Origin: an uncultured Erysipelotrichaceae bacterium
Lineage (GTDB): Bacteria > Bacillota_I > Bacilli_A > Erysipelotrichales > Erysipelotrichaceae
Length of the DNA: 56,929 nt
Reading direction: 5' to 3'
Assembly: GCA_949744505.1 (NCBI GenBank)
Contig: CATJXY010000040.1
Span: 1-56,929 of the forward strand
Part shown: positions 1-56,929 of the stretch, in pieces
Position numbering within the stretch: the first letter of the stretch is position 1
Layout of the letters: every line of letters starts with the position of its first letter
Made by a program: the position numbers and the translations under genes
The notes under the pieces: generated by a model
The model's input: the letters and a program-made list of their open reading frames with translations, nothing else
Told to the model about the DNA's origin: nothing
The model's database searches: none

Positions 1-643
1 ATTTTATTGTCAAGCTTATGTTATAATTTCGTTTTTTTAGATTGTTAATTTACTATAGAAATTATTAACAAAATAATATCAGTCTAAATATCGATAAATT
101 ATTTCGTCATTTATAAGTAATAATATCTGCTTTTAGTTTTTTATAAAATATGACTATGAATTTAAAGAGAAGCCTATAGATTTATGATTATGAAAAAATA
201 TACACTTCTTTTAAATTATTCTCTATAGTAGTTAATGAATACATCAATCACTATAATTACAAGTGAATTAAATCGAAAACAAAATGGATGTTTCCTTCGA
301 TATACAAGGAAACATCCATTTGTTTAATTAAAATCAAATTTCGATATGTCTAGGATTTTGGATCCATATCAATAGAATAAAGTACCCTTTAAAGTTGCCA
401 CATATAAAAAATAAATGTACAATCCAAATTTATCAATATGAACACGTTGTTATCCAATCTGAAAGAGTTAAGGTTCATATTAGTAAAAAAACATTTTTCA
501 TAACATAGCAAATATGAAGCAGTGTATGTATTTCTACAAAACTGTAAACATGTACAGAATATTCTCTTTACGACGTTATAAACTCATATTCATAATTTTG
601 ATTAGACTATTTTATATGATAAATTCTGTATTGTTTTCCCCAT
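1..643. other. Intergenic region with no convincing gene
   Basis: No reading frame here has both a good ribosome binding site and recognisable protein content. The stretch is very AT-rich. The only clear structure is the long hairpin at 282-321. A TGTTATAAT extended -10-like string near 19-27 could be a promoter but has nothing convincing downstream. Confidence 0.6.
282..321. terminator. Long perfect hairpin, probable bidirectional terminator
   Basis: The 16-base arm AAATGGATGTTTCCTT (282-297) and its exact complement (306-321) enclose an 8-base loop. A single bulged base extends the stem by several A-T/C-G pairs. T-rich tracts follow on both strands (TTTGTTT on plus, TTTTGTTTT on minus). 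It lies 320 bases beyond the last gene of the minus-strand PTS operon and could end that transcript, or one arriving from the left. Confidence 0.65.
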
Positions 644-1252
644 TTATTCTCCTTCTCTTAATTTTCCTAATGAACCTCCCGGATGATATTGAATGTATTG
701 TTGTGGACTCATTTCTTTATAAGCTTGTAACATCACACTTAATTGTTGAAGAATGATCATCTCAACAAGAACAGAAGCTCTTGGTGCACGATTTAATGGA
801 CCACCCTCTTGCTCAACACCTGCAAATAAGTATACATCCGAAACTTTTGCTAGATAAGATTGATAATTACCTGTTACGCCAATAATCTTGCAACCATTTT
901 TTCTCAATGTTTTTACTGTTGCAATTAACTCCATAGTTTCTCCACTATTAGAAATACAAATAACAATATCTCCATTTTCACATTGCCCGCTCGAACCATG
1001 AACCGCTTCTGTACCATTTAAAAAATATGCAGGGGTTCCAACAGAAGACAACAAGGATGCAATATAAGTAGCAACATGACTCGGTTTTCCAATCCCCGTT
1101 ACATGTACACGCTTTTTATTTCTCTCTATATTTATAATCAAATTAACAGCCTTAATAAGTTCTTCATAGTTTATCTTATAATCCAAAAATCTTACGATTT
1201 CTCCTTTAACAATGTCAATATATTGTTCGTATGCTTGTTTACATCTTTCCAT
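644..1252 (-). CDS. SIS-domain phosphosugar isomerase (KdsD/GutQ-like, no CBS domains)
   Basis: This 202-residue protein has the sugar isomerase (SIS) fold. The phosphosugar-binding stretch VTGIGKPSH is near residues 51-59, ISNSGET near 100-106 and a GGSLG motif near the C-terminus. These resemble arabinose-5-phosphate isomerases of the KdsD/GutQ type, but the two C-terminal CBS domains are absent. An earlier in-frame start exists, but GGGAGG ends 7 bases before the ATG at 1252, so that start is chosen. It is the last gene of the PTS operon and probably isomerises a ketose/aldose phosphate derived from the imported sugar. The exact substrate cannot be read from sequence. Confidence 0.85.
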   Translation of the reverse strand: MERCKQAYEQYIDIVKGEIVRFLDYKINYEELIKAVNLIINIERNKKRVHVTGIGKPSHVATYIASLLSSVGTPAYFLNGTEAVHGSSGQCENGDIVICISNSGETMELIATVKTLRKNGCKIIGVTGNYQSYLAKVSDVYLFAGVEQEGGPLNRAPRASVLVEMIILQQLSVMLQAYKEMSPQQYIQYHPGGSLGKLREGE

Positions 1253-1333
1253 TCTTACCTCCCAAAACAAAAGTAAAACAGATTAATTACGTGTATTCAT
1301 TTTATTGTTACATTAAATTATAATCTATTTTAA

Positions 1334-1984
1334 CTAATGATCTTCATATATCCAATATTTCACTTTTGGCTCAACGAGTTTTCTCCAAAATTCTAAGCAT
1401 TTGCCAATCATAACAAAACATAATAATGTTCCTATTCCAATTTTACCATGAAGCAACATTGCAATAATTAACAACAAGCCATCAAGACTCCAGCGCACAT
1501 GTGAATACGGAATATTATATCTCTCGCTAACACCAACATTAAATGCATCAAGAGCTGTCAATCCTGTATTGGCACATATCAACAAATCACTTCCTAATGC
1601 TGTAACCCCAACAGCAAGAATAACCATGAAACATCTTATCCAAATACTCTCAAATTCCGGGAAATAATTAATAACCCAATCCACCGGCCATTTATTCAAT
1701 ATCAAAAACAAAAACGTAGATAATCCGATTTTAGTTTTATCAACATAGAAAGCCATAATCAAAAATACACAATTAGCAAAAAGAGAGATAGATCCTACAC
1801 TTAAATTAAACATCCTGCTTAGACATGTATAAACTGTTGCATTGGCTTCAGCGCCCAAATTTAGTTTCACAAGCATCCCCATTGCTACACTTAGGATAAG
1901 CACTCCAATCATACATACAATGTAGCGACGGTATAGGACTCGTTTTGTCTTCCTATACTTTTTAATTTTCAATAAATTTTTCAA
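1334..1984 (-). CDS. YczE/YyaS/YitT-type integral membrane protein
   Basis: The 216-residue protein has a basic N-terminus and about five or six hydrophobic segments (near residues 24-45, 58-78, 86-104, 112-136 and 170-195). The pattern GADLLxxANTGLTALDAFNVG-like around residues 127-150 resembles the YczE/YitT family of uncharacterised membrane proteins. The start is TTG, preceded by GGAGAAAAG; the first internal ATG would remove the basic leader. It follows the aldolase gene and precedes the sugar isomerase, so it is probably co-transcribed. A role as exporter or permease of a pathway product is inference only. Confidence 0.7.
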   Translation of the reverse strand: MKNLLKIKKYRKTKRVLYRRYIVCMIGVLILSVAMGMLVKLNLGAEANATVYTCLSRMFNLSVGSISLFANCVFLIMAFYVDKTKIGLSTFLFLILNKWPVDWVINYFPEFESIWIRCFMVILAVGVTALGSDLLICANTGLTALDAFNVGVSERYNIPYSHVRWSLDGLLLIIAMLLHGKIGIGTLLCFVMIGKCLEFWRKLVEPKVKYWIYEDH

Positions 1985-2053
1985 GGTATCTTTTCTCCAT
2001 TATCGAATAAACCCTTTTACATATATCTGTATATTCCATGTACTTGATCTAAC

Positions 2054-2959
2054 TTACTTTCGTATATTTGTGCATTTATATTGCTTCTCTATATGAAAAT
2101 ACATTAAAGCTTCTTCTATTTTCTCATCTACATTTGGTGTAATAATCGGTTTTCTTGCTTCTCCAACCGGTATTCCTGACAAAACCATAGCGCGCTTAAT
2201 AACAGAAGGCTGTGTCCCAAGTTTAATTACTTTCCGTAGTACATCAACATCCATTTGTGCTTGTATGGCTTGATCTATATTATCATCAAAATAAGATTCA
2301 TAAATGTCAACAACTGTTTTTCCGATTAAATTTGCACACCCTGCAATAGCCCCACTTACCCCCATTTTCAACGTTTCTAAAATTAAACCATCTGATCCAT
2401 CTAATACACAGAAATCTTTGTCTTTAGTCAACTCAACATATTGTCTCATATTTTCAATATTACCACTGCTATCTTTTACAGCCACAATATTTTTGATGTT
2501 TGCTAATTGAGCCACTGTTTGTGGATCAAGATTGTTTCCAGTAAACTTCGGAATATTATATAAAATCAAAGGTAAATCAACAGCAGCAGCAACTTCTTTA
2601 AAATATTCATATAATTCTTCTTGTGTAAGTATAGCATAGCTCGGAGTAATCACAGATAATGCATCAACTCCTAAGGCCTTCATTTCATTTGATAGCTTTA
2701 TTGTTTCTTGTGTGCTATTCAAACCACTTCCAGCATATACCGGAATCCGATGATTGACCCGTGTAACAACAGCATTAACCAATTCTTTTTTTTCTTCATT
2801 GGTCATCATATAAAATTCCCCATTCGTGCCTAGCAAAAATAAACCATGTACACCATCTGCAATAAGTTTTTCAGCTAAATCACACGCTACCTTACAGTCA
2901 ACATTTCCGTTTTCATCAAAAGGTGTAACCATTGGTACGATAATTCCATTTAAATTCAT
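2054..2959 (-). CDS. DapA-family (class I Schiff-base) aldolase/lyase, likely a 2-keto-3-deoxy sugar acid aldolase
   Basis: This 301-residue TIM-barrel protein has the family signature GTNGE (residues 44-48), the catalytic tyrosine in YNIP (Y134) and the Schiff-base lysine in VAVKD (K162). The arginine that dihydrodipicolinate synthases use to bind the pyruvyl carboxylate (YNxPxRTG) is Phe139 here (YNIPKFTG). This resembles N-acetylneuraminate lyase and keto-deoxygluconate aldolases rather than lysine biosynthesis. Its place in a PTS operon supports cleavage of a sugar-acid or amino-sugar-derived keto acid. The ribosome binding site GGAAGGAG lies in the end of the preceding TerD gene. Confidence 0.85.
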   Translation of the reverse strand: MNLNGIIVPMVTPFDENGNVDCKVACDLAEKLIADGVHGLFLLGTNGEFYMMTNEEKKELVNAVVTRVNHRIPVYAGSGLNSTQETIKLSNEMKALGVDALSVITPSYAILTQEELYEYFKEVAAAVDLPLILYNIPKFTGNNLDPQTVAQLANIKNIVAVKDSSGNIENMRQYVELTKDKDFCVLDGSDGLILETLKMGVSGAIAGCANLIGKTVVDIYESYFDDNIDQAIQAQMDVDVLRKVIKLGTQPSVIKRAMVLSGIPVGEARKPIITPNVDEKIEEALMYFHIEKQYKCTNIRK

Positions 2960-2963
2960 TTTA

Positions 2964-3479
2964 TTACTCCTTCCAAGTTTTCAATCCATAATAAGGCGTT
3001 AAATCCGAAATATTGGATTCAGTTCGATATAATTTTTTTGGCTCAAAAGCAACTGAATCTCTAAATGTGAGACATCCTAAGTCAATCGAATTTGCATCTT
3101 TTACAAAATTATCATAGAAATATGTGCCAATCTTATTTTCATCAACATATATATCAAGTTTTATCTCTTGAATTTCCGATAAATGAATTTCTCTTTTCTG
3201 TGCTTCATACACAGATAATAATATTTCTATTTCATTGAAACATTGCGGTAATTTATAAGGATAAATCTTAAAGTTTTCCTCATAATCCAATAATTCTTTT
3301 TCCTTATTTAAACGATGAACAGCACCACTTCGATGGTGATGTAAATTATAAAAAACAATATCATATCGTCTTGGTAAAAAATGATTTTCATCTAATATCA
3401 ATAAAAATACATCTGCATCAAAACAATCATGCTCTTCTTTTAATTTCCAACTAACTTCTATTTTTATCTCTTTATTCAT
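2964..3479 (-). CDS. TerD-domain protein (tellurium/stress family), isolated copy
   Basis: The frame can be extended upstream into ridA, but the natural start is the ATG at 3479, 17 bases after the ridA stop, giving 171 residues. FDADVFLLILDEN, DIVFYN and SGAVHRL match the core of TerD/TerE proteins, a calcium-binding beta-sandwich family. The C-terminal LGCLTFRD...KLYRTESN corresponds to the usual GELYR region. Several family acidic ligands appear altered, and no other ter gene is nearby. TerD proteins are linked to stress tolerance, but a single copy within a sugar operon is unusual. Its job here is unknown. Confidence 0.7.
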   Translation of the reverse strand: MNKEIKIEVSWKLKEEHDCFDADVFLLILDENHFLPRRYDIVFYNLHHHRSGAVHRLNKEKELLDYEENFKIYPYKLPQCFNEIEILLSVYEAQKREIHLSEIQEIKLDIYVDENKIGTYFYDNFVKDANSIDLGCLTFRDSVAFEPKKLYRTESNISDLTPYYGLKTWKE

Positions 3480-3496
3480 AATAACCACAACAATTT

Positions 3497-3874
3497 TTAC
3501 TTTCCAAATGCAATACATTCTATTTCGCAAAGAACACCACCCGGAAGTTCTTTTACCGCCACACATACCCGTGCCGGTTTTGATGTAAAGTATTTTTTGT
3601 AAACTTCATTAAATGCAGATGCGTTCGACATATCAGTTAAATAACAAGTTGTTTTTGCGACATCACTAAAATCCAATCCAATACTTTCTAGCATGGATGC
3701 AATATTTTTGCATACTTGTTCTGACTGTTCAGTTATGTTTTCACCAACATTTTGTTTTGTTTCATAATTTTTTGGTGTTTGGCCGGATATAAAATATAGA
3801 TTTCCAGCTTGCACAACTTGTGTTAATGGACTGGTTGCACTTGATGTATATTTTGTTCTTGGATATTTCAGCAT
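3497..3874 (-). CDS. RidA/YjgF/TdcF-family enamine/imine deaminase
   Basis: The 125-residue length is typical. The family motif with the active-site arginine is seen as PARVCVAVKELP (Arg near 102), followed by the ECIAFGK-type C-terminus. RidA proteins form trimers that hydrolyse reactive enamine/imine intermediates released by PLP-dependent dehydratases and some flavin oxidases. The start overlaps the end of the upstream flavoprotein gene by 7 bases, which indicates translational coupling. This suggests that an amino-group-containing substrate is deaminated in the pathway, although no PLP enzyme is encoded in the operon. Confidence 0.9.
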   Translation of the reverse strand: MLKYPRTKYTSSATSPLTQVVQAGNLYFISGQTPKNYETKQNVGENITEQSEQVCKNIASMLESIGLDFSDVAKTTCYLTDMSNASAFNEVYKKYFTSKPARVCVAVKELPGGVLCEIECIAFGK

Positions 3875-4503
3875 TCTTTCTCTCCCTTCCGTGCTTTTTC
3901 AAAAGCTTCCTCTATTTTTCTAGTAAATAAATCTGTATAATCATGCCGTTCATCATTAAATGGAAGATTGTAAACATCTGGAAAAGATACATCTTCCAAT
4001 GTTCTGACAGGATTTTCGCTTTTTCCAACCACATGGTTCCAATCACATTCAATCAAATAAAGATCCATAAACATCATATGTGGTACAGAAAAATCATTTG
4101 GTTGACGATGATTATGTTTTAAGATTAATTGAAATCCTTCACCGAATAGCTTTGGATCTTGCTTTTTATCGATCAAACGAATTTTCCCTCTTGCCATGAT
4201 ACTTCGGAAATCATGATTCGTATGCATATAATGCTTATCTGGATAGTTTGAAAATGTACTGAACGTTGCAGAAACATTTGGATTTTTATTCCATAAATCA
4301 ACTTTATGCCCTTCTTTTGCACAATGAACATAAATTTTTAGAAATTCTTTTTCTATTTTATAGCCAAAATTCATGGGTACTACATATGGATATTCATGAT
4401 CGAATACACCAACATGGACTATGGAAATCATATCGAATATAGCAGAAAGAAGCTCATGATCAAATATTGCTTTTTCATACCTTCTCATTGGAATATCAAG
4501 CAT
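3868..4503 (-). CDS. Pyridoxamine 5'-phosphate oxidase-like (NimA-type) flavin-binding protein
   Basis: The 211-residue protein has the split-barrel pattern of PNPOx-like flavoproteins. YPYVVPMNFGY comes early (about residues 39-49), followed by IYVHCAKEGHKVDLWNKNPNVSATF and a MARGKIRLI strand. The motif HCAKEGHKxD is typical of the NimA/nitroimidazole resistance-like group, which binds FMN or haem. It is not a canonical PdxH. It overlaps ridA and follows the IID gene after a strong intercistronic hairpin. A flavin-dependent oxidation feeding RidA would be consistent, but this is inference. Confidence 0.8.
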   Translation of the reverse strand: MLDIPMRRYEKAIFDHELLSAIFDMISIVHVGVFDHEYPYVVPMNFGYKIEKEFLKIYVHCAKEGHKVDLWNKNPNVSATFSTFSNYPDKHYMHTNHDFRSIMARGKIRLIDKKQDPKLFGEGFQLILKHNHRQPNDFSVPHMMFMDLYLIECDWNHVVGKSENPVRTLEDVSFPDVYNLPFNDERHDYTDLFTRKIEEAFEKARKGEKEC

Positions 4504-4519
4504 AATTTTTCCTTTCTAT

Positions 4520-4552
4520 ATATCCGGATATCTGAATTTGATATCCGGATAT
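4520..4552 (-). promoter_or_regulatory. Intercistronic 13-bp hairpin made of two palindromic arms
   Basis: ATATCCGGATATC (4520-4532) and its exact complement (4540-4552) flank a 7-base loop, between the IID and PNPOx-like genes. Each arm also contains the palindrome ATATCCGGATAT. No T-run follows on the minus strand, so it is more likely an mRNA-stabilising or processing stem, or a pair of protein-binding sites, than a terminator. Confidence 0.65.
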
Positions 4553-4562
4553 GATTTATTTT

Positions 4563-5366
4563 TTAAACAATCTTCAAAAATGATAAAGCCAAACAGATAA
4601 TGATAATTAACATAATAGCTTTACCAACATTTGTTCCACGCTTTTTCATGTAGAAAAAGACTGCCCAAATTGTCAAAAGCGGTAATAGTCCAGGGAGAAT
4701 TGAATCAAATAATGCCTGCAATGTCTGTGCATTCTCTCCTACTGTCCATGAAATAGTTGTAGATAACTTTACATTTGATGCAGCCAAAGATCCCATCATA
4801 ATTAACCCTAAAGTACTCGCAGCATTTAAAATCGTATCCATGATTCCATTGGATAATAACCGTGTAATACCATCTTTACCAACTTTGTAACTGTACTTGG
4901 TAAAAACCCAACCCATAGCCCATTCTAAAATGGCTTGAGTCCATATAAAGAAGAAGCCAATCGGAGAACCCGTTGAACTCATTGCAATAGCAATTGGATA
5001 AAAAATTTGATTCAATGTTGATGCAACACTGTCTCCAATTCCGGCTAAAGGCCCCATTAATGCTGTTTTCACACTCGTAATTGCTTCTCCGGGAACATTT
5101 TCACCATTTGATTTTTCTTCTTCCATTGCAATACTGACACCTAAACATATACCTGCAAAATCACCTTGTGTGTTAAATAAAACCAAATGTCGTTGTAATG
5201 CGTCACGATACTCATCATCATTTGGATATAATTTTCTTAGTAGTGGTTGCATTGCATAGCAATATGAGGGAGTTTGCATTCTTGAATAAGAATTACAGAG
5301 TTCAACTGTCCACCACCAACGATTATAAACTTTACATAAATCTTTTGTTGTTACTTTTGTTTCCAT
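4563..5366 (-). CDS. PTS mannose/fructose/sorbose-family IID component
   Basis: This membrane subunit of a mannose-family PTS permease has an N-terminal RMQTPSYCYAM region, a VKTALMGPLAGIGDS motif near residues 108-122 that is diagnostic of IID, and a hydrophobic C-terminal anchor. An upstream extension of ten codons is possible, but AGGAGGAG lies 5 bases before the ATG at 5366, which gives 267 residues. The start follows the IIC stop by 11 bases. With IIC it forms the sugar channel; the phosphate comes from IIB. Confidence 0.95.
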   Translation of the reverse strand: METKVTTKDLCKVYNRWWWTVELCNSYSRMQTPSYCYAMQPLLRKLYPNDDEYRDALQRHLVLFNTQGDFAGICLGVSIAMEEEKSNGENVPGEAITSVKTALMGPLAGIGDSVASTLNQIFYPIAIAMSSTGSPIGFFFIWTQAILEWAMGWVFTKYSYKVGKDGITRLLSNGIMDTILNAASTLGLIMMGSLAASNVKLSTTISWTVGENAQTLQALFDSILPGLLPLLTIWAVFFYMKKRGTNVGKAIMLIIIICLALSFLKIV

Positions 5367-5376
5367 ACTTCTCCTC

Positions 5377-6177
5377 CTATTCATCTTCAGGTTCATTTAA
5401 AGTTGTTGTCAACTTAAATTTATTTAGCAATAATTTTTCTTTTTCCATATCTTTCAAAGTTACTGCAATCACAAACGGTATCGCAAATGCAGCCACATAA
5501 ATCGTTGACAATCCCATTAATTTAGTTGCAAAGAAACCAATGAAGAAAAATGGATATAATGATTTCTTACCAATAACAATTAATGTTAATGCAAACCCAA
5601 ATGCTGGTAATACTCCTCCGGCAACTGAGAAGCCATTCGTCACCCATGCCGGAAGATTATTTAAGATAAAATCAACCGCATCTGTTCCAAAATAGACCAA
5701 AGCAAAAGCAGTTGGGAATCGAAGGACGAAGTTTGTTAAAAATGTATATAACCAAACACATCGAGCAATTCCTTTATGATCTAATTCTTCAGCATGTTTA
5801 TCACATGCTGTAACCCAAAATCCATTAATGATACGACGTAACTGGTCAATGAATACTCCAATAACACTAAACGGAGTTGCAATAACAAGCGCCATTTCCG
5901 GACTCTGACCCGTTGCTAATGCAACTGGAATGGCCACTGCACTGGCAAGTCCGACATCTGATGGTAAATTTCCACCCACCACAACAATTCCCAAAAATGC
6001 TAATGTTAAATAACACCCCATAATCATTGCGTCTTGCATATTTCCCATTAGCAATCCGCATATAAAAGCCATTGTAAGTGGTCTTCTTACAATTGGAAAC
6101 ACACCATTCCCTAATCGCCACTGTCCTATCGTATAGACTAGTCCTGCTACGATAGCAATTAATAATTTATTTTCCAT
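5377..6177 (-). CDS. PTS mannose/fructose/sorbose-family IIC component
   Basis: The 266-residue polytopic membrane protein has features of the IIC (sorbose-type) family: GQWRLGNG near the start, MGNMQDAMIMG near residues 44-54 and a VGGNLPSDVGLASAVAIPVAL segment. It carries the substrate pathway together with IID. The order IIB-IIC-IID, with 11-base gaps and good ribosome binding sites, is the standard operon arrangement. Sequence alone does not reveal sugar specificity. Confidence 0.95.
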   Translation of the reverse strand: MENKLLIAIVAGLVYTIGQWRLGNGVFPIVRRPLTMAFICGLLMGNMQDAMIMGCYLTLAFLGIVVVGGNLPSDVGLASAVAIPVALATGQSPEMALVIATPFSVIGVFIDQLRRIINGFWVTACDKHAEELDHKGIARCVWLYTFLTNFVLRFPTAFALVYFGTDAVDFILNNLPAWVTNGFSVAGGVLPAFGFALTLIVIGKKSLYPFFFIGFFATKLMGLSTIYVAAFAIPFVIAVTLKDMEKEKLLLNKFKLTTTLNEPEDE

Positions 6178-6188
6178 AACATACCCTC

Positions 6189-6683
6189 CTATTTTTTACC
6201 ATAAATTTGTATTAAGTCAGAATACTCTGTTTTCTTCAAATCCGGTGTTAACTGTGCAAATACCGAAATATTCAAATCATGAATCTTACGAATGCAAGAC
6301 ATATCCTCTTCATTCACAAAAGTTCCCGCCACCAACATCACTTTATCATTAGTTTTCGGCATAATACCTAAATTGATAAACGGCACTTTTAATCCACGCT
6401 CTAACACACGCAAACAACTCTGCGGATCTTTGAATAAAATCATAACATTTCCTTCTTTAAACTGATTCATTTCCCAAAATTTAATTGCTGTATCCTCATC
6501 ATAAATTTTTACAATAATATCAGACGGAGCCGCAGATAATAAAACTTGTGATACAAATGAATCATTCTTCAGTTCATTATTGATAACAATAATTTTGGTT
6601 ACTGAGTAGAATTTTCTCCATTGTGTTACAGTTTGACCATGAAGTAAACGATTATCAATTCTTGCCATAACAATATCAGCCAT
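6189..6683 (-). CDS. PTS mannose/fructose/sorbose-family IIB component
   Basis: The 164-residue cytoplasmic phosphocarrier has the phosphorylated histidine in IDNRLLHGQTV (His15). The family motif for phosphosugar transfer sits in the rest of the single domain. Its strong Shine-Dalgarno (GGAAAGGAG, 6713-6721) is separated from the ATG by a small hairpin at 6695-6712. A 155-base gap with another hairpin separates it from the upstream IIA gene. It is adjacent to IIC and IID and is therefore their likely direct phosphate donor. Confidence 0.95.
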   Translation of the reverse strand: MADIVMARIDNRLLHGQTVTQWRKFYSVTKIIVINNELKNDSFVSQVLLSAAPSDIIVKIYDEDTAIKFWEMNQFKEGNVMILFKDPQSCLRVLERGLKVPFINLGIMPKTNDKVMLVAGTFVNEEDMSCIRKIHDLNISVFAQLTPDLKKTEYSDLIQIYGKK

Positions 6684-6694
6684 TCTTCATTTCT

Positions 6695-6712
6695 ACATAT
6701 CAATAGATATGT
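6695..6712 (-). promoter_or_regulatory. Hairpin between Shine-Dalgarno and start codon of the IIB gene
   Basis: ACATATC (6695-6701) and GATATGT (6706-6712) form a 7-bp stem with a 4-base loop. It lies between the best ribosome binding sequence (6713-6721) and the ATG at 6683. Folding would shorten the otherwise too-long spacing. Whether it regulates translation is inference. Confidence 0.45.
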
Positions 6713-6739
6713 TCTCCTTTCCTTTGGGTAGTTCACTGT

Positions 6740-6779
6740 ATTGTCAGAATGTATATGCTGCTCTACTACTTCTGACAAT
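6740..6779 (-). promoter_or_regulatory. 10-bp intercistronic stem between IIA and IIB genes
   Basis: ATTGTCAGAA (6740-6749) and its exact complement TTCTGACAAT (6770-6779) enclose a 20-base loop in the 155-base gap of the operon. There is no following T-run on the minus strand, which argues against a simple terminator. It may set different RNA levels for the upstream IIA/IIB pair and the downstream IIB-IIC-IID genes. Confidence 0.5.
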
Positions 6780-6838
6780 TTTATAAGAAAATATAACCCA
6801 ATTAATAAATTTTCTTATTTCATACAATTTTAGTTATT

Positions 6839-7237
6839 TTATAAATGAAATTCATCTCTAACAACTATAATGCCATTTCTTGTATCTATACATAACTTTT
6901 TTTTCATATCAGCCAATGATTTTGTATCTCTCAGCTCACAAGCCTCGATCAACATCGGAAGATTAACTCCTGTTAGAACTTCGACATTTTGATTCTTCAA
7001 ATATGACGAACATACATTAAAAGGACTACCTCCAATAATATCTGTCAGAATCAAGATGCCATTTCCGTCATCCATTTCTTCAATTTTCTCATTCACATGT
7101 TCCTTAAGCAAAGTTACTTCATCTTCCGGTCTTAGTGATAACGCCTCACATTTCTTCTGTGCACCCGTTATCATTGTGAGTGAATTAATAAGCTCTTTTC
7201 CAAAATAGCCATGTGTTACTACTAATATCCCTATCAT
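6839..7237 (-). CDS. PTS mannose-family IIA component
   Basis: The 132-residue IIA(Man) domain has the phosphohistidine in ILVVTHGYFG (His9), the characteristic DDGNGILILTDIIGGSPFNV block near residues 57-75 and a GVNLPMLIEA segment near 89-98. It accepts phosphate from HPr and passes it to IIB. It is the closest IIA to the IIB-IIC-IID genes of the operon and is probably their regular partner. Spacing to the upstream IIB paralogue is about 100 bases. Confidence 0.95.
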   Translation of the reverse strand: MIGILVVTHGYFGKELINSLTMITGAQKKCEALSLRPEDEVTLLKEHVNEKIEEMDDGNGILILTDIIGGSPFNVCSSYLKNQNVEVLTGVNLPMLIEACELRDTKSLADMKKKLCIDTRNGIIVVRDEFHL

Positions 7238-7340
7238 TTGTCCTCCTTTCTTTTGACACTTTTATCTTCCATCATCATTCGTGTCATAAATCATGAATCT
7301 ACCATTCTTTTCTTCTTGCAGCATTTAAGAAAAAAGTACA

Positions 7341-7790
7341 TCAACAATCCGCATATATTTCAATCATAGTCTTTTTATTTTCCGGATATACTTGTGCACT
7401 AACAAGCACACCTCTAGTCAAAATCTCATTCACTGCTTGTTTATATTCTTTCGGAATTTTAATTTTTTTGCTCATATATCTTTTATCCGCTAAAGACACT
7501 TCATCTACAAAGATTCCACTTTTAATAAGTTGCAACGCTTCAACAGGTGTTGCACAAAGTAATAAAACATCATCCTTGTATTTTTGTAATTTTTTTTGTG
7601 CTTCATCAATCTTACAGACCTCTACATCAATCCAAAGTGGGACAAGTGATTTATACACATTTGTCATAAATACATCGTTTGCAACTCGATTATCTGCAAT
7701 CAACAATTTTGAAAAATTATAATATTTGCACCATTCGTTAATTAATTTATCATGAATAAGGCGCTCATCACTCCTCATCAACAATTTCAT
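7341..7790 (-). CDS. Second PTS mannose-family IIB component
   Basis: The 149-residue IIB paralogue has its histidine in DERLIHDKL (His13), in place of the usual RLIHGQ. The glycine-glutamine that follows the active histidine in the other two IIB proteins of the window is replaced by Asp-Lys. The start overlaps the end of the upstream IIA gene by 23 bases. It is clearly diverged from the IIB at 6189-6683. It may serve another permease or a regulatory phosphorelay rather than the adjacent IIC/IID. Confidence 0.85.
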   Translation of the reverse strand: MKLLMRSDERLIHDKLINEWCKYYNFSKLLIADNRVANDVFMTNVYKSLVPLWIDVEVCKIDEAQKKLQKYKDDVLLLCATPVEALQLIKSGIFVDEVSLADKRYMSKKIKIPKEYKQAVNEILTRGVLVSAQVYPENKKTMIEIYADC

Positions 7791-8196
7791 ATAGTGCTCT
7801 CCTTTTAATTGACTCAGTGTCCATTAATTCTTCTTTCGCATACCATAAAGATTTTTCAATTGCATCTTTAGCCGTCAAACAATATGTATCATTTAATTTC
7901 ATCAAAAGAGGAATATTTATTCCTGTAAGATGATAGAAATCATAATCTTTCATAAGCTGCATCACAATATTAAACGGTGTCCCTAATTTCACATCTGTTA
8001 ATACGATTACTTCTCCTTTATCCATAAGTTGAATGATCTTTTCTCGTATCATGTCAATATAGTCACAAACTAAAGTTTCCTCGTTGATACAAATTGTATG
8101 AACCTCAATTTTCAAATAACATAATGCATATAATGACTTCTTCATCTCATCTGCGAGATAACCATGCGTAATCAGCAATAATGAATACATTTTCAT
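7768..8196 (-). CDS. Second PTS mannose-family IIA component, first gene of the operon
   Basis: The 142-residue IIA-like protein keeps the phosphohistidine in LLITHGYLAD (His11) and the family pattern VIVLTDVKLGTPFNIV, where most IIA proteins have GGSPFN. It is the promoter-proximal gene, preceded by AAAGGAG, with a cre site about 30 bases upstream. Together with the overlapping IIB paralogue it forms a IIA-IIB cassette placed in front of a complete IIA-IIB-IIC-IID set. Divergence at the GGSPFN position hints at a specialised or regulatory role. Confidence 0.85.
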   Translation of the reverse strand: MKMYSLLLITHGYLADEMKKSLYALCYLKIEVHTICINEETLVCDYIDMIREKIIQLMDKGEVIVLTDVKLGTPFNIVMQLMKDYDFYHLTGINIPLLMKLNDTYCLTAKDAIEKSLWYAKEELMDTESIKRRALYEIVDEE

Positions 8197-8223
8197 TTTC
8201 TCCTTTCTATGTTATAATAAGAA

Positions 8224-8237
8224 TGTAAACGTTATCA
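8224..8237. promoter_or_regulatory. Perfect CcpA-binding cre site upstream of the PTS operon
   Basis: TGTAAACGTTATCA matches the consensus TGWAANCGNTNWCA at every position. It lies 28 bases upstream of the first PTS gene, beside a TATTATAAC -10-like sequence, so bound CcpA would block the operon promoter. This indicates carbon catabolite repression of the operon by preferred sugars. Confidence 0.8.
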
Positions 8238-8255
8238 TAATTTATATTGTTAGTA

Positions 8256-8273
8256 TATATCAATTTTGATATA
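8256..8273. promoter_or_regulatory. Inverted repeat in the HxlR/PTS divergent region, possible operator
   Basis: TATATCAA and TTGATATA flank a 2-base centre. The site lies between the cre site and the HxlR gene and could be the binding site of that regulator. The arms are AT-rich, so chance is not excluded. Confidence 0.4.
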
Positions 8274-8282
8274 AAAAAATAA

Positions 8283-8298
8283 GGCACTTTCAAGTGCC
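8283..8298. promoter_or_regulatory. GC-richer palindrome before the HxlR gene, operator or minus-strand terminator
   Basis: GGCACTT and AAGTGCC face each other across two bases immediately before the HxlR ribosome binding site. Read on the minus strand, it is a 6-bp stem with a 4-base loop followed by TTATTTTTTTA, which is a plausible terminator for transcripts coming from the decayed region at 8750-9350. Either reading is possible. Confidence 0.45.
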
Positions 8299-8311
8299 CA
8301 TGGAGAATATA

Positions 8312-8656
8312 ATGAAAAACAGAACTACACTTACCGGGCTAGATATCATAAAATGTATTATTGGTGATAAATGGAAATTTTTGATTGTCTTTCATTTGTT
8401 TCAAGGTTCTTTACGTTATGGAGAACTTCTATTTTATGTTGACTCAATTACAAAAAAAGTTCTAACAGATAATCTGAAAGAACTTGAAAACTTACATATA
8501 TTGACAAAAACCAAAATTATCGAACAAAACAAACAAATCGCTATTTATACGCTTACTGATATCGGAATATCCTTAAAACCTCTATTTAGTGCTTTAGTGG
8601 AATGGGGAGTAAATTATCAAAATGAATACAAAATCATTCAAAAAGATAACATATAA
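8312..8656 (+). CDS. HxlR-family winged-helix transcriptional regulator
   Basis: The 114-residue protein has the HxlR pattern: IIGDKWKFLIVFHLFQGSLRYGEL near the start, LTDNLKELENLHIL as recognition helix region and a YTLTDIGISL wing. A GTG start six codons earlier is possible, but GGAGAA sits 6 bases before the ATG at 8312. The usual HxlR cysteine near the N-terminus is absent; the only similar residue is Cys in KCIIGDKW. It is divergent from the PTS operon, which makes it a candidate local regulator of that operon. Its inducer is unknown. Confidence 0.8.
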   Translation: MKNRTTLTGLDIIKCIIGDKWKFLIVFHLFQGSLRYGELLFYVDSITKKVLTDNLKELENLHILTKTKIIEQNKQIAIYTLTDIGISLKPLFSALVEWGVNYQNEYKIIQKDNI

Positions 8657-8753
8657 TTTTTCATACAAATTGTTCATTTATAAGTATTTTCAAATTATAA
8701 AAATAGAAAAAATGTTCTACTTATAAGAGATCGAGCAGAATATAAAATGGAAT

Positions 8754-8990
8754 TTATGGTTTAAATCTTATATACTTATCAATAAACTCATCATATAATT
8801 CTTTAAATATTTTATTAAACATCTTCATATTTTTTGGTATTTTTAAAACGGAATGACCGGCAATATCTTCATCTGTTTCTGAACATAAAATTATACTAAC
8901 TGTAAAGTTATCACCTTCTATACGTTTTAACTCATCATAATTCTTACATACATATCCATTTGCCCTACATCCCGATGAGTGATTCTGTTT
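8754..8990 (-). pseudogene. Frameshifted C-terminal fragment of a DUF1016/YhcG PD-(D/E)XK nuclease
   Basis: Translated on the minus strand, the fragment reads THRDVGQMDMYVR and then, after a one-base frameshift near 8940, YDELKRIEGDN...IILCSETDEDIA. This matches the conserved C-terminal core of DUF1016 (YhcG) nucleases, which normally continues GQLDMYVRMYDELKR. No N-terminal domain is present and the tail diverges before a stop at 8754. It is a relic of a mobile or defence-associated gene. Confidence 0.7.
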
Positions 8991-8992
8991 GT

Positions 8993-9085
8993 TTATAAAT
9001 CAATGATGTATCTTAAAGCAGAAACAATATCATCTGTATTCTCAACTTCAATAAAATTATTTGCTCTTATTATATTATCATTCAT
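8993..9085 (-). other. Short 30-codon reading frame within decayed region
   Basis: An ATG at 9085 opens 30 codons ending in TDDIVSALRYIIDL. It lies between the two gene remnants, in AT-rich DNA. I do not recognise it and there is no strong ribosome binding site. It may be another fragment of the accessory module. Confidence 0.2.
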
Positions 9086-9090
9086 CAACT

Positions 9091-9348
9091 TTAGTCTTTA
9101 CTTTTAATGTAATACCCACCATCTCTCGATGAACCTATAAATTCAACCAATTTCAATTTTCTTAATTTGAATAGAACATTATTTATTGAACTCTCTTTTA
9201 ATCCACATATTTCACTTAATGCAGGAATTCTTAATCACGGATTATTTAAAATAGTATCATAAACAATTTGTTGATTTGTAGGTAACTTTATTATTTCAGT
9301 TTGCAACAGTTTATTATATTTATCCTCGTTTTCTTTATTGATATACAT
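9091..9348 (-). pseudogene. Winged-helix C-terminal remnant interrupted by an in-frame TGA
   Basis: Starting at the ATG at 9348 the frame reads LPTNQQIVYDTILNNP, then TGA at 9235-9237, then IPALSEICGLKESSINNVLFKLRKL and SSRDGGYYIKS. This is a helix-turn-helix and wing of the type found at the C-terminus of AlbA_2/ATP-binding transcriptional regulators. The stop in the middle, and the absence of an N-terminal domain upstream, mark it as a relic. It sits directly beside the DUF1016 fragment. Confidence 0.55.
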
Positions 9349-9442
9349 AATGACTTATGTATAATCATCTGTTTCATTATCTGGTAAAAACACTGGTGAA
9401 TCATTACCATTTTCTTTGCTGTTTTCGCTTCGCAATAAAAAA

Positions 9443-9471
9443 GGAACTACTAAGCTTTATTTAGTAATTCC
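9443..9471 (-). terminator. Rho-independent terminator of lysS
   Basis: On the minus strand GGAATTACTAA pairs with TTAGTAGTTCC (one mismatch) around a short loop, followed by TTTTTTATT. It lies about 105 bases beyond the lysS stop codon. Confidence 0.75.
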
Positions 9472-9575
9472 TATGTATTTTTAGTCAATTTCTAAAATGG
9501 TGTACTTTTGGTGTAAAATTCACTATCCATCAATCCAAAAAGCCTTTATTTAGGGCATTTAACCACATAAAATCT

Positions 9576-11069
<1,494 letters not shown>

Positions 11070-11086
11070 CTATTATTAAATTAAAA

Positions 11087-11317
11087 AACTCTCATCCGAC
11101 TAGGGACGAGAGTTATCATCGTGGTACCACCCTGCTTCATGGAAGAATCACTTCATTCCATCTCTATAACTTGTTAAATCAAGTTGACCTTTATCGCAGG
11201 TTTACGCTGTTGCTCCAAGCCTTTATTCACTCATGCTCCATGATCCACCTCTCACCTTATGGGACTCTCTTTGCACTTTACAATGAGTTACTCCTCTCTT
11301 CAATGCTTCAGTTATTT
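11087..11317 (-). promoter_or_regulatory. T-box riboswitch leader controlling lysS
   Basis: The minus-strand leader contains the canonical T-box sequence AGGGTGGTACCACG (11120-11133), a Stem I with AGAGAG and GGTGAGA elements, and a terminator hairpin (11087-11114, CTCTC/GAGAG) followed by TTTTTT just before the lysS ribosome binding site. In Stem I, ACTCAT pairs with ATGAGT. Beyond it lies GAATAAAGG, where AAA (11222-11224) would be a lysine specifier codon followed by a purine. Uncharged tRNA-Lys would stabilise the antiterminator. The specifier assignment is by eye. Confidence 0.9.
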
Positions 11318-11323
11318 GATTAG

Positions 11324-11352
11324 ATTATACGGATTTTCTATATGCTTGTCAA
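11324..11352 (-). promoter_or_regulatory. Consensus sigma-A promoter for the lysS leader
   Basis: TTGACA (11347-11352) and TATAAT (11324-11329) are separated by exactly 17 bases on the minus strand. It lies directly after the dusB stop region, and transcription would start near 11317, at the beginning of the T-box leader. Confidence 0.85.
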
Positions 11353-11362
11353 CAGAAAATAC

Positions 11363-12373
11363 TCACATCATTTTTATCTCATCGATTAATGTAAAATCAT
11401 CTTCTTCTAATGCTAAACAATACTTATCCAATATCATTTCCAATTGGTTATATGTAGACATCGTATTAATATAATCCTTGATTCGATGACTGTGCGAAAG
11501 TCCTTGAATGTACCATGAAGCATGGCCTCTCATCTCTTTGATTCCTAAAACTTCACCTTTTAACTCGATAAGACGCTTTGCGTGCTCTTTAGCCATCGCG
11601 AATTTTTCTTCCACAGTAGCTTTCGGACATTTTTGATGATGTTTTAAATAATAAACAACCTCTCGTATCAACCAAGGATCTCCCAAAACACCTCGTCCGA
11701 TCATGATGGCATCACATCCGGTACTCTCTATCATCGCAATTGCATCTTCAACACTACAAATATCACCATTTCCGATTACAGGAATTGAAACAGCCTCTTT
11801 CACTTTTTTGATATAGCTCCAATCACTATGCCCCTCATACATCTGACTTCTTGTCCGTGCATGAACCGCAATTGCGGAAACTCCTGCCTTTTCCATCAAT
11901 TTAGCCATTTCTACCACATTGATATGTTCTTGATCAAATCCCAATCTCATCTTAACCGTTACCGGTTTTTTCACATTTTCAACAATTGCTTTCATTACTT
12001 CATATGCATGTTTAGGATCTTTCATCATTGCACTACCGGCATTGGATTTTATAACTTTTGTTACCGGGCATCCCATATTAACATCAATAATATCGCAATC
12101 ACTTTCATCATCCAAAAATTTAGCCGCAGTAACCATTGAATCCAAATCACTTCCAAATATTTGCATCGTCAACGGATGTTCTTTTTCTGTGATCTTGCTC
12201 ATGTTCAAAGTTTTTACATTCTTATATGAAATCGCTTTATCACTTAACATCTCACTATAAATTAAACCGGCACCGAATTCTTTTGCTATAGTTCTGAATG
12301 CGGTATTACTGATTCCTGCCATCGGGGCTATGACAACTTGGTTTTCAATTTCAACATCCCCTATTTTCCACAT
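11363..12373 (-). CDS. dusB: tRNA-dihydrouridine synthase
   Basis: This 336-residue flavoenzyme reduces uridines in the D-loop of tRNA. The N-terminal TIM barrel begins [15 protein letters not shown]. The catalytic cysteine is in NMGCPVTKV (near residue 100), followed by [17 protein letters not shown] and the FMN-binding VIGNGDI and GRGVLGDPW motifs. The start overlaps the end of hslO by 13 bases, implying translational coupling. In Bacillus the same pair lies near lysS. The subtype name rests on family resemblance. Confidence 0.95.
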
Positions 12374-13248
12374 GACTGCTTAAACTCCATGATGCACTGT
12401 AATTCTTCCTCGGTAAAATGATATTGTTTAGAACAAAACTGACAAGTGATTTCACAACCATGATCTTCCTCTTTCATCTCTTTTAAATCTTGCAAATCCA
12501 AAGTCGATAAAGCTCCCATAAAGCGATCTTTACTGCAATCGCATTTAAAACTAATCTCCCTTTCTTCTAATATCTGTACATCTTCAAAAAGGTCAGATGC
12601 TAATTCATTGGCATTTTTTCCTTCCATCACCAAAGAGGAAACAGGTCGAAGCTCAGAAACAGCTTTTTCTGCCAAAGCAATATCTTCTTCTGTTGCATCC
12701 GGCATCATCTGTATCAATATTCCACCGGCTGATTTAATTGAATTATCTGTATCTACCAATACTCCTACACTAACTGCACTTGGCGTTTGCTCACTAACAG
12801 TAAAATAATAGGCAAAATCATCTCCTATTTCTCCACTTTGAAGTGCAACCTGCCCGGTAAAATCATTTTTCATATTCAAATCTTTGATAATTTTTAAATA
12901 TCCATCCGTTCCTACTGCTGTTCCAACAGCTAATTTCCCTGTATCATTATAAGTCATGTGGATATGTGGATCCCCAACAAAGCCACGAACTGTTCCATTC
13001 GCATAAGCATCAACCATAATTGTTCCGATTGGCCCACCGCCGTTGATTTGAATCGTTACTTTTTCTTTTTCACTCTTCAACATGCTCCCCATCATACATC
13101 CCATGCTTAATACTCTTCCTAAAGCGGCAGCACTGGTAGGCCACAACTCATGATCTTGTCGTGCAACTTCACATAAATTTGTTGTCGTACATGCAAGAAT
13201 ACGAATTCTTCCATCACATGCTATTGCTTTTACTAATCTATCTTTCAT
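12361..13248 (-). CDS. hslO: 33 kDa chaperonin Hsp33, redox-regulated holdase
   Basis: The protein prevents aggregation of oxidatively unfolded proteins. The N-terminal domain starts [22 protein letters not shown]. The C-terminal zinc switch is present as CDC and CQFC (four cysteines), which release zinc and form disulfides on oxidation. An in-frame extension of 16 codons exists, but AAGGAGGA just before the ATG at 13248 fixes the start, giving 295 residues. A 17-bp-spaced promoter and the ftsH terminator lie upstream, so it heads its own hslO-dusB unit. Confidence 0.96.
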
Positions 13249-13274
13249 TCGGATTTCCTCCTTCAGCAGAATCA

Positions 13275-13303
13275 AGTTTATTATTTTACAACTCAAAAGT
13301 CAA
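13275..13303 (-). promoter_or_regulatory. Promoter of hslO-dusB
   Basis: TTGACT (13298-13303) and TAAACT (13275-13280) are separated by 17 bases on the minus strand. They lie between the ftsH terminator and the hslO ribosome binding site. Confidence 0.65.
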
Positions 13304-13328
13304 TAAATAACATGATTCCTTTAATTAA

Positions 13329-13350
13329 AAACCGGATTATTCATCCGGCT
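13329..13350 (-). terminator. Terminator after ftsH
   Basis: On the minus strand AGCCGGAT and ATCCGGTT form a stem followed by TTTTTAATT, 5 bases after the ftsH stop. Confidence 0.85.
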
Positions 13351-13354
13351 TTCA

Positions 13355-15244
13355 TTATTCATCTTCTTTAATTTCAGTTTCTCCTAGTTTTTCTTCAACT
13401 TGGACTTCTTTTATCTCAACAGGTTCTTCTTCCTTTTTTAAAGTAAAAGTCCCATCTTCGATCTGATGAATTTCTTCAGCAGTAATCGTTTCTTGTTCAA
13501 GTAAAACATTCGCAATGTTTTCCAACAATGATTTATTTTCATTGATGATTTCTTTTGCCTTATCATAACATTCATCAACGATTTTTCTAATTTCCTTATC
13601 AATTTCGTAATTGATTTGATCTGATACATTAGAATTAGTCGTATAATCTCTTCCTAGGAAAACACTTCCTTCTGAACGACCATACTTAATTGGCCCCAAA
13701 TCACTCATACCATACACAGTAACCATATTTCTGGCAATTCTTGTTGCTTCCTGAATATCATTACTTGCACCACTGGTTACATCATTAAAGAAAATTTCTT
13801 CTGCGGCACGACCACCCAAATAAGAAGTAATCGATCCGATCATATCTTTCTTTGTATCCAAAATCTTTTCTTGTTTTGGAGACATCAAGTTATATCCACC
13901 GGCTGTACCACGAGGAATAATCGTTACCTTTTCAACGACGATCGGACTATCCCCCTTCAAACCGATGACTGCATGTCCGGCTTCATGATAAGCAACAAGT
14001 TTCTTTGTCTCCTCATCGTATTTTCTACTCTTTTTAGCAGGTCCCATCATGACACGATCAATCGCTTCATCAAGCTGATTCATGCCAATCTTATCTAAAT
14101 TTTCTCTAACTGCCAAGATAGCTGCTTCATTTAAAACGTTTTCAAGCTCAGCACCACTGAATCCCGGTGTTCTTTTTGCCAATGCTTCCAAATTAATATC
14201 CTCTGCAAGTTTCTTGTTTCTGGCATGCACTTCAAGAATCGCTTTACGTCCTCTTACATCCGGTAAACTAACTGTAATTTGACGGTCAAAACGCCCCGGT
14301 CTTAACAAAGCCGGGTCTAATACATCCGGTCTGTTTGTAGCCGCAATAACAACAATTCCGGCATTATCACTGATACCATCCATTTCAACTAACAATTGAT
14401 TCAAAGTCTGCTCACGCTCATCATTTCCACCACCGAGACCGGCACCCCTTTGACGACCTACCGCATCAATTTCATCGATGAAAACCATACAAGGAGCTGT
14501 TTTCTGAGCTGTCTTAAACATATCACGAACACGGCTTGCACCAACACCGACAAACATTTCGACAAAGTCAGAACCGGAAATAGAATAAAAAGGTACATCC
14601 GCTTCCCCGGCAACTGCTTTAGCCAACAAAGTTTTACCTGTACCAGGAGATCCTACCATTAAGATTCCCTTTGGAATTCTTGCTCCCATTTTAGCAAATT
14701 TCTTTGGCTGTTTTAAATAATCAATAATCTCTGCCATCTCTTCTTTTTCTTCATCGCATCCGGCAACATCAGAAAATCTTACTTTGATATTTCCTTCAAG
14801 CCTTGCCCTTGATTTAGAAAATTCGAATGCTTTGGCATTTCCGCCTCCGTTCATCTTACTCATCATGAAGAAAGCAATTCCCGCAAGCAAAATAAATGGT
14901 ATACAAGAAATCAATGTTTCAACAAAAACATTAGATGCATCCGCATCCACAACATTTGTTTTCTGTAATGATTCCATAATTTGATCAATCTGCGAATCAG
15001 TACGAGGTATTCTTACTGAAAAACTGTAATCCGTACCATCTACACCCGTATAGACACCATTTACATCTACAACATTACTTCCGACACTGACATTTGATTG
15101 CTTAACTGAATTCGAATTCAATAATTCACGAAATTCGTCGTAACTCAAATTTTTATTTGAAGTCGGATTTCCTCCGAAGAGAAATAATGCCGCAATGATT
15201 AAAGCCACATACGGCAAAAGGTTTGACCATTTGTTATTTCTCAT
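13355..15244 (-). CDS. ftsH: ATP-dependent zinc metalloprotease FtsH
   Basis: The 629-residue membrane-anchored AAA protease has two transmembrane segments (about residues 8-25 and 110-128). Walker A is GSPGTGKT (198-205), Walker B is MVFIDEID and the second region of homology contains [20 protein letters not shown]. The zinc site is HEAGH (420-424). The C-terminus is acidic and rich in Glu/Lys. It degrades misassembled membrane proteins and short-lived regulators. The order tilS-hpt-ftsH is the classical Firmicutes arrangement, with short gaps and a terminator directly downstream. Confidence 0.98.
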
Positions 15245-15262
15245 TCCTTTTTCACACTCCTT

Positions 15263-15799
15263 TTATTTGTAACATTCTTCTTTTAAAACTCCGATATAAG
15301 GTAGATTACGATACTTTTGGTCAAAATCCAATCCAAATCCAACCACAAACTCATTAGGAATCGTAAATCCTAAATATTCCGGTACAATTTCTACCACACG
15401 TCGATCAGGCTTATCCAACAAGGTTACGATTTTAACATCTGATGCCCCTTTAGTATATAAAAGTTCTTTCACTGTTTTCAAAGTTCTTCCTGTATCAACG
15501 ATATCTTCAACTAATATGATATTGGCTCCCTTAACAGATCGATCAAGATCTTTTAAAATTTTAATTTCACCTGTTGATTCTGTTCCTGAATAGCTGGAAA
15601 CATCCATGAAATCAAATTCTATATCCAATTCGATATATTTGATCAATTCCGATAAAAATGGTACAGATCCCTTTAATAAAGCAACAAGTAACGGAGCTTC
15701 TTTTCCTGTATATTCTTCGGTAATCTGTTTACCTAATTCTCTACATTTTTCTGTAATTTGTTCAGCTGTAATAAAGACTTCTTTAATATTCTGATGCAT
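15263..15799 (-). CDS. hpt: Hypoxanthine (guanine) phosphoribosyltransferase
   Basis: The 178-residue purine salvage enzyme forms IMP or GMP from hypoxanthine or guanine and PRPP. The PRPP-binding motif is IILVEDIVDTGRTL (about residues 94-107), preceded by VALLKGSVPFLSEL and followed by the DKPDRRV and PNEFVVGFGLD purine-binding loop. It lies between tilS and ftsH, as in most Firmicutes, and is probably co-transcribed with both. Confidence 0.97.
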   Translation of the reverse strand: MHQNIKEVFITAEQITEKCRELGKQITEEYTGKEAPLLVALLKGSVPFLSELIKYIELDIEFDFMDVSSYSGTESTGEIKILKDLDRSVKGANIILVEDIVDTGRTLKTVKELLYTKGASDVKIVTLLDKPDRRVVEIVPEYLGFTIPNEFVVGFGLDFDQKYRNLPYIGVLKEECYK

Positions 15800-15824
15800 T
15801 TTGAATCCTCCTGCAAAATCTCTT

Positions 15825-17054
15825 CTATTCTATCATAGATTTTATCACAAAAAAAGAAGGTTTTTCAGAGTAATGCTCAATATCACACCCAATCTTTGGA
15901 ACAAGAATAATTTTTCCCTTACAATTCTCCACGATTGGCCAACTTTTTCTTTCTTTTAACGGAATTTTTCTGTCAATAAACCATCGATTGATTTTTTTTG
16001 TTCCGAAACGCAAACATATCTTATCTTCTTGTTGATAAGGGCGAATAATTAATGGAAAATCTTCCGCGCCGACCGTTACCGACTCTGTTGATTTACCAGT
16101 ATCGGATACTTTGAAAAACGGTGTTTCCATCAATTCTATTTTATCCAAAACAACACGATAAGATACTTCTTTTTTTTCTTCAACATAAATGGAATCATAA
16201 TCTTTCACAAGAACAAACTGTTCAATAGAAATTTCAACATTCCCATTTCTCTTAAATAACTGACGATCCCACTCTTTTAACTGTAATCCTGAATATCCCT
16301 TTTTTCGATACGCATATTTGGATAAATAAAAACGTAAAAAGTCAATTCGATCCTGTTCATTCATTTGCCGATAACCTGTTAAAGAAATTTTCCCATCATT
16401 TATCTGTTTTTCGAATTCTTTTCTTTTTTTTACTTTATGCTGATTCATGCTTTTGATTTCATCACGCAACTCATTCATTTCTTTTTCAGTCATTGAATCA
16501 ATTTTATCGTGACGTATCTTATTGCGTCTGTAAATATCAGAAAAATTAGATTCATCATGATGAAATTCCACTTTATTGTTCAAACAATATTCGATTAATT
16601 GAGACTTCGTATAATTCAATAACGGTCTGACAATCAAAATTCCATCAATTCTTCTTTCTTGTTGAAGACCAAACACATCCACATCCATCTTTCTCGCCTT
16701 TTGAAGCAAATAAGTTTCAATGGAATCTTCCTTGTGATGAGCAATCAATACTCCATCACCATTTTCTTGATGAACTAAACCAAAAAAGAATTCATAACGA
16801 ACCTCTCTGGCCCATCCTTGGAAATTTCCTTTTTCATAATGCGGTGAAAGAACATAAAAAGGTAAATGGTGTTGTTCGCAATATCTTCTGACACAATTCT
16901 CATCCCGATCTGCTGTTTCTCTTTTATGATAATTCACATGAGCAACAATCACTTGGATATTCTCTTGTACCACCATATCTAAAAGTGCCATTGAGTCTGG
17001 TCCACCGGAAACACCAATCACCCATTTTCCTTTTTGAATCTTTTCATCAAACAT
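15825..17054 (-). CDS. tilS: tRNA(Ile)-lysidine synthase
   Basis: TilS converts C34 of tRNA-Ile(CAU) to lysidine, so that it reads AUA. The PP-loop SGGPDSM is at residues 16-22 and HVNYHKR and HHKEDSIET follow. The C-terminal TilS domain is present (RRNKIRH, and FGTKKINRWFIDRKIP near the end). A TTG-initiated extension to 17132 lacks a ribosome binding site, whereas AAAGGTGA precedes the ATG at 17054, giving 409 residues. It is the gene after spoIIE, as in Bacillus and Clostridium. Confidence 0.95.
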   Translation of the reverse strand: MFDEKIQKGKWVIGVSGGPDSMALLDMVVQENIQVIVAHVNYHKRETADRDENCVRRYCEQHHLPFYVLSPHYEKGNFQGWAREVRYEFFFGLVHQENGDGVLIAHHKEDSIETYLLQKARKMDVDVFGLQQERRIDGILIVRPLLNYTKSQLIEYCLNNKVEFHHDESNFSDIYRRNKIRHDKIDSMTEKEMNELRDEIKSMNQHKVKKRKEFEKQINDGKISLTGYRQMNEQDRIDFLRFYLSKYAYRKKGYSGLQLKEWDRQLFKRNGNVEISIEQFVLVKDYDSIYVEEKKEVSYRVVLDKIELMETPFFKVSDTGKSTESVTVGAEDFPLIIRPYQQEDKICLRFGTKKINRWFIDRKIPLKERKSWPIVENCKGKIILVPKIGCDIEHYSEKPSFFVIKSMIE

Positions 17055-17162
17055 TCCAATCACCTTTGATATTGTACCACAAATCAAAAAATAAAGGGTA
17101 ATTTTGAATTTATTGAATGCTTTTTTTAACAAGTTTAATCCATTTGTTTAAAGAAGTTTCTT

Positions 17163-19031
17163 TTATGAAGACTGAACTTGAACTAAAAGAATCGTTGCAT
17201 CATCTTTAAATTGACCTTTTGGTTTCTTCATTGCCAACTTGATATTTTCTTCAAGCTTTCCTTTATCTTCTTTTAGCCACTTTTCCAATAAAGAAGCTTC
17301 CACTCCATCACTAACCATTACAAAAATATCCCCTTTACGACAAGCTATCTTAAAACAATCCGGTTTGATCTTTTGAATAATTCCAAGAGGAAGCCCTTCT
17401 CCTTTGATTTCAAGGACACATTTATTACGAATCAAATAGGTAGGACAACTTCCTGATTTGACCATGTAAGCTTCTTTATTACTTCGATCAAAACAGAGAA
17501 AATCAAGTGTTGCAAACTTCTCTTTACGTGACATGGCCATGCATTCATTAATATTACCGGCAATCAAAGACAACGGCATTTGACACGCAATCATTCTTTG
17601 AGCCAATTCAATTAAAAAAAGACTTTCTTCCTGTGCTTGAAAACCACATCCCATTCCATCACTTAAGATAACACATGTCTGATCTTTATATTCAAATATA
17701 CTATATTGATCTCCACTCGCTTTTTCTTTACTGAATGAGTATGGATGTACTTGTAATTTACAACATTCCACACTACTACATTCCAATATCACAAAACCAT
17801 TCATCGCTCTGTTTTTCACAATAGATGTAATTTTTAATTTTTTATGTACACATTTTTCTAACAACGGTACAAGAATCGTATTGATTTCCTGTTTTGAACA
17901 CTTAGCACAATGGAGCTTTAAACAGATTCCCCCTTCTTTATTTTCTTCAATATAAAGTCGTGAGATTTCAAATTTATATCCCTCCAATGTTTGCATAATT
18001 TTCTGATGAAGTGCATTTGTACTTTGAGAAGATGACTTCAATTGTAAAGACATGGAATATAAAGTTTTCCCCATGCTTGTCATTAATTCCGTTTCAAGCG
18101 GTGTACTTTTATAATGATCTGCCATACATTCAAAAATCTTAGAAAATTGTTGAAGCTGGAATGCACAATCACTTGCCTGACGATCCAAAGGCAGAGAAAT
18201 GTTTTCTTCTTCTGTTCTGTTTACATAAATCTTTTTTATCAAAACGGTCCCTAAAAATACACTTAATACATAAATACCCGATTGAATATCTGTTTTATAA
18301 ATTAGAAGTAAAATACTTGTAACAAGCATTCTGATCTTTGATTTATGAGCCGGAATGCAACTGCTTAAAGCAAATATTACAAATAAAATAATTCCTGATT
18401 CTTTAAAAGTAAATAAAACAGATAAAGTCAAAATACAAATAAATGTTCTCAAATCTAACAAATAAGAAGCTAGTGTTGCCCCAAATACAAAAAGAATCAT
18501 ACCAAAACTATTTTCTATCGCAAAAAAAGAAGGAATACACAACAAGATCAGCAAGAAACTTTTTATAAGATAGGAATCTTCTAATACCGCACCATTATCT
18601 TTATCTAAAAAATATGTACAATAACCAACCACAATAGCACTAAGAAATACATGTTGAAAATCATAAAGGCGTAGCATCATTTCAACGCTGATGCTTATTG
18701 CCGCAAGAAAAGGTAATGAAGTAAAACGGTTCAAATTAGTTAATACAATTCCTTGAAATAATAAATTCAAAAAAGTCAGCATAATCAAAAGCATCGGCAA
18801 ATTTTCTATTTGAAAAATTGCTGTAGTCAATACCGACACAAGCATACAAGTCAAGTATAAAACCGGATGTCGCTGTACTAAACAGCACAACATTGAAATC
18901 AGAATACAACTTCGACAAATTGGCTCCGGAAAAAAACAACATAATACAAAAGGGATCATCATCATTGTTCGTTTCCAAGAAAACTGTTGAAAAAGATTGC
19001 GTTTGGCAATTGAGTATTTAATTGATGTCAT
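17163..19031 (-). CDS. spoIIE: Stage II sporulation protein E-like PP2C phosphatase
   Basis: The 622-residue protein has about ten hydrophobic N-terminal segments (residues 20-270), a central region and a C-terminal SpoIIE/PP2C phosphatase domain. Metal-binding motifs are visible as LSDGMGCG, KFATLDFLCFD, VSDGVEAS and the terminal FKDDATILLV. In Bacillus SpoIIE dephosphorylates SpoIIAA to activate sigma-F in the forespore. The start at 19031 is chosen because GAGGTGA precedes it. Its position upstream of tilS-hpt-ftsH is the conserved one. Spore formation itself cannot be shown from this window. Confidence 0.93.
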   Translation of the reverse strand: MTSIKYSIAKRNLFQQFSWKRTMMMIPFVLCCFFPEPICRSCILISMLCCLVQRHPVLYLTCMLVSVLTTAIFQIENLPMLLIMLTFLNLLFQGIVLTNLNRFTSLPFLAAISISVEMMLRLYDFQHVFLSAIVVGYCTYFLDKDNGAVLEDSYLIKSFLLILLCIPSFFAIENSFGMILFVFGATLASYLLDLRTFICILTLSVLFTFKESGIILFVIFALSSCIPAHKSKIRMLVTSILLLIYKTDIQSGIYVLSVFLGTVLIKKIYVNRTEEENISLPLDRQASDCAFQLQQFSKIFECMADHYKSTPLETELMTSMGKTLYSMSLQLKSSSQSTNALHQKIMQTLEGYKFEISRLYIEENKEGGICLKLHCAKCSKQEINTILVPLLEKCVHKKLKITSIVKNRAMNGFVILECSSVECCKLQVHPYSFSKEKASGDQYSIFEYKDQTCVILSDGMGCGFQAQEESLFLIELAQRMIACQMPLSLIAGNINECMAMSRKEKFATLDFLCFDRSNKEAYMVKSGSCPTYLIRNKCVLEIKGEGLPLGIIQKIKPDCFKIACRKGDIFVMVSDGVEASLLEKWLKEDKGKLEENIKLAMKKPKGQFKDDATILLVQVQSS

Positions 19032-19086
19032 AAATTCACCTCGTTCTTTCATTTTAAACAGGAAGAACGAAAAAAACTGTCAGTTC

Positions 19087-19653
19087 TTAGAACTTCATGC
19101 ATTCTTTTAATCTTTTTTTTATTTCTTGAAAAAGAGCACTATTTTTATTAATATTTGCTTTCACATCTATAATTCGTGCAGTATTGATGAATTTTCCATC
19201 ATTTAGAAAAAGAACGGATTCTTTTGCCATACCCGGAATAAGTCCGATTCCCATCAAATGTTTCTTTCCATTGGGTCTTTTTTGAATATCATAAGCTTGA
19301 TTTACCATTTCCGGATTGGAAGTCATCGGAATCACAAATGCCTTTCCGTGACAAAACGATAATATAATTCCGAAGTGTTGGAAACCAACCTCATACAAAT
19401 AAGATTCGTCCCCAAAATCGATAAAACATATATCTCCCACTCGAATATTCACACCAAACTCAAGGCAAGATGCATATTTACTTCTGAGCACCCAGTTTGC
19501 TTCACTGGTAATACGACGAATCATTTTTCCTTCACTCAGCTTTTTTACTTCATTGATTTTCATTTGTTGATAAAATGCATATTGCTTTTCCAACTGTTCG
19601 ACACTTGTTTTTTCATCTTGTTTTGGTAAAACTAATTGATTTAATGTGTTCAT
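19087..19653 (-). CDS. MazF/PemK-fold protein, no antitoxin visible
   Basis: The 188-residue protein has an N-terminal helical segment (EKQYAFYQQMKINEVKKL) and then a PemK/MazF-like beta barrel: VRVGDICFIDFGDE-like strand near residue 75, FGIILSFCHGKAFVIPMTSNP near 94-114, then MGIGLIPGMAKESVLFLN. MazF-type proteins are mRNA interferases normally paired with an antitoxin. No small antitoxin gene precedes it and the N-terminal extension is unusual. It may be an inactive or self-regulated relative. It is monocistronic between spoIIE and the TPM operon. Confidence 0.65.
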   Translation of the reverse strand: MNTLNQLVLPKQDEKTSVEQLEKQYAFYQQMKINEVKKLSEGKMIRRITSEANWVLRSKYASCLEFGVNIRVGDICFIDFGDESYLYEVGFQHFGIILSFCHGKAFVIPMTSNPEMVNQAYDIQKRPNGKKHLMGIGLIPGMAKESVLFLNDGKFINTARIIDVKANINKNSALFQEIKKRLKECMKF

Positions 19654-19728
19654 AAATTACCCTCCATATTATTTATAAACACAAATTAATTATTTTCCCA
19701 CCTTCTTCCCGACATTAGAAAATTTAAA

Positions 19729-19752
19729 AAACTCTCAATTTCTGAGAGTTTA
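19729..19752 (-). terminator. Terminator of the xpaC-telA-lemA-TPM operon
   Basis: On the minus strand AAACTCTCAG pairs with the downstream TTGAGAGTTT around a short loop and is followed by a T-run. It starts 4 bases after the stop of the TPM-domain gene. Confidence 0.85.
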
Positions 19753-19755
19753 AAC

Positions 19756-20757
19756 TTATTTTCTTCCCGCTCCGCCACCACGTGTTCTTCCTCCGCCAAA
19801 GCTTCTTGTCGAGGAGGAACTCCTTGACGAAGATCTTCGACTTGGTGCAGACGAACTGTGAAAAGATGAGGATGAAGAGGTTCTTCTACTAGATGAAAAC
19901 GAATTTCCAAAAGAAGAAGAACTTTTATTTGAATTATTAGGTGTGTAATCGAATCCCGGAGGTTGTGGCTTGTGATCTTTTGGCATAGGCGGAGGGGGTG
20001 GACCCGGATCATAATATCTTTTTCGTGGCCAATAGTAAGAATTATACCAATGCCTTGGTCTATCGTGCACAACCACAACTCTCGATCTACGAACATTATT
20101 TTTAATCATCATTTTTATAACAATGACAACTAAAACAACCAACACGAAAATCGCAAAAATAATACCAAAATTTAATGCGAACGAACCTGATTCTTGTCCG
20201 GAACTCTGATTTTTATCAATTGACGGAACTGAACTTGGCGTATCATCAATAATTCCATATTTTCTTGATACAATCTTGTAAATTTCATCAAAAGTTTTTC
20301 TGATAGCTTTATCATAATTTCCTTTATCAAAATCCTCTTCCATGTATTGATCCAAAATATCACTCAACACGGCAGAACTCAGTTCTCTTTCTAATCCTTG
20401 TCCAACGGTTACCCAATACTTTTCTTCCTTTGTAACCAGCACTATTAAAACACCGTTATCCGATTCATCCGATCCAATTTTCCATTGATTAAACAATTCA
20501 TAACTGAATTCCTCCAGATCATCAGATGTGATATATTCTGTTGTTACAACAAGAATCTCCGCTCCATTATCTAGCTCAGAATTTTTCGAAGCGATATAAT
20601 CATACGTATCATCACTTATAACTCTCGCATAATCATTGACAAACTCATCCGTACTATCCGGAATTACCATTGCTTGGATATGAAGCGCAGACATTATTGA
20701 AATCAATACCATCATTGCCGCAACAATACAAATTAAAACTTTTTTCATTATTTTCAA
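19756..20757 (-). CDS. TPM-domain (YgcG/DUF477) membrane protein with a Ser/Gly-rich tail
   Basis: The 333-residue protein has a signal peptide or membrane anchor (residues 7-29), an extracytoplasmic TPM domain beginning STDEFVNDYARVIS and continuing to about residue 165, and a second transmembrane helix (about 199-221). A basic, aromatic segment and then a long Ser/Pro-rich tail ending in GGGRTRGGGAGRK follow. TPM proteins act in the envelope; some are phosphatases or assist photosystem repair in plants. With LemA, TelA and XpaC upstream it suggests an envelope-stress operon. The low-complexity tail is typical of the family. Confidence 0.88.
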   Translation of the reverse strand: MKIMKKVLICIVAAMMVLISIMSALHIQAMVIPDSTDEFVNDYARVISDDTYDYIASKNSELDNGAEILVVTTEYITSDDLEEFSYELFNQWKIGSDESDNGVLIVLVTKEEKYWVTVGQGLERELSSAVLSDILDQYMEEDFDKGNYDKAIRKTFDEIYKIVSRKYGIIDDTPSSVPSIDKNQSSGQESGSFALNFGIIFAIFVLVVLVVIVIKMMIKNNVRRSRVVVVHDRPRHWYNSYYWPRKRYYDPGPPPPPMPKDHKPQPPGFDYTPNNSNKSSSSFGNSFSSSRRTSSSSSFHSSSAPSRRSSSRSSSSTRSFGGGRTRGGGAGRK

Positions 20758-20798
20758 TTTGACTCACCCCTTATAGAGCATGTTACAAAGCTACTCTT

Positions 20799-21374
20799 TT
20801 ATTCTAGTATAAGCAGTTTCTCATCTAATGCCTCAATACGAGAAATAATTTTAAATATAGAAGCAGGAAATTGCCTGATTACCTCATTGTAATTTAATGC
20901 ACTTTCCATAAACTCACTTCTTTTGATAAATACAAGACTTTCATCATATTCTGAAACATACTGTTTATAACTCTTTAAAGTATCTTCATCCATATCCATT
21001 TTATCAGCCTCGTAAATCAAATCATCCACGGCATTTTTAACAGAAATGAAAGACTTTATACTGACATTCATTGAATCTGATTTTGTGACAGAAGCACTTT
21101 CAAATTGACTGATCGCAAGATCGATATTTTTTATTACAGCAGCATCTGTACTCAGATACCCATTCGTAACTAAGACTTTCTTTATTAAAAGACCATATTC
21201 TACCAAATCTTCCATATCGGAATAAATTGCTACAGAATCTTTCTTTCCATTATAGAATTCATTTTGAATCTCTTTATACAATCCCCGTAAACCCAAAACA
21301 CCTTGCATTAAAGATACGACAATAATCACTACCACCATCAGGATTCTGGAAGTCTTTAAATCTTTCAAATTCAT
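20799..21374 (-). CDS. LemA-like membrane-anchored protein
   Basis: The 191-residue protein has a single N-terminal transmembrane helix (residues 12-30) followed by an all-helical extracytoplasmic domain. The C-terminal ESALNYNEVIRQFPASIF resembles the RxxYN...YNxxIxxFP signature of LemA proteins. LemA and TPM genes are frequently adjacent, as they are here. Its biochemical function is unknown. The sequence is diverged, so the family call is moderate. Confidence 0.7.
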   Translation of the reverse strand: MNLKDLKTSRILMVVVIIVVSLMQGVLGLRGLYKEIQNEFYNGKKDSVAIYSDMEDLVEYGLLIKKVLVTNGYLSTDAAVIKNIDLAISQFESASVTKSDSMNVSIKSFISVKNAVDDLIYEADKMDMDEDTLKSYKQYVSEYDESLVFIKRSEFMESALNYNEVIRQFPASIFKIISRIEALDEKLLILE

Positions 21375-21386
21375 TTTATTCCCTCT

Positions 21387-22511
21387 TTATGAACGAATCT
21401 GAATCAATTTCTCTTTCAACTCTGTTTCGATCTTAGCTAGCTCTTTGCTTGCTTCAGCACGTTTTGTACGTCCTTCTTCTTGAATTCTCAATACTTCATC
21501 CAAAGTTGAAATCAATTGTTCATTTGTATGCTTTAATGTTTCAATGTCAACAATACCTCGCTCTGATTCTTTCGCAACATCAACTGTTGCCATCTTTAAC
21601 ATATCCGCATTTTTCTTCAACAGTTCATTTGTCACATTTGTTACTTCACGCTGTGCCTCCATTGCTTGTTTAGAATGGTTGATTCCTAACGCAAGAACCA
21701 TCTGTGATTTCCATAGCGGAATTGTATTTACAATAGTAGACTGAATCTTTTCAGCCATTAATGTATCATTGTTTTGTACTAAACGAATTTGCGGAGCCAT
21801 TTGCATAGAAATAGTTCTTGTCAATTCCAAATCATGAAGTTTTTTCTCAAATCGTGTACACAAATTAGCCAAATCATTTGCTGCCTGAGCATCCTCTGCC
21901 GCACCGGTTTGTTTCGCCTTTTCAATCAAAGCAGGTAATTCTTCATTCTGAACTTTTTCCAATTTCTTTTTTCCGGCAAGAATATACATGGTCAACTCTT
22001 TATAGTTAGTCAAATTACGTTCATATAGTTGATCCAATACAGCGATATCCTTAAACAATGTCATTTGATGATCTTCAAGAATATTAACGATTCGATTTAC
22101 ATTTACTTCTGCTTTATCATATTTTACTTTCAAATTTGCGATCTTATTCGCCTGCTTCTTCAGCATCCCGAAAAAGCCTTTAGATTCTTCTTCTGCATCA
22201 AATCCCTTTAGCTCACCGACAAGATTTGTAATCTGATCGCCAACTTCTCCTAAATCTTTTGTACGAACATTATTCAATGCCGTTTCCGAAAAACCGGAGA
22301 TTTTCTTTTGTGCCTCTGAGCCATATTGTAAAACAACATTGGCATTCGTAATATCAATCTTCTCGGCAAACTCCTCTACCATTTGTCTTTCTTCTTCACT
22401 TAGTGAATTCTCTTGCAAATCTGTTGATGTTACTTTGACTTCCTCTTCTTTTTCTTCCGCAACCTCTTCGACTTCATCAGCCAAGGTTAACTTAATTTTG
22501 TTTTCTTCCAT
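21387..22511 (-). CDS. telA: Toxic anion resistance protein, TelA family
   Basis: The 374-residue, mainly helical cytoplasmic protein contains YERNLTNYKELTMYILAGKKKLE-like and QMAPQIRLVQNNDTLMAEKIQ regions that are diagnostic of TelA (Bacillus YaaN). An acidic N-terminus rich in Glu is followed by long coiled-coil helices. TelA relatives confer tolerance to tellurite and to some cell-wall-active agents. It is directly downstream of xpaC, the same pairing as xpaC-yaaN in Bacillus subtilis. Confidence 0.95.
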   Translation of the reverse strand: MEENKIKLTLADEVEEVAEEKEEEVKVTSTDLQENSLSEEERQMVEEFAEKIDITNANVVLQYGSEAQKKISGFSETALNNVRTKDLGEVGDQITNLVGELKGFDAEEESKGFFGMLKKQANKIANLKVKYDKAEVNVNRIVNILEDHQMTLFKDIAVLDQLYERNLTNYKELTMYILAGKKKLEKVQNEELPALIEKAKQTGAAEDAQAANDLANLCTRFEKKLHDLELTRTISMQMAPQIRLVQNNDTLMAEKIQSTIVNTIPLWKSQMVLALGINHSKQAMEAQREVTNVTNELLKKNADMLKMATVDVAKESERGIVDIETLKHTNEQLISTLDEVLRIQEEGRTKRAEASKELAKIETELKEKLIQIRS

Positions 22512-22531
22512 TTTTATTCTCCTTCTCTATT

Positions 22532-23170
22532 TTAATTGTCAAGGCCTTCTTGCCTCAGCATTGATTCCAACACGGTAATGTCAGCACTGATATCTAAAGT
22601 TTCATTATCAAACAAGGAATCCAGTTGTTTTTTAAAAGCTATTTCTATTGTATCCATTATTGCTGTAATTTTATCCATGGATTCTAAAACATTGCTTCCC
22701 TTCATCTTCTGTTTTTCAAAATCAGCATAATGATTTAAAAGATTAATACATGTAGGTAAATAATAATTCAAAAATTTTCTTATTTCAGATACTTTATCCG
22801 GTTTATCAATAACAGTTTGTAAAATATTTTCAGTTATTTCAACAAATCGATTAATTTGATCAGAAAGTTTCTGATTCTTTATTGCCTCATTTGCCTGCTT
22901 TAATTGAAGAATAAGTCTCTTCCCTTCCTCCACAGCTTCATGAAGAATCGGATTGTCATAAACTTCAACTTCCTCACAAATAACCTTATCATATTTCTTT
23001 TTAGAAAATGTAAAAGCAAGAATGGCGATTCCGGCAAGAATCAAATAACTGGAAAGTCGATACATTGGTAAAAATAAACTTCCCGCAATCCAAACAGCTG
23101 CAACAATATAATACGGTGTTACTGATTTTTCTACTGTTTTGACAATTTCTTTTTTGACTCCTTCAGGCAT
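22532..23170 (-). CDS. XpaC-family (5-bromo-4-chloroindolyl phosphate hydrolysis) protein
   Basis: The 212-residue protein has two close hydrophobic segments (residues 17-52) followed by a helical cytoplasmic domain; NYYLPTCINLLNHYADFE is characteristic of the XpaC family. The name comes from an indolyl phosphate phenotype; a true enzyme activity is not established. It is the first gene of the operon with telA, the lemA-like gene and the TPM gene. A strong promoter overlapped by a palindrome lies 40 bases upstream. Confidence 0.85.
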   Translation of the reverse strand: MPEGVKKEIVKTVEKSVTPYYIVAAVWIAGSLFLPMYRLSSYLILAGIAILAFTFSKKKYDKVICEEVEVYDNPILHEAVEEGKRLILQLKQANEAIKNQKLSDQINRFVEITENILQTVIDKPDKVSEIRKFLNYYLPTCINLLNHYADFEKQKMKGSNVLESMDKITAIMDTIEIAFKKQLDSLFDNETLDISADITVLESMLRQEGLDN

Positions 23171-23211
23171 TCTTTTCCATCTTCTTTCTATTCAACTATT
23201 TACTCTTTATT

Positions 23212-23240
23212 ATCTTATCGTTTGCAAGTTTTCTTGTCAA
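23212..23240 (-). promoter_or_regulatory. Promoter of the xpaC-telA operon
   Basis: TTGACA (23235-23240) and TAAGAT (23212-23217) are spaced by 17 bases on the minus strand, 41 bases before the xpaC start. Confidence 0.75.
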
Positions 23241-23246
23241 GAAAAC
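23228..23246. promoter_or_regulatory. 9+9 bp palindrome covering the -35 of the xpaC-telA promoter
   Basis: On the minus strand GTTTTCTTG and CAAGAAAAC flank a single A, and the central TTGACA is the -35 element. A perfect 19-base dyad exactly over a -35 box is a strong candidate repressor site. The cognate regulator is not identifiable. Confidence 0.65.
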
Positions 23247-23418
23247 ACCTAAACTCTTTTGATTTTCTTTATAATTTTTCGGTTAAAAAGGAAATCCTTT
23301 ATTGGTGTTTTAAATCTTTATCATAATAAGATAATATATTACTTTAATAAAAATAAATTCATTTCATTTTCTGAGAAAAACTTTTTAATTCCATTCTCAA
23401 AATATTAATCAAATAAAA

Positions 23419-23455
23419 ATACCCTCCTTACTACTTTGTCCAGTAAAGCGGGTAT
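23419..23455 (-). terminator. Terminator of the flavodoxin-ferredoxin gene
   Basis: On the minus strand ATACCC and TTACT arms pair with AGTAA and GGGTAT across a 9-base loop, followed by TTTTT. It lies 57 bases after the stop codon. Confidence 0.75.
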
Positions 23456-23511
23456 ATATCAAAAAAGAGCATTATTCTGTAAAAAATATTTCTTAGATTT
23501 TCATAATCTTT

Positions 23512-24273
23512 TTAAATATATAATTCACATTTTTTAGAAATAGAGCAAGATTTCTTTAATGCAAGTGATGCAACACTGACCATTGTTCTATTTAATGTTT
23601 TTGCCTTTTGCGGACAAATCGCAACACAGCGCATACAAGAAATACATATTTTTTTATTTATCGATGCTACATTTTCTTTAGAAATTGCTCCAACCGGGCA
23701 TACTTCTGCACATGCACCACAATCAGTACACGATTTACCGGTTTTTGGTACAAGTCCGGCACTACTTCCTTTCCTATATGGTCTATTTCCTGGGATAGAT
23801 AAATTTGTTACAAACCCTGATTTTAATTTCTCAAGAATTTGCTTAGAATAATCCAATAATTGTTCCCTGTCCTCTATATTCGGTCTTCCCGTTGCATATT
23901 GATGCATAATAGAATGTTCAGCAACAGCTGTAATTGCCGCTACAACACAAAAGCCTGCTTGCTCTACAGTATCTTTCAATTCTACTAATGTGTCTTCATA
24001 AGCTCGATTCCCATAAACACATACAATTATTGCCTTTGCCCCACTTCCTTTTAACATATGTAAACGCTCTATTGCCACATGTGGTACACGTCCTCCGAAA
24101 GAAGGTACTGCAATAATGACAATATCTTCATCACCATAAATAGTCTTAGAAAAATCTCCTCTACGATCTGATAAATCCACTCTTGCCACATTATTTGCCA
24201 ACCCTTCAGAAATTATATCAGCAACACGTTTTGTTCCACCTGTAGGGCTAAATACTATTTGAGTAAATTTCAT
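23512..24273 (-). CDS. Flavodoxin-ferredoxin fusion (EFR1-type)
   Basis: The 253-residue protein begins with a flavodoxin-like domain (FMN phosphate loop SPTGGTKRVAD, residues 9-19; PSFGGRVP near 57) and ends with two 4Fe-4S motifs, CTDCGACAEVCP (near 182) and CISCMRCVAICP (near 211). It is an electron-transfer protein of anaerobes. It is divergent from an Rrf2-family regulator. A consensus promoter and two matching dyads lie in the gap, and a terminator follows, so it is a single-gene regulated unit. Confidence 0.92.
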   Translation of the reverse strand: MKFTQIVFSPTGGTKRVADIISEGLANNVARVDLSDRRGDFSKTIYGDEDIVIIAVPSFGGRVPHVAIERLHMLKGSGAKAIIVCVYGNRAYEDTLVELKDTVEQAGFCVVAAITAVAEHSIMHQYATGRPNIEDREQLLDYSKQILEKLKSGFVTNLSIPGNRPYRKGSSAGLVPKTGKSCTDCGACAEVCPVGAISKENVASINKKICISCMRCVAICPQKAKTLNRTMVSVASLALKKSCSISKKCELYI

Positions 24274-24284
24274 AATACACCTCC

Positions 24285-24303
24285 TGTAACTTTTAAAATT
24301 ACA
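24285..24303. promoter_or_regulatory. TGTAA-N9-TTACA dyad, copy 1
   Basis: TGTAA (24285-24289) and TTACA (24299-24303) are separated by 9 bases, with further inner symmetry (TTT/AAA). It lies in the untranslated leader of the flavodoxin-ferredoxin gene. The second copy has the same half sites and the same gap. Confidence 0.6.
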
Positions 24304-24309
24304 TCTTAT

Positions 24310-24338
24310 ATTATAATATTCACTAGGTGTAATGTCAA
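24310..24338 (-). promoter_or_regulatory. Consensus promoter of the flavodoxin-ferredoxin gene
   Basis: TTGACA (24333-24338) and TATAAT (24310-24315) are separated by 17 bases on the minus strand. Both hexamers are perfect matches to the sigma-A consensus, which suggests strong expression unless repressed. Confidence 0.85.
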
Positions 24339-24347
24339 CATTTACAC
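24327..24347. promoter_or_regulatory. TGTAA-N9-TTACA dyad, copy 2, over the -35
   Basis: GTGTAA (24327-24332) and TTACAC (24342-24347) flank 9 bases that include the TTGACA of the divergent promoter. Its centre is 43 bases (about four helical turns) from that of copy 1. It is a probable operator of the adjacent Rrf2-family regulator. Confidence 0.65.
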
Positions 24348-24391
24348 GACAGATATTATATGATATACTTTTTAAAAAGAGGAGATTGGTT

Positions 24392-24823
24392 ATGCATATT
24401 AGTCAAAAATGTTCAATTGCACTTCATTGTTTGATTTTTATTAATGAATACAGTAACACCGTTAATGTAACCAGTAGCCTCCTTGCAAAATCAACCGGTT
24501 GTAATCCGGTAATTATTAGAAATATTTTAAGTGGATTAAGAAAATCAAAAATCATTTCAATCCAATCAGGAGTAGGAAATGCTCATCTTGCAAAAAAAAC
24601 TGAAGATATTACCCTTTATGATATCTGTAATGCCCTTGATCCTGATGGGCTAAGCAATTTGTTCGGGATTCATTCCTCCCCGGCCTTTACATGTCCGGTT
24701 GGCAAAAATATTCATACAGTTCTTCAAATGCCTTATGGTATCATCCAAAAAGACCTTATAATAAGTTTAAAGTCCATCCGACTTGATGCCATTATAGAAC
24801 AGTTCCACGAAGCCATCTTATAA
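24392..24823 (+). CDS. Rrf2-family transcriptional regulator
   Basis: The 143-residue winged-helix protein begins MHISQKCSIALHCLIFI, the usual Rrf2 first helix, with the recognition region TGCNPVIIRNILSGLRKS. The three-cysteine Fe-S motif of IscR/NsrR is absent; only one cysteine (FTCPVG) is in that area, so it resembles the cofactor-free YwnA/CymR-like subgroup. An upstream frame extension is possible, but AGAGGAGA before the ATG at 24392 fixes the start. It is divergent from the flavodoxin-ferredoxin gene, its probable target. Confidence 0.88.
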   Translation: MHISQKCSIALHCLIFINEYSNTVNVTSSLLAKSTGCNPVIIRNILSGLRKSKIISIQSGVGNAHLAKKTEDITLYDICNALDPDGLSNLFGIHSSPAFTCPVGKNIHTVLQMPYGIIQKDLIISLKSIRLDAIIEQFHEAIL

Positions 24824-24901
24824 AAGGTCAATATCAGATAAGAATAGCATTAGATTTATTACATATTTTAGATAAAATAATTCATAATTTTAAATTATAG
24901 T

Positions 24902-24936
24902 AAAAAAAGCGCAAGTATTTTATGCTTGCACTTTTT
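24902..24936. terminator. Bidirectional terminator between Rrf2 and flavin reductase genes
   Basis: AAAAAG-GCAAG and CTTGC-CTTTTT form a stem with one internal mismatch around a 9-base loop. A and T tracts flank it, so it can act on both convergent transcripts. Confidence 0.7.
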
Positions 24937-25028
24937 AGAAATACATTAATAGAACTCGTATCAATTCCTTATTATTTTAAACTCAATTATTTACTTTAAT
25001 ATAATTTTCAAGTATTGTCTTTCTTAAT

Positions 25029-26534
25029 CTATTTAGCAGCAACTACTTTTCCGGCTTTTCTGCCCCAGTGAATAGCTCCTAAAAGTGCTGTTCCTGATCC
25101 CGGATAGAAAGATCCAAGCCATCCGGCTGAAGCCATACCCGCAGCATAAAGTCCTTCGATTGCTTCGCCTTTACCATTCAATACTTCACAATCCAAATCA
25201 ATCAATACACCACCAATTGATCCCAAATTCATAAAGCCTTCTTCAAATGCATAGAACGGTCCTTCAATCGGATTTAATCCGGTTGCACGATCAAATTGTT
25301 TGTCTTTTCCACTCTCTGTAATATCACGATTCCATTGATCTAATGTCATCTGCAAATTATCCGCATCTACATCAATCTGTGCTGCCAATTCCGCCATTGT
25401 AGCACCCTTAAATGCTGTACCTGCTTCTACCATGCCATCTAATGTTGCTTGATCCATTCTTTCATTTGGTCCACAAACTGTATAACATGCATGATTTGTC
25501 TTAACCATTTCACGCCATAACTCTCTGGATGTCAATGCATAAGTTGTATCCTCACACATAAAACGACGTCCAAATTTATTAACAAAGAAGCATGGCATTA
25601 ACGGAGTCTGACGATTGATTCCGGCACTTGTTTTTCCTGTCAAATCGATTACTCCACCAAAATGAGATAATTGAGCTCCTACTTCAGCTGCCATTCTAAT
25701 TCCATCACCAGTATTAGATGGTGCGGCAACACAAACTGCGTGTTCATTATCATAATATTGATTTGGACTTAGTGCCCTACACATTTCTTGATTATGGTCA
25801 ATACTTGATGTTGCAATAATGACACCTTTATTCGCTTTAACATTGATTTCTTTATCACCTTGTTTTGCAACAACACCGACAACTTTACCATTTTCCGTAA
25901 TCAACTTTGTTGCTTCAGTTTCATAAACAAATTCAACACCACTTTGCTCAGCGACATCATGAACAGCCCCAAATACGCCCGCAGCACCGACATCTGTTCC
26001 ATGGATTCGATCGGCATACAAGCTTTCATCAGCCATTGGAACATGAGCAGATCCGGTTACATTTGTAAATTTCAACCCTAAGCTTTCCAACCATTCAATG
26101 TGAGATGCAGAATTATTAGTCATATCACGAACTAAATCTTCATGCAACATTCCTTCGCCTTCTTGTAAATAATAATCAGCATGCTTATCACCATTATCAT
26201 CTTGATATTCTGTCAACTCTTTTTGAACAGCCGTTCCGGATGCCTGAATGATTCCTCCTGATCTGACAGAAGTACCACCCCAGTTATTGGTTTTCTCTAA
26301 AATCATAGCTTTTGCCCCAGCTTGAGTTGCCTCATATCCGGCACACATTCCGGCACCACCCGCTCCTAGGATCAATACATCCGTTTCCATATCCCACTGA
26401 ACGGAAGGTGTATTCCCTTGATTTGCAGTTGAATTGTTTTCATTGCTGCAAGCGGCTAATACTCCACCGGCTGCAACCAATGCCCCTGAAGCAACAGCAC
26501 CTTTGATAAAATCTCTTCTTGATACTTTTTTCAA
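25029..26534 (-). CDS. Tat-exported FAD-dependent oxidoreductase (fumarate/urocanate reductase-like)
   Basis: The 501-residue protein has a twin-arginine signal SRRDFIK (residues 5-11), a hydrophobic stretch and a lipobox LAAC (Cys29), so it is probably exported folded and anchored as a lipoprotein. The FAD-binding GAGGAG motif is near residue 57, followed by EKTNNWGGTS. The C-terminal PGSGTALLGA segment belongs to the flavocytochrome c/KstD-like family. It has no FMN-binding or haem domain, so electrons must come from a partner. The true acceptor is unknown. Its promoter has MerR-type architecture and the MerR gene lies directly upstream. Confidence 0.85.
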   Translation of the reverse strand: MKKVSRRDFIKGAVASGALVAAGGVLAACSNENNSTANQGNTPSVQWDMETDVLILGAGGAGMCAGYEATQAGAKAMILEKTNNWGGTSVRSGGIIQASGTAVQKELTEYQDDNGDKHADYYLQEGEGMLHEDLVRDMTNNSASHIEWLESLGLKFTNVTGSAHVPMADESLYADRIHGTDVGAAGVFGAVHDVAEQSGVEFVYETEATKLITENGKVVGVVAKQGDKEINVKANKGVIIATSSIDHNQEMCRALSPNQYYDNEHAVCVAAPSNTGDGIRMAAEVGAQLSHFGGVIDLTGKTSAGINRQTPLMPCFFVNKFGRRFMCEDTTYALTSRELWREMVKTNHACYTVCGPNERMDQATLDGMVEAGTAFKGATMAELAAQIDVDADNLQMTLDQWNRDITESGKDKQFDRATGLNPIEGPFYAFEEGFMNLGSIGGVLIDLDCEVLNGKGEAIEGLYAAGMASAGWLGSFYPGSGTALLGAIHWGRKAGKVVAAK

Positions 26535-26577
26535 ATTCTTGTCCTCCTCGTGATATTATCAATAAATTCACAAAAGC

Positions 26578-26608
26578 ATTATAAACTGTTGAATTGTTCC
26601 TCAGTCAA
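26578..26608 (-). promoter_or_regulatory. MerR-type promoter with 19-bp spacer and internal dyad
   Basis: TTGACT (26603-26608) and TATAAT (26578-26583) are spaced by 19 bases on the minus strand, two more than optimal. This is the hallmark of promoters activated by MerR-family DNA distortion. A gapped dyad ACTG-N2-GAA-N3-TTC-N2-CAGT (26585-26605) lies over the spacer. The -35 overlaps the last codons of the merR gene. Confidence 0.8.
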
Positions 26609-27380
26609 CATCTTTTAGTTCAAATTGAGCAAAAACATCATATTTCAATTCATCTGTGCTGTAATTATTCAATAAAAGATACACTGTAAACTCTTCCTTC
26701 AGTAAAACTCCTTTCTCGTTCATAATGTGATTTGTCTGTTTTACTGCTTCTTGAAGATCTTCAAATCTTTGGATTTGGTAAGAACATAAACACTTCTTTT
26801 TCGGTGGATAATAAAGAATATCATTTGGAACAATCAATCCGAAATCTTTCACCCATTCTTCCTTAAGTGCCAATCCCAAATTAAATTTAGATTGGATAGA
26901 AAGATTTCCCTGTTCATCAATATTAATTTCAAATTCATTACTTGGAATCATTTTGTAAACTTCTTTTAAAACCGCATCTTCAATCTTATTCTGAGGAATG
27001 AAATAATATCCTTCTGTTTCTATTAAAATCGGTTTATTCAAATACATTTGATGAAATCGAACTGTATTCATAAAATGTTCTAAAAATACCTTTTTCATCT
27101 GTAACAGTTTGATTTCATCTTTCAAATGTTGTAATTGTCTGTCACAACATTCGAGCTTTTCATCATGATTTGCTTCTCTTGTCAAATATTTAATATCCTC
27201 ACTTTTAAACCCCAATCCAAGATAATATCGTATATGAGAGAGTGCCATAACATCTTTGAACGAATAAGCACGATATTGATTATCCAAAATCTTCGGATCA
27301 AGCAGACCCATACGAATATAATAGTTTAAACTTGTGCGATCAATTTCAAATTTCTTTGATAATTCTCCTGTTTTTAACAT
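26601..27380 (-). CDS. MerR-family transcriptional activator with long effector domain
   Basis: The 259-residue protein has an N-terminal MerR winged helix (LKTGELSKKFEIDRTSLNYYIRMGLL, AYSFKDVMALSHIRYYLGLGF), a coiled-coil helix (about residues 75-105) and a C-terminal domain of about 150 residues resembling GyrI-like effector-binding modules. The domain includes a KKKCLCS segment. It directly precedes the exported flavin reductase and its end overlaps the -35 of that gene's promoter. Activation of the reductase by a small-molecule substrate is the simplest reading. Confidence 0.9.
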   Translation of the reverse strand: MLKTGELSKKFEIDRTSLNYYIRMGLLDPKILDNQYRAYSFKDVMALSHIRYYLGLGFKSEDIKYLTREANHDEKLECCDRQLQHLKDEIKLLQMKKVFLEHFMNTVRFHQMYLNKPILIETEGYYFIPQNKIEDAVLKEVYKMIPSNEFEINIDEQGNLSIQSKFNLGLALKEEWVKDFGLIVPNDILYYPPKKKCLCSYQIQRFEDLQEAVKQTNHIMNEKGVLLKEEFTVYLLLNNYSTDELKYDVFAQFELKDVD

Positions 27381-27510
27381 TTTATGGTTATACCCAAAAT
27401 TTATAACTCGTTATTTATAAATTTCTTTTACTCCTTTCTTTTATATTTTTTAGCATATCATAATTTAACTTGTTTGCAAGACGATTCAACCTCATTTCCA
27501 ATAATAAAAA

Positions 27511-27537
27511 AACCTCTGTTTATCACACACAGAGGTT
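27511..27537 (-). terminator. Terminator downstream of the TagO/WecA-like gene
   Basis: On the minus strand AACCTCTGT pairs with ACAGAGGTT around a 9-base loop, followed by a run of six T. It starts 19 bases after the stop codon. Confidence 0.9.
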
Positions 27538-27555
27538 AATTATTCCCATCTAATT

Positions 27556-28641
27556 TTATTTCTTTTCAATTTTTTTATGAGTTATCTTTTCAATCATTGA
27601 TAAAAGCGGACGATATTTTGAATTAAGCATGCCCGTATATTCCACAAATAAATCATAGATCAGAAGCAAACATCCCAACATGATCAAGCCGCCGATTTCA
27701 TCAAAGAAGCTCACGACAGCGCAAATTCCGAACAGCAATGCAACCACATAAATTGCCAATACCGTATTGCGATGCCCCAATCCCATTTTAAACATCAATA
27801 CATGATGGAGATGACTTCGATCGGCATCCGTCATTTTATGTCCGCTTAACTTTCTTCTCAGCATTGCAACTAATGTATCAGATATAGGAACAAATAAAAT
27901 GATTACCGGAAATCCCAATGTAATAAATGTAGTCGTCTTAAATCCTAATAAAGATAAACAGGCAATTGTATATCCCAAAAATAAAGCGCCGCAATCTCCC
28001 ATAAATATAGAAGCCGGATGAAAATTGAATATCAAAAAGCCCAAAATAGCTCCCATTAAAATCAAACAAATAATACAAATATACTTTAACCCCATCAGAT
28101 ATCCGATAAATCCTATCGTTGTAAGTGTAATAAAACTGACACCACTGGAAAGTCCATCCAATCCATCAATCAAATTAATCGCATTGGTTACTCCGACGAT
28201 CCATACAAAAGAAACGAGCATCGAAATAAATCCCATATTCAAACTTATATTAAATACAGAAATTCCACTTAATGTAATCTGACCGTAAAAAATCGCAACT
28301 AAGGCACTTACTGCCTGAAAACACAATTTTGCAAGTGGCGAAAGATCTAACATATCATCGATCAAACCACCCATAAAAACAATACTGCCACCAATCAAAA
28401 TTGCATTGATCGTCCTATCTGCATCCAAAAAATGAATCATGGCAAGCATAAAAGCCACATAAATAGCAAGGCCTCCTATGCGTACAATTTTACCATGATG
28501 TACAGTACGAGCATTTTCCTGTGCATATATCCCCAAATTCAATCCTATTTTTTTAGTAATCGGTACAAAAATCAAAGAAAGAATAAAAGGATAAATAAAA
28601 TAAGAAAAAGCCGTTGTAATTTGATGCAGTGTTAAATCCAT
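27556..28641 (-). CDS. Undecaprenyl-phosphate N-acetylglucosaminyl 1-phosphate transferase (TagO/WecA/MraY family)
   Basis: The 361-residue polytopic membrane enzyme transfers a sugar-1-phosphate to undecaprenyl phosphate, the first step of teichoic acid or other glycopolymer synthesis. Family motifs are LIDDMLDL (near residue 93), NLIDGLDGLSSG (near 158), FMGDCGALFLG (near 215) and the HLHH histidines (near 280). The ATG at 28641 follows GGGGA; a TTG four codons upstream is less likely. It follows the mreB-like gene by 15 bases and shares its operon. The C-terminal extension is short. Confidence 0.93.
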   Translation of the reverse strand: MDLTLHQITTAFSYFIYPFILSLIFVPITKKIGLNLGIYAQENARTVHHGKIVRIGGLAIYVAFMLAMIHFLDADRTINAILIGGSIVFMGGLIDDMLDLSPLAKLCFQAVSALVAIFYGQITLSGISVFNISLNMGFISMLVSFVWIVGVTNAINLIDGLDGLSSGVSFITLTTIGFIGYLMGLKYICIICLILMGAILGFLIFNFHPASIFMGDCGALFLGYTIACLSLLGFKTTTFITLGFPVIILFVPISDTLVAMLRRKLSGHKMTDADRSHLHHVLMFKMGLGHRNTVLAIYVVALLFGICAVVSFFDEIGGLIMLGCLLLIYDLFVEYTGMLNSKYRPLLSMIEKITHKKIEKK

Positions 28642-28656
28642 AAAAATCCCCAATCA

Positions 28657-29646
28657 TTATTTTGCAAGATGCAAATTTTCAAGCATAATTCCTGTTCCTT
28701 CCGCCACACAGAATAATGCATTCTCCGCAACAGAAACAGGAACATTTAATTCATTAATCAAAAGCTGGTCTAATCCTTTCAAAAGAGCTCCTCCGCCGGT
28801 GATTACAAGCCCTCTTGTGAAAATATCCGCTGAAAGTTCAGGTGGTGTCTGTTCCAAAACCGTACGACAGGCACGAACTATATCTTGCATACTTTCACGA
28901 ATTGCCAATTCTATTTCTTCCGCATTAATCGTAATTGTATGTGGTAACCCACTTACCAAATCACGACCACAAACATCCATTGTTTGAGACGGATCCGGAT
29001 TGTAAGCTGAACCGATTTTGATTTTGATATCTTCCGCAGTTCGATCTCCTATTAACAATTTATAGTTATCTTTAACATATTTGATGATATCTCGATCAAT
29101 TTTATCTCCGGCAATTTTTAGTGACATGCTCGTTACAATTTCACCCAGAGAAAGGATTGCCACATCTGTTGTTCCACCACCGATATCCAATACCATGCTT
29201 CCCGCCGGCTTGGAAATATCCAACCCTGCTCCGATAGCGGCCACTTTCGGCTCTTCTTCAATATAAACCCTTTTTGCACCGCATCGATAAGCAGCATCAC
29301 GAATCGCATTTCTTTCAACTGACGTAATATTGCTAGGACAACAAATTAAAATAGTCGGTCGAGAAAAAATTCCTTTCAATCTTAATTCACGAATAAAATG
29401 TTGAAGCATAATTTCAGTCACTTCAAAATCTGCAATGACACCATCCTTTAAAGGGCGTATTGCCATAACTCTGCCGGGTGTTCTTCCTAACATATCCTTG
29501 GCGTCCTGTCCAACTGCCAAGCATCTCTTTGTTTCGGCATCTAAAGCAACCACTGATGGTTCATCTAAAACAATTCCCTCACCTTTAACATATATTAAAA
29601 CATTTGCAGTACCTAAGTCAATTCCAACTTCTTTAGAAAATAACAT
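28657..29646 (-). CDS. mreB: Rod shape-determining protein MreB/Mbl
   Basis: The 329-residue bacterial actin has the phosphate 1 motif GIDLGTANVL (residues 8-17), DIGGGTTDVA (near 160) and ITGGGALLKG (near 285). It organises lateral wall synthesis at the membrane. Position downstream of a SpoIIQ-like gene matches the mbl locus of Bacillus, so mbl is the alternative name. Co-transcription with the TagO/WecA homologue ties wall polymer synthesis to cell shape. Confidence 0.96.
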   Translation of the reverse strand: MLFSKEVGIDLGTANVLIYVKGEGIVLDEPSVVALDAETKRCLAVGQDAKDMLGRTPGRVMAIRPLKDGVIADFEVTEIMLQHFIRELRLKGIFSRPTILICCPSNITSVERNAIRDAAYRCGAKRVYIEEEPKVAAIGAGLDISKPAGSMVLDIGGGTTDVAILSLGEIVTSMSLKIAGDKIDRDIIKYVKDNYKLLIGDRTAEDIKIKIGSAYNPDPSQTMDVCGRDLVSGLPHTITINAEEIELAIRESMQDIVRACRTVLEQTPPELSADIFTRGLVITGGGALLKGLDQLLINELNVPVSVAENALFCVAEGTGIMLENLHLAK

Positions 29647-29739
29647 GTGTGTACCTCCGTGTTCACATGAAAATATTATACTCTACTTCCAATTTTTTTT
29701 AAACCAAAACCGCATAGAAAACAAAAATAGCACAAGCCG

Positions 29740-30369
29740 TTATTCGATTTGTGCCAGAGTCTTAGAAAATATTGTTTCAGGATCAATCAACTTCTGTTCT
29801 TTCATCACGACAAGATGAAGATGAACTCCCAATTTAGAATCATAAATGTTTTCACCGGCAGTTGCAATAACTTCTTTTTGCATGATGTTATCTCCTACTG
29901 AAACTTGAATATCGGAAAGACTTTGATAAGTAATCAGGCAGTCATCACTTTGAATACTAACCGTTTTTCCAAGCAATGCATCTTCTCTTACCTCAGCTAC
30001 AACACCCGAAAATATAGCTGTAACCTCAAATCGTTCGTTTTCAAATGTATAATCCGCACCTTGATTCGGTCGGTAAACACCTTCAAATTCAACAACAGCA
30101 TTGCTTAATTGTTCTTCACTTTTATTAACATCAAAGTATTCTCTTGCCAATACAGCCTCCACAGCATAAGGTCGAACAGCCTTTTCTTCTTGAACAATTT
30201 CAGGTGGAATCGTCAAGATAAAGGGAACCTTATCTGTTTTTGCGACCGGAACATCTTCTTGCGGAGTTGGTGTATTCAATAACACCACACTTGCAATCAC
30301 CAAAAAAGCACATCCGGCTACAATTGCCACAGCTTTTCTTTTAAAACTCTTTTCGTTATAAACATACAT
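29740..30369 (-). CDS. SpoIIQ-like degenerate M23 (LytM) peptidase domain protein
   Basis: The 209-residue protein has a single N-terminal transmembrane helix (about residues 14-32), a linker and a LytM domain. The first zinc histidine is replaced: the region reads RPNQGADY where active enzymes have HxGxD, while the second motif HLHL is kept. SpoIIQ, the forespore partner of SpoIIIAH in engulfment, shows this kind of loss in Bacillus. The ATG at 30369 has AGGTGAGG upstream. Location between a sigma factor and mreB/mbl matches the spoIID-spoIIQ-mbl region. Confidence 0.8.
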   Translation of the reverse strand: MYVYNEKSFKRKAVAIVAGCAFLVIASVVLLNTPTPQEDVPVAKTDKVPFILTIPPEIVQEEKAVRPYAVEAVLAREYFDVNKSEEQLSNAVVEFEGVYRPNQGADYTFENERFEVTAIFSGVVAEVREDALLGKTVSIQSDDCLITYQSLSDIQVSVGDNIMQKEVIATAGENIYDSKLGVHLHLVVMKEQKLIDPETIFSKTLAQIE

Positions 30370-30427
30370 ATGCCTCACCTCAGTGGATATTATGGGCACT
30401 TGTTTCTCTTTTAAACCTGCTAATCCT

Positions 30428-30631
30428 TTATCTTTTTATCGCCAAAAGAAAATTGCCAGCCAAATAAGCCAAACCCATGGCACACATCAACCACAGCATC
30501 CAACTTTGTCCGCTTTTAGATGGTTTTAAGAACTTTTTAAAATCAAGGGCACTCATCCCATACAATGCAAAGGCAAAACAAATCAAATAAACAAAAAGAT
30601 CGACCCAATAGTTTCTCATCATATTCATCAC
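30428..30631 (-). CDS. Small DUF1146 (YwzB-like) membrane protein
   Basis: The 67-residue protein has two hydrophobic segments (about residues 10-29 and 44-62) separated by a short basic loop LDFKKFLKPSKSGQS. Size, loop and location resemble the DUF1146/YwzB family found near spoIID/spoIIQ in Firmicutes. The start overlaps the sigma-factor stop codon by 4 bases (ATGA), which indicates translational coupling. Function is unknown. Confidence 0.65.
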   Translation of the reverse strand: MMNMMRNYWVDLFVYLICFAFALYGMSALDFKKFLKPSKSGQSWMLWLMCAMGLAYLAGNFLLAIKR

Positions 30632-31428
30632 CTATTTTTAATTATAATGCCTTTTTCAAAAAAAAGCTTTAATTTCTTGATCGCTTGAATTTCAATTTGC
30701 CGAATTCTCTCCTTACAAAGCCCCATTTGATCCGCTATCTTTTGTAATGTCATCTGCTCGTTTCCAAAAACTCCATAATGATATAAAATAACCTTTCTTT
30801 CTCTTTCATTCAAAAGAAAAAGATATTGCCTTAAATATTCAACCATTTGTTTTTGAATAATTTCATCATGTAAATTTTCCTTAAATTCCTCTTTATATAA
30901 TCCTTTTTTAAAATCATTTTCTTCATAGATCATACAATCATAAGCAATCTTTTGAAGTTCACGAATTTCATTTAAAGAAATCTGCATCTTTTCAGCCAAT
31001 TCTTCCTCTTTGACATCTCGATTCCATTTTTGCATTAATTTTTGCCTTTCAGAGTTCATTCGTAAAATCATGATCCATTTATTTTTATTAATAGAAATAC
31101 GGGGTTTCACACGAAACAAATAATGTTGAATAGATTGTTTTATCCACCAAGAAGCATACGTAGAAAAAGAATATCCCAATTTCGGATCAAATCGATCAAT
31201 TGCTTTCATCAATCCTAAATTCCCTTCCTGTATCAAATCACTCAACTCTTCAATCCCCTTATATTTTTTCACAAGAAAAACAACTAACCCTTGATTCGCA
31301 AGAATCAATTTTTCCCTTGCTTCTTTGCATCCGCTTTGTGCCAAAACAAATAATTCTTGATCATTCCCTTTATCCGTATAATTAACTACCTCATTTTCTA
31401 TGCCTTGTATCAAATTATTTTCACCCAT
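30628..31428 (-). CDS. Sigma-70 family RNA polymerase sigma factor
   Basis: The 266-residue sigma factor has region 2 (LSDLIQEGNLGLMKAIDRFD, FSTYASWWIKQSIQ at about 62-107), region 3 and region 4 with the helix-turn-helix TLQKIADQMGLCKERIRQIE (about 230-249). Region 1.1 is missing, so it is an alternative factor rather than RpoD. FSTYASWWI is close to the primary sigma -10 recognition helix, unlike sigma-F/G. Its specific regulon is unknown. It is coupled to the DUF1146 gene and lies just upstream of spoIIQ-like and mreB. Confidence 0.88.
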   Translation of the reverse strand: MGENNLIQGIENEVVNYTDKGNDQELFVLAQSGCKEAREKLILANQGLVVFLVKKYKGIEELSDLIQEGNLGLMKAIDRFDPKLGYSFSTYASWWIKQSIQHYLFRVKPRISINKNKWIMILRMNSERQKLMQKWNRDVKEEELAEKMQISLNEIRELQKIAYDCMIYEENDFKKGLYKEEFKENLHDEIIQKQMVEYLRQYLFLLNERERKVILYHYGVFGNEQMTLQKIADQMGLCKERIRQIEIQAIKKLKLFFEKGIIIKNR

Positions 31429-31528
31429 TCTAAAAATATGTCAACATGTTAAATTTTATCCATAATCTCTCTTTACCTATTCTTACATAAAACTGTATAA
31501 TATAAGAAATCAGAAGGGAAAATATTAT

Positions 31529-32323
31529 ATGGACACAATAAAATGCCTTGTTTTTGATATAGACGGAACTCTTGTTGCACGAGGAAAATCCGAAATGGAA
31601 AAAAGTACAAAGGAAGCAATCACAATAGCTCAAAAAAATGGATTAAAAACAATTATCGCAACCGGAAGATCTTATTATTATATTCATAAAGATGTTTTAG
31701 ATATTAAATTTGATTATTATGCCACAATCAATGGATCTTGCCTTACAGATAAAAACGGAACCATTCTCATTGCTCATACTATGAATAAAGAAACAATTTT
31801 AAAATGTATTGAATCCGCAAAGAAATATCATGTGGCTATCGCTTTTAAATATGCCGATCATATCCGTACCGCTGCATATCATGATTACTTTATTAAAAAT
31901 TTTGTAATTTCGGATGGAATAGATCGTAAAGTGATGGATTATACAACTGATTTTCAATCAAAACTTGATCGTCTTCCATTAGGATGTTTTGTTATCGGAG
32001 AAGCCGAAAATATCGAAAAGGTAGCAAACGAGAATAAAACTCTCCATTTTAAAAGAGCTGTCGGTATCGGTTATGATGTCTATGACTCTTCATTAGGAAA
32101 AACCGCAACTATCGAAGCGGCATTAAATAGAATGAATTTAACTTGGGATAATGTCATGGCTTTCGGTGATGCCGGGAATGATGCTACGATGTTAAAAAAG
32201 GCAAAAATCGGTGTAGCAATGGGTCAAGGAAATAGTGAGGCAAAAGAAGCTGCCGATTATATCACAACCGCTGTGACAGAAGACGGTATAATGAATGCAT
32301 TAAAACATTTCAATCTCATCTAA
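31529..32323 (+). CDS. HAD-superfamily (Cof-type, IIB) phosphatase
   Basis: The 264-residue enzyme has HAD motif I DIDGTLV (near residue 10), motif II in TGRS (near 45) and motif IV FGDAGNDATML (about 213-223), with the type IIB cap between. Such proteins dephosphorylate sugar phosphates or cofactors such as FMN and PLP. It starts with GAAGGGAAA before the ATG and is divergent from the sigma-factor gene. The substrate cannot be assigned. Confidence 0.92.
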   Translation: MDTIKCLVFDIDGTLVARGKSEMEKSTKEAITIAQKNGLKTIIATGRSYYYIHKDVLDIKFDYYATINGSCLTDKNGTILIAHTMNKETILKCIESAKKYHVAIAFKYADHIRTAAYHDYFIKNFVISDGIDRKVMDYTTDFQSKLDRLPLGCFVIGEAENIEKVANENKTLHFKRAVGIGYDVYDSSLGKTATIEAALNRMNLTWDNVMAFGDAGNDATMLKKAKIGVAMGQGNSEAKEAADYITTAVTEDGIMNALKHFNLI

Positions 32324-32378
32324 TTACGCAGAATAGACAAAAAGGGCTTGAGCATACTATCTTTGAAAGGAGATTTTT

Positions 32379-33086
32379 ATGTTCAAGCATAATAAAAAAT
32401 TATTAAGAGATGTTAAAGTTGAAAAACCAAATCCACAATATGCTGTCTTAATGCAAGAACAGCTTGGTGGATGCAATGGCGAAGTCAAAGCCGCCATGCA
32501 GTATATTTCCCAAAGCTTCCGTGCCCAAGATCCCGGAATCAAAGATTTACTTTTGGATATCGGAGCAGAAGAGCTATCACACATGGAAATGGTAGCACAA
32601 ACGATCAATTTGTTAAACGGTCACGAAGTCGATTACACTCAAGTAAAAGCCGGAGAATTAGAAACAATGGTTACTTTTGGATTAAATCCTGCATTAGTCA
32701 ACTCCAGTGGAAATCCATGGACAGCAGATTATGTGACTGTAACCGGAGATCTTGCTGCCGACTTGCTTGCGGATATTGCATCTGAACAGCGTGCTAAAGT
32801 CGTCTATGAATATCTTTATCGGCAGATTGACGACAAATATGTCAAAGAAACAATCTTTTTCTTACTGGAAAGAGAAGAAGCACATAATGCCCTGTTATGT
32901 GAAGCTTTGAATAAATATACACAAGAAGAAGGAAGTAATATCAATTTTGGTGTCAGTGAAGACAGTCGTTTATATTTTGACTTATCTAAACCGGGAAGAT
33001 TCTTTGATAATCCGGATCCAAAGGCTCCAAAGTTTGAAAATGCAAAAGAAAAATCTTGCTGTAACAAAAAGAAAAAAAATAAATAA
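32379..33086 (+). CDS. Manganese catalase family protein (CotJC-like)
   Basis: The 235-residue protein has the ferritin-like di-manganese ligands: E35, E65 and H68 (EELSH), E136 (SEQRAK) and H169 (EREEAH). Such proteins either disproportionate hydrogen peroxide or act as the spore-coat component CotJC. The lysine/cysteine-rich tail (SCCNKKKKNK) is unusual. It follows the HAD gene by 55 bases with AAAGGAGA before the start. No cotJA/cotJB genes are adjacent, so catalase and coat roles both remain open. Confidence 0.9.
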   Translation: MFKHNKKLLRDVKVEKPNPQYAVLMQEQLGGCNGEVKAAMQYISQSFRAQDPGIKDLLLDIGAEELSHMEMVAQTINLLNGHEVDYTQVKAGELETMVTFGLNPALVNSSGNPWTADYVTVTGDLAADLLADIASEQRAKVVYEYLYRQIDDKYVKETIFFLLEREEAHNALLCEALNKYTQEEGSNINFGVSEDSRLYFDLSKPGRFFDNPDPKAPKFENAKEKSCCNKKKKNK

Positions 33087-33111
33087 AACTTGTCTGAACA
33101 AGACAAGTTTT
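33086..33111. terminator. Terminator between the convergent catalase and EamA genes
   Basis: AAAACTTGTCT and AGACAAGTTTT form an 11-bp stem with a 4-base loop. T-rich on both sides, it serves both genes. Confidence 0.9.
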
Positions 33112-33118
33112 TATTTCT

Positions 33119-33994
33119 TTAAGAAGACTTTACTTTATTTCCTTGCATATGAATCATCACTGCTGCTAAGATTAAAATACATCCTAAAATTTTCAAATAA
33201 GAAAAAGATTCACAGAGAATTAAAATTCCCACAAAAACACTTGTAACCGGTTCAAATAAAGAAAGTAAAGAGGCAGATTGAGAACCCAAAAAGCCAATTC
33301 CGATTTGAAGTAATGTTACTGCCAAAACCTGACAGATTATTGCATTCATCAAAAGTAAAAAGAATAATTCTATAGAATCCGGAATAAACAATGTTTTTGT
33401 CATCATTCCCAAGATAAAAAAGCCAAGACAGGCAATAACCGCCACCCAAAAAGATAATACAAACGTCGGAATTCTTTTCAAATTAAACTTATCAATACCT
33501 AAAAAGTAACATGCATATGTAAATCCGGAAAGAATCGCAAAGAAAACACCGGTACTGTTTGATAAATTCCCCATATCCATAAACATACTTACACCACTTA
33601 CTGCTAAAACCAAGGATATTATCTTCAGCCATCCCAGTTTTTCTTTATATATGATCACACACATCAATGTTACAAACATCGGATGCATAAAATGAAGTGT
33701 TGAAGCCGTTCCCATATCTATATAACTATACGCCAAATTTAAAAATAAAGTAGTCAATGTACTTCCCAAAAGACCTACTAAAATCACATTCTTTCTTAAG
33801 GGTTTATCAATTGTCAAATTTTCATGCTTGTTAATTGCCATTCCATATAAAAACGGAAGTGAAAAAAGACAACGATAAAAGCTTAATCCAATCGCATGAA
33901 CTCCATGCGCATAAACCATTTTTGTCACTAAAGGTGCAATTCCATATAAAATTGCAGAAATCACACAAAAAAATATCCCCTTTTTATTCATCAC
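33119..33994 (-). CDS. EamA/DMT-family transporter
   Basis: The 291-residue protein has ten hydrophobic segments arranged as two five-helix EamA repeats. The repeats carry LGSTLTTLFLNLAY-like and HPMFVTLMCVIIYKEKL, and later LLSLFEPVTSVFVGILILCE, the signature of drug/metabolite exporters. Substrate is unknown. It is transcribed towards the catalase gene, and its start is 20 bases from the GntR gene's stop, so it may be co-transcribed with the GntR gene. Confidence 0.9.
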   Translation of the reverse strand: MMNKKGIFFCVISAILYGIAPLVTKMVYAHGVHAIGLSFYRCLFSLPFLYGMAINKHENLTIDKPLRKNVILVGLLGSTLTTLFLNLAYSYIDMGTASTLHFMHPMFVTLMCVIIYKEKLGWLKIISLVLAVSGVSMFMDMGNLSNSTGVFFAILSGFTYACYFLGIDKFNLKRIPTFVLSFWVAVIACLGFFILGMMTKTLFIPDSIELFFLLLMNAIICQVLAVTLLQIGIGFLGSQSASLLSLFEPVTSVFVGILILCESFSYLKILGCILILAAVMIHMQGNKVKSS

Positions 33995-34015
33995 TATTCT
34001 CTTTTCTCTCTCAAT

Positions 34016-34753
34016 CTAATAATCACGTTTATTAAAGAAATTCAATTGATAATCTTCCCAAGTTGAATAGGTATCTACATACTCAAACGGAAAACCATTT
34101 CTCAAACAAGATACATGCCGTGTCAAAACAACAGGTGTATCTTTTGAAATATGTAAATGATTCGCAATCTCCTCATTCGGAAGAACAATACTTAAATTTG
34201 ATTTTCCATTTCCCAATGATAATTTCAGCTTATTCTCTAAATACCCATAAAAAGATTTATTCAAACTGGTAATATCAATCACGGATATGCGATTAACCGG
34301 AACATATGTATATTGTACTGCAATCGGTTTATGGTTTCCATATCGCAAACGTACAAAATAATGTACCATATCCAAAGGATTAATGTAAAGTTTTTTCATC
34401 AAATTTAATTGAGGGAAATCACGGGCTTTCACAACCGAATAAAATAAAAGTTTAGTAGAAACATGGATTCCTCTTTCTTCATATTGCTCTGTAAAGGAAG
34501 ACATAATAACACTTTGTTTTTCAAGATCCGGGAGTTTTACAAAACTTCCGCTACCACGGATTCTTTCTACAAATCCTTTTTTAGCCACATTATTTAATGC
34601 TTTATTAACTGTCATCCTACTCACATTAAACATGGCACAGAGTTCCTTTTCTGTCGGAAGAAGCGAATTAGCCGGAAACTCCCCGCTATAAATACCGTTC
34701 ATCACATATTCTTCAATCTTTTTATATTGATACTTTTCAAATTTCTTTTCCAT
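34016..34753 (-). CDS. GntR/HutC-family transcriptional regulator with UTRA domain
   Basis: The 245-residue protein has an N-terminal winged helix (LLPTEKELCAMFNVSRMTVNKALNNV, residues 28-53; GSGSFVKLP wing) and a UTRA effector domain similar to NagR/DasR, which bind glucosamine-6-phosphate or N-acetylglucosamine-6-phosphate. It lies directly after the nagA-PTS operon and is separated from it by a terminator. Regulation of that operon by an amino-sugar phosphate is likely. Confidence 0.93.
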   Translation of the reverse strand: MEKKFEKYQYKKIEEYVMNGIYSGEFPANSLLPTEKELCAMFNVSRMTVNKALNNVAKKGFVERIRGSGSFVKLPDLEKQSVIMSSFTEQYEERGIHVSTKLLFYSVVKARDFPQLNLMKKLYINPLDMVHYFVRLRYGNHKPIAVQYTYVPVNRISVIDITSLNKSFYGYLENKLKLSLGNGKSNLSIVLPNEEIANHLHISKDTPVVLTRHVSCLRNGFPFEYVDTYSTWEDYQLNFFNKRDY

Positions 34754-34796
34754 TTTAATTCTTCCAACTTTCTTTGTTTCTCTTAATTTGTAGCCA

Positions 34797-34825
34797 AAAC
34801 AGTTCCAATCCGATGGAACTGTTTT
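34797..34825. terminator. Terminator after nagA
   Basis: AAAACAGTTCCA and its complement TGGAACTGTTTT flank a 5-base loop, with a T-run and A-run at the two ends. It closes the PTS-SIS-nagA operon before the GntR gene. Confidence 0.88.
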
Positions 34826-34844
34826 AGGCTGAATTAATTATTTC

Positions 34845-35975
34845 TTAAAGCATTTCTTCTCCATGAACATAAGTTTGGACAATCTTATAGTCTTTATCAT
34901 ATATCGCAAAATCTGCAATATATCCTTCTTTGATCAATCCCTTCTGATCGTCAATACCCAGTACACGTGCCGGATTAATTGTAGCAGCGTTAATTGCGGT
35001 TACAAGCGGAAGATCACCGATTTCCTGAAGATTTTTAACATTCTCGATCATTGTTTTCATGCTTCCGGCAATTTTACCATTAGGCATTCTTCCTACGCCA
35101 TCTTCACAAACTGTAATATCACGGACATCAGTACGGTAGAATCCCGGTTGCAAACCTTTCATGTTGGAAGAATCAGTAACTGTAATCAATCTGTCTTTTC
35201 CTTTCATTCTACCGACAAGATTCAATACTGCCGGATGAACATGAATTCCATCACACATTACTTCACTGAATACTTTATCATTTACCAAAGCAGCACCCGG
35301 AAGATGAGGATCTCTACTCATAAGTGGAGCCATACAGTTAAAACAATGTACTACATTGATTGCTCCCTCATCAATAGCTTGCATTGCTTCTTCATAGGAG
35401 CAACTTGTAAATCCTAAACATACCTTGATTCCGTTTGCAACACAATATTTAAGAACTTCATGATCTTTATCATGTTCCGGAGCCAAACTGATTGTCTTAA
35501 TTGTATTTCTTGAAAGAGCGATATATTCTTTCAAATGCTCAAGAGTTGGCTTTTGAAGCAAATATTTATCATATGTTCCACAATAATTATGATCCAAAAA
35601 TGGTGCCTGAAGGAAAGTACCATGAATTTCAGCCCCCTTCAAGTTCTCATCCTTAACATCTGCAATCGCCTGTAAAGAAGATTTAATTCTCTCTTCCACT
35701 CTTACCATAACACCCGGCAAAAATGTAGTAACACCTTCTTGAGGATAATATTTGACCCATCTTCTGATAACATCCGGATCTCCATCTGTCGAGCTTCCTC
35801 CGCCATATCCATGAGTATGAATATCAATCATACCCGGAATGATAAAGTTATCTCCATAATCTTTAGCATCTGATTTCTTACCCTTTGTAATCGATTTAAT
35901 TTTATCTCCATCAATCTCAATCGTAGCTGGCTCGAATTTTTCATCTAACCAAACATGATTACTTGTTATATACAT
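34845..35975 (-). CDS. nagA: N-acetylglucosamine-6-phosphate deacetylase
   Basis: The 376-residue amidohydrolase removes acetate from N-acetyl-hexosamine-6-phosphates. The metal-site motif is DIHTHGYGGG (near residue 51), with VVHCFNCMAP (near 210) and GIHVHP (near 245) providing histidines, and TVTDSSNMKG with the catalytic aspartate (near 272). In an operon with a mannose-family PTS and an SIS enzyme it points to import of an N-acetylated amino sugar, such as N-acetylgalactosamine or N-acetylglucosamine. Confidence 0.96.
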   Translation of the reverse strand: MYITSNHVWLDEKFEPATIEIDGDKIKSITKGKKSDAKDYGDNFIIPGMIDIHTHGYGGGSSTDGDPDVIRRWVKYYPQEGVTTFLPGVMVRVEERIKSSLQAIADVKDENLKGAEIHGTFLQAPFLDHNYCGTYDKYLLQKPTLEHLKEYIALSRNTIKTISLAPEHDKDHEVLKYCVANGIKVCLGFTSCSYEEAMQAIDEGAINVVHCFNCMAPLMSRDPHLPGAALVNDKVFSEVMCDGIHVHPAVLNLVGRMKGKDRLITVTDSSNMKGLQPGFYRTDVRDITVCEDGVGRMPNGKIAGSMKTMIENVKNLQEIGDLPLVTAINAATINPARVLGIDDQKGLIKEGYIADFAIYDKDYKIVQTYVHGEEML

Positions 35976-35989
35976 AATTCATTTCTCCT

Positions 35990-36472
35990 TTATTTTTTAT
36001 TAAGTAACGGCATGAATTCTTCTTTTGCTTCTGAAGGAATCATTTGTGTATAGAAAACGACACCTTGTGAGCTCAATGAATTAAATGCAGTTTCATCTTC
36101 CGATGTTACACAAACTGTTTTCTTAACTTGTCGTGTACCGGCTCCACCTGACATATTCGCAACATTGACCTCTTTTAGAGGGAAGCCTTTCTCCAATAAA
36201 TCCGTTAAAACTTCCGGACCTTTTACAATCACAAAGATGCGATCTCCTTCATATTTTCTGATCTTAATATTTTCAGTAGCAGTTTTTGTATCTAATATGC
36301 TTAGCTTTACTCCATTTGGACATGCCATTTTCAGCATTCTCTTTCTGAAATCATCCCGAATGATCTCATTATCTACAACCATAATACGGCTGACTTTCAA
36401 ATTTCCAGTCCACATTGCAGCTACTTGTCCATGAATAAGCCTCTCATCTATCCGAATATTAACAATCTCCAT
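35990..36472 (-). CDS. PTS mannose-family IIB component (amino-sugar operon)
   Basis: The 160-residue IIB protein has its phosphohistidine in RIDERLIHGQV (His14). It lies between the SIS enzyme and nagA, and so apart from its IIC and IID partners. It resembles the AgaB/sorbose group. Its IIA donor is not encoded in this operon. Confidence 0.95.
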   Translation of the reverse strand: MEIVNIRIDERLIHGQVAAMWTGNLKVSRIMVVDNEIIRDDFRKRMLKMACPNGVKLSILDTKTATENIKIRKYEGDRIFVIVKGPEVLTDLLEKGFPLKEVNVANMSGGAGTRQVKKTVCVTSEDETAFNSLSSQGVVFYTQMIPSEAKEEFMPLLNKK

Positions 36473-36481
36473 AATAACCTC

Positions 36482-37570
36482 CTATAATCCTACTTCTTTA
36501 CCAGTTTTAGGGGATTTGGAACTCATTCGATCAATAAAAGCCAAACGAGTTTCTTGAATTGGATTGACCCATTTTGCATTACCATTAGCCGCAACGGTCT
36601 GGAATGCAATGACATTGACCAATGTTGAAAAATGTTCGCTCAACTGGTGATCAATTGTCAAGACATGTCTATCCTCAATTTTTTTATTGGTAATTAAGAA
36701 GACATGCGGAGTCAAACTATGAAGCTCATGATAAAGTTTAACAGCTCGATCGGATGGATTTCCTAAAGAATCAATTACAAAAACTGTACGTTCATGATTT
36801 GTTTCAATATAAGGGCCATGCAAGAATTCTTCCATTTCCCAACCGGTTGAAGCTTTTCCCATTGTTTCTTCAATCTTCAATGCTCCCTCAAGCGCAACTC
36901 CATAGTTTGGACCATATCCTAATACTTGAACACGCTTGAAATCAGTGAGTTCTTCTTCATTATCGGCATACCACTTATTAGCCAAAGGGATTGCTTTTTC
37001 CATAACTGCAACCATTTCTCTTAGCTCTGACTTAATTGAATCATATTCTTCAGCAGAGATTCGTGAAGAGCCTAACGCTGCTTCAAGAGCGAATAAAATA
37101 TAGAATAGAACAGAAGTTGAATATCCTTTTGTTACAAATCCAATTTTTTCAATTCCCATTCCCCAGTTACAAATTACATCACAATTATCTTTCATGACAC
37201 TTTCAACATTTCCGGTCACACCGACCACTTTATGTCCATGTTCTTGAATACGTTTCATTGCATGATTTGTGTTCATACTTCTTCCACTTTGCCCCATTCC
37301 TACATAAAACGTATCTTGATCGAAAATCGTTTCATAATTTTCCATTGTAAATGAAGTGCATATTTCCACTTTCATCTTCAAAAGCTTCTCAATAAAGTAC
37401 TTTGCAGTTTGAGATCCGTTGAAAGAAGACCCGGAAGCGGTAATTTGAATACGCTTATAGTCTTTTTCCAAAAACGCATTAACAATATCTTTTGTTAATT
37501 CTTTTGAATTTTCAATATTTTCTAAACACTGTTTTGGGGTTTCATTGATATACTGAAACATTGTTTCCAT
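36482..37570 (-). CDS. SIS-domain sugar-phosphate isomerase/deaminase or deglycase (AgaS/FrlB-like)
   Basis: The 362-residue protein has two SIS domains: ASGSSFNGSQTAKYF (about 45-59) and MGQSGRSMNT in the first, then YGPNYGVALEGALKIEE and EFLHGPYIE (about 218-252) in the second, as in the isomerase half of GlmS. Without the glutaminase domain it fits AgaS (galactosamine-6-phosphate deaminase/isomerase) or fructosamine-6-phosphate deglycases. In an operon with nagA the amino-sugar role is favoured. Confidence 0.92.
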   Translation of the reverse strand: METMFQYINETPKQCLENIENSKELTKDIVNAFLEKDYKRIQITASGSSFNGSQTAKYFIEKLLKMKVEICTSFTMENYETIFDQDTFYVGMGQSGRSMNTNHAMKRIQEHGHKVVGVTGNVESVMKDNCDVICNWGMGIEKIGFVTKGYSTSVLFYILFALEAALGSSRISAEEYDSIKSELREMVAVMEKAIPLANKWYADNEEELTDFKRVQVLGYGPNYGVALEGALKIEETMGKASTGWEMEEFLHGPYIETNHERTVFVIDSLGNPSDRAVKLYHELHSLTPHVFLITNKKIEDRHVLTIDHQLSEHFSTLVNVIAFQTVAANGNAKWVNPIQETRLAFIDRMSSKSPKTGKEVGL

Positions 37571-37591
37571 AATTTTTTAGTTTCCTTTCTA

Positions 37592-38407
37592 TTAGACAAC
37601 CAAAATTCCGAAATAAGAAAGAAGAATGCTGACAACCATGACTGCAAAAATTAATCTTCCTGATTTCATACCGAATTTTCCTAAGAACCAGTAGCATATA
37701 ACTCCGGCAAGAGCAGATCCGATTTTAGGCATAATTGCATCCAATAATTGTGTTTGTAGATTAAATTCAATTCCCATCAAATTAATTGTTCCGAAATTTA
37801 CTTTAACCATTGTAGCAATCATTGATCCAATAACTGTAATTCCAAGGATGCTTCCTGCTTTTGTAAGCTTAGAAAGCTGATCACTCAATGTTGTCGTCAA
37901 TTTTAAACCTTGTTGATAACCCAACTTGCAAAGCCATGGTCTTAATACGAATGGCATAAATACAAGCCATGCAAACCAAATAATCGTTCCGACATAATTT
38001 CCTTCAAGACCCGTTGTCACAGCAATTGATCCGAAGATTACAGCAATAACACTTGAGAATAGAGTATCTCCGATTCCGGAGAATGGTCCCATTAAACTTG
38101 TCTTTACGGCTTGAACCATATCTAATCCTGCTTCACCTAATTCTTCTTGAACAGCAACATCCATCCCAAAAATAATATTTGCTAAATTTGTTTCACAGTT
38201 GAAGAATTGAGATTCAACTTCATATGCGTGTAAACGAGCATTTTCATCATCTTTATAAAGCTTATCCAAAGTAGGTGCAACAACTACTAAATATCCTGCT
38301 GCTTGCATTTTTTCATAGTTCCAAACCAAAGAACGGAATAATGTCCATCTGAATGAAAGCTTAAATAAGTCTTTATCACTGAATTTTTTTGATACTTCAT
38401 TACTCAT
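37592..38407 (-). CDS. PTS mannose-family IID component (amino-sugar operon)
   Basis: The 271-residue membrane subunit has SFRWTLFRSLVWNYEKMQAAGY-like N-terminal features and VKTSLMGPFSGIGDT, the IID hallmark, near residue 106. GGGAGGAAAC precedes the ATG at 38407, and the start overlaps the end of IIC by 8 bases. It pairs with IIC to form the permease. Confidence 0.95.
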   Translation of the reverse strand: MSNEVSKKFSDKDLFKLSFRWTLFRSLVWNYEKMQAAGYLVVVAPTLDKLYKDDENARLHAYEVESQFFNCETNLANIIFGMDVAVQEELGEAGLDMVQAVKTSLMGPFSGIGDTLFSSVIAVIFGSIAVTTGLEGNYVGTIIWFAWLVFMPFVLRPWLCKLGYQQGLKLTTTLSDQLSKLTKAGSILGITVIGSMIATMVKVNFGTINLMGIEFNLQTQLLDAIMPKIGSALAGVICYWFLGKFGMKSGRLIFAVMVVSILLSYFGILVV

Positions 38408-39173
38408 CGTAGTTTCCTCCCTCACTGTCCGCACTTATCTGTGTATTATTATTCTCCAAATTATATACAAAGAGTGCAATTGCTAATCCGATTGTCGCAA
38501 CTGCAATTGTGGAAGCTCCAAAATATGCAGATAGCACAAATCCAATAATTAAATATTGATAATTTCCTTTGAGTGGCATATATTTAAGCAATATTGTAAA
38601 TCCGATTACCGGGAAAATATTTGAAGCAATCTTTAATCCATTACTTAACCAAACAGGCATAATAGCATTCAATGTATCAACCAAGCTAGGACCAATCAAC
38701 AAACAAATCAATACCGGTGCAAGTCTTGTCAAAGACCAAGTAAAGATACCACATAGATAAACTTTCATAATACGGCTAAGATCCCCTGTTGGAACCAAAG
38801 CATCTACTTTATGTTGCCAATAACTGTTAATAATTCTTCCCAAAACATCCAATTGGACAGTTAAAGCAGCAACAGGAATACCTACTAGTGCAATTGTGGA
38901 AGCCACATTATCTAGACTTCCCCCACATAGTGCAACAACGATAATTGCAGCAACTTGATAGTTTGGAATTGAAGCTCCTCCAAAGTAATTAAGTCCGAGT
39001 GCATAAGATTGCAAAGTAGCACCCACAATTAAACCTAACGTTGGGTTTCCCATTACAATTCCTGCAAAAATACCTGTAATAATTGTATTGCTTGGCAACA
39101 ATGCGACTGTCATTACATCGACTTGTAATACTGCCGCCCACAAGCACAGTAGTATAATTTGAACTGGTGTCAT
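38400..39173 (-). CDS. PTS mannose-family IIC component (amino-sugar operon)
   Basis: The 257-residue polytopic IIC protein has IITGIFAGIVMGNPTLGLIVG near residues 31-50 and GGASIPNYQVAAI further on. It is the promoter-proximal gene of the operon IIC-IID-SIS-IIB-nagA. It starts with AAGGAGGAG. No IIA gene precedes or follows it. Confidence 0.95.
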   Translation of the reverse strand: MTPVQIILLCLWAAVLQVDVMTVALLPSNTIITGIFAGIVMGNPTLGLIVGATLQSYALGLNYFGGASIPNYQVAAIIVVALCGGSLDNVASTIALVGIPVAALTVQLDVLGRIINSYWQHKVDALVPTGDLSRIMKVYLCGIFTWSLTRLAPVLICLLIGPSLVDTLNAIMPVWLSNGLKIASNIFPVIGFTILLKYMPLKGNYQYLIIGFVLSAYFGASTIAVATIGLAIALFVYNLENNNTQISADSEGGNYDE

Positions 39174-39295
39174 AATTCTCCTCCTTCAGTAATTAACAAG
39201 ATTTTTTAATTTTCCCGGGATTTATTTCTTTTTTATCTTATTAACCTTACATCAAGAATAAATGGAAATAAGAATATTTGGAATACTTTTTAAAA

Positions 39296-39316
39296 ATATG
39301 TATATCATATGTATAT
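39296..39316. repeat. Tandem ATATGTATAT repeat between the PTS operon and the MATE gene
   Basis: ATATGTATAT occurs at 39296-39305 and again at 39307-39316, separated by a single C. It lies upstream of the IIC gene and downstream of the MATE terminator. It could be a regulator site or only low-complexity DNA. Confidence 0.35.
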
Positions 39317-39329
39317 TTAAAATACAAAA

Positions 39330-39356
39330 AAATGTACTATTTTTCAATAATACATT
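39330..39356 (-). terminator. Terminator of the MATE gene
   Basis: On the minus strand AATGTA-TATT pairs with AATA-TACATT across a short loop (one mismatch), followed by TTTTTTTG. It lies 25 bases after the stop. Confidence 0.7.
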
Positions 39357-39380
39357 CTTTAATTTATTTTTATATTTAAC

Positions 39381-40745
39381 TTATGCTGCTTGGTATTTCA
39401 TTTTTTTACCGATTTTAATTCGAATAATAATAAAGCAAATGAAATGTACACTTGATGTAATGATCCAACTGATCGGATATGAAACATATAAATTTTCCAA
39501 AGTATGGACTGCTTGGAAAATTGTTGCAATCCAAACCAAACGAAGAGCACATGCTCCGAGCAATGACACAATCATCGGCATAACAGAATATCCAAGACCT
39601 CTTAGACTTCCTACAAAAACATCCATAATACCACATAGTGCGTATGTCAAACAAACATATTTTAATCGAATCATTCCGGCATCTATTACAGCAGCGTCTG
39701 TTGAATAAATACCAAGCAAAACACGTCCGCCGAAATAACAGCCAAATCCCATCACAACCCCCACTACGATAACACAGATTTGACATACTAATAAAATACG
39801 ATTTATTCTTTCCAACTTATTTGCTCCATAGTTTTGCCCCGTAAAAGTCAAACATGCTTGATAGAACGCATTCATTGCAGAATATACAAATCCTTCAATA
39901 TTTGCAGCCGCTCCATTTCCCGCCATTACAATGGATCCGAATGAATTGACAGAAGATTGAATAACAACATTTGAAAGTGAGAATACCGTACCTTGTATTC
40001 CGGCAGGAAGACCTATCTTAGCAATATCCAAAAACTTATCTTTATAAATCTTCAATTGCTTCGGATAAAGACGAAGACTTCCGGATTCATGGATCAAGCA
40101 AATCATGACAAGTGTCGCTGAAACATACTGAGAAATAATTGTCGCCAAGGCAACTCCGGCAACATCTAATTTCATGACTATAACAAAGAATAGATTCATG
40201 ATTACATTCAAAACCCCGGCAAGACTCAAATAATAAAGCGGCCTTTTTGTATCTCCTTGAGCACGAAGAATAGAACTACCAAAGTTGTATAACATACTAG
40301 CCGGCATACCAAGGAAATATATCTTCAAATAAAGAGAAGATAAAGGCAGAACATCTGCCGGTGTATCCATCCATGAAAGCAAAGTTCCTGCCGCAAAAAA
40401 GCCAAATAAAGCAAGAGCCACTCCACCAATGGCAGCGACAAAAATAGATGTATGCACTGTTTCATATACATCCTTATTATTCCCTGCTCCCATATACCGA
40501 GCAGTCATTACATTTGCACCGATAGATAATCCCATAAATAAATTAATAATTAAATTCACCAATGAACCTGTTGAACTAACCGCAGCAAGTGATTGACTTC
40601 CCGCAAATTGACCAACAACAATTACATCCGCCGCATTAAACAATAGCTGAAGGATACTTGAAATCATCAACGGTACTGAAAATAATAATACCTTAGGCAA
40701 AATTGAACCTTCACACATATTGATGCGATAAGATGTTTTAGCCAT
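39381..40745 (-). CDS. MATE-family efflux transporter
   Basis: The 454-residue protein has 12 hydrophobic segments and MATE features: SVPLMISSILQLLFNAADVIVVGQFAGSQSLAAVS-type first helices and a matching second half from about residue 235. It exports cationic drugs or metabolites using sodium or proton gradients. It is monocistronic, with its own terminator. The substrate is unknown. Confidence 0.95.
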   Translation of the reverse strand: MAKTSYRINMCEGSILPKVLLFSVPLMISSILQLLFNAADVIVVGQFAGSQSLAAVSSTGSLVNLIINLFMGLSIGANVMTARYMGAGNNKDVYETVHTSIFVAAIGGVALALFGFFAAGTLLSWMDTPADVLPLSSLYLKIYFLGMPASMLYNFGSSILRAQGDTKRPLYYLSLAGVLNVIMNLFFVIVMKLDVAGVALATIISQYVSATLVMICLIHESGSLRLYPKQLKIYKDKFLDIAKIGLPAGIQGTVFSLSNVVIQSSVNSFGSIVMAGNGAAANIEGFVYSAMNAFYQACLTFTGQNYGANKLERINRILLVCQICVIVVGVVMGFGCYFGGRVLLGIYSTDAAVIDAGMIRLKYVCLTYALCGIMDVFVGSLRGLGYSVMPMIVSLLGACALRLVWIATIFQAVHTLENLYVSYPISWIITSSVHFICFIIIRIKIGKKMKYQAA

Positions 40746-40880
40746 ATAAAATCCCTTCTTTCCTACAAACTGATGTTTAGTCTACCACAAACCAAATGTA
40801 AAAAAAAGTTTTTTTTCAGTTTTTCCAAAAAAATTTCATTTTCTATTTTTCTCAATCAATTTTATACATTAAAACAATAA

Positions 40881-40914
40881 AAATCCTTAAAGAGATCTCA
40901 CATCTTTAAGGATT
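40881..40914 (-). terminator. Terminator of the flippase-like gene
   Basis: AATCCTTAAAGA and TCTTTAAGGATT pair around a loop on the minus strand, followed by TTTTTATTG. It starts 12 bases after the stop. Confidence 0.85.
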
Positions 40915-40925
40915 ATTGGAAAGCT

Positions 40926-41927
40926 TTATGAGGATTCACAATCTTTATGTTTTCTCACTTTTAATTCTATAAATGCAACCATTCCTAAAATAAACCCGAC
41001 TGCATTAAAGAAAAATTGGTATAAAAGCATACTTGAAACAGCCTTTGCCGTACCAAAATATGGAGTAAATAATAGAAGATGCATAAACTCTTTTGATCCG
41101 ACTCCGGTCGGATTCGGAATAACAGAGGCAACCATTTGTTCCAAAGCAGTCAATGCCAAGCAAAGAAAAAATGTGTCTTTTGAACCTTGTACACAAGCCC
41201 AATTGATCATAAAAGAAAATAAACACTTACCACATGTTTGAAAAAAAGCACTTACCATCAATTTCTTATCTTCAAACATAGTTTTTGTCCCATTTACCAA
41301 ATGATTAAGGCTATCTGATAACTGATGAATAAATGATTCGTATTTCTTTTTCCGATCCATCTTGTTCAAAATACGGATCAAAATGTTTTGCAAAGAAGGC
41401 ATAACACACGGTAAGATCAAAATCAAACAAAGACCTAAATTTAAAATCAAGCAAATCAAAACAAGCAATTGCAACTGCTGCTCTTTTAACTCATTCCAAA
41501 ATATTAAAGCAAATATCGCACTTAAAAATGTCACACTTAACTTGTGTAGATCATAATGTACTGTTTTTAAGCCAAATGCTTGTGAGTACTCAATCCCATC
41601 ATGACTCAAATGAAGCATACAACCTAGAGTCGCCCCAACATTTAAAGTAACAATAGCCCAGAGCTTCGTATAGAAAACACACAAAATTCCATGCTTACGA
41701 GGATAATGAGGGAAATTCTTTCTTGCAAGAAAAGCCAATGTCATTCCTTCTGTAATATAAAATATTAACGTACACATCAATGCCACACCAAGCATAGAAG
41801 CTTTAAGCTCAGAAATCTCTATAAAAGCAGACGGCAATGTATCACGAATCATAGAGAAAAGCATTCCTAAAATAATAACAGCAATCAAAGCATTAACAAT
41901 CACAGTTTTCTTTTTTCCTTGATTCAC
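40926..41927 (-). CDS. Lysylphosphatidylglycerol synthase transmembrane-region (YbhN/UPF0104) family protein
   Basis: The 333-residue protein has seven to eight hydrophobic segments and matches the flippase-like membrane domain of MprF. Visible features are the GATLGCMLHL segment and PNPTGVGSKEFMHLL near residue 278, a variant of the PxPGGxGxxE family motif. It has no cytoplasmic synthase domain. It may transport lipids or lipid-linked sugars. It stands alone, with a terminator downstream. Confidence 0.85.
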   Translation of the reverse strand: MNQGKKKTVIVNALIAVIILGMLFSMIRDTLPSAFIEISELKASMLGVALMCTLIFYITEGMTLAFLARKNFPHYPRKHGILCVFYTKLWAIVTLNVGATLGCMLHLSHDGIEYSQAFGLKTVHYDLHKLSVTFLSAIFALIFWNELKEQQLQLLVLICLILNLGLCLILILPCVMPSLQNILIRILNKMDRKKKYESFIHQLSDSLNHLVNGTKTMFEDKKLMVSAFFQTCGKCLFSFMINWACVQGSKDTFFLCLALTALEQMVASVIPNPTGVGSKEFMHLLLFTPYFGTAKAVSSMLLYQFFFNAVGFILGMVAFIELKVRKHKDCESS

Positions 41928-42057
41928 TTACGATCTCTCCTTTCTGCTACTCCTCACAAAAACAGGCAATAAACATGACTATATGATACATTTTCCTATT
42001 CAATTTTGCAATATCACAATGATTTACAAAATCAGCAGAATGTCATTTTAAACAAAA

Positions 42058-42085
42058 AAGCTGATGAATTAATTCATCAACTTTA
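42058..42085 (-). terminator. Terminator of the TldD/PmbA operon
   Basis: AAGTTGATGAATT and AATTCATCAGCTT pair on the minus strand, followed by TTTTTTG. It lies directly after the stop codon. Confidence 0.85.
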
Positions 42086-42088
42086 GCT

Positions 42089-43375
42089 CTATTCTTCAAT
42101 TCCTGTGATATTTACATCAAACATACAAACCGTATCGGGAACAATCATATTATTATGTTGTTTTAATTCTTTAGAAAACAAGAAATTCTTTTGTGCATCC
42201 TGAATATTTCCGGAAATTGAACCGCCACTGACACATGTTGTCTTTTTACCATCATAATAATATGCCAAGCGAATTTCCCCGGCAAAATCCCCGGATGTCG
42301 GATCTGTTTGAAAATCGCTGAATTCAACTACTTCTAAATAAGGTTGCATTTTTAATTCTTCAACACTTCTTTGTCCACCCTCAACTTTAAAATTACTGAA
42401 AATACAAGCTTCACTTTTCCCAACATATTGACTAAATTGTTGATTTCCCCAGTAATTACAGCAGATATTGTCTTGAATTAAAATTCTATCTTCAATTTTA
42501 TGACCATCTGAATCATAAGCAGCATTACTTCCCGAATTCTCTATAGAGGCACATCCCATTAAAGTAACTTTATCTCCGCTGACTTCTTCCTTCGTGATTG
42601 ATTCATTTAAAGAAAAATCCGAAATCCCCGTGTAAAGATTTTGAACATTGCATCGAGAAATATAATATCTCATCAAGCTACATACATTTTTTCCACTCAA
42701 AAGAACCGTTCCTTTTTTCAAATTCGGAGTATTTGTTGCCCTTAATCGATCTTTACCGCTTTGTAAAGCATTTTCAATTTCCGTTTTTAAGTAATCTCGA
42801 TCACAAGTACCGAATACAAAATTACGATAAAGTTCTACTTCGTGTGTTTCATTTTTCGCATTCAAAACAATTTCACACATACTATCCATGTTGGAATAAG
42901 AAACATCCACTCCTTGTGAATTTATAATTCTTATTTCTTTTTCATTTACAAAAACTTCATACGAATTGATTTTCTCGTTCTCACTTTCATTACAAGACTT
43001 TACCGTTGCGATAATATCTTGTGCTGCCTTTTTAGCATCAACAGCCTTTCTTTCTGCCATTTCCTTATGATTTGATCCATTCAAAGTATAAATCGGGTTT
43101 TTTACATAGGAAGCACTGATACATAAGTTTTTTATTGCATTTTCCACTTCTTCACGACTCATTGTCGGATGAATTTCACAGCTTGAACTTCCCAGATAAG
43201 AATCATGGTCAATCTTTTTATACACCGTAAGTTGAATATGTTCTACTTCTTTTTTACGATTCATGTCCAACTTATGCTGCACGAAGAAAAATTCATTTGA
43301 AACCGTTTTACTTGAAATGATCTTATAATCGTCCGCATCACTCTGCTTAAGAATTTCCAATATTGTTTCTATCAT
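42089..43375 (-). CDS. TldE/PmbA-like metalloprotease subunit
   Basis: The 428-residue protein is the non-zinc partner of a TldD/TldE protease. It has the family fold (EVFVNEKEIRIINSQGVDVSYS, SGDFAGEIRLAYYYDGK, VSGGSISGNIQDAQKNF) and no HExxxH motif. TldD/E cleaves unfolded peptides and processes some RiPP leader peptides. The start overlaps the stop of the tldD-like gene at position 43375, so the two are translationally coupled. Confidence 0.9.
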   Translation of the reverse strand: MIETILEILKQSDADDYKIISSKTVSNEFFFVQHKLDMNRKKEVEHIQLTVYKKIDHDSYLGSSSCEIHPTMSREEVENAIKNLCISASYVKNPIYTLNGSNHKEMAERKAVDAKKAAQDIIATVKSCNESENEKINSYEVFVNEKEIRIINSQGVDVSYSNMDSMCEIVLNAKNETHEVELYRNFVFGTCDRDYLKTEIENALQSGKDRLRATNTPNLKKGTVLLSGKNVCSLMRYYISRCNVQNLYTGISDFSLNESITKEEVSGDKVTLMGCASIENSGSNAAYDSDGHKIEDRILIQDNICCNYWGNQQFSQYVGKSEACIFSNFKVEGGQRSVEELKMQPYLEVVEFSDFQTDPTSGDFAGEIRLAYYYDGKKTTCVSGGSISGNIQDAQKNFLFSKELKQHNNMIVPDTVCMFDVNITGIEE

Positions 43376-44799
43376 TATCCCAATCTTCCTTTCGCTTTTA
43401 AGTACGGTCCGCCATCACTGACTTTTACCCATTCTTTATATCCTTTTCCACACATCCCGGATCCAAATACTTCAATTTCATTTGAAACCATAGAAATGGA
43501 TTCAAGCAATTGCGGAACATATCCGGTCATGATAATCGGAGAAACTACAACACCCGTAAATTTACCGTCTTTAATTTCTCTTCCTTTTGTAAGCATACAT
43601 TGAATTCCCCAATGTTTCGGATCTTCCATCCCGCTTTGCATTCCTTCAAGGTAATAGCCGAATTTAATTGATCGAATCATTTCTTCCAAGGTGCTCGTTT
43701 TGGACATGAAAATCGTATTCGTCATTCTTGCATAAGCTTTTCTTTCAAAGGATTCACGCTTCCCGTTTCCGCTCGGTTTACTATGGAGTCTTAAAGCACT
43801 GAGCATATCGGAAAGTCCATTTTTTAAAATTCCATTTTCAATGATAACTGTGTCTTGGGCGATTGTTCCTTCATCATCAAATGCATAAGAAGAAGTATTT
43901 TCTACTGTAGCAGCACCATCATGCATTTCGACTAAATCACTTGCTACTCTTTTACCCATATACTCTTTTGCCAAAGCTCTGTTTTTTACATACATATCCA
44001 TCTCAACACCGTGACCAAATGCTTCATGAGCGATCAAACCGGCAACTTCCGGGGTACAGATAATATCATATTCTCCCGGTTCAACTCGAGATGCATCAAG
44101 TAATTCTTCAACATTTTTTACAACTTTTCCAATATCGTTTCCCATTTCATATAAGATTTCCGCACCCTTTAAACCGGAATAAGATTGATAATCCATTTGT
44201 GTCTTGTTTCCTTTTCGTCCAAGTGCACCAATCAACCCTTCTGAAATGATATAGCTTTGCTTCAGCTGTTTTTTCTGAGAGATAAACATTTTGCTTATCT
44301 GCTCCATTGTAACACTTGCCATACACTCTAAAAGGTGCTCGCTCAGGCTTAACCCTTTATTACTAATTTCTGTTAACTTATCCATCACTGCCTCAAAAGA
44401 AACAGAGTCAGGAAGTTCCTTCACTTCTTTTTCAACAAAAATCTTCGCTTCCTCTTCCTCAATTTTAGGTGTATCTAAAACTTCTACATGAATCGCCTTT
44501 AACATTTCCAGTTGGTCATCTAATTCATCTATAATCTTTTTTGCCGTTTCCTCAACATTTTCAAGTACATTAAATGAATACTCACTGTAAAGCCCATCTT
44601 TATATACTCTCGCAACAAAGCCTCTTTCAGCAAGAGATGCTTCACGAATCGCTTTTTGTCTTCTTGATGCAGAAAAAGATGTTCCACTAACATCTGTCGC
44701 TAAAATACTTGCATAATCATAATGCTTTTGAAGCAATTCAACCAAAGATTCACAATCTTGTTGTTTTGATGCAAGATATTTCGAAAATTCGCATTTCAT
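43375..44799 (-). CDS. TldD-like zinc metalloprotease subunit
   Basis: The 474-residue protein carries the zinc motif HEAFGH (about residues 258-263) and the C-terminal GMCGKGYKEWVKVSDGGPYLKAK-type segment of TldD. It forms a heterodimer with the downstream PmbA-like subunit. No RiPP precursor or microcin gene is visible nearby, so a general peptide-degrading role is likeliest. The ATG follows AGGAGG. Confidence 0.94.
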   Translation of the reverse strand: MKCEFSKYLASKQQDCESLVELLQKHYDYASILATDVSGTSFSASRRQKAIREASLAERGFVARVYKDGLYSEYSFNVLENVEETAKKIIDELDDQLEMLKAIHVEVLDTPKIEEEEAKIFVEKEVKELPDSVSFEAVMDKLTEISNKGLSLSEHLLECMASVTMEQISKMFISQKKQLKQSYIISEGLIGALGRKGNKTQMDYQSYSGLKGAEILYEMGNDIGKVVKNVEELLDASRVEPGEYDIICTPEVAGLIAHEAFGHGVEMDMYVKNRALAKEYMGKRVASDLVEMHDGAATVENTSSYAFDDEGTIAQDTVIIENGILKNGLSDMLSALRLHSKPSGNGKRESFERKAYARMTNTIFMSKTSTLEEMIRSIKFGYYLEGMQSGMEDPKHWGIQCMLTKGREIKDGKFTGVVVSPIIMTGYVPQLLESISMVSNEIEVFGSGMCGKGYKEWVKVSDGGPYLKAKGRLG

Positions 44800-44945
44800 A
44801 TCAATTCCTCCTAACTTATCATTATTGTAACCCCATTTCTAAAAAAAGTATATCCATTTAACTTTAAGTGAATAAAAAACAATGGTTCTTCACTTGTCAC
44901 AAATATAAAATCTTGTTACAATAGCTTCTACTATGGAGGGAACTT

Positions 44946-45767
44946 ATGTCAAGTTATTATGAATATCTATGGTATTTCGTTGTTTATGCTTTTTTAGGTT
45001 GGTGTTCAGAGGTCATTTTTGCTACCTTAAAATCAGGCAAATTCGTAAACCGTGGTTTTTTAAACGGACCGGTTTGCCCCATATATGGGTTTGGAGCAGT
45101 TTTGGTCATTTTTTGTCTTACCCCAATCAAAGAAAATGTCCTTATTTTATTTATTGGCTCCACTATTTTAACAACCTTATTAGAAGGCTTTACCGGATTT
45201 ATTTTAGAAAAGATGTTTCATACCAATTGGTGGGACTACAGTAATGAACCTTTTAATTTCAAAGGCTATGTATGTGCCCGTTTTTCTGTACTTTGGGGAT
45301 TCGCATGTATTCTCATCGTTGATGTATTCCACCCGCTGATTATTAATCTTGTCCATTTATTTCCACTCTCATTCGGTAAGATATTGCTTGTTCTGATTTT
45401 TTTACTATTTATCTACGATTTGATTCTTACCGTAGCAGCCATTTTAAAGTTCAATCGTTATCTTGAACAATTAGATAGACTCAGCACTTTTATCAAAGAA
45501 CTTTCTGATGAGTTGGGACAAAGACTATCTGATACAACATTAGAAACAGTTGAAATCGGAAATGGACTAAAAGAAAAAGCAACAGAGTTTAAAGAGAATC
45601 TTGCCATCAAAAAAGAACAGTTGGAAGATACAAAAAAAGAATACGAAAAATTGCTTCAAGATAAACTTGCAAATAGTCGTCTTTTAAAGGCCTTCCCAAA
45701 TGCCAAATCAACGCAACATAATAGTATTCTTCAAAAATTAAAAGAATTTAAAAATAAGAAATCTTAG
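44946..45767 (+). CDS. CmpB-type putative ABC transporter permease with coiled-coil tail
   Basis: The 273-residue protein has four or five hydrophobic segments in the first 170 residues. FLGWCSEVIFATLKSGKFVNRGFLNGP (about 17-43), with conserved PVCPIYGFG, is the hallmark of the PF06541 family. The C-terminal 100 residues are charged and predicted coiled coil. Despite the database name, no ATPase partner is encoded nearby. Function is unknown. GGAGGG lies before the ATG, and the terminator overlaps the stop. Confidence 0.85.
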   Translation: MSSYYEYLWYFVVYAFLGWCSEVIFATLKSGKFVNRGFLNGPVCPIYGFGAVLVIFCLTPIKENVLILFIGSTILTTLLEGFTGFILEKMFHTNWWDYSNEPFNFKGYVCARFSVLWGFACILIVDVFHPLIINLVHLFPLSFGKILLVLIFLLFIYDLILTVAAILKFNRYLEQLDRLSTFIKELSDELGQRLSDTTLETVEIGNGLKEKATEFKENLAIKKEQLEDTKKEYEKLLQDKLANSRLLKAFPNAKSTQHNSILQKLKEFKNKKS

Positions 45768-45794
45768 CACAACTCTTCCTTAAAGTGTTGTGCT
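45766..45794 (+). terminator. Terminator overlapping the stop of the CmpB-like gene
   Basis: AGCACAAC and GTTGTGCT form an 8-bp stem followed by TTTTTTA. The left arm begins inside the TAG stop codon. Confidence 0.9.
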
Positions 45795-45872
45795 TTTTTA
45801 TTCATACCAATCCATTTTTAAAACCTGTAAATTATGTTATACTAATATTAGCAATTTACGGAGGAAATATTT

Positions 45873-46970
45873 ATGTATGATTATCTAATTGTCGGAGCAG
45901 GTTTATTTGGAGCCGTTTTCGCTCATGAAGCAACCAAAGCCAACAAAAAATGCCTTGTCATAGACAAGCGCAATCATATAGGAGGAAATATCTACACCAA
46001 AGAAGTAGAAGGAATACAAGTTCATGAATATGGTGCTCATATTTTTCACACAAGTGATAAAGAAGTTTGGGATTATATTCAAGAGTTTGCAGAATTTAAT
46101 CGATATACAAATAGTCCAATAGCCCGTTATAAAGATGAACTTTATAACATGCCGTTTAATATGAATACTTTTAATAAACTTTGGGGTGTTGTCACACCAC
46201 AAGAAGCGAAAGACAAAATTGCTGAACAAATCAAAGAATCCGGCATCAAAGAGCCTACTAATCTTGAAGAACAAGCCATCTCTCTTGTCGGAAAAGATAT
46301 CTATGAAAAGCTTGTAAAAGGATACACTCAGAAACAATGGGGAAGAAAATGTACCGAACTCCCTTCGTTTATCATCAAACGATTACCGGTACGATTTACT
46401 TATGACAATAATTATTTCAATGATAAATATCAAGGAATTCCGATTGGCGGATATACTCAAATCATTGAAAAGATGTTAGAAGGATGCGATGTTCGTCTTA
46501 ATTGTGATTTCTTTGATCATCGTGAAGAACTTGTTCAATCCGCAAAGAAAATTCTATTTACCGGAATGATAGATGAATACTATAATCATTGTTATGGTGA
46601 ATTGGAATATCGTACCTTACGCTTTGAAACTGAAACTTTGAATACAGATAACTATCAAGGAAATGCTGTTGTCAATTATACAGATTATGAAACCCCTTAT
46701 ACACGAATCATTGAACATAAACATTTTGAATATGGAACACAAGAAAAGACGGTTATTACCAAGGAATTTCCTGCCACTTGGCAAAAAGGAGATGAACCTT
46801 ACTATCCTATGAACGATGAAAAAAATAATTCCTTATTCAAAAAATACAAAGAACTTTCTGATAAAGAAGAAAGCATCTTATTTGGTGGTCGCTTAGGAAT
46901 GTATAAATACTTTGATATGCATAACATCATAAAAGAAGCTTTAACGCTATCAAAAAATGAATTGAAATAA
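45873..46970 (+). CDS. glf: UDP-galactopyranose mutase
   Basis: The 365-residue FAD enzyme converts UDP-galactopyranose to UDP-galactofuranose for cell-surface glycans. GAGLFGAVFAHEA (residues 8-20) binds FAD. RNHIGGN, EYGAHIFHT, YTQKQWG and the C-terminal GRLGMYKYFDM complete the family signature. GGAGGAAA precedes the ATG, with a TGTTATACT extended -10 just upstream. It is monocistronic, and no other galactofuranose gene is nearby. Confidence 0.97.
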   Translation: MYDYLIVGAGLFGAVFAHEATKANKKCLVIDKRNHIGGNIYTKEVEGIQVHEYGAHIFHTSDKEVWDYIQEFAEFNRYTNSPIARYKDELYNMPFNMNTFNKLWGVVTPQEAKDKIAEQIKESGIKEPTNLEEQAISLVGKDIYEKLVKGYTQKQWGRKCTELPSFIIKRLPVRFTYDNNYFNDKYQGIPIGGYTQIIEKMLEGCDVRLNCDFFDHREELVQSAKKILFTGMIDEYYNHCYGELEYRTLRFETETLNTDNYQGNAVVNYTDYETPYTRIIEHKHFEYGTQEKTVITKEFPATWQKGDEPYYPMNDEKNNSLFKKYKELSDKEESILFGGRLGMYKYFDMHNIIKEALTLSKNELK

Positions 46971-46997
46971 TAAAACATAAATATCCATCAGAACTTT

Positions 46998-47028
46998 AAA
47001 ACAGCTTTGTTTCACGCAAAGCTGTTTT
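46998..47028. terminator. Bidirectional terminator between glf and the MFS gene
   Basis: AAACAGCTTTG and CAAAGCTGTTT form an 11-bp stem with a 7-base loop and flanking A and T tracts. Both convergent genes can use it. Confidence 0.9.
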
Positions 47029-47056
47029 AAAATCATCATTTCTATCAACCTTTTTA

Positions 47057-48184
47057 TTAATTTATATTTTTAATTAGACAAATACTGCCAAATACACATA
47101 AAAACAGTCCAAAAATTACTGCCAGATTGATACTATATTCGGCAATTCTAAAAATACTTGCATCAATTATCATTTGAATTAGTTCCATAAATATCATAAA
47201 GACACTTAATTGTGTTGCCCGGTGTATCACTTTAACCCTCTCGTTTTGAAGTGTTTGAAAAAGTGGAAAAAATACCGCATTTACAAACTCCAATATCGCT
47301 ATTGAAATGATACAGATCCATGAAATTTTAAATTGCACAAGTGAATAGCAGGATAAACAAATTAATCCCATAAGAGAATAAAGAAATCCTTTACGTCCCA
47401 TTTTTTCAGTCAAACTATAAGATAAAACAGACAAAAAACCAATTCCGGTCATAAAAACATGGATTAATCCAAAAAAATGATCCGAGATATGCGCCTCAAT
47501 GTACAAAACTTGATTTAAAAATGCTGTTAACTCATGAATTATTTCAGTTAAAAGAGCTCCTCCAATTAAAATGAAAAGAATATTTCTATCTTTAAATATT
47601 TCTTTTATCATTTCAAATAAATCATGAAATGAATGATTTACTATTTCATGTGAAACTTCATTTAGAAAGAAACTCAAGATCCATGCACATCCAAAAGGAA
47701 TGCATGTCATTAAGGCTGCCAAACGATAATTTCCTTTGAAAAAACATGAATAAATTAATGAAGAACTCATCATTCCAATACTACCAAGATTATAATAAAT
47801 TCCAAATACTTTTTGACTTTCTCCTTTTTCGCATGACAAGTATAGCATTGCACTGTCTACTCCTGAAATTCCTGCAAGAGCCATACTCAAAAGAAAGCGT
47901 TCAAACAAAAAGGAAAGAAAACTATTTGCTTGATAAAACACTATCTTTGATAAAAAGTATAAACCATTACAACAAATCATCGTCTTTTTATAACCAAACC
48001 GATCCGCAAAAATTCCCCATGGTATCTCAAACAACAAACTAAATAAATAATAAATTGATTCAATCAATCCAATTTCAGTCAAACTAAGATTCGCTTTTTG
48101 ACGATATAAGATTGAAATGGATGCATAAAAGACCATTCCTTGCAAAAAGGAAAGGATAAATAATATTATTCTATTTTTTTTCAT
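47057..48184 (-). CDS. MFS transporter
   Basis: The 375-residue protein has eleven to twelve hydrophobic helices and the MFS loop motif GIFADRFGYKKTM (about residues 57-69). It is shorter than typical drug exporters but complete. Substrate is unknown. A palindrome lies just upstream of its -10-like sequence, so it is probably regulated. Confidence 0.9.
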   Translation of the reverse strand: MKKNRIILFILSFLQGMVFYASISILYRQKANLSLTEIGLIESIYYLFSLLFEIPWGIFADRFGYKKTMICCNGLYFLSKIVFYQANSFLSFLFERFLLSMALAGISGVDSAMLYLSCEKGESQKVFGIYYNLGSIGMMSSSLIYSCFFKGNYRLAALMTCIPFGCAWILSFFLNEVSHEIVNHSFHDLFEMIKEIFKDRNILFILIGGALLTEIIHELTAFLNQVLYIEAHISDHFFGLIHVFMTGIGFLSVLSYSLTEKMGRKGFLYSLMGLICLSCYSLVQFKISWICIISIAILEFVNAVFFPLFQTLQNERVKVIHRATQLSVFMIFMELIQMIIDASIFRIAEYSINLAVIFGLFLCVFGSICLIKNIN

Positions 48185-48212
48185 ATCAGATCTCCTAAAG
48201 TATTATAAAAAT

Positions 48213-48226
48213 ATCCGAATTCGGAT
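48213..48226. promoter_or_regulatory. 14-bp palindrome in the MFS gene promoter
   Basis: ATCCGAATTCGGAT is a perfect palindrome. It lies about 8 bases upstream of a minus-strand TATAAT (48201-48206), within the expected -35/-10 spacer. It is a candidate operator for an unknown regulator. Confidence 0.5.
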
Positions 48227-48373
48227 TTTGATTTTAATATCTAACTATAATACTTTAATCTAATCTGCCATAATCTTATTCCTCTGTTTTTAAGTTTATC
48301 ATATACATAATTTAGTTTCAATGTTTACTGCATAATCAAAACAAATCATCTCATAATAACAACGGTGAAACTT

Positions 48374-49822
48374 ATGAAATCTATTTGGCAAGAAAACTGT
48401 TCGATCCCAGCAAGACCGATGTTAGATCACGACATAAAAGTAAAGGTTGCAATTATCGGAGCCGGATTAAGTGGTCTATTAATAGCGGAAAAGCTTAGAG
48501 AAAAAGGAATACATGCTGTGATCTTTGAAGCAGATCGCATTGGAAGTGGGCAAAGTGGCAAATCAACCGCAAAAATCACTTCTCAACACAATCTTATCTA
48601 TCAAAAATTAATTGATTCTTTTGGTTTAGAAAAAGCAAAACAATATGCCATGATGAATCAGCAAGCTATTACAGATTATGAGAAACTCATTAAAGAACAA
48701 AATATTGAATGTGATTTCAAGCACATCGATACTACTTTATTTACTTCCATAAATCAAGCAGCGATACAAAAAGAATTAGAAAGTGCTAGATTATGTGGAT
48801 TAGATCCTCAGTATGATGAGAATTTAAATCTTCCATTTGAAACCAAATGCGGAATCACTTTTAAAAATCAAGCACAATTTAATCCTATGCAATTTTTAAA
48901 AGAACTCAGCAAAAATCATACAATTTATGAGAAAACAAAAATATTGAAAGTTGAAGATCATACCCTTCTATGTGAAAACTATTCTATTCAAGCGGATAAA
49001 ATCATCTTCGCTTGTCATTTTCCTTTTATTAATTTCCCAGGTTACTATTTTGCAAGAATGCACCAAAGTCGTTCTAATTGCCTCTTGCTGAATCATGTCC
49101 CTGAATTACATGGATGCTTTTTAAGCATAGATGAAGACGGACTGTCTTTTCGAGATTCACAATACGGTTTAATTATGGGTGGAATGAGCTATAAATGTGG
49201 AGAGAATACAACCGGTGGAAAATATCAAGGATTAATTACTATCGCAAAAAAGATATTTCCAAATTGTGTTCTATCTCAGAAATGGTCGGCTCAAGACTGT
49301 ATGACTTTAGATCAAGTTCCCTACATTGGGCAATTCTCTGCCAATAAACCTGATTGGTATGTTGCAACAGGTTATAATAAATGGGGAATGACCTCATCTA
49401 TGGTAGCAGCAAATATCATTTCAAACATGATTGTAAATCATGATAAAAATGAAACTATATTTAATCCAAGTCGTTTTAATACAGCTTCCATTGGGACTCT
49501 CACACAAAACAGTATGACTGCTATTAAAGGATTAGCATTAGAAAACTTGACACTTCCCCAAGATACAATTGATGATTTACCAATAAATCATGGTGGAATT
49601 ATTGAAGTAGATGGAAAAAGTTATGGTGTCTATAAAGATGAAAATGAGAAAGTATTTATTGTAAGCTCTCGCTGTCCTCATCTTGGTTGCCAACTCACAT
49701 GGAATCCTGATGAAAAAACATGGGATTGTCCCTGTCATGGTTCACGATTCAGTTATAATGGTGAAGTATTAGATGGTCCTGCTCAAACATCAATTCAATG
49801 TTCTGATACATCAGATTTTTAA
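48374..49822 (+). CDS. FAD-dependent oxidoreductase with C-terminal Rieske domain
   Basis: The 482-residue protein has an N-terminal DAO-type FAD domain (IIGAGLSGLLIAEKL, about 26-40; GSGQSGKSTAKITSQH) and a Rieske [2Fe-2S] domain near the C-terminus with CPHLGC and CPCHG. Electron flow between flavin and the iron-sulphur cluster is implied, but the substrate is unknown. An upstream GTG is possible, but GGTGA before the ATG at 48374 fits better. A terminator follows, within the next gene's 3' end. Confidence 0.93.
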   Translation: MKSIWQENCSIPARPMLDHDIKVKVAIIGAGLSGLLIAEKLREKGIHAVIFEADRIGSGQSGKSTAKITSQHNLIYQKLIDSFGLEKAKQYAMMNQQAITDYEKLIKEQNIECDFKHIDTTLFTSINQAAIQKELESARLCGLDPQYDENLNLPFETKCGITFKNQAQFNPMQFLKELSKNHTIYEKTKILKVEDHTLLCENYSIQADKIIFACHFPFINFPGYYFARMHQSRSNCLLLNHVPELHGCFLSIDEDGLSFRDSQYGLIMGGMSYKCGENTTGGKYQGLITIAKKIFPNCVLSQKWSAQDCMTLDQVPYIGQFSANKPDWYVATGYNKWGMTSSMVAANIISNMIVNHDKNETIFNPSRFNTASIGTLTQNSMTAIKGLALENLTLPQDTIDDLPINHGGIIEVDGKSYGVYKDENEKVFIVSSRCPHLGCQLTWNPDEKTWDCPCHGSRFSYNGEVLDGPAQTSIQCSDTSDF

Positions 49823-49925
49823 TCTAAAGTATTACTTCTTCTTAATTCAAAATAAATGATTATCTTCCTTATAATATATTTTTTATAATTATGAAGCATA
49901 TATCTCTAATTATCTCTTTATCATT

Positions 49926-49953
49926 AATCGCAATCACGTTGAAGATTGTGATT
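49926..49953 (+). terminator. Terminator of the FAD-Rieske gene, overlapping the convergent gene
   Basis: AATCGCAATC pairs with GATTGTGATT around a short loop (one G-U pair), followed by eight T on the plus strand. It covers the last codons of the convergent Cys-rich gene. Confidence 0.8.
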
Positions 49954-50158
49954 TTTTTTGATCTTCATTGTATGCTTTTCTTGCTTCCGCAACAATATTT
50001 CTTCCATTCATACAATTTGAACAAGTACTTTCAGAACATCCAATACATTTTCCTTCTTTTTTTGTTTTATAAATATAGCGGATTGCCAAAAAACACAAAA
50101 CAGCTAAAATTCCAATCACAAGACAATTTCCAAAATTTTCAATAAACCAAAGTCTCAT
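49934..50158 (-). CDS. FeoB-associated Cys-rich membrane protein
   Basis: The 74-residue protein has one N-terminal transmembrane helix (about 8-28) and a short cytoplasmic segment with the cysteine pattern GKCIGC...CSNC. This is the layout of small Cys-rich proteins usually encoded beside feoB. No feoA or feoB is present in this window, so it is an orphan here. Its role in ferrous iron uptake is not defined. Its 3' end is shared with the convergent terminator. Confidence 0.75.
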   Translation of the reverse strand: MRLWFIENFGNCLVIGILAVLCFLAIRYIYKTKKEGKCIGCSESTCSNCMNGRNIVAEARKAYNEDQKKSQSST

Positions 50159-50370
50159 ATATAATTTCCTCCTGTCAAATTATTTCAATCAGCACAATTA
50201 CTACATTTATTGTAAGGAATTAAGGATACAAAGCATCTCAATAGATAATCACATTAAACTTGTTCTCTACAAGAAATCAACTTCAATTCCATTATATGCA
50301 AATCATATAATCATTTTAATATCTCTTTCATATTCTTTAAGTACAAATTTTCATATTCAAGCAAGCAAAA

Positions 50371-50400
50371 AAAACAGTTTTCATATACAAAAACTGTTTT
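50371..50400 (-). terminator. Terminator of the tRNA-Thr gene
   Basis: AAAACAGTTTT and AAAACTGTTTT pair on the minus strand and are followed by TTTTTTTTGC, 11 bases beyond the encoded CCA end. Confidence 0.85.
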
Positions 50401-50410
50401 CAATTTCCTA

Positions 50411-50486
50411 TGGTGCCGACTATAGGACTTGAACCTACCACCTACGCGTTACGAGTGCGTTGCTCTACCTGATGAGCTAAGTCGGC
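50411..50486 (-). tRNA. tRNA-Thr (anticodon CGT)
   Basis: The 76-base cloverleaf has the acceptor stem GCCGACT/AGTCGGC, a D-arm beginning TAGCTCATC, the anticodon loop CTCGTAA (CGT, Thr), the T-arm loop TTCAAGT and an encoded CCA. The anticodon stem ACGCA/CGCGT has an A-C mismatch next to the loop. The gene stands alone with its own terminator. Confidence 0.95.
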
Positions 50487-50648
50487 ATGCTCTTATTTTA
50501 TTATAACCAAAATTAAATGTCAACCAATAACTAACTTTGATAATTCTTAGCTTTGTTTGACCCAATACAAAGAAATATTTTTCCATTCTCATTGAAGTAT
50601 AAATTGTTTCGCTCTTTCCCATATTAATAGATAAGAAAGGAGCTTGAA

Positions 50649-50834
50649 ATGAAATTTTTTGTTAATGAAAAATGTATTGGTTGTACATTATGTGCATCAA
50701 TCTGTCCTATGGTTTTTTCCATGAATGATCGTGGTGTTTCCGAAGCAATTGAAAGTGAAGTTGAACCTGCTTTTGAAGAAACCGCAATTGAAGCAATGAA
50801 TAGTTGTCCTGTCAATGCAATTGAACAGCATTAA
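50649..50834 (+). CDS. Ferredoxin, [4Fe-4S] type
   Basis: The 61-residue protein has the cluster motif CIGCTLC (C9, C12, C15), a further C19 and the distal Cys-Pro near residue 55. It belongs to the single-cluster family that donates electrons in anaerobic metabolism. AAGGAGC precedes the ATG and a terminator follows, so it is monocistronic. Confidence 0.95.
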   Translation: MKFFVNEKCIGCTLCASICPMVFSMNDRGVSEAIESEVEPAFEETAIEAMNSCPVNAIEQH

Positions 50835-50862
50835 AAACAAGCCCTATGTTGGCTTGTTTTTA
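50833..50862. terminator. Terminator of the ferredoxin gene, overlapping add
   Basis: AAAAACAAGCC and GGCTTGTTTTT form an 11-bp stem with a 7-base loop, beginning within the ferredoxin stop codon. It is T-rich on the plus side. Confidence 0.9.
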
Positions 50863-51870
50863 TTTTAAGCTTTCTAATAACTCTTCTAATTTATCGATAA
50901 CACTTTCCTTTCCTTCACAAAAAGAGGCTCTTGCCGCATTCAAATTAAATTGAATCAAATCCTTTTCCGTAAATTGAAATTCTCTTTTCAACAAATCATA
51001 TTCATCTTGAAGAGTTACGCCACACAATAAAGGATCGTCTGTACTTATTGTTACAATTGCTCCTTGGTCCACCATTTCTCGAATCGGATGATCTTGAATA
51101 GAATCTACCGTATTCGCAAGTATATTGCTTGTAACATTCACTTCCAAAGGAATTTTTCTATCCATAATCTCTTTCGCCACTAAAGGATCTTGCCAACCAT
51201 GAATCCCATGACCGATTCTTTTGGCATGCATGGACATAGCGCATTTTACCACATCAGCCGAACAAACCTCTCCAGCATGAATCGTAATATTCACATGAGC
51301 TTGATGGGCTTTTTCAAAAAGAGCACGATAAGATTCGGTTGGATTTGCTCCTTCAGCTCCAGCCAAATCCAATCCGACTACCCCTTTATCTTTAAATTTA
51401 ATTGCCAATTCAACCGTTTCTAAATTGTCTGCATCATTATCAATTTCCGGGCCACAGTTCATCATGCACACTATAATCCCCATAATCATATCAGGATGCT
51501 TTTTCATCACATGATTCATCCCCTCAAGCACGGCTTCGATTGCATTTTCCTGACTCATTTTTTGCTCAGTATGTTTTTGAGGTGCAAAACGGATTTCTGC
51601 GAGACGAATTCCTTGTTCATACATTGAAATCCCCAATGTCTCAGCTGCTTCAATCAATTCTTCTTTTGTTTGAAGAAGCGAGACTAAAAGATCAAATCTC
51701 TTTAAGCACTCCACCAAAGGCATTGCTTCTCTAATCACATTTTGTTTTCTCCACGTTTCTTGATCCATGCTTTTATCAATAATACCGTGTGCTAATGATA
51801 ACTTATAAAAAGTTTCCGGAGGCAACGCCCCATCTAGATGACAATGCAATTCAACACGTGGATATTTCAT
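50860..51870 (-). CDS. add: Adenosine deaminase
   Basis: The 336-residue zinc hydrolase converts adenosine to inosine. The zinc motif HCHLDGALPP is at the N-terminus (residues 8-17), HAGE near 196-199, HGIHG near 220 and STDDPLLCG near 280 (second metal aspartate pair). Its place beside a lone ferredoxin gene has no functional meaning visible here. Together with hpt it supports purine salvage. Confidence 0.96.
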   Translation of the reverse strand: MKYPRVELHCHLDGALPPETFYKLSLAHGIIDKSMDQETWRKQNVIREAMPLVECLKRFDLLVSLLQTKEELIEAAETLGISMYEQGIRLAEIRFAPQKHTEQKMSQENAIEAVLEGMNHVMKKHPDMIMGIIVCMMNCGPEIDNDADNLETVELAIKFKDKGVVGLDLAGAEGANPTESYRALFEKAHQAHVNITIHAGEVCSADVVKCAMSMHAKRIGHGIHGWQDPLVAKEIMDRKIPLEVNVTSNILANTVDSIQDHPIREMVDQGAIVTISTDDPLLCGVTLQDEYDLLKREFQFTEKDLIQFNLNAARASFCEGKESVIDKLEELLESLK

Positions 51871-52020
51871 ATTAAATCCTCACTTTTAATTTCTATCAAA
51901 ATCTATCTTTATCTTATCAAGAAGATTATCATATTTCAATTCAATGTGAAATTCATTCAAATTATCTTACTCTCTATTTTTTACACCCGTTCACATTCTC
52001 AAAAAGAATGTAATTAAAAA

Positions 52021-52047
52021 TAGATGATAATTTTAAATCATCATCTA
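52021..52047 (-). terminator. Terminator of the Cys-rich hypothetical gene
   Basis: AGATGATGATTT pairs with the ATCATCT arm on the minus strand, followed by ATTTTTAATT. It lies about 40 bases after the stop. Confidence 0.65.
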
Positions 52048-52084
52048 AAAAATATTCATATAAATTTTATTATGCCTTATAACC

Positions 52085-52522
52085 TTAACGTTCAGACATG
52101 TATTTTACTATTTCGGCATCGGTTAATTTTCTTACTTGTGTACCGACATATTCTTTGTACTCTTCAATCATAAATACGGGCTTCATACTTTTACAGAACT
52201 TATTTTTATTCTTTTTCAAGAATAATTGCAAATCTTTACTATCTACAAAAATCTTGTATGAAAGTCTACCGGTGTTACTTTTAATTTCATAAATACCACA
52301 TGTTCTTTTCATGGTATAATCAGCAGTACGCAAATATAATTTTGCGATTTCCAATGATTTGAACGGAAAATTCCACCGCTGTAATCCACGCTTTGAATCA
52401 TGTTCAATACAAATACATCTACCACAAGTACCACATATATACTGCGTATGATTCTTTAAACAATCCATTGGATTAAGCAATGGAGTAACTCTTTTTTGAT
52501 CAGTATAACATTCTATGCACAT
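52085..52522 (-). CDS. Hypothetical Cys-rich (zinc-ribbon-like) protein
   Basis: I do not recognise this 145-residue protein. It starts MCIECYTDQ and has CGTCGRCICIEHD near residues 30-42, giving two CxxC pairs and a His that could bind zinc. The remainder is basic with RTCGIYEIKSNTGRLSYKIFVDSKDL, which may be a small alpha/beta domain. No signal peptide or membrane helix is visible. A terminator follows. It resembles many uncharacterised small Firmicutes proteins and is probably cytoplasmic. Confidence 0.6.
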   Translation of the reverse strand: MCIECYTDQKRVTPLLNPMDCLKNHTQYICGTCGRCICIEHDSKRGLQRWNFPFKSLEIAKLYLRTADYTMKRTCGIYEIKSNTGRLSYKIFVDSKDLQLFLKKNKNKFCKSMKPVFMIEEYKEYVGTQVRKLTDAEIVKYMSER

Positions 52523-52651
52523 TTTATTTCCTCAATATCTTAGCGATTAAAACTATTTACTCAATTAGCCAATGCACAGTTTTAATTTTTTCTTTCCATA
52601 AAAATCAGATAAATGCAAAACAAATTATAAAGAACCTTCTTACAACTTTCT

Positions 52652-53374
52652 TTATCCAAATCGTTTTATAATAGCTTCGTTTGCTTGATTTTCCAGGCTA
52701 TCATCTAATTTCTCCAATCCTTTGAAATTTGGATCTTTTCTTCTTAAAGCACACGACAAAATTTCATCACAGAACTGAGGATTTTTCGGAAGTAACGGTC
52801 CATGAATATAGGTTGCGAATACATTTTTATAATGAACTCCTTCATATCCTGTATCGCCCGTATTTCCATATCCTTTGATGATTTTAGCTAACGGTTCATG
52901 ATTATTAATAATGGTTCTTCCACCATGATTTTCAAATCCGACTATCGGTTGTTCAAATAAGGGTGACTGTGCAATTACATTTCCAATTAACCTGGTTTCG
53001 CCACGCTCCGTTGTAATATCTAAAATCGATAATCCCTCAATTGTTTCATCGTCTAATTTGTAGTATTTTCCCAACAATTGATAGGCTCCGCATACCGCCA
53101 AAACAACCCCATCATTTTCAACATATTCTGTTAATTCTTTTTTCTTTTCAAGAAGTTTAGAACAAACAATCTTTTGTTCGCGATCACTTCCTCCACCGAT
53201 AAATACAATATCTGTATGAGTCAAATCCATTTGATTATCTTCTACCGTACATCTCACGACTTTTACTTGATATCCTCGCCATTCCAAACGTTTTTTTAAG
53301 CAAGCAATATTGCCGGTATCTCCGTACAAATTTAAAAGATCTGGAAATAGATGAAGTATTGTTATCTCTTGCAT
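52652..53374 (-). CDS. gatD: Lipid II isoglutaminyl synthase, glutaminase subunit GatD
   Basis: The 240-residue class I glutamine amidotransferase supplies ammonia to MurT for amidation of D-Glu in lipid II. The nucleophile is in VCGAYQLLG (Cys near 92) and the histidine in YIHGPLLPKNP (near 187). GGAGGAGA precedes the ATG at 53374, which overlaps the murT stop by 13 bases, so the two subunits are coupled. The pair is essential in several Gram-positive bacteria. Confidence 0.96.
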   Translation of the reverse strand: MQEITILHLFPDLLNLYGDTGNIACLKKRLEWRGYQVKVVRCTVEDNQMDLTHTDIVFIGGGSDREQKIVCSKLLEKKKELTEYVENDGVVLAVCGAYQLLGKYYKLDDETIEGLSILDITTERGETRLIGNVIAQSPLFEQPIVGFENHGGRTIINNHEPLAKIIKGYGNTGDTGYEGVHYKNVFATYIHGPLLPKNPQFCDEILSCALRRKDPNFKGLEKLDDSLENQANEAIIKRFG

Positions 53375-54708
53375 AGATTCTCCTCCCATTCCTTTTTTAA
53401 CTCTTTCAATAATTTTTGTGTTGCATATAACGCTGAATAAGTCACTAAAAGATACACAACATCAGAATCTGTATTCAAACTTTTTCGTACCGCATCTTTA
53501 ACATCTGCACTTATCTCATCTACATGAATATCTTCATATTTGAAACGTAATGCAATATCGTATAAGCGAAGTCCTGTGCAGGTTAAAGTATTCATTGTAC
53601 CATCATTCAACTTTGCAAAGTCCACATCCCATAACCATGATACATCCGTTCCATCATTATAATTATCATTAATTGTAATGATAATGTCTTTTTTTCTTCT
53701 ATCTTGAAGAACTGTTTGAATTGATTGATTAAACCCTGCCGGGTTTTTAGAAAGGTTCAATATAACAGGCTTATTGAATTCAAACTGTTCCATTCTTCCA
53801 ATCTGCGGTTTATATCCTTTAAAAGATTCCGCAAAGTTCTCAGTATCAATTCCCATTGCACAGCACGCACCATAGCTGGCTACCACATTATAAATGTTAT
53901 AAAATCCTTTATAATCAATATGTATCGGTTTCTCATTAATTGTAAAATTCATCCCCTTCCGCAAGTCTACATTTTTTACTTCATAATCAATTTTCGGACG
54001 TTTAGCCCCACATGAAGGACAATGATAATTACCTAACTGGCTGTAGTGATAATATTCAAATTTCAATGGTTTTCCACATTGTTGGCAAAACTGCCCTTCT
54101 TTTACTTCATTTATTTGAGGAAGCACCTTCTCTGAGATTCCATAATATGTTGCTTCAACATTTTCCAAAGTTCCGAAAGATGCAGTCAAAGGATCATCCC
54201 CATTAAGTACGAGTTTAATTTTAGGTGCTTTCTTTAAAGCCGTTTTCAATTTCTGCATCGTAATATCTATTTCACCGTAACGATCTAATTGATCTCGAAA
54301 CAAGTTGGTAATAACCATAACTTGCGGAGTTAACTGATCAAAAATTTTCACTGTAGAGGCTTCGTCAATCTCAAAACATGCATAATCCGCATGAATACGC
54401 CCCAATATATTTGCTTCTTGGCATAGCGTTGTCGCAATTCCACCGATCATATTCGCTCCTAATTTATTACAAATAACCTGAAATCCGAGTGATTTTAATT
54501 CCGCATATATCATATTATTTGTTGTTGTTTTTCCGTTTGTTCCGGAAACAACGATAGTTCCTTTTTTTATGTCTTTTGAACATTTTCTAATAATATCAGG
54601 GCAAATTTTCAACGCAACCACTCCCGGTGCATTGCTTGACTTTCTTCCTATCAGTTTTCCAACAATGCTTAATATTTTAACAGCCCATATAGCCAGTAAT
54701 TTTCGCAT
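53362..54708 (-). CDS. murT: Lipid II isoglutaminyl synthase, Mur-ligase-like subunit MurT
   Basis: The 448-residue protein has a Mur ligase central domain with the ATP motif GTNGKTTT (near residue 57) and the C-terminal DUF1727 domain with ILNLSKNPAGFNQS and ITINDNYNDGTDVSWLWDVDF. A zinc ribbon is inserted in the middle (CQQCG...CPSCG, about 213-237). With GatD it makes the D-iGln of peptidoglycan. The gap to the gene upstream is about 100 bases. Confidence 0.96.
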   Translation of the reverse strand: MRKLLAIWAVKILSIVGKLIGRKSSNAPGVVALKICPDIIRKCSKDIKKGTIVVSGTNGKTTTNNMIYAELKSLGFQVICNKLGANMIGGIATTLCQEANILGRIHADYACFEIDEASTVKIFDQLTPQVMVITNLFRDQLDRYGEIDITMQKLKTALKKAPKIKLVLNGDDPLTASFGTLENVEATYYGISEKVLPQINEVKEGQFCQQCGKPLKFEYYHYSQLGNYHCPSCGAKRPKIDYEVKNVDLRKGMNFTINEKPIHIDYKGFYNIYNVVASYGACCAMGIDTENFAESFKGYKPQIGRMEQFEFNKPVILNLSKNPAGFNQSIQTVLQDRRKKDIIITINDNYNDGTDVSWLWDVDFAKLNDGTMNTLTCTGLRLYDIALRFKYEDIHVDEISADVKDAVRKSLNTDSDVVYLLVTYSALYATQKLLKELKKEWEENLCKR

Positions 54709-54795
54709 AAAAAACCTCTTTCTTTTTTTAGTTTACCAAATTTCGATATCATTATAGCAAAAAAAAGCACATTACTAAATAAAAAGGAAGAAAAA

Positions 54796-54814
54796 AGATG
54801 CTCGAAAGCATCTT
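54796..54814 (-). terminator. Terminator overlapping the stop of the Mrp gene
   Basis: AAGATGCT and AGCATCTT form an 8-bp stem with the loop TTCG-type tetraloop on the minus strand, followed by TTTTCTTCC. It starts within the stop codon. Confidence 0.85.
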
Positions 54815-55643
54815 AAATCATTTCTTCTAATACAGCAGTTGCTTCTTCAAGTGGATTACCTGAAACTGCCTCCAAATTTCCGGCATCACATAACTCAGCA
54901 AATGTCGGATCAATAGGCATTCTTCCCAAAATCGGAAGATTATATTTTTCAGCCACTTCATGAAGATGACTCTTACCAAAGACTTCAATCTTTTTGCCAC
55001 AATCAGGACAAGCAAGATAACTATAATTTTCAACCAATCCCAAAATTGGAATGTTCATCATGTTTGCCATATTAACCGCCTTAGCAACAATCATAGAAAC
55101 AAGTTCTTGTGGGCTTGTAACAATAATAATTCCATCAATCGGAAGCGATTGGAAAACTGTAAGAGGAACATCTCCTGTTCCCGGTGGCATATCAACAAAC
55201 ATATAATCTACATCATCCCAAACCACTTCACTCCAAAATTGTTTAACGATTCCTGCTAATATCGGGCCTCGCCACAACACTGGCTGTTCCGGATCATCCA
55301 ACATCATGTTGATAGATACAACCTTTGTCCCTGCGTCAGATACATTTGGTATCATTCCGTATTCATTTCCATAAGCAGGTGTTTCTACACCGAAAATCTT
55401 AGGAATACTTGGACCGGTAATATCCGCATCCAAAACTCCTGTTTGATATCCTTTTCTTTGCATCTGGATTGCCAGCATAGATGTAATCAAAGATTTTCCA
55501 ACTCCACCTTTACCACTGACAACAGCTATAACTTTCTTAACATGACTAACTTCATTCAGTTTTGCAGAAAGATCTTGCTCTTCTGTTCTTGATGAACAAT
55601 TTTGTGAGCAGTTACTGCAATCATGATTACAATTTTCACTCAT
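54813..55643 (-). CDS. Mrp/NBP35-family P-loop iron-sulphur carrier protein
   Basis: The 276-residue ATPase has the deviant Walker A GKGGVGKS (about 44-51), MPPGTGDVP (near 155) and a C-terminal CPDCG that bridges iron-sulphur clusters. The N-terminus adds a Cys-rich segment CNHDCSNCSQNC, seen in many Firmicutes Mrp proteins. It carries Fe-S clusters to apoproteins. It lies between murT and the superoxide reductase gene but appears monocistronic. Confidence 0.95.
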   Translation of the reverse strand: MSENCNHDCSNCSQNCSSRTEEQDLSAKLNEVSHVKKVIAVVSGKGGVGKSLITSMLAIQMQRKGYQTGVLDADITGPSIPKIFGVETPAYGNEYGMIPNVSDAGTKVVSINMMLDDPEQPVLWRGPILAGIVKQFWSEVVWDDVDYMFVDMPPGTGDVPLTVFQSLPIDGIIIVTSPQELVSMIVAKAVNMANMMNIPILGLVENYSYLACPDCGKKIEVFGKSHLHEVAEKYNLPILGRMPIDPTFAELCDAGNLEAVSGNPLEEATAVLEEMI

Positions 55644-55722
55644 AAAAAACCTCCAAATTTCATTTCTCTTATTATACGATTGATTTCCTCTTTTAGCAAG
55701 AAAAGCGCATTTTTGGGTTCAT

Positions 55723-56106
55723 TTATTTAATTTCAATTTTCCATAATCCATGAAGATTACAATATTCATAAGCAGCAATCGCTCTTTCACCATCACCTAA
55801 CACAAAAGTTGCTTCTGGCTTCTGATTCGGACTTAATCTTTTTTGATAAATTCCTTTATCCGTTTCAAGTTGAATCAAAGAAATCCAATGATTATCAAGC
55901 ATCGGATGTTCAACACTTCCAACATTTACTTTAATCTCATTTCCATTTTGAATGACCAAAGGCATATGTTTTTCCAATGCCCCTTCACTTTCATTTGCCA
56001 CCAATTCATTCATCGGTTGACCACAGCAATACAAAGGAACTCCATGATCTTCAATCATTCCAACAACATTACCACATACCTTACACACTAAAACTTTATT
56101 ATCCAT
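55723..56106 (-). CDS. dfx: Desulfoferrodoxin / superoxide reductase
   Basis: The 127-residue protein has an N-terminal desulforedoxin domain (CKVCGN and CC, centre I) and the catalytic centre II with EKHMP, VEHPMLDNHW and CNLHGLW supplying four His and one Cys. It reduces superoxide without making oxygen, an oxygen defence of anaerobes. AGGAGG precedes the start and a TTGACA box (56168-56173) lies 62 bases upstream. It is monocistronic. Confidence 0.97.
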   Translation of the reverse strand: MDNKVLVCKVCGNVVGMIEDHGVPLYCCGQPMNELVANESEGALEKHMPLVIQNGNEIKVNVGSVEHPMLDNHWISLIQLETDKGIYQKRLSPNQKPEATFVLGDGERAIAAYEYCNLHGLWKIEIK

Positions 56107-56194
56107 ACATTTTCCTCCTAGAGTTACTATGGTATATTGTATTAAAAATATGCGTAGAAATTTGTCCTGTCAATTTATAATAATGTTTTTTGTT

Positions 56195-56764
56195 CTAATC
56201 ATCTTCAAAAACGATTTTCTTAAGTGTATGTTGTTCAATATCAGATTTAAAATCTTTCTTACACAAAATTATAACATTTTCTAACATTTCTTTTTCTTTA
56301 CTTTTAAATTTGCTTTTAAGGTCGTTGGCAATTTTTTTATACAATTCTGAAAATGAACGATTATATAGAATAAACATTCCTGATTTATAATTATATTTTT
56401 CGACGAAACAAACTAATTTATCAAAGTCATCTAGACATTTATTATAATAAATCTTCCCTTTGACTTCTATGACCATGATGTTATTGTCCATAGTTCCTGG
56501 CTCATGAAAAACAAAATCCGGATTTTTTCTATTTGATTCATTAATTTCCCAATGCCCTCTTTTATCAATTTCTCCATTCAACGAAAATGATATTTTCTTC
56601 ATTTCAATTATTTTACGAATTTGATGATATAATTCATAGCAAAATACCCTTTCTCTTATTATACTTGCTGACTCACAGGCAATATTTATCTGATAATAAT
56701 TTTTTTCAACATTATTTAATCCGTTCTTAATAACATCTATGTAAAAATTTAAGTCTTTTTCCAT
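56195..56764 (-). CDS. Uncharacterised protein with PD-(D/E)XK nuclease signature
   Basis: I do not recognise a named family. The 189-residue protein has the pattern of a PD-(D/E)XK nuclease fold: Glu44 in the first helix (FCYELYHQIR), Pro-Asp at 82-83 (NPDFVFH), then Glu100-x-Lys102 (MVIEVKGK), with a strand order that fits. It has no other domain, is AT-rich and stands next to a probable CRISPR array. A defence or mobile-element function is possible; it could also be a non-catalytic relative. Confidence 0.6.
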   Translation of the reverse strand: MEKDLNFYIDVIKNGLNNVEKNYYQINIACESASIIRERVFCYELYHQIRKIIEMKKISFSLNGEIDKRGHWEINESNRKNPDFVFHEPGTMDNNIMVIEVKGKIYYNKCLDDFDKLVCFVEKYNYKSGMFILYNRSFSELYKKIANDLKSKFKSKEKEMLENVIILCKKDFKSDIEQHTLKKIVFEDD

Positions 56765-56832
56765 GCTTTATCCCCTCGTATTTTCCATAAAAATAACTCT
56801 TTTTATACAGTCTTTATAACCATATCCAAGCA

Positions 56833-56929
56833 TCATAAGTGTAGCAAAATAATTTAGAGTAGCAAAACGATGGAATTAACTAGAGGAAATGATTATCTGT
56901 ATAAGTGTAGCAAAATAATTTAGAGTAGC
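56833..56929. CRISPR. Left edge of a probable type II CRISPR array
   Basis: A 29-base sequence beginning ATAAGTGTAGC occurs at 56835-56863 and again at 56901-56929, where the window ends. The period of 66 fits a 36-base repeat plus a 30-base spacer (about 56869-56898). The complement begins GTTTTGCTACTC, in the style of type II repeats, and the leftmost copy differs in its outermost two bases, as terminal repeats often do. Only one spacer is visible, no cas gene is in the window and subtype is unproven. Confidence 0.65.

Follow-up and report, generated by a model that had tools for sequence, protein, structure and literature searches.

An operon from an uncultured Erysipelotrichaceae bacterium joins a mannose-family PTS to a DapA-family aldolase, a KpsF/KdsD-like SIS isomerase, and genes for a Nim-like flavoprotein, RidA, a TerD-domain protein and a YczE-like membrane protein. 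Which compound might it degrade, and which of its genes would take part? Positions below refer to the window, the whole 56,929-nucleotide stretch of DNA that was analysed.

Layout and boundaries of the operon

The operon is real and catabolic-looking. In the ORF list and family scans it consists of twelve same-strand ORFs running from 8196 to 644 on the minus strand, and their positions and Pfam/NCBIfam families bear out the initial annotation. EIIB1, EIIB2 and EIIA2 were recognised by NCBIfam scan only. In 5′ to 3′ order the genes are:

7768..8196, minus: EIIA1, a divergent mannose-family PTS IIA (Pfam EIIA-man, 1.6e-10), with the phosphorylatable His kept in an ITHGY motif
7341..7790, minus: EIIB1, a mannose/sorbose-family PTS IIB (NCBIfam TIGR00854, 2.6e-17, below cut-off), with the His kept in RLIH
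6839..7237, minus: EIIA2, a mannose-family PTS IIA (NCBIfam AgaF, 1.6e-28, and EIIA-man, 1.3e-23, both below cut-off)
6189..6683, minus: EIIB2, a mannose/sorbose-family PTS IIB (NCBIfam TIGR00854, 5.1e-26, below cut-off)
5377..6177, minus: EIIC (Pfam EII-Sor, 4.1e-63)
4563..5396, minus: EIID, EIID-AGA (Pfam, 1.2e-81)
3868..4503, minus: Nim-like flavoprotein, Pyridox_ox_2 (Pfam, 1e-11; NCBIfam NimABCDEF, 2.6e-10, below cut-off; PDB 2fg9, 1.9e-11)
3497..3874, minus: RidA (Pfam, 1.1e-31; NCBIfam TIGR00004, above cut-off)
2964..3479, minus: isolated, divergent TerD-domain protein (Pfam TerD, 6.7e-15), its start better placed at 3479
2054..2959, minus: DapA, a DapA-family (DHDPS superfamily) class I aldolase (Pfam, 6.2e-77; alignment; DapA tree)
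1334..1984, minus: YczE-like membrane protein (NCBIfam YczE, 1.2e-22, below cut-off; Pfam YitT_membrane, 4.1e-7)
644..1252, minus: single-domain KpsF/KdsD-like SIS isomerase (Pfam SIS, 1.1e-17; KpsF, 2.4e-36; PDB 5uqi, 1.3e-28)

The following features lie between or around them:

8294..8656, plus: divergent HxlR-family regulator (Pfam HxlR, 5.8e-21)
8299-8282, minus: terminator-like site, upstream of the promoter
8234..8263, minus: promoter-like site, predicted pair TTGATA-18-TATGAT
8223..8238, minus: cre-like operator, overlapping the -10 of the promoter-like site
4519..4553, no strand assigned: perfect inverted repeat of 14 bp in the gap from EIID to the Nim-like gene, with no T run after the repeat on the operon strand
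282..321, minus: downstream terminator-like hairpin of 16 pairs, seen on both strands

By their coordinates, EIIA1/EIIB1 and EIIC/EIID overlap (-23 and -20 bp), as do Nim/RidA (-7 bp), and the remaining gaps are 103 bp (EIIB1/EIIA2), 155 bp (EIIA2/EIIB2), 11 bp (EIIB2/EIIC), 59 bp (EIID/Nim), 17 bp (RidA/TerD), 4 bp (TerD/DapA), 69 bp (DapA/YczE) and 81 bp (YczE/SIS). Spacing had been described as tight throughout. The genes are indeed close, but the range of -23 to 155 bp, with gaps of 103 and 155 bp, does not justify "throughout". The tightest part is Nim-RidA-TerD-DapA, and this close coupling makes it likely that the accessory genes are co-transcribed with DapA.

No terminator-like site was found on the minus strand within the operon. 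The cre-like site matches WTGNAANCGNWWNCAW perfectly on the plus strand and with one mismatch on the minus strand, and it is one of only two perfect WTGNAANCGNWWNCAW matches in the 57 kb. A single catabolite-regulated transcript covering the whole operon is plausible on these features, and the HxlR gene is a candidate local regulator.

A conserved PTS-DapA-SIS module

The aldolase lacks the DHDPS arginine, as had been noted: the position equivalent to Arg138 is Phe in the operon's DapA (YNIPKFTG, versus YN.P.RTG in DHDPS). SIS-linked DapA relatives also lack this Arg, which is retained (YN[IM]PARTG) in relatives from acid-sugar-kinase loci, and in the DapA tree the operon's protein groups with the SIS-linked clade with a support of 77/94, which is not decisive. 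The genome's only other DHDPS-family gene adjoins dipicolinate synthase-like genes and keeps the Arg (YNVPKRCS), leaving the operon's DapA free for another role.

The best PDB match of the SIS protein is 5uqi, which we take to be the arabinose 5-phosphate (A5P) isomerase c3406 of E. coli CFT073; Mosberg et al. are said to have reported c3406 as an A5P isomerase in 2011. The catalytic positions of A5P isomerases are present as K56, H85, E108, E149 and H190, and all are invariant in 14 homologues. They correspond, with an offset of 3 taken from the 2xhz alignment, to Lys59/His88/Glu111/Glu152/His193 in KdsD numbering, presumably the catalytic residues of that enzyme; the Lys59 position reads Ala in 2xhz, which we take to be a mutant with Ala at Lys59. 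The active-site loop region reads LNRAPRAS in the alignment of the SIS subfamily, versus LGLAPTSS in true A5P isomerases. In the tree the operon's SIS sits, without firm support, between a PTS-type and a kinase-type clade.

The distribution of these genes was followed by a DapA search of the order with reading of neighbourhoods, and by a scan of the whole genome collection with a SIS alignment, which returned 80 loci; 51 SIS loci were tabulated. In the DapA search, relatives adjoin a PTS and a close relative of the operon's SIS (48-63% identical) in 13 Erysipelotrichaceae loci. Where SIS is linked to a PTS, a DapA with 40% or more identity to that of the operon is always present (25/25 loci, 12 of them found by the SIS scan alone). 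These type A loci (PTS and DapA, n=25 without duplicates) have either an ascorbate-type EIIC_GAT or EIIC/D of mannose type. They come from Erysipelotrichaceae, Clostridium, Enterococcus, Niallia, Saccharibacillus, Megamonas and Atopobiaceae, that is, from Bacillota and Actinomycetota. The PTS, this DapA clade and this SIS subfamily are thus a conserved module of many gut and soil bacteria, to which the operon belongs: its SIS, of the same subfamily, is linked to a PTS and to a DapA without the DHDPS Arg. One type A operon is carried by a conjugative plasmid of Enterococcus lactis (PTS IIA/IIB, SIS, DapA, KDPG aldolase and a BglG-type regulator), and its annotation names no pathway.

Additional genes are frequent in type A loci: a KDPG/KHG aldolase in 21/25, a 2-hydroxyacid dehydrogenase in 11, and transketolase and/or transaldolase in 5. 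Transketolase and/or transaldolase also occur in locus L092, which has no DapA. The operon's own genome, which is 98% complete, gave no match to the KDPG aldolase Eda, a usual but not defining member of the module, and carries a split transketolase elsewhere.

Type B loci have no PTS. SIS has a PfkB kinase as neighbour in 21 of them; 13 have an RbsD/FucU mutarotase, and 9 of the kinase loci a distant DHDPS-family gene. The one kinase tested, from L063, is ribokinase-like, scoring 289 bits where the cut-off is 299.65. Acid transporters of the TRAP or TctA kind occur in three type B loci that were examined (L078, L081 and L087), one of which has a BNR sialidase-like gene. PTS and kinase replace one another, occurring together in no tabulated SIS locus (Fisher p 7e-10, a value inflated because types A and B follow clades of the tree).

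A candidate route for a phosphorylated keto-deoxy sugar acid

EIIA, EIIB, EIIC and EIID of mannose/sorbose type place the transporter, with its two EIIA, two EIIB, one EIIC and one EIID, in the mannose family. The closest EIIC/EIID relatives (40-43% identical; EIID was searched in the order) lie mostly in gluconate-type operons with EIIABCD, 6-phosphogluconate dehydrogenase (Gnd) and an M20 amidohydrolase, which makes uptake of a sugar acid likely. Those operons lack the SIS-DapA pair that is present here. The first EIIA/EIIB pair has no counterpart in the 51 tabulated SIS loci (0/51).

The core of the operon probably degrades a phosphorylated keto-deoxy sugar acid, and that acid is possibly KDO. 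In the proposed scheme, the PTS would import and phosphorylate the sugar acid, and DapA would release pyruvate and an aldose phosphate from the phosphorylated 2-keto-3-deoxy acid. SIS would turn this aldose phosphate, most probably a pentose 5-phosphate (D-arabinose 5-phosphate, for example), into a ketose phosphate, ribulose 5-phosphate, which would enter the pentose-phosphate pathway. This exit, in a core conserved across the module, is plausible. KDO is the natural ulosonic acid that yields D-arabinose and pyruvate, so that in its case KDO 8-phosphate would give pyruvate and A5P. We infer this cleavage as the leading candidate reaction, the identity of the substrate being the weakest link. 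For the scheme as a whole, with KDO as its most economical substrate, we judge the chances of being right and wrong to be even.

Type B loci suggest how the same chemistry might proceed by another entry. With a TRAP or TctA transporter the acid would enter free and the aldolase would release a free aldose, to be mutarotated and phosphorylated before reaching SIS; in the PTS form, phosphorylation at import would leave the aldolase product already phosphorylated and make kinase and mutarotase needless. An RbsD/FucU pyranase and a ribokinase-type enzyme beside SIS point to a pentose phosphorylated at O5. That the entire PTS-DapA-SIS module is a pathway of KDO catabolism through KDO 8-phosphate, with a second form built from an acid transporter, aldolase, RbsD/FucU and a ribokinase-like enzyme, is a broader claim that we regard as doubtful.

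The conserved linkage, the SIS positions, the kinase/RbsD contexts with their DHDPS-family genes and acid transporters, the transketolase/transaldolase genes, the Gnd-type EIIC/EIID kin, the DapA clade together with the separate DHDPS homologue, and the cre-like site all speak for the scheme. The KDPG/KHG aldolase and the 2-hydroxyacid dehydrogenase of the PTS loci, needless for KDO, count against it, as do the LNRAPRAS loop, the placement of SIS between clades and the level of support in the DapA tree. The aldolase and the dehydrogenase of those loci fit with a C6 aldonate or 2-keto-aldonate, taken up as in gluconate/2-ketogluconate PTS operons, whose KDPG or KDPGal DapA would cut into pyruvate and glyceraldehyde 3-phosphate, leaving SIS in a side branch. 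The kinship of EIIC/EIID with transporters encoded beside 6-phosphogluconate dehydrogenase agrees with this, as does the match of the operon's DapA to NF040954 in the NCBIfam scan; archaeal KDPG aldolases belong to the DapA family. Yet a route through glyceraldehyde 3-phosphate would have no need of an aldose-ketose SIS isomerase, and SIS is present in all module loci examined; moreover, the genome has no Eda match, and none of the neighbourhoods read had a recognisable Edd. We consider a C6 substrate rather unlikely.

The scheme would give a conserved PTS-aldolase-isomerase module a testable pathway. Should the substrate be KDO, gut and soil bacteria would be eating a sugar of LPS and plant pectin through what is roughly KDO synthesis turned backwards. 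This would be, to our knowledge, the first gene-level route by which a universal LPS sugar serves as food, and would explain why Gram-positive bacteria without LPS have proteins resembling A5P isomerases. Among openly licensed papers we found nothing on the module or on a gene-level route of KDO catabolism, which is weak evidence of absence, and nothing decisive on A5P isomerase operons.

Accessory genes and comparison with described operons

The loci most like the operon, from Erysipelotrichaceae, Clostridium intestinale, Enterococcus phoeniculicola and Niallia circulans, are PTS-linked, with an orthologous-looking SIS (48-63%) and a DapA 43-53% identical to the operon's, and usually have Eda, a PRD or PucR regulator, a 2-hydroxyacid dehydrogenase or transketolase in addition. 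They lack the Nim-like, RidA, TerD, YczE and HxlR genes, all five of which are present here, and the same five occur in 0/51 tabulated SIS loci. Nim, RidA, TerD and YczE therefore appear to be additions confined, among the loci seen, to this genome's copy, and the accessory set is unique among those loci. Against the initial annotation, the Nim-like, RidA, TerD and YczE genes are unlinked to the PTS elsewhere, whereas DapA and SIS remain with it. Relatives of the Nim-like protein found by a search of genomes (35-41% identical) lie in unrelated neighbourhoods without PTS genes, and a genome-wide scan with it found no relative.

These results bear on an earlier proposal that RidA and the flavoprotein act as pathway enzymes on an imine or enamine intermediate of an amino sugar or amino sugar acid. 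The tight coupling of Nim, RidA, TerD and DapA agrees with such a role, and RidA keeps the arginine of PARVCV, read off the sequence as catalytic-type. Against it, neither a PLP ammonia-lyase nor a deaminase is detected in the operon by Pfam and NCBIfam, and the absence of Nim, RidA, TerD, YczE and HxlR from module loci, with the unlinked Nim kin, leaves imine chemistry unsupported; we consider it improbable. Of the catabolic route first suggested, for an amino sugar or sugar acid, the sugar-acid part with its keto-deoxy acid aldolase and sugar-phosphate isomerase is supported, DapA and SIS being PTS-linked across Bacillota and Actinomycetota, and the amino-sugar part is not.

The accessory genes may instead be a stress or detoxification cassette of Nim-like, RidA, TerD and HxlR genes, directed against reactive carbonyls or electrophiles and inserted into a standard PTS-DapA-SIS operon, a reading compatible with the proposed core pathway. 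HxlR regulators often sense aldehydes or electrophiles, RidA, Nim and TerD each belong to stress-linked families, and the core occurs elsewhere without these genes. The operon's TerD is the only PF02342 match in its genome, so that the several Ter genes together of a tellurite ter cluster are absent, and TerD-domain genes are rare in the order (3/196 genomes, the other two each having three copies close together). However, the cassette was not encountered outside the operon, a protein search found no relative of this TerD in 316 genomes of the order, 392 of the phylum or PLSDB plasmids, and a structure model made without an alignment, mostly strands, is of low confidence (mean pLDDT 47). We hold the cassette to be possible, if on the unlikely side, and protection against reactive carbonyls is a guess. 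The Nim-RidA-TerD insertion would be a rare instance of a TerD gene built into a catabolic operon.

The single-domain SIS isomerase within a PTS operon recalls c3405-c3410 of E. coli CFT073, which has in addition a PRD regulator and a hydroxyacid dehydrogenase. The API-type loop of its SIS (5uqi, c3406) is LGLAPSCS, versus LN(K/R)(P/A)PRAS in the operon's subfamily. We rejected identity with c3405-c3410 because its annotation has no DapA gene, which the operon does have; it lists a MalY/PatB protein and only one gene for EIIC.

The dga (D-glucosaminate), gfr and aga operons likewise have a mannose-family PTS, and the defining genes of each are absent here, in agreement with the view that the operon is distinct from all three. 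Dga shares the logic of PTS and keto-deoxy acid aldolase but uses the PLP ammonia-lyase DgaE and the Eda-type DgaF, neither of which Pfam or NCBIfam finds in the operon. Gfr has the deglycases GfrE/GfrF, whereas the only SIS protein here is KpsF-like, and aga has AgaS and AgaA, both absent by the same scans. Closer in appearance to gfr/aga is another PTS operon of the window, at 34845-39173, which encodes an amidohydrolase and a double-SIS protein.

Mobility and candidate enzymes of the SIS module

The module combining a KpsF/KdsD-like isomerase (SIS), a DHDPS-family aldolase (DapA) and a PTS is mobile, since one such operon is carried by a conjugative plasmid. Similar SIS genes are present on further Enterococcus plasmids and on one Clostridioides plasmid. 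At three other SIS loci, neighboring genes point to candidate further enzymes.

L144, Enterococcus lactis conjugative plasmid, NZ_CP129888.1 50407-56651: PTS-type (type A) operon with SIS, DapA and Eda (KDPG/KHG aldolase)
L076 14057-15574, PTS-type locus: phosphoglucomutase/phosphomannomutase-family gene near SIS
L078 10599-12128, kinase-type locus: phosphoglucomutase/phosphomannomutase-family gene near SIS
L087 3702-4751: BNR sialidase-like gene, adjoining a DHDPS-family gene, a TctA transporter, a PfkB kinase and SIS

The two mutase-family genes share 53% identity, and a phosphosugar mutase may be an additional enzyme of the SIS-module pathway. The sialidase-like product is possibly a hydrolase that releases an ulosonic acid.

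Sequence features in and beside the window operon

Window 4519-4553, separating the EIID and Nim-like genes: a perfect inverted repeat of 14 bp whose arms (ATATCCGGATAT) are themselves palindromic

This repeat may serve in mRNA processing or stabilization, or as an operator. Between the divergent regulator gene HxlR and lysS, the minus strand of window 8700-9480 appears to hold broken coding remnants, probably of a decayed gene.

Other PTS and DHDPS-family genes of the genome

Window 34845-39173: second mannose-family PTS operon (EIIB, EIIC, EIID)
Contig 34:82792-83631 (locus L177, 7775-8641): second DHDPS-family gene, in addition to the operon's DapA

The second PTS operon, which is preceded by a GntR-like regulator gene and also encodes a double-SIS protein and a NagA-kind amidohydrolase, resembles aga/gfr-type operons. 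Dipicolinate synthase-like genes adjoin the other DHDPS-family gene, and this suggests that the bacterium is a spore former.

Follow-up and report, generated by a model that had tools for sequence, protein, structure and literature searches.

What a lone nuclease-like gene does at the edge of a CRISPR array is the question raised by this locus. The window, that is, the whole stretch of DNA that was analysed, comprises 56,929 nucleotides from an uncultured Erysipelotrichaceae bacterium and corresponds to an entire contig (C40), so that the array runs off the assembly at position 56929. A preliminary description of this DNA placed a 189-residue protein with a PD-(D/E)XK nuclease signature between a superoxide reductase gene and repeats resembling an array, and regarded it as either a defence gene or an effector associated with the array. 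The reading that we favour, and that we consider probable, is that the gene belongs to a mobile family of auxiliary restriction-type DNases of defence operons, that the window carries an orphan copy of it, and that the array is a separate element. The relevant features of the window are the following:

55723-56106, minus strand: gene of 127 aa in the open reading frame list, whose product is presumably superoxide-reductase-like.
56195-56764, minus strand: open reading frame of 189 aa with an ATG start, coding for a stand-alone PD-(D/E)XK (restriction-endonuclease fold) protein according to the frame itself, the model, structural matches and conservation.
56766-56777, minus strand: Shine-Dalgarno-like stretch GAGGGGATAAAG directly 5' of the ATG, as read from the sequence.
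56833-56868, minus strand: last CRISPR repeat (gene side, putative trailer end), matching 34/36 of the consensus and differing at two terminal bases, from repeat comparison.
56869-56898, minus strand: 30-nt spacer, with no exact IMG/VR match and chance-level phage matches.
56899-56929, minus strand: second CRISPR repeat, 31 of 36 nt, ending at the contig end, from repeat comparison.

The position of the gene between the reductase-like frame and the repeats was confirmed, and so were the open reading frame and the four residues named in the preliminary description. Glu44, Asp83 and Glu100 are found in 82/82 aligned rows, the window's own included, and Lys102 in 80/82, the remaining two having one X and one E. 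R37, E38, R39, C42, Y43, R50, E65, D67, K68, D113 and Y126 are near-invariant in the same 82 rows, giving the family signature RERxYCYELYHQxR ... GExDKxGH ... PD ... IEVK. The patterns used for retrieval spanned two stretches, at about residues 37-44 and 63-71, where selection has therefore inflated the apparent conservation; D83, E100, K102, D113 and Y126 lie outside these patterns and their conservation is independent. The window copy is full length, has no stops and keeps intact all 21 of the conserved family residues checked. Only C42 of its five cysteines is conserved in the family, so a Cas4-type iron-sulphur cysteine cluster is absent. Neither the window protein nor six relatives had a significant match in Pfam or NCBIfam, and PADLOC had none for the window protein and L012. 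PHROGs returned marginal matches only; the best one for the window protein, to a tail-fibre profile (E 0.0032, 16.9 bits, residues 4-126), was taken as chance.

Relatives of this protein are widespread but patchy. A genome scan with a four-row alignment recovered 107 relatives, from which 80 loci were retained, and a scan of viral contigs added 3 further members. Altogether, 96 loci had a match and 82 were used for the tree, which omitted re-fetches of the window gene (L001, L006, L007) and of the G089 copy (L002, L047), an identical Rhizobium copy (L089), three remote members from the same order with their re-fetches (L003-L005, L013-L015) and two truncated copies (L011, L097). Record titles assign the members to many phyla of bacteria and to several lineages of archaea, Asgard archaea among them. 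At 1e-3, matches were found in 5/97 relatives and in 5/315 genomes of the order, the same five order genomes in both scans (the window's own, G089 and those of the three remote members), and a profile search at 1e-10 matched 2/392 sampled genomes of the phylum, namely its own and that of one remote member. The remote homologues (L003:1294-1887, L004:1327-1815, L005:1201-1758) keep ER, PD and E-x-K and have no CYE (Glu44); as judged from these motifs, they form a sister family. We propose that the family, unnamed in the libraries searched, moves horizontally.

The preliminary description had called for structure prediction of the nuclease fold, and the AlphaFold2 model bears it out. The model (pLDDT 93.6, pTM 0.90) was built from an alignment of 70 family members, that is, 70 of the 82 tree rows, with L047 replacing L012 and without L008, L009, L052, L056, L059, L063, L076, L077, L090, L091, L093 and L098. 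Its elements run as follows: helix 38-55 (with E44), strand 61-64, strand 84-87 (D83 just before it), strand 95-102 (E100 and K102 at its end), helix 107-123 and strand 126-134. This order, together with the residue positions, is that of the PD-(D/E)XK core (alpha-beta-beta-beta-alpha-beta), with E44 in the first core helix. The absence of a partner domain was also correct; the 189-aa model is a single domain with no separate sensor domain. In VIA-align, the top match was BglII (Z 10.0 over 142 residues, 3.5 A), followed by OkrAI (9.9), BamHI (9.6) and BstYI (9.5). All of the best ten rows are type II restriction enzymes, with Z 9.1-10.0, 128-150 aligned residues and 7-14% identity, a margin that is real but modest, as models with no clear match typically reach a best Z of 7-8. 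Foldseek alone gave no PDB match at E <= 0.001 (best 2.2e-2), and its weak matches include many restriction enzymes, NucC and EndoMS. The only viral fold library entry matched at E <= 0.001 was a viral protein of 146 aa that is uncharacterised, and the family profile hit only unrelated sequences of solved structures (E 0.25-0.92). Residue conservation and the predicted model thus support a PD-(D/E)XK nuclease fold. In this superfamily the acidic residues bind metal and the lysine takes part in catalysis. The protein would then be a Mg2+-dependent DNA endonuclease in which E44, D83 and E100 bind the metal and K102 assists hydrolysis.

The neighbourhoods of relatives indicate where such an enzyme may act. 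The midpoint-rooted tree groups the window gene with 17 others in a clade of 18 rows (support 99/99). Eight of its 17 clade-mates have BREX, DISARM-like or type I restriction-modification (RM) genes at most two genes away, and six (L012, L021, L022, L023, L026, L029) directly adjoin a BREX or DISARM-type core gene. The arrangements are:

L012 (genome G089; same contig as L047): brxA, brxB, brxC, nuclease gene, pglX, Dsr2-like gene.
L021: BrxC/PglY, nuclease gene, PglXI, SLFN_AlbA_2, BrxHI.
L022 and L023: brxA, brxB, brxC, pglX, nuclease gene, pglZ.
L026 (DISARM-like with PglX): two PglX genes upstream, DrmD helicase, nuclease gene, Mrr.
L029: nuclease gene between two pieces of PglX.
L028: HsdS, nuclease gene, DUF3800.
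L024: HsdR, YgjP-like metallopeptidase, nuclease gene.

The family gene is thus found at three different points of BREX operons. In L022 and L023, the genes next in order (685 and 688 aa) are candidates for brxL by position only. With start codons picked mechanically, the nuclease gene overlaps at least one defence gene or lies within 25 bp of it in L012, L021, L022, L023, L028 and L029, and these genes therefore look co-transcribed with their defence neighbours; the downstream gap in L022 is 108 bp. No BREX or RM gene was near the other nine clade-mates in the available flanks, some of which are short contigs. Among them, L042 has an SLFN_AlbA_2 protein nearby, L019 an integrase-core gene and L018 apparently metabolic genes (by eye), L016, L020 and L025 have short contigs or unrelated genes, and L098 is a viral contig.

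Several details of these loci were recorded in passing. A Dsr2-like SIR2 protein (L012:13488-17000, PADLOC E 1.7e-114) directly follows pglX in the G089 BREX operon. In L029:3-3775, pglX appears split into two frames that match the L012 PglX over residues 146-861 and 868-1152, and the nuclease gene lies 18 bp from one piece and overlaps the other; either an insertion broke pglX or this is a working split methyltransferase. A DUF3800 gene occurs within two genes in three clade-mates (L017:10614-11744, L027:356-904, L028:1850-2725) and is a possible recurrent partner of the nuclease in the window's clade. On Rhizobium plasmids (L009:1-10368, L010:468-8279), a relative follows genes for ThiF, PD-(D/E)XK and UvrD-helicase proteins. 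The L009 cluster also has a multiubiquitin gene, the L010 relative is unannotated and was missed as an open reading frame, and the L009 protein is identical in another Rhizobium (L085).

Outside the window's clade, neighbourhoods are mixed and many copies stand alone by unrelated genes; those in defence contexts include the Rhizobium plasmid copies and L041, which follows an AriA/OLD-like ATPase and also lies downstream of a PglX fragment. PADLOC matched 248 families among 110 adjacent proteins, all from outside the clade, and 96 among 102 proteins at a distance of six genes, a set that did include the clade. This only suggests an enrichment of defence genes beside family members, as the tallies count families rather than proteins on unmatched sets. 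The preliminary description had looked to conservation beside CRISPR or other defence genes; the BREX, DISARM-like and type I RM neighbours of the window's own clade support the latter, and a link to CRISPR is not supported. In our favoured reading, the gene would be, in many genomes, an extra gene of modification-based defence operons (BREX with PglX or PglXI, type I RM, DISARM-like), where it would most likely serve as an auxiliary or back-up DNase acting on unmodified or invading DNA. The enzyme is probably an oligomer like those of the BamHI type, and in BREX or RM operons the partner machinery would control it.

By eye, no methyltransferase was recognised among the near-side open reading frames of the window, whose contig ends within the array. 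One PglX and one PglZ model found no match in the bacterium's own genome; an auxiliary role is thus inapplicable here to BREX of that type. The genes next to the left of the reductase-like gene are presumably Mrp- and MurT-like. The reductase-like gene is present in 48/77 family genomes, and 29 other loci that carry it had neither Mrp, MurT nor the nuclease gene within about 1.5 kb or less. In the absence of a PglX or PglZ match, the window copy would be either a self-sufficient single-gene system or an orphan. We favour the latter, an orphan copy with its own putative ribosome-binding site; the presumed trailer end of the type II array lies 68 bp away on its upstream side. Array and gene would be two defence elements in one insertion-tolerant spot and not one system. 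A bolder reading, possible but tentative, sees a plug-in nuclease family that docks on several BREX types, type I RM and DISARM-like systems and can even lie between separately translated PglX halves, and takes the window orphan for a working, partnerless single-gene unit, possibly expressed by read-through from the array.

On a different view, the protein would serve DNA repair or recombination as a nuclease akin to EndoMS/NucS or Hjc, would play no part in defence and would occur in defence operons by chance. The many copies outside the clade that lie by unrelated genes, archaeal ones included, and the appearance of EndoMS among the weak Foldseek matches speak for it. However, placement with overlaps or near-overlaps in BREX and type I RM operons of unrelated phyla, and a very patchy distribution, make this view unlikely.

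We also regard as improbable that the gene is the orphan enzyme of a BamHI/BglII-like type II RM system whose methyltransferase has been lost. The best structural matches are all of the BamHI/BglII type and align over most of the chain, but identity to these enzymes is low, the relatives examined share no consistent two-gene R-M arrangement, and the BREX and type I RM loci comprise several genes and have methyltransferases of their own. In addition, an active sequence-specific restriction enzyme without its methylase would be toxic, which counts against this explanation.

The gene could also be an inactive remnant drifting beside the array. Its GC content (25.1%) is the lowest of the 57 called window frames of at least 120 aa (mean 34.1, sd 3.1), and it is an orphan in a genome with no PglX or PglZ model match. 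The intact frame and conserved residues, however, render a remnant quite improbable. The AT-rich composition of the gene also fits recent acquisition.

The array deserves separate treatment. The repeats do form one: a 29-nt exact repeat at a spacing of 66 resolves into a 36-nt repeat with one 30-nt spacer. On the minus strand the repeat reads GTTTTGCTACTC..., and it is 32/36 identical to that of a relative, G030, which has 9 and 8 copies at a period of 66 on two contigs, the first adjoining cas9-cas1-cas2. The order in G030 is cas9, cas1, cas2, a 269-aa gene in the csn2 position and then the array. As the 269-aa gene had no NCBIfam match at 0.001, type II is assigned without a subtype. The G030 array extends in the GTTTTGC direction, leaving the cas genes behind it. 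If the window array is arranged alike, it would be transcribed on the minus strand, with its leader and cas genes beyond the contig, and the nuclease gene would lie at its trailer end; the two altered bases of the end repeat would also fit a trailer end. The last repeat ends 68 bp upstream of the nuclease ATG, and gene and array share the same strand. A scan of the interval between them for terminator-like sites and consensus promoters found neither, and transcription of the array may therefore continue into the gene.

The spacer had no exact match in IMG/VR viral contigs, and its matches to phage records were at chance level (E 0.6-8 among the matches listed, the best 20 of 50). The exact repeat was absent from viral contigs, and no other copies of a 30-mer of it were found in the own genome at <= 3 mismatches. 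In this genome, contig C52 carries at its edge the first 116 aa of a Cas9 (L100:3-350), and a search of the genome for Cas1 found none. The best repeat-antirepeat duplexes beside this cas9 (about -17 to -24 kcal/mol) are at scattered positions, and no tracrRNA for the window repeat could be assigned there. A hairpin-rich, tracrRNA-like region upstream of the C52 cas9 has no clear pairing with the window repeat. The C52 cas9 is possibly part of a second type II system.

The link between gene and array was evaluated from both sides. A 22-mer periodicity scan of 83 other family loci (L016-L098, 11 of them shorter than 6 kb) gave no convincing array. Flags in L017 and L020 proved on inspection to be whole-unit tandem repeats, and that in L050 marks an unclassified AT-rich repeat whose two copies are 84 bp apart and lie some 9.5 kb away from the gene; L010, L044 and L086, missed by the gene caller, had no array either. 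Conversely, the repeat pattern matched 10/315 genomes of the order, the window's own included. Eight stretches were taken from seven of the nine others (G048 and G301 left out): two from G030 and one from G258 are arrays, G282 has two copies, and G185, G002, G216 and G162 have a single copy each. None of these eight stretches carries a family gene, and two of them are array trailer ends with ordinary genes beyond. Since the 83 loci showed no convincing array and the eight repeat-bearing stretches no family gene, we conclude that the position of the nuclease beside the CRISPR array is most likely incidental; closeness to an array is no evidence of CRISPR function. In four related genomes, lone CRISPR-repeat-like 24-mers (1-2 mismatches) occur with no array in the stretch (L153:7896, L154:7496, L155:6198 and L157:2398), and are either relics or single-repeat elements.

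Thus, of the two roles offered by the preliminary description, that of a defence gene agrees with the eight clade-mates beside defence systems, and that of a nuclease serving the neighbouring type II array as effector or accessory, for example through read-through co-transcription, adaptation or crRNA processing, is highly improbable: the shared strand, the short distance and the lack of a terminator-like or consensus promoter site in between would suit it, but it is opposed by both surveys, by the position on the trailer side when cas9-cas1-cas2 of G030 are on the leader side, by the absence of a Cas4-type cysteine cluster and by the location of the genome's own cas9 fragment on another contig.

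How does this family of putative auxiliary DNases compare with known systems? BamHI, BglII, BstYI and OkrAI are its best structural matches; identity in these alignments is only 7-14%, and no linked methyltransferase was seen on the near side of the window. The window family has the classical E-x-K motif, whose lysine is replaced by other residues in BamHI and BglII. NucC, Can2 and Card1, which are nucleases activated by cyclic oligonucleotides, belong to the same superfamily, but the 189-aa model lacks a separate sensor domain and their VIA-align Z values against it (about 6-8) are below those of the type II enzymes. Gated nuclease-protease pairs have been described in the text of Tuck et al. 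2025 (PMC12799240) as recurrently acquired by Hachiman, AVAST, Lamassu and DRT. As with these pairs, unrelated immune systems would have taken up the DNase gene of the present family time and again; the nuclease in that account is of the metallo-beta-lactamase superfamily and works with a protease, whereas no protease partner was noticed for the window family.

The closest parallel is with BREX. Its apparent lack of a nuclease has been a long-standing puzzle, and PglZ is reported mainly as a nickase, according to the text of a recent survey (PMC12839542). The same text describes PD-(D/E)XK restriction endonucleases, stand-alone or fused, as the commonest auxiliary effectors in BREX (Rakesh & Krishnan 2026, PMC12839542). 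Like these, the family is a small protein with a predicted restriction-endonuclease fold that lies in or by BREX core genes in 6/17 clade-mates. Unlike them, the window copy resides in a genome with no detected PglX or PglZ, and the family also occurs in type I RM and DISARM-like loci. Outside its supplementary lists, the text of the survey names no family with this signature; the motif string was not found in the literature searched, which contained no recognisable description of the nuclease family beyond that survey (PMC12839542). For BREX, this family provides a small candidate auxiliary DNase with one clear signature. Altogether, auxiliary restriction endonucleases of BREX-like systems are known, and what is new here is a family whose tested members matched no model in the libraries searched.
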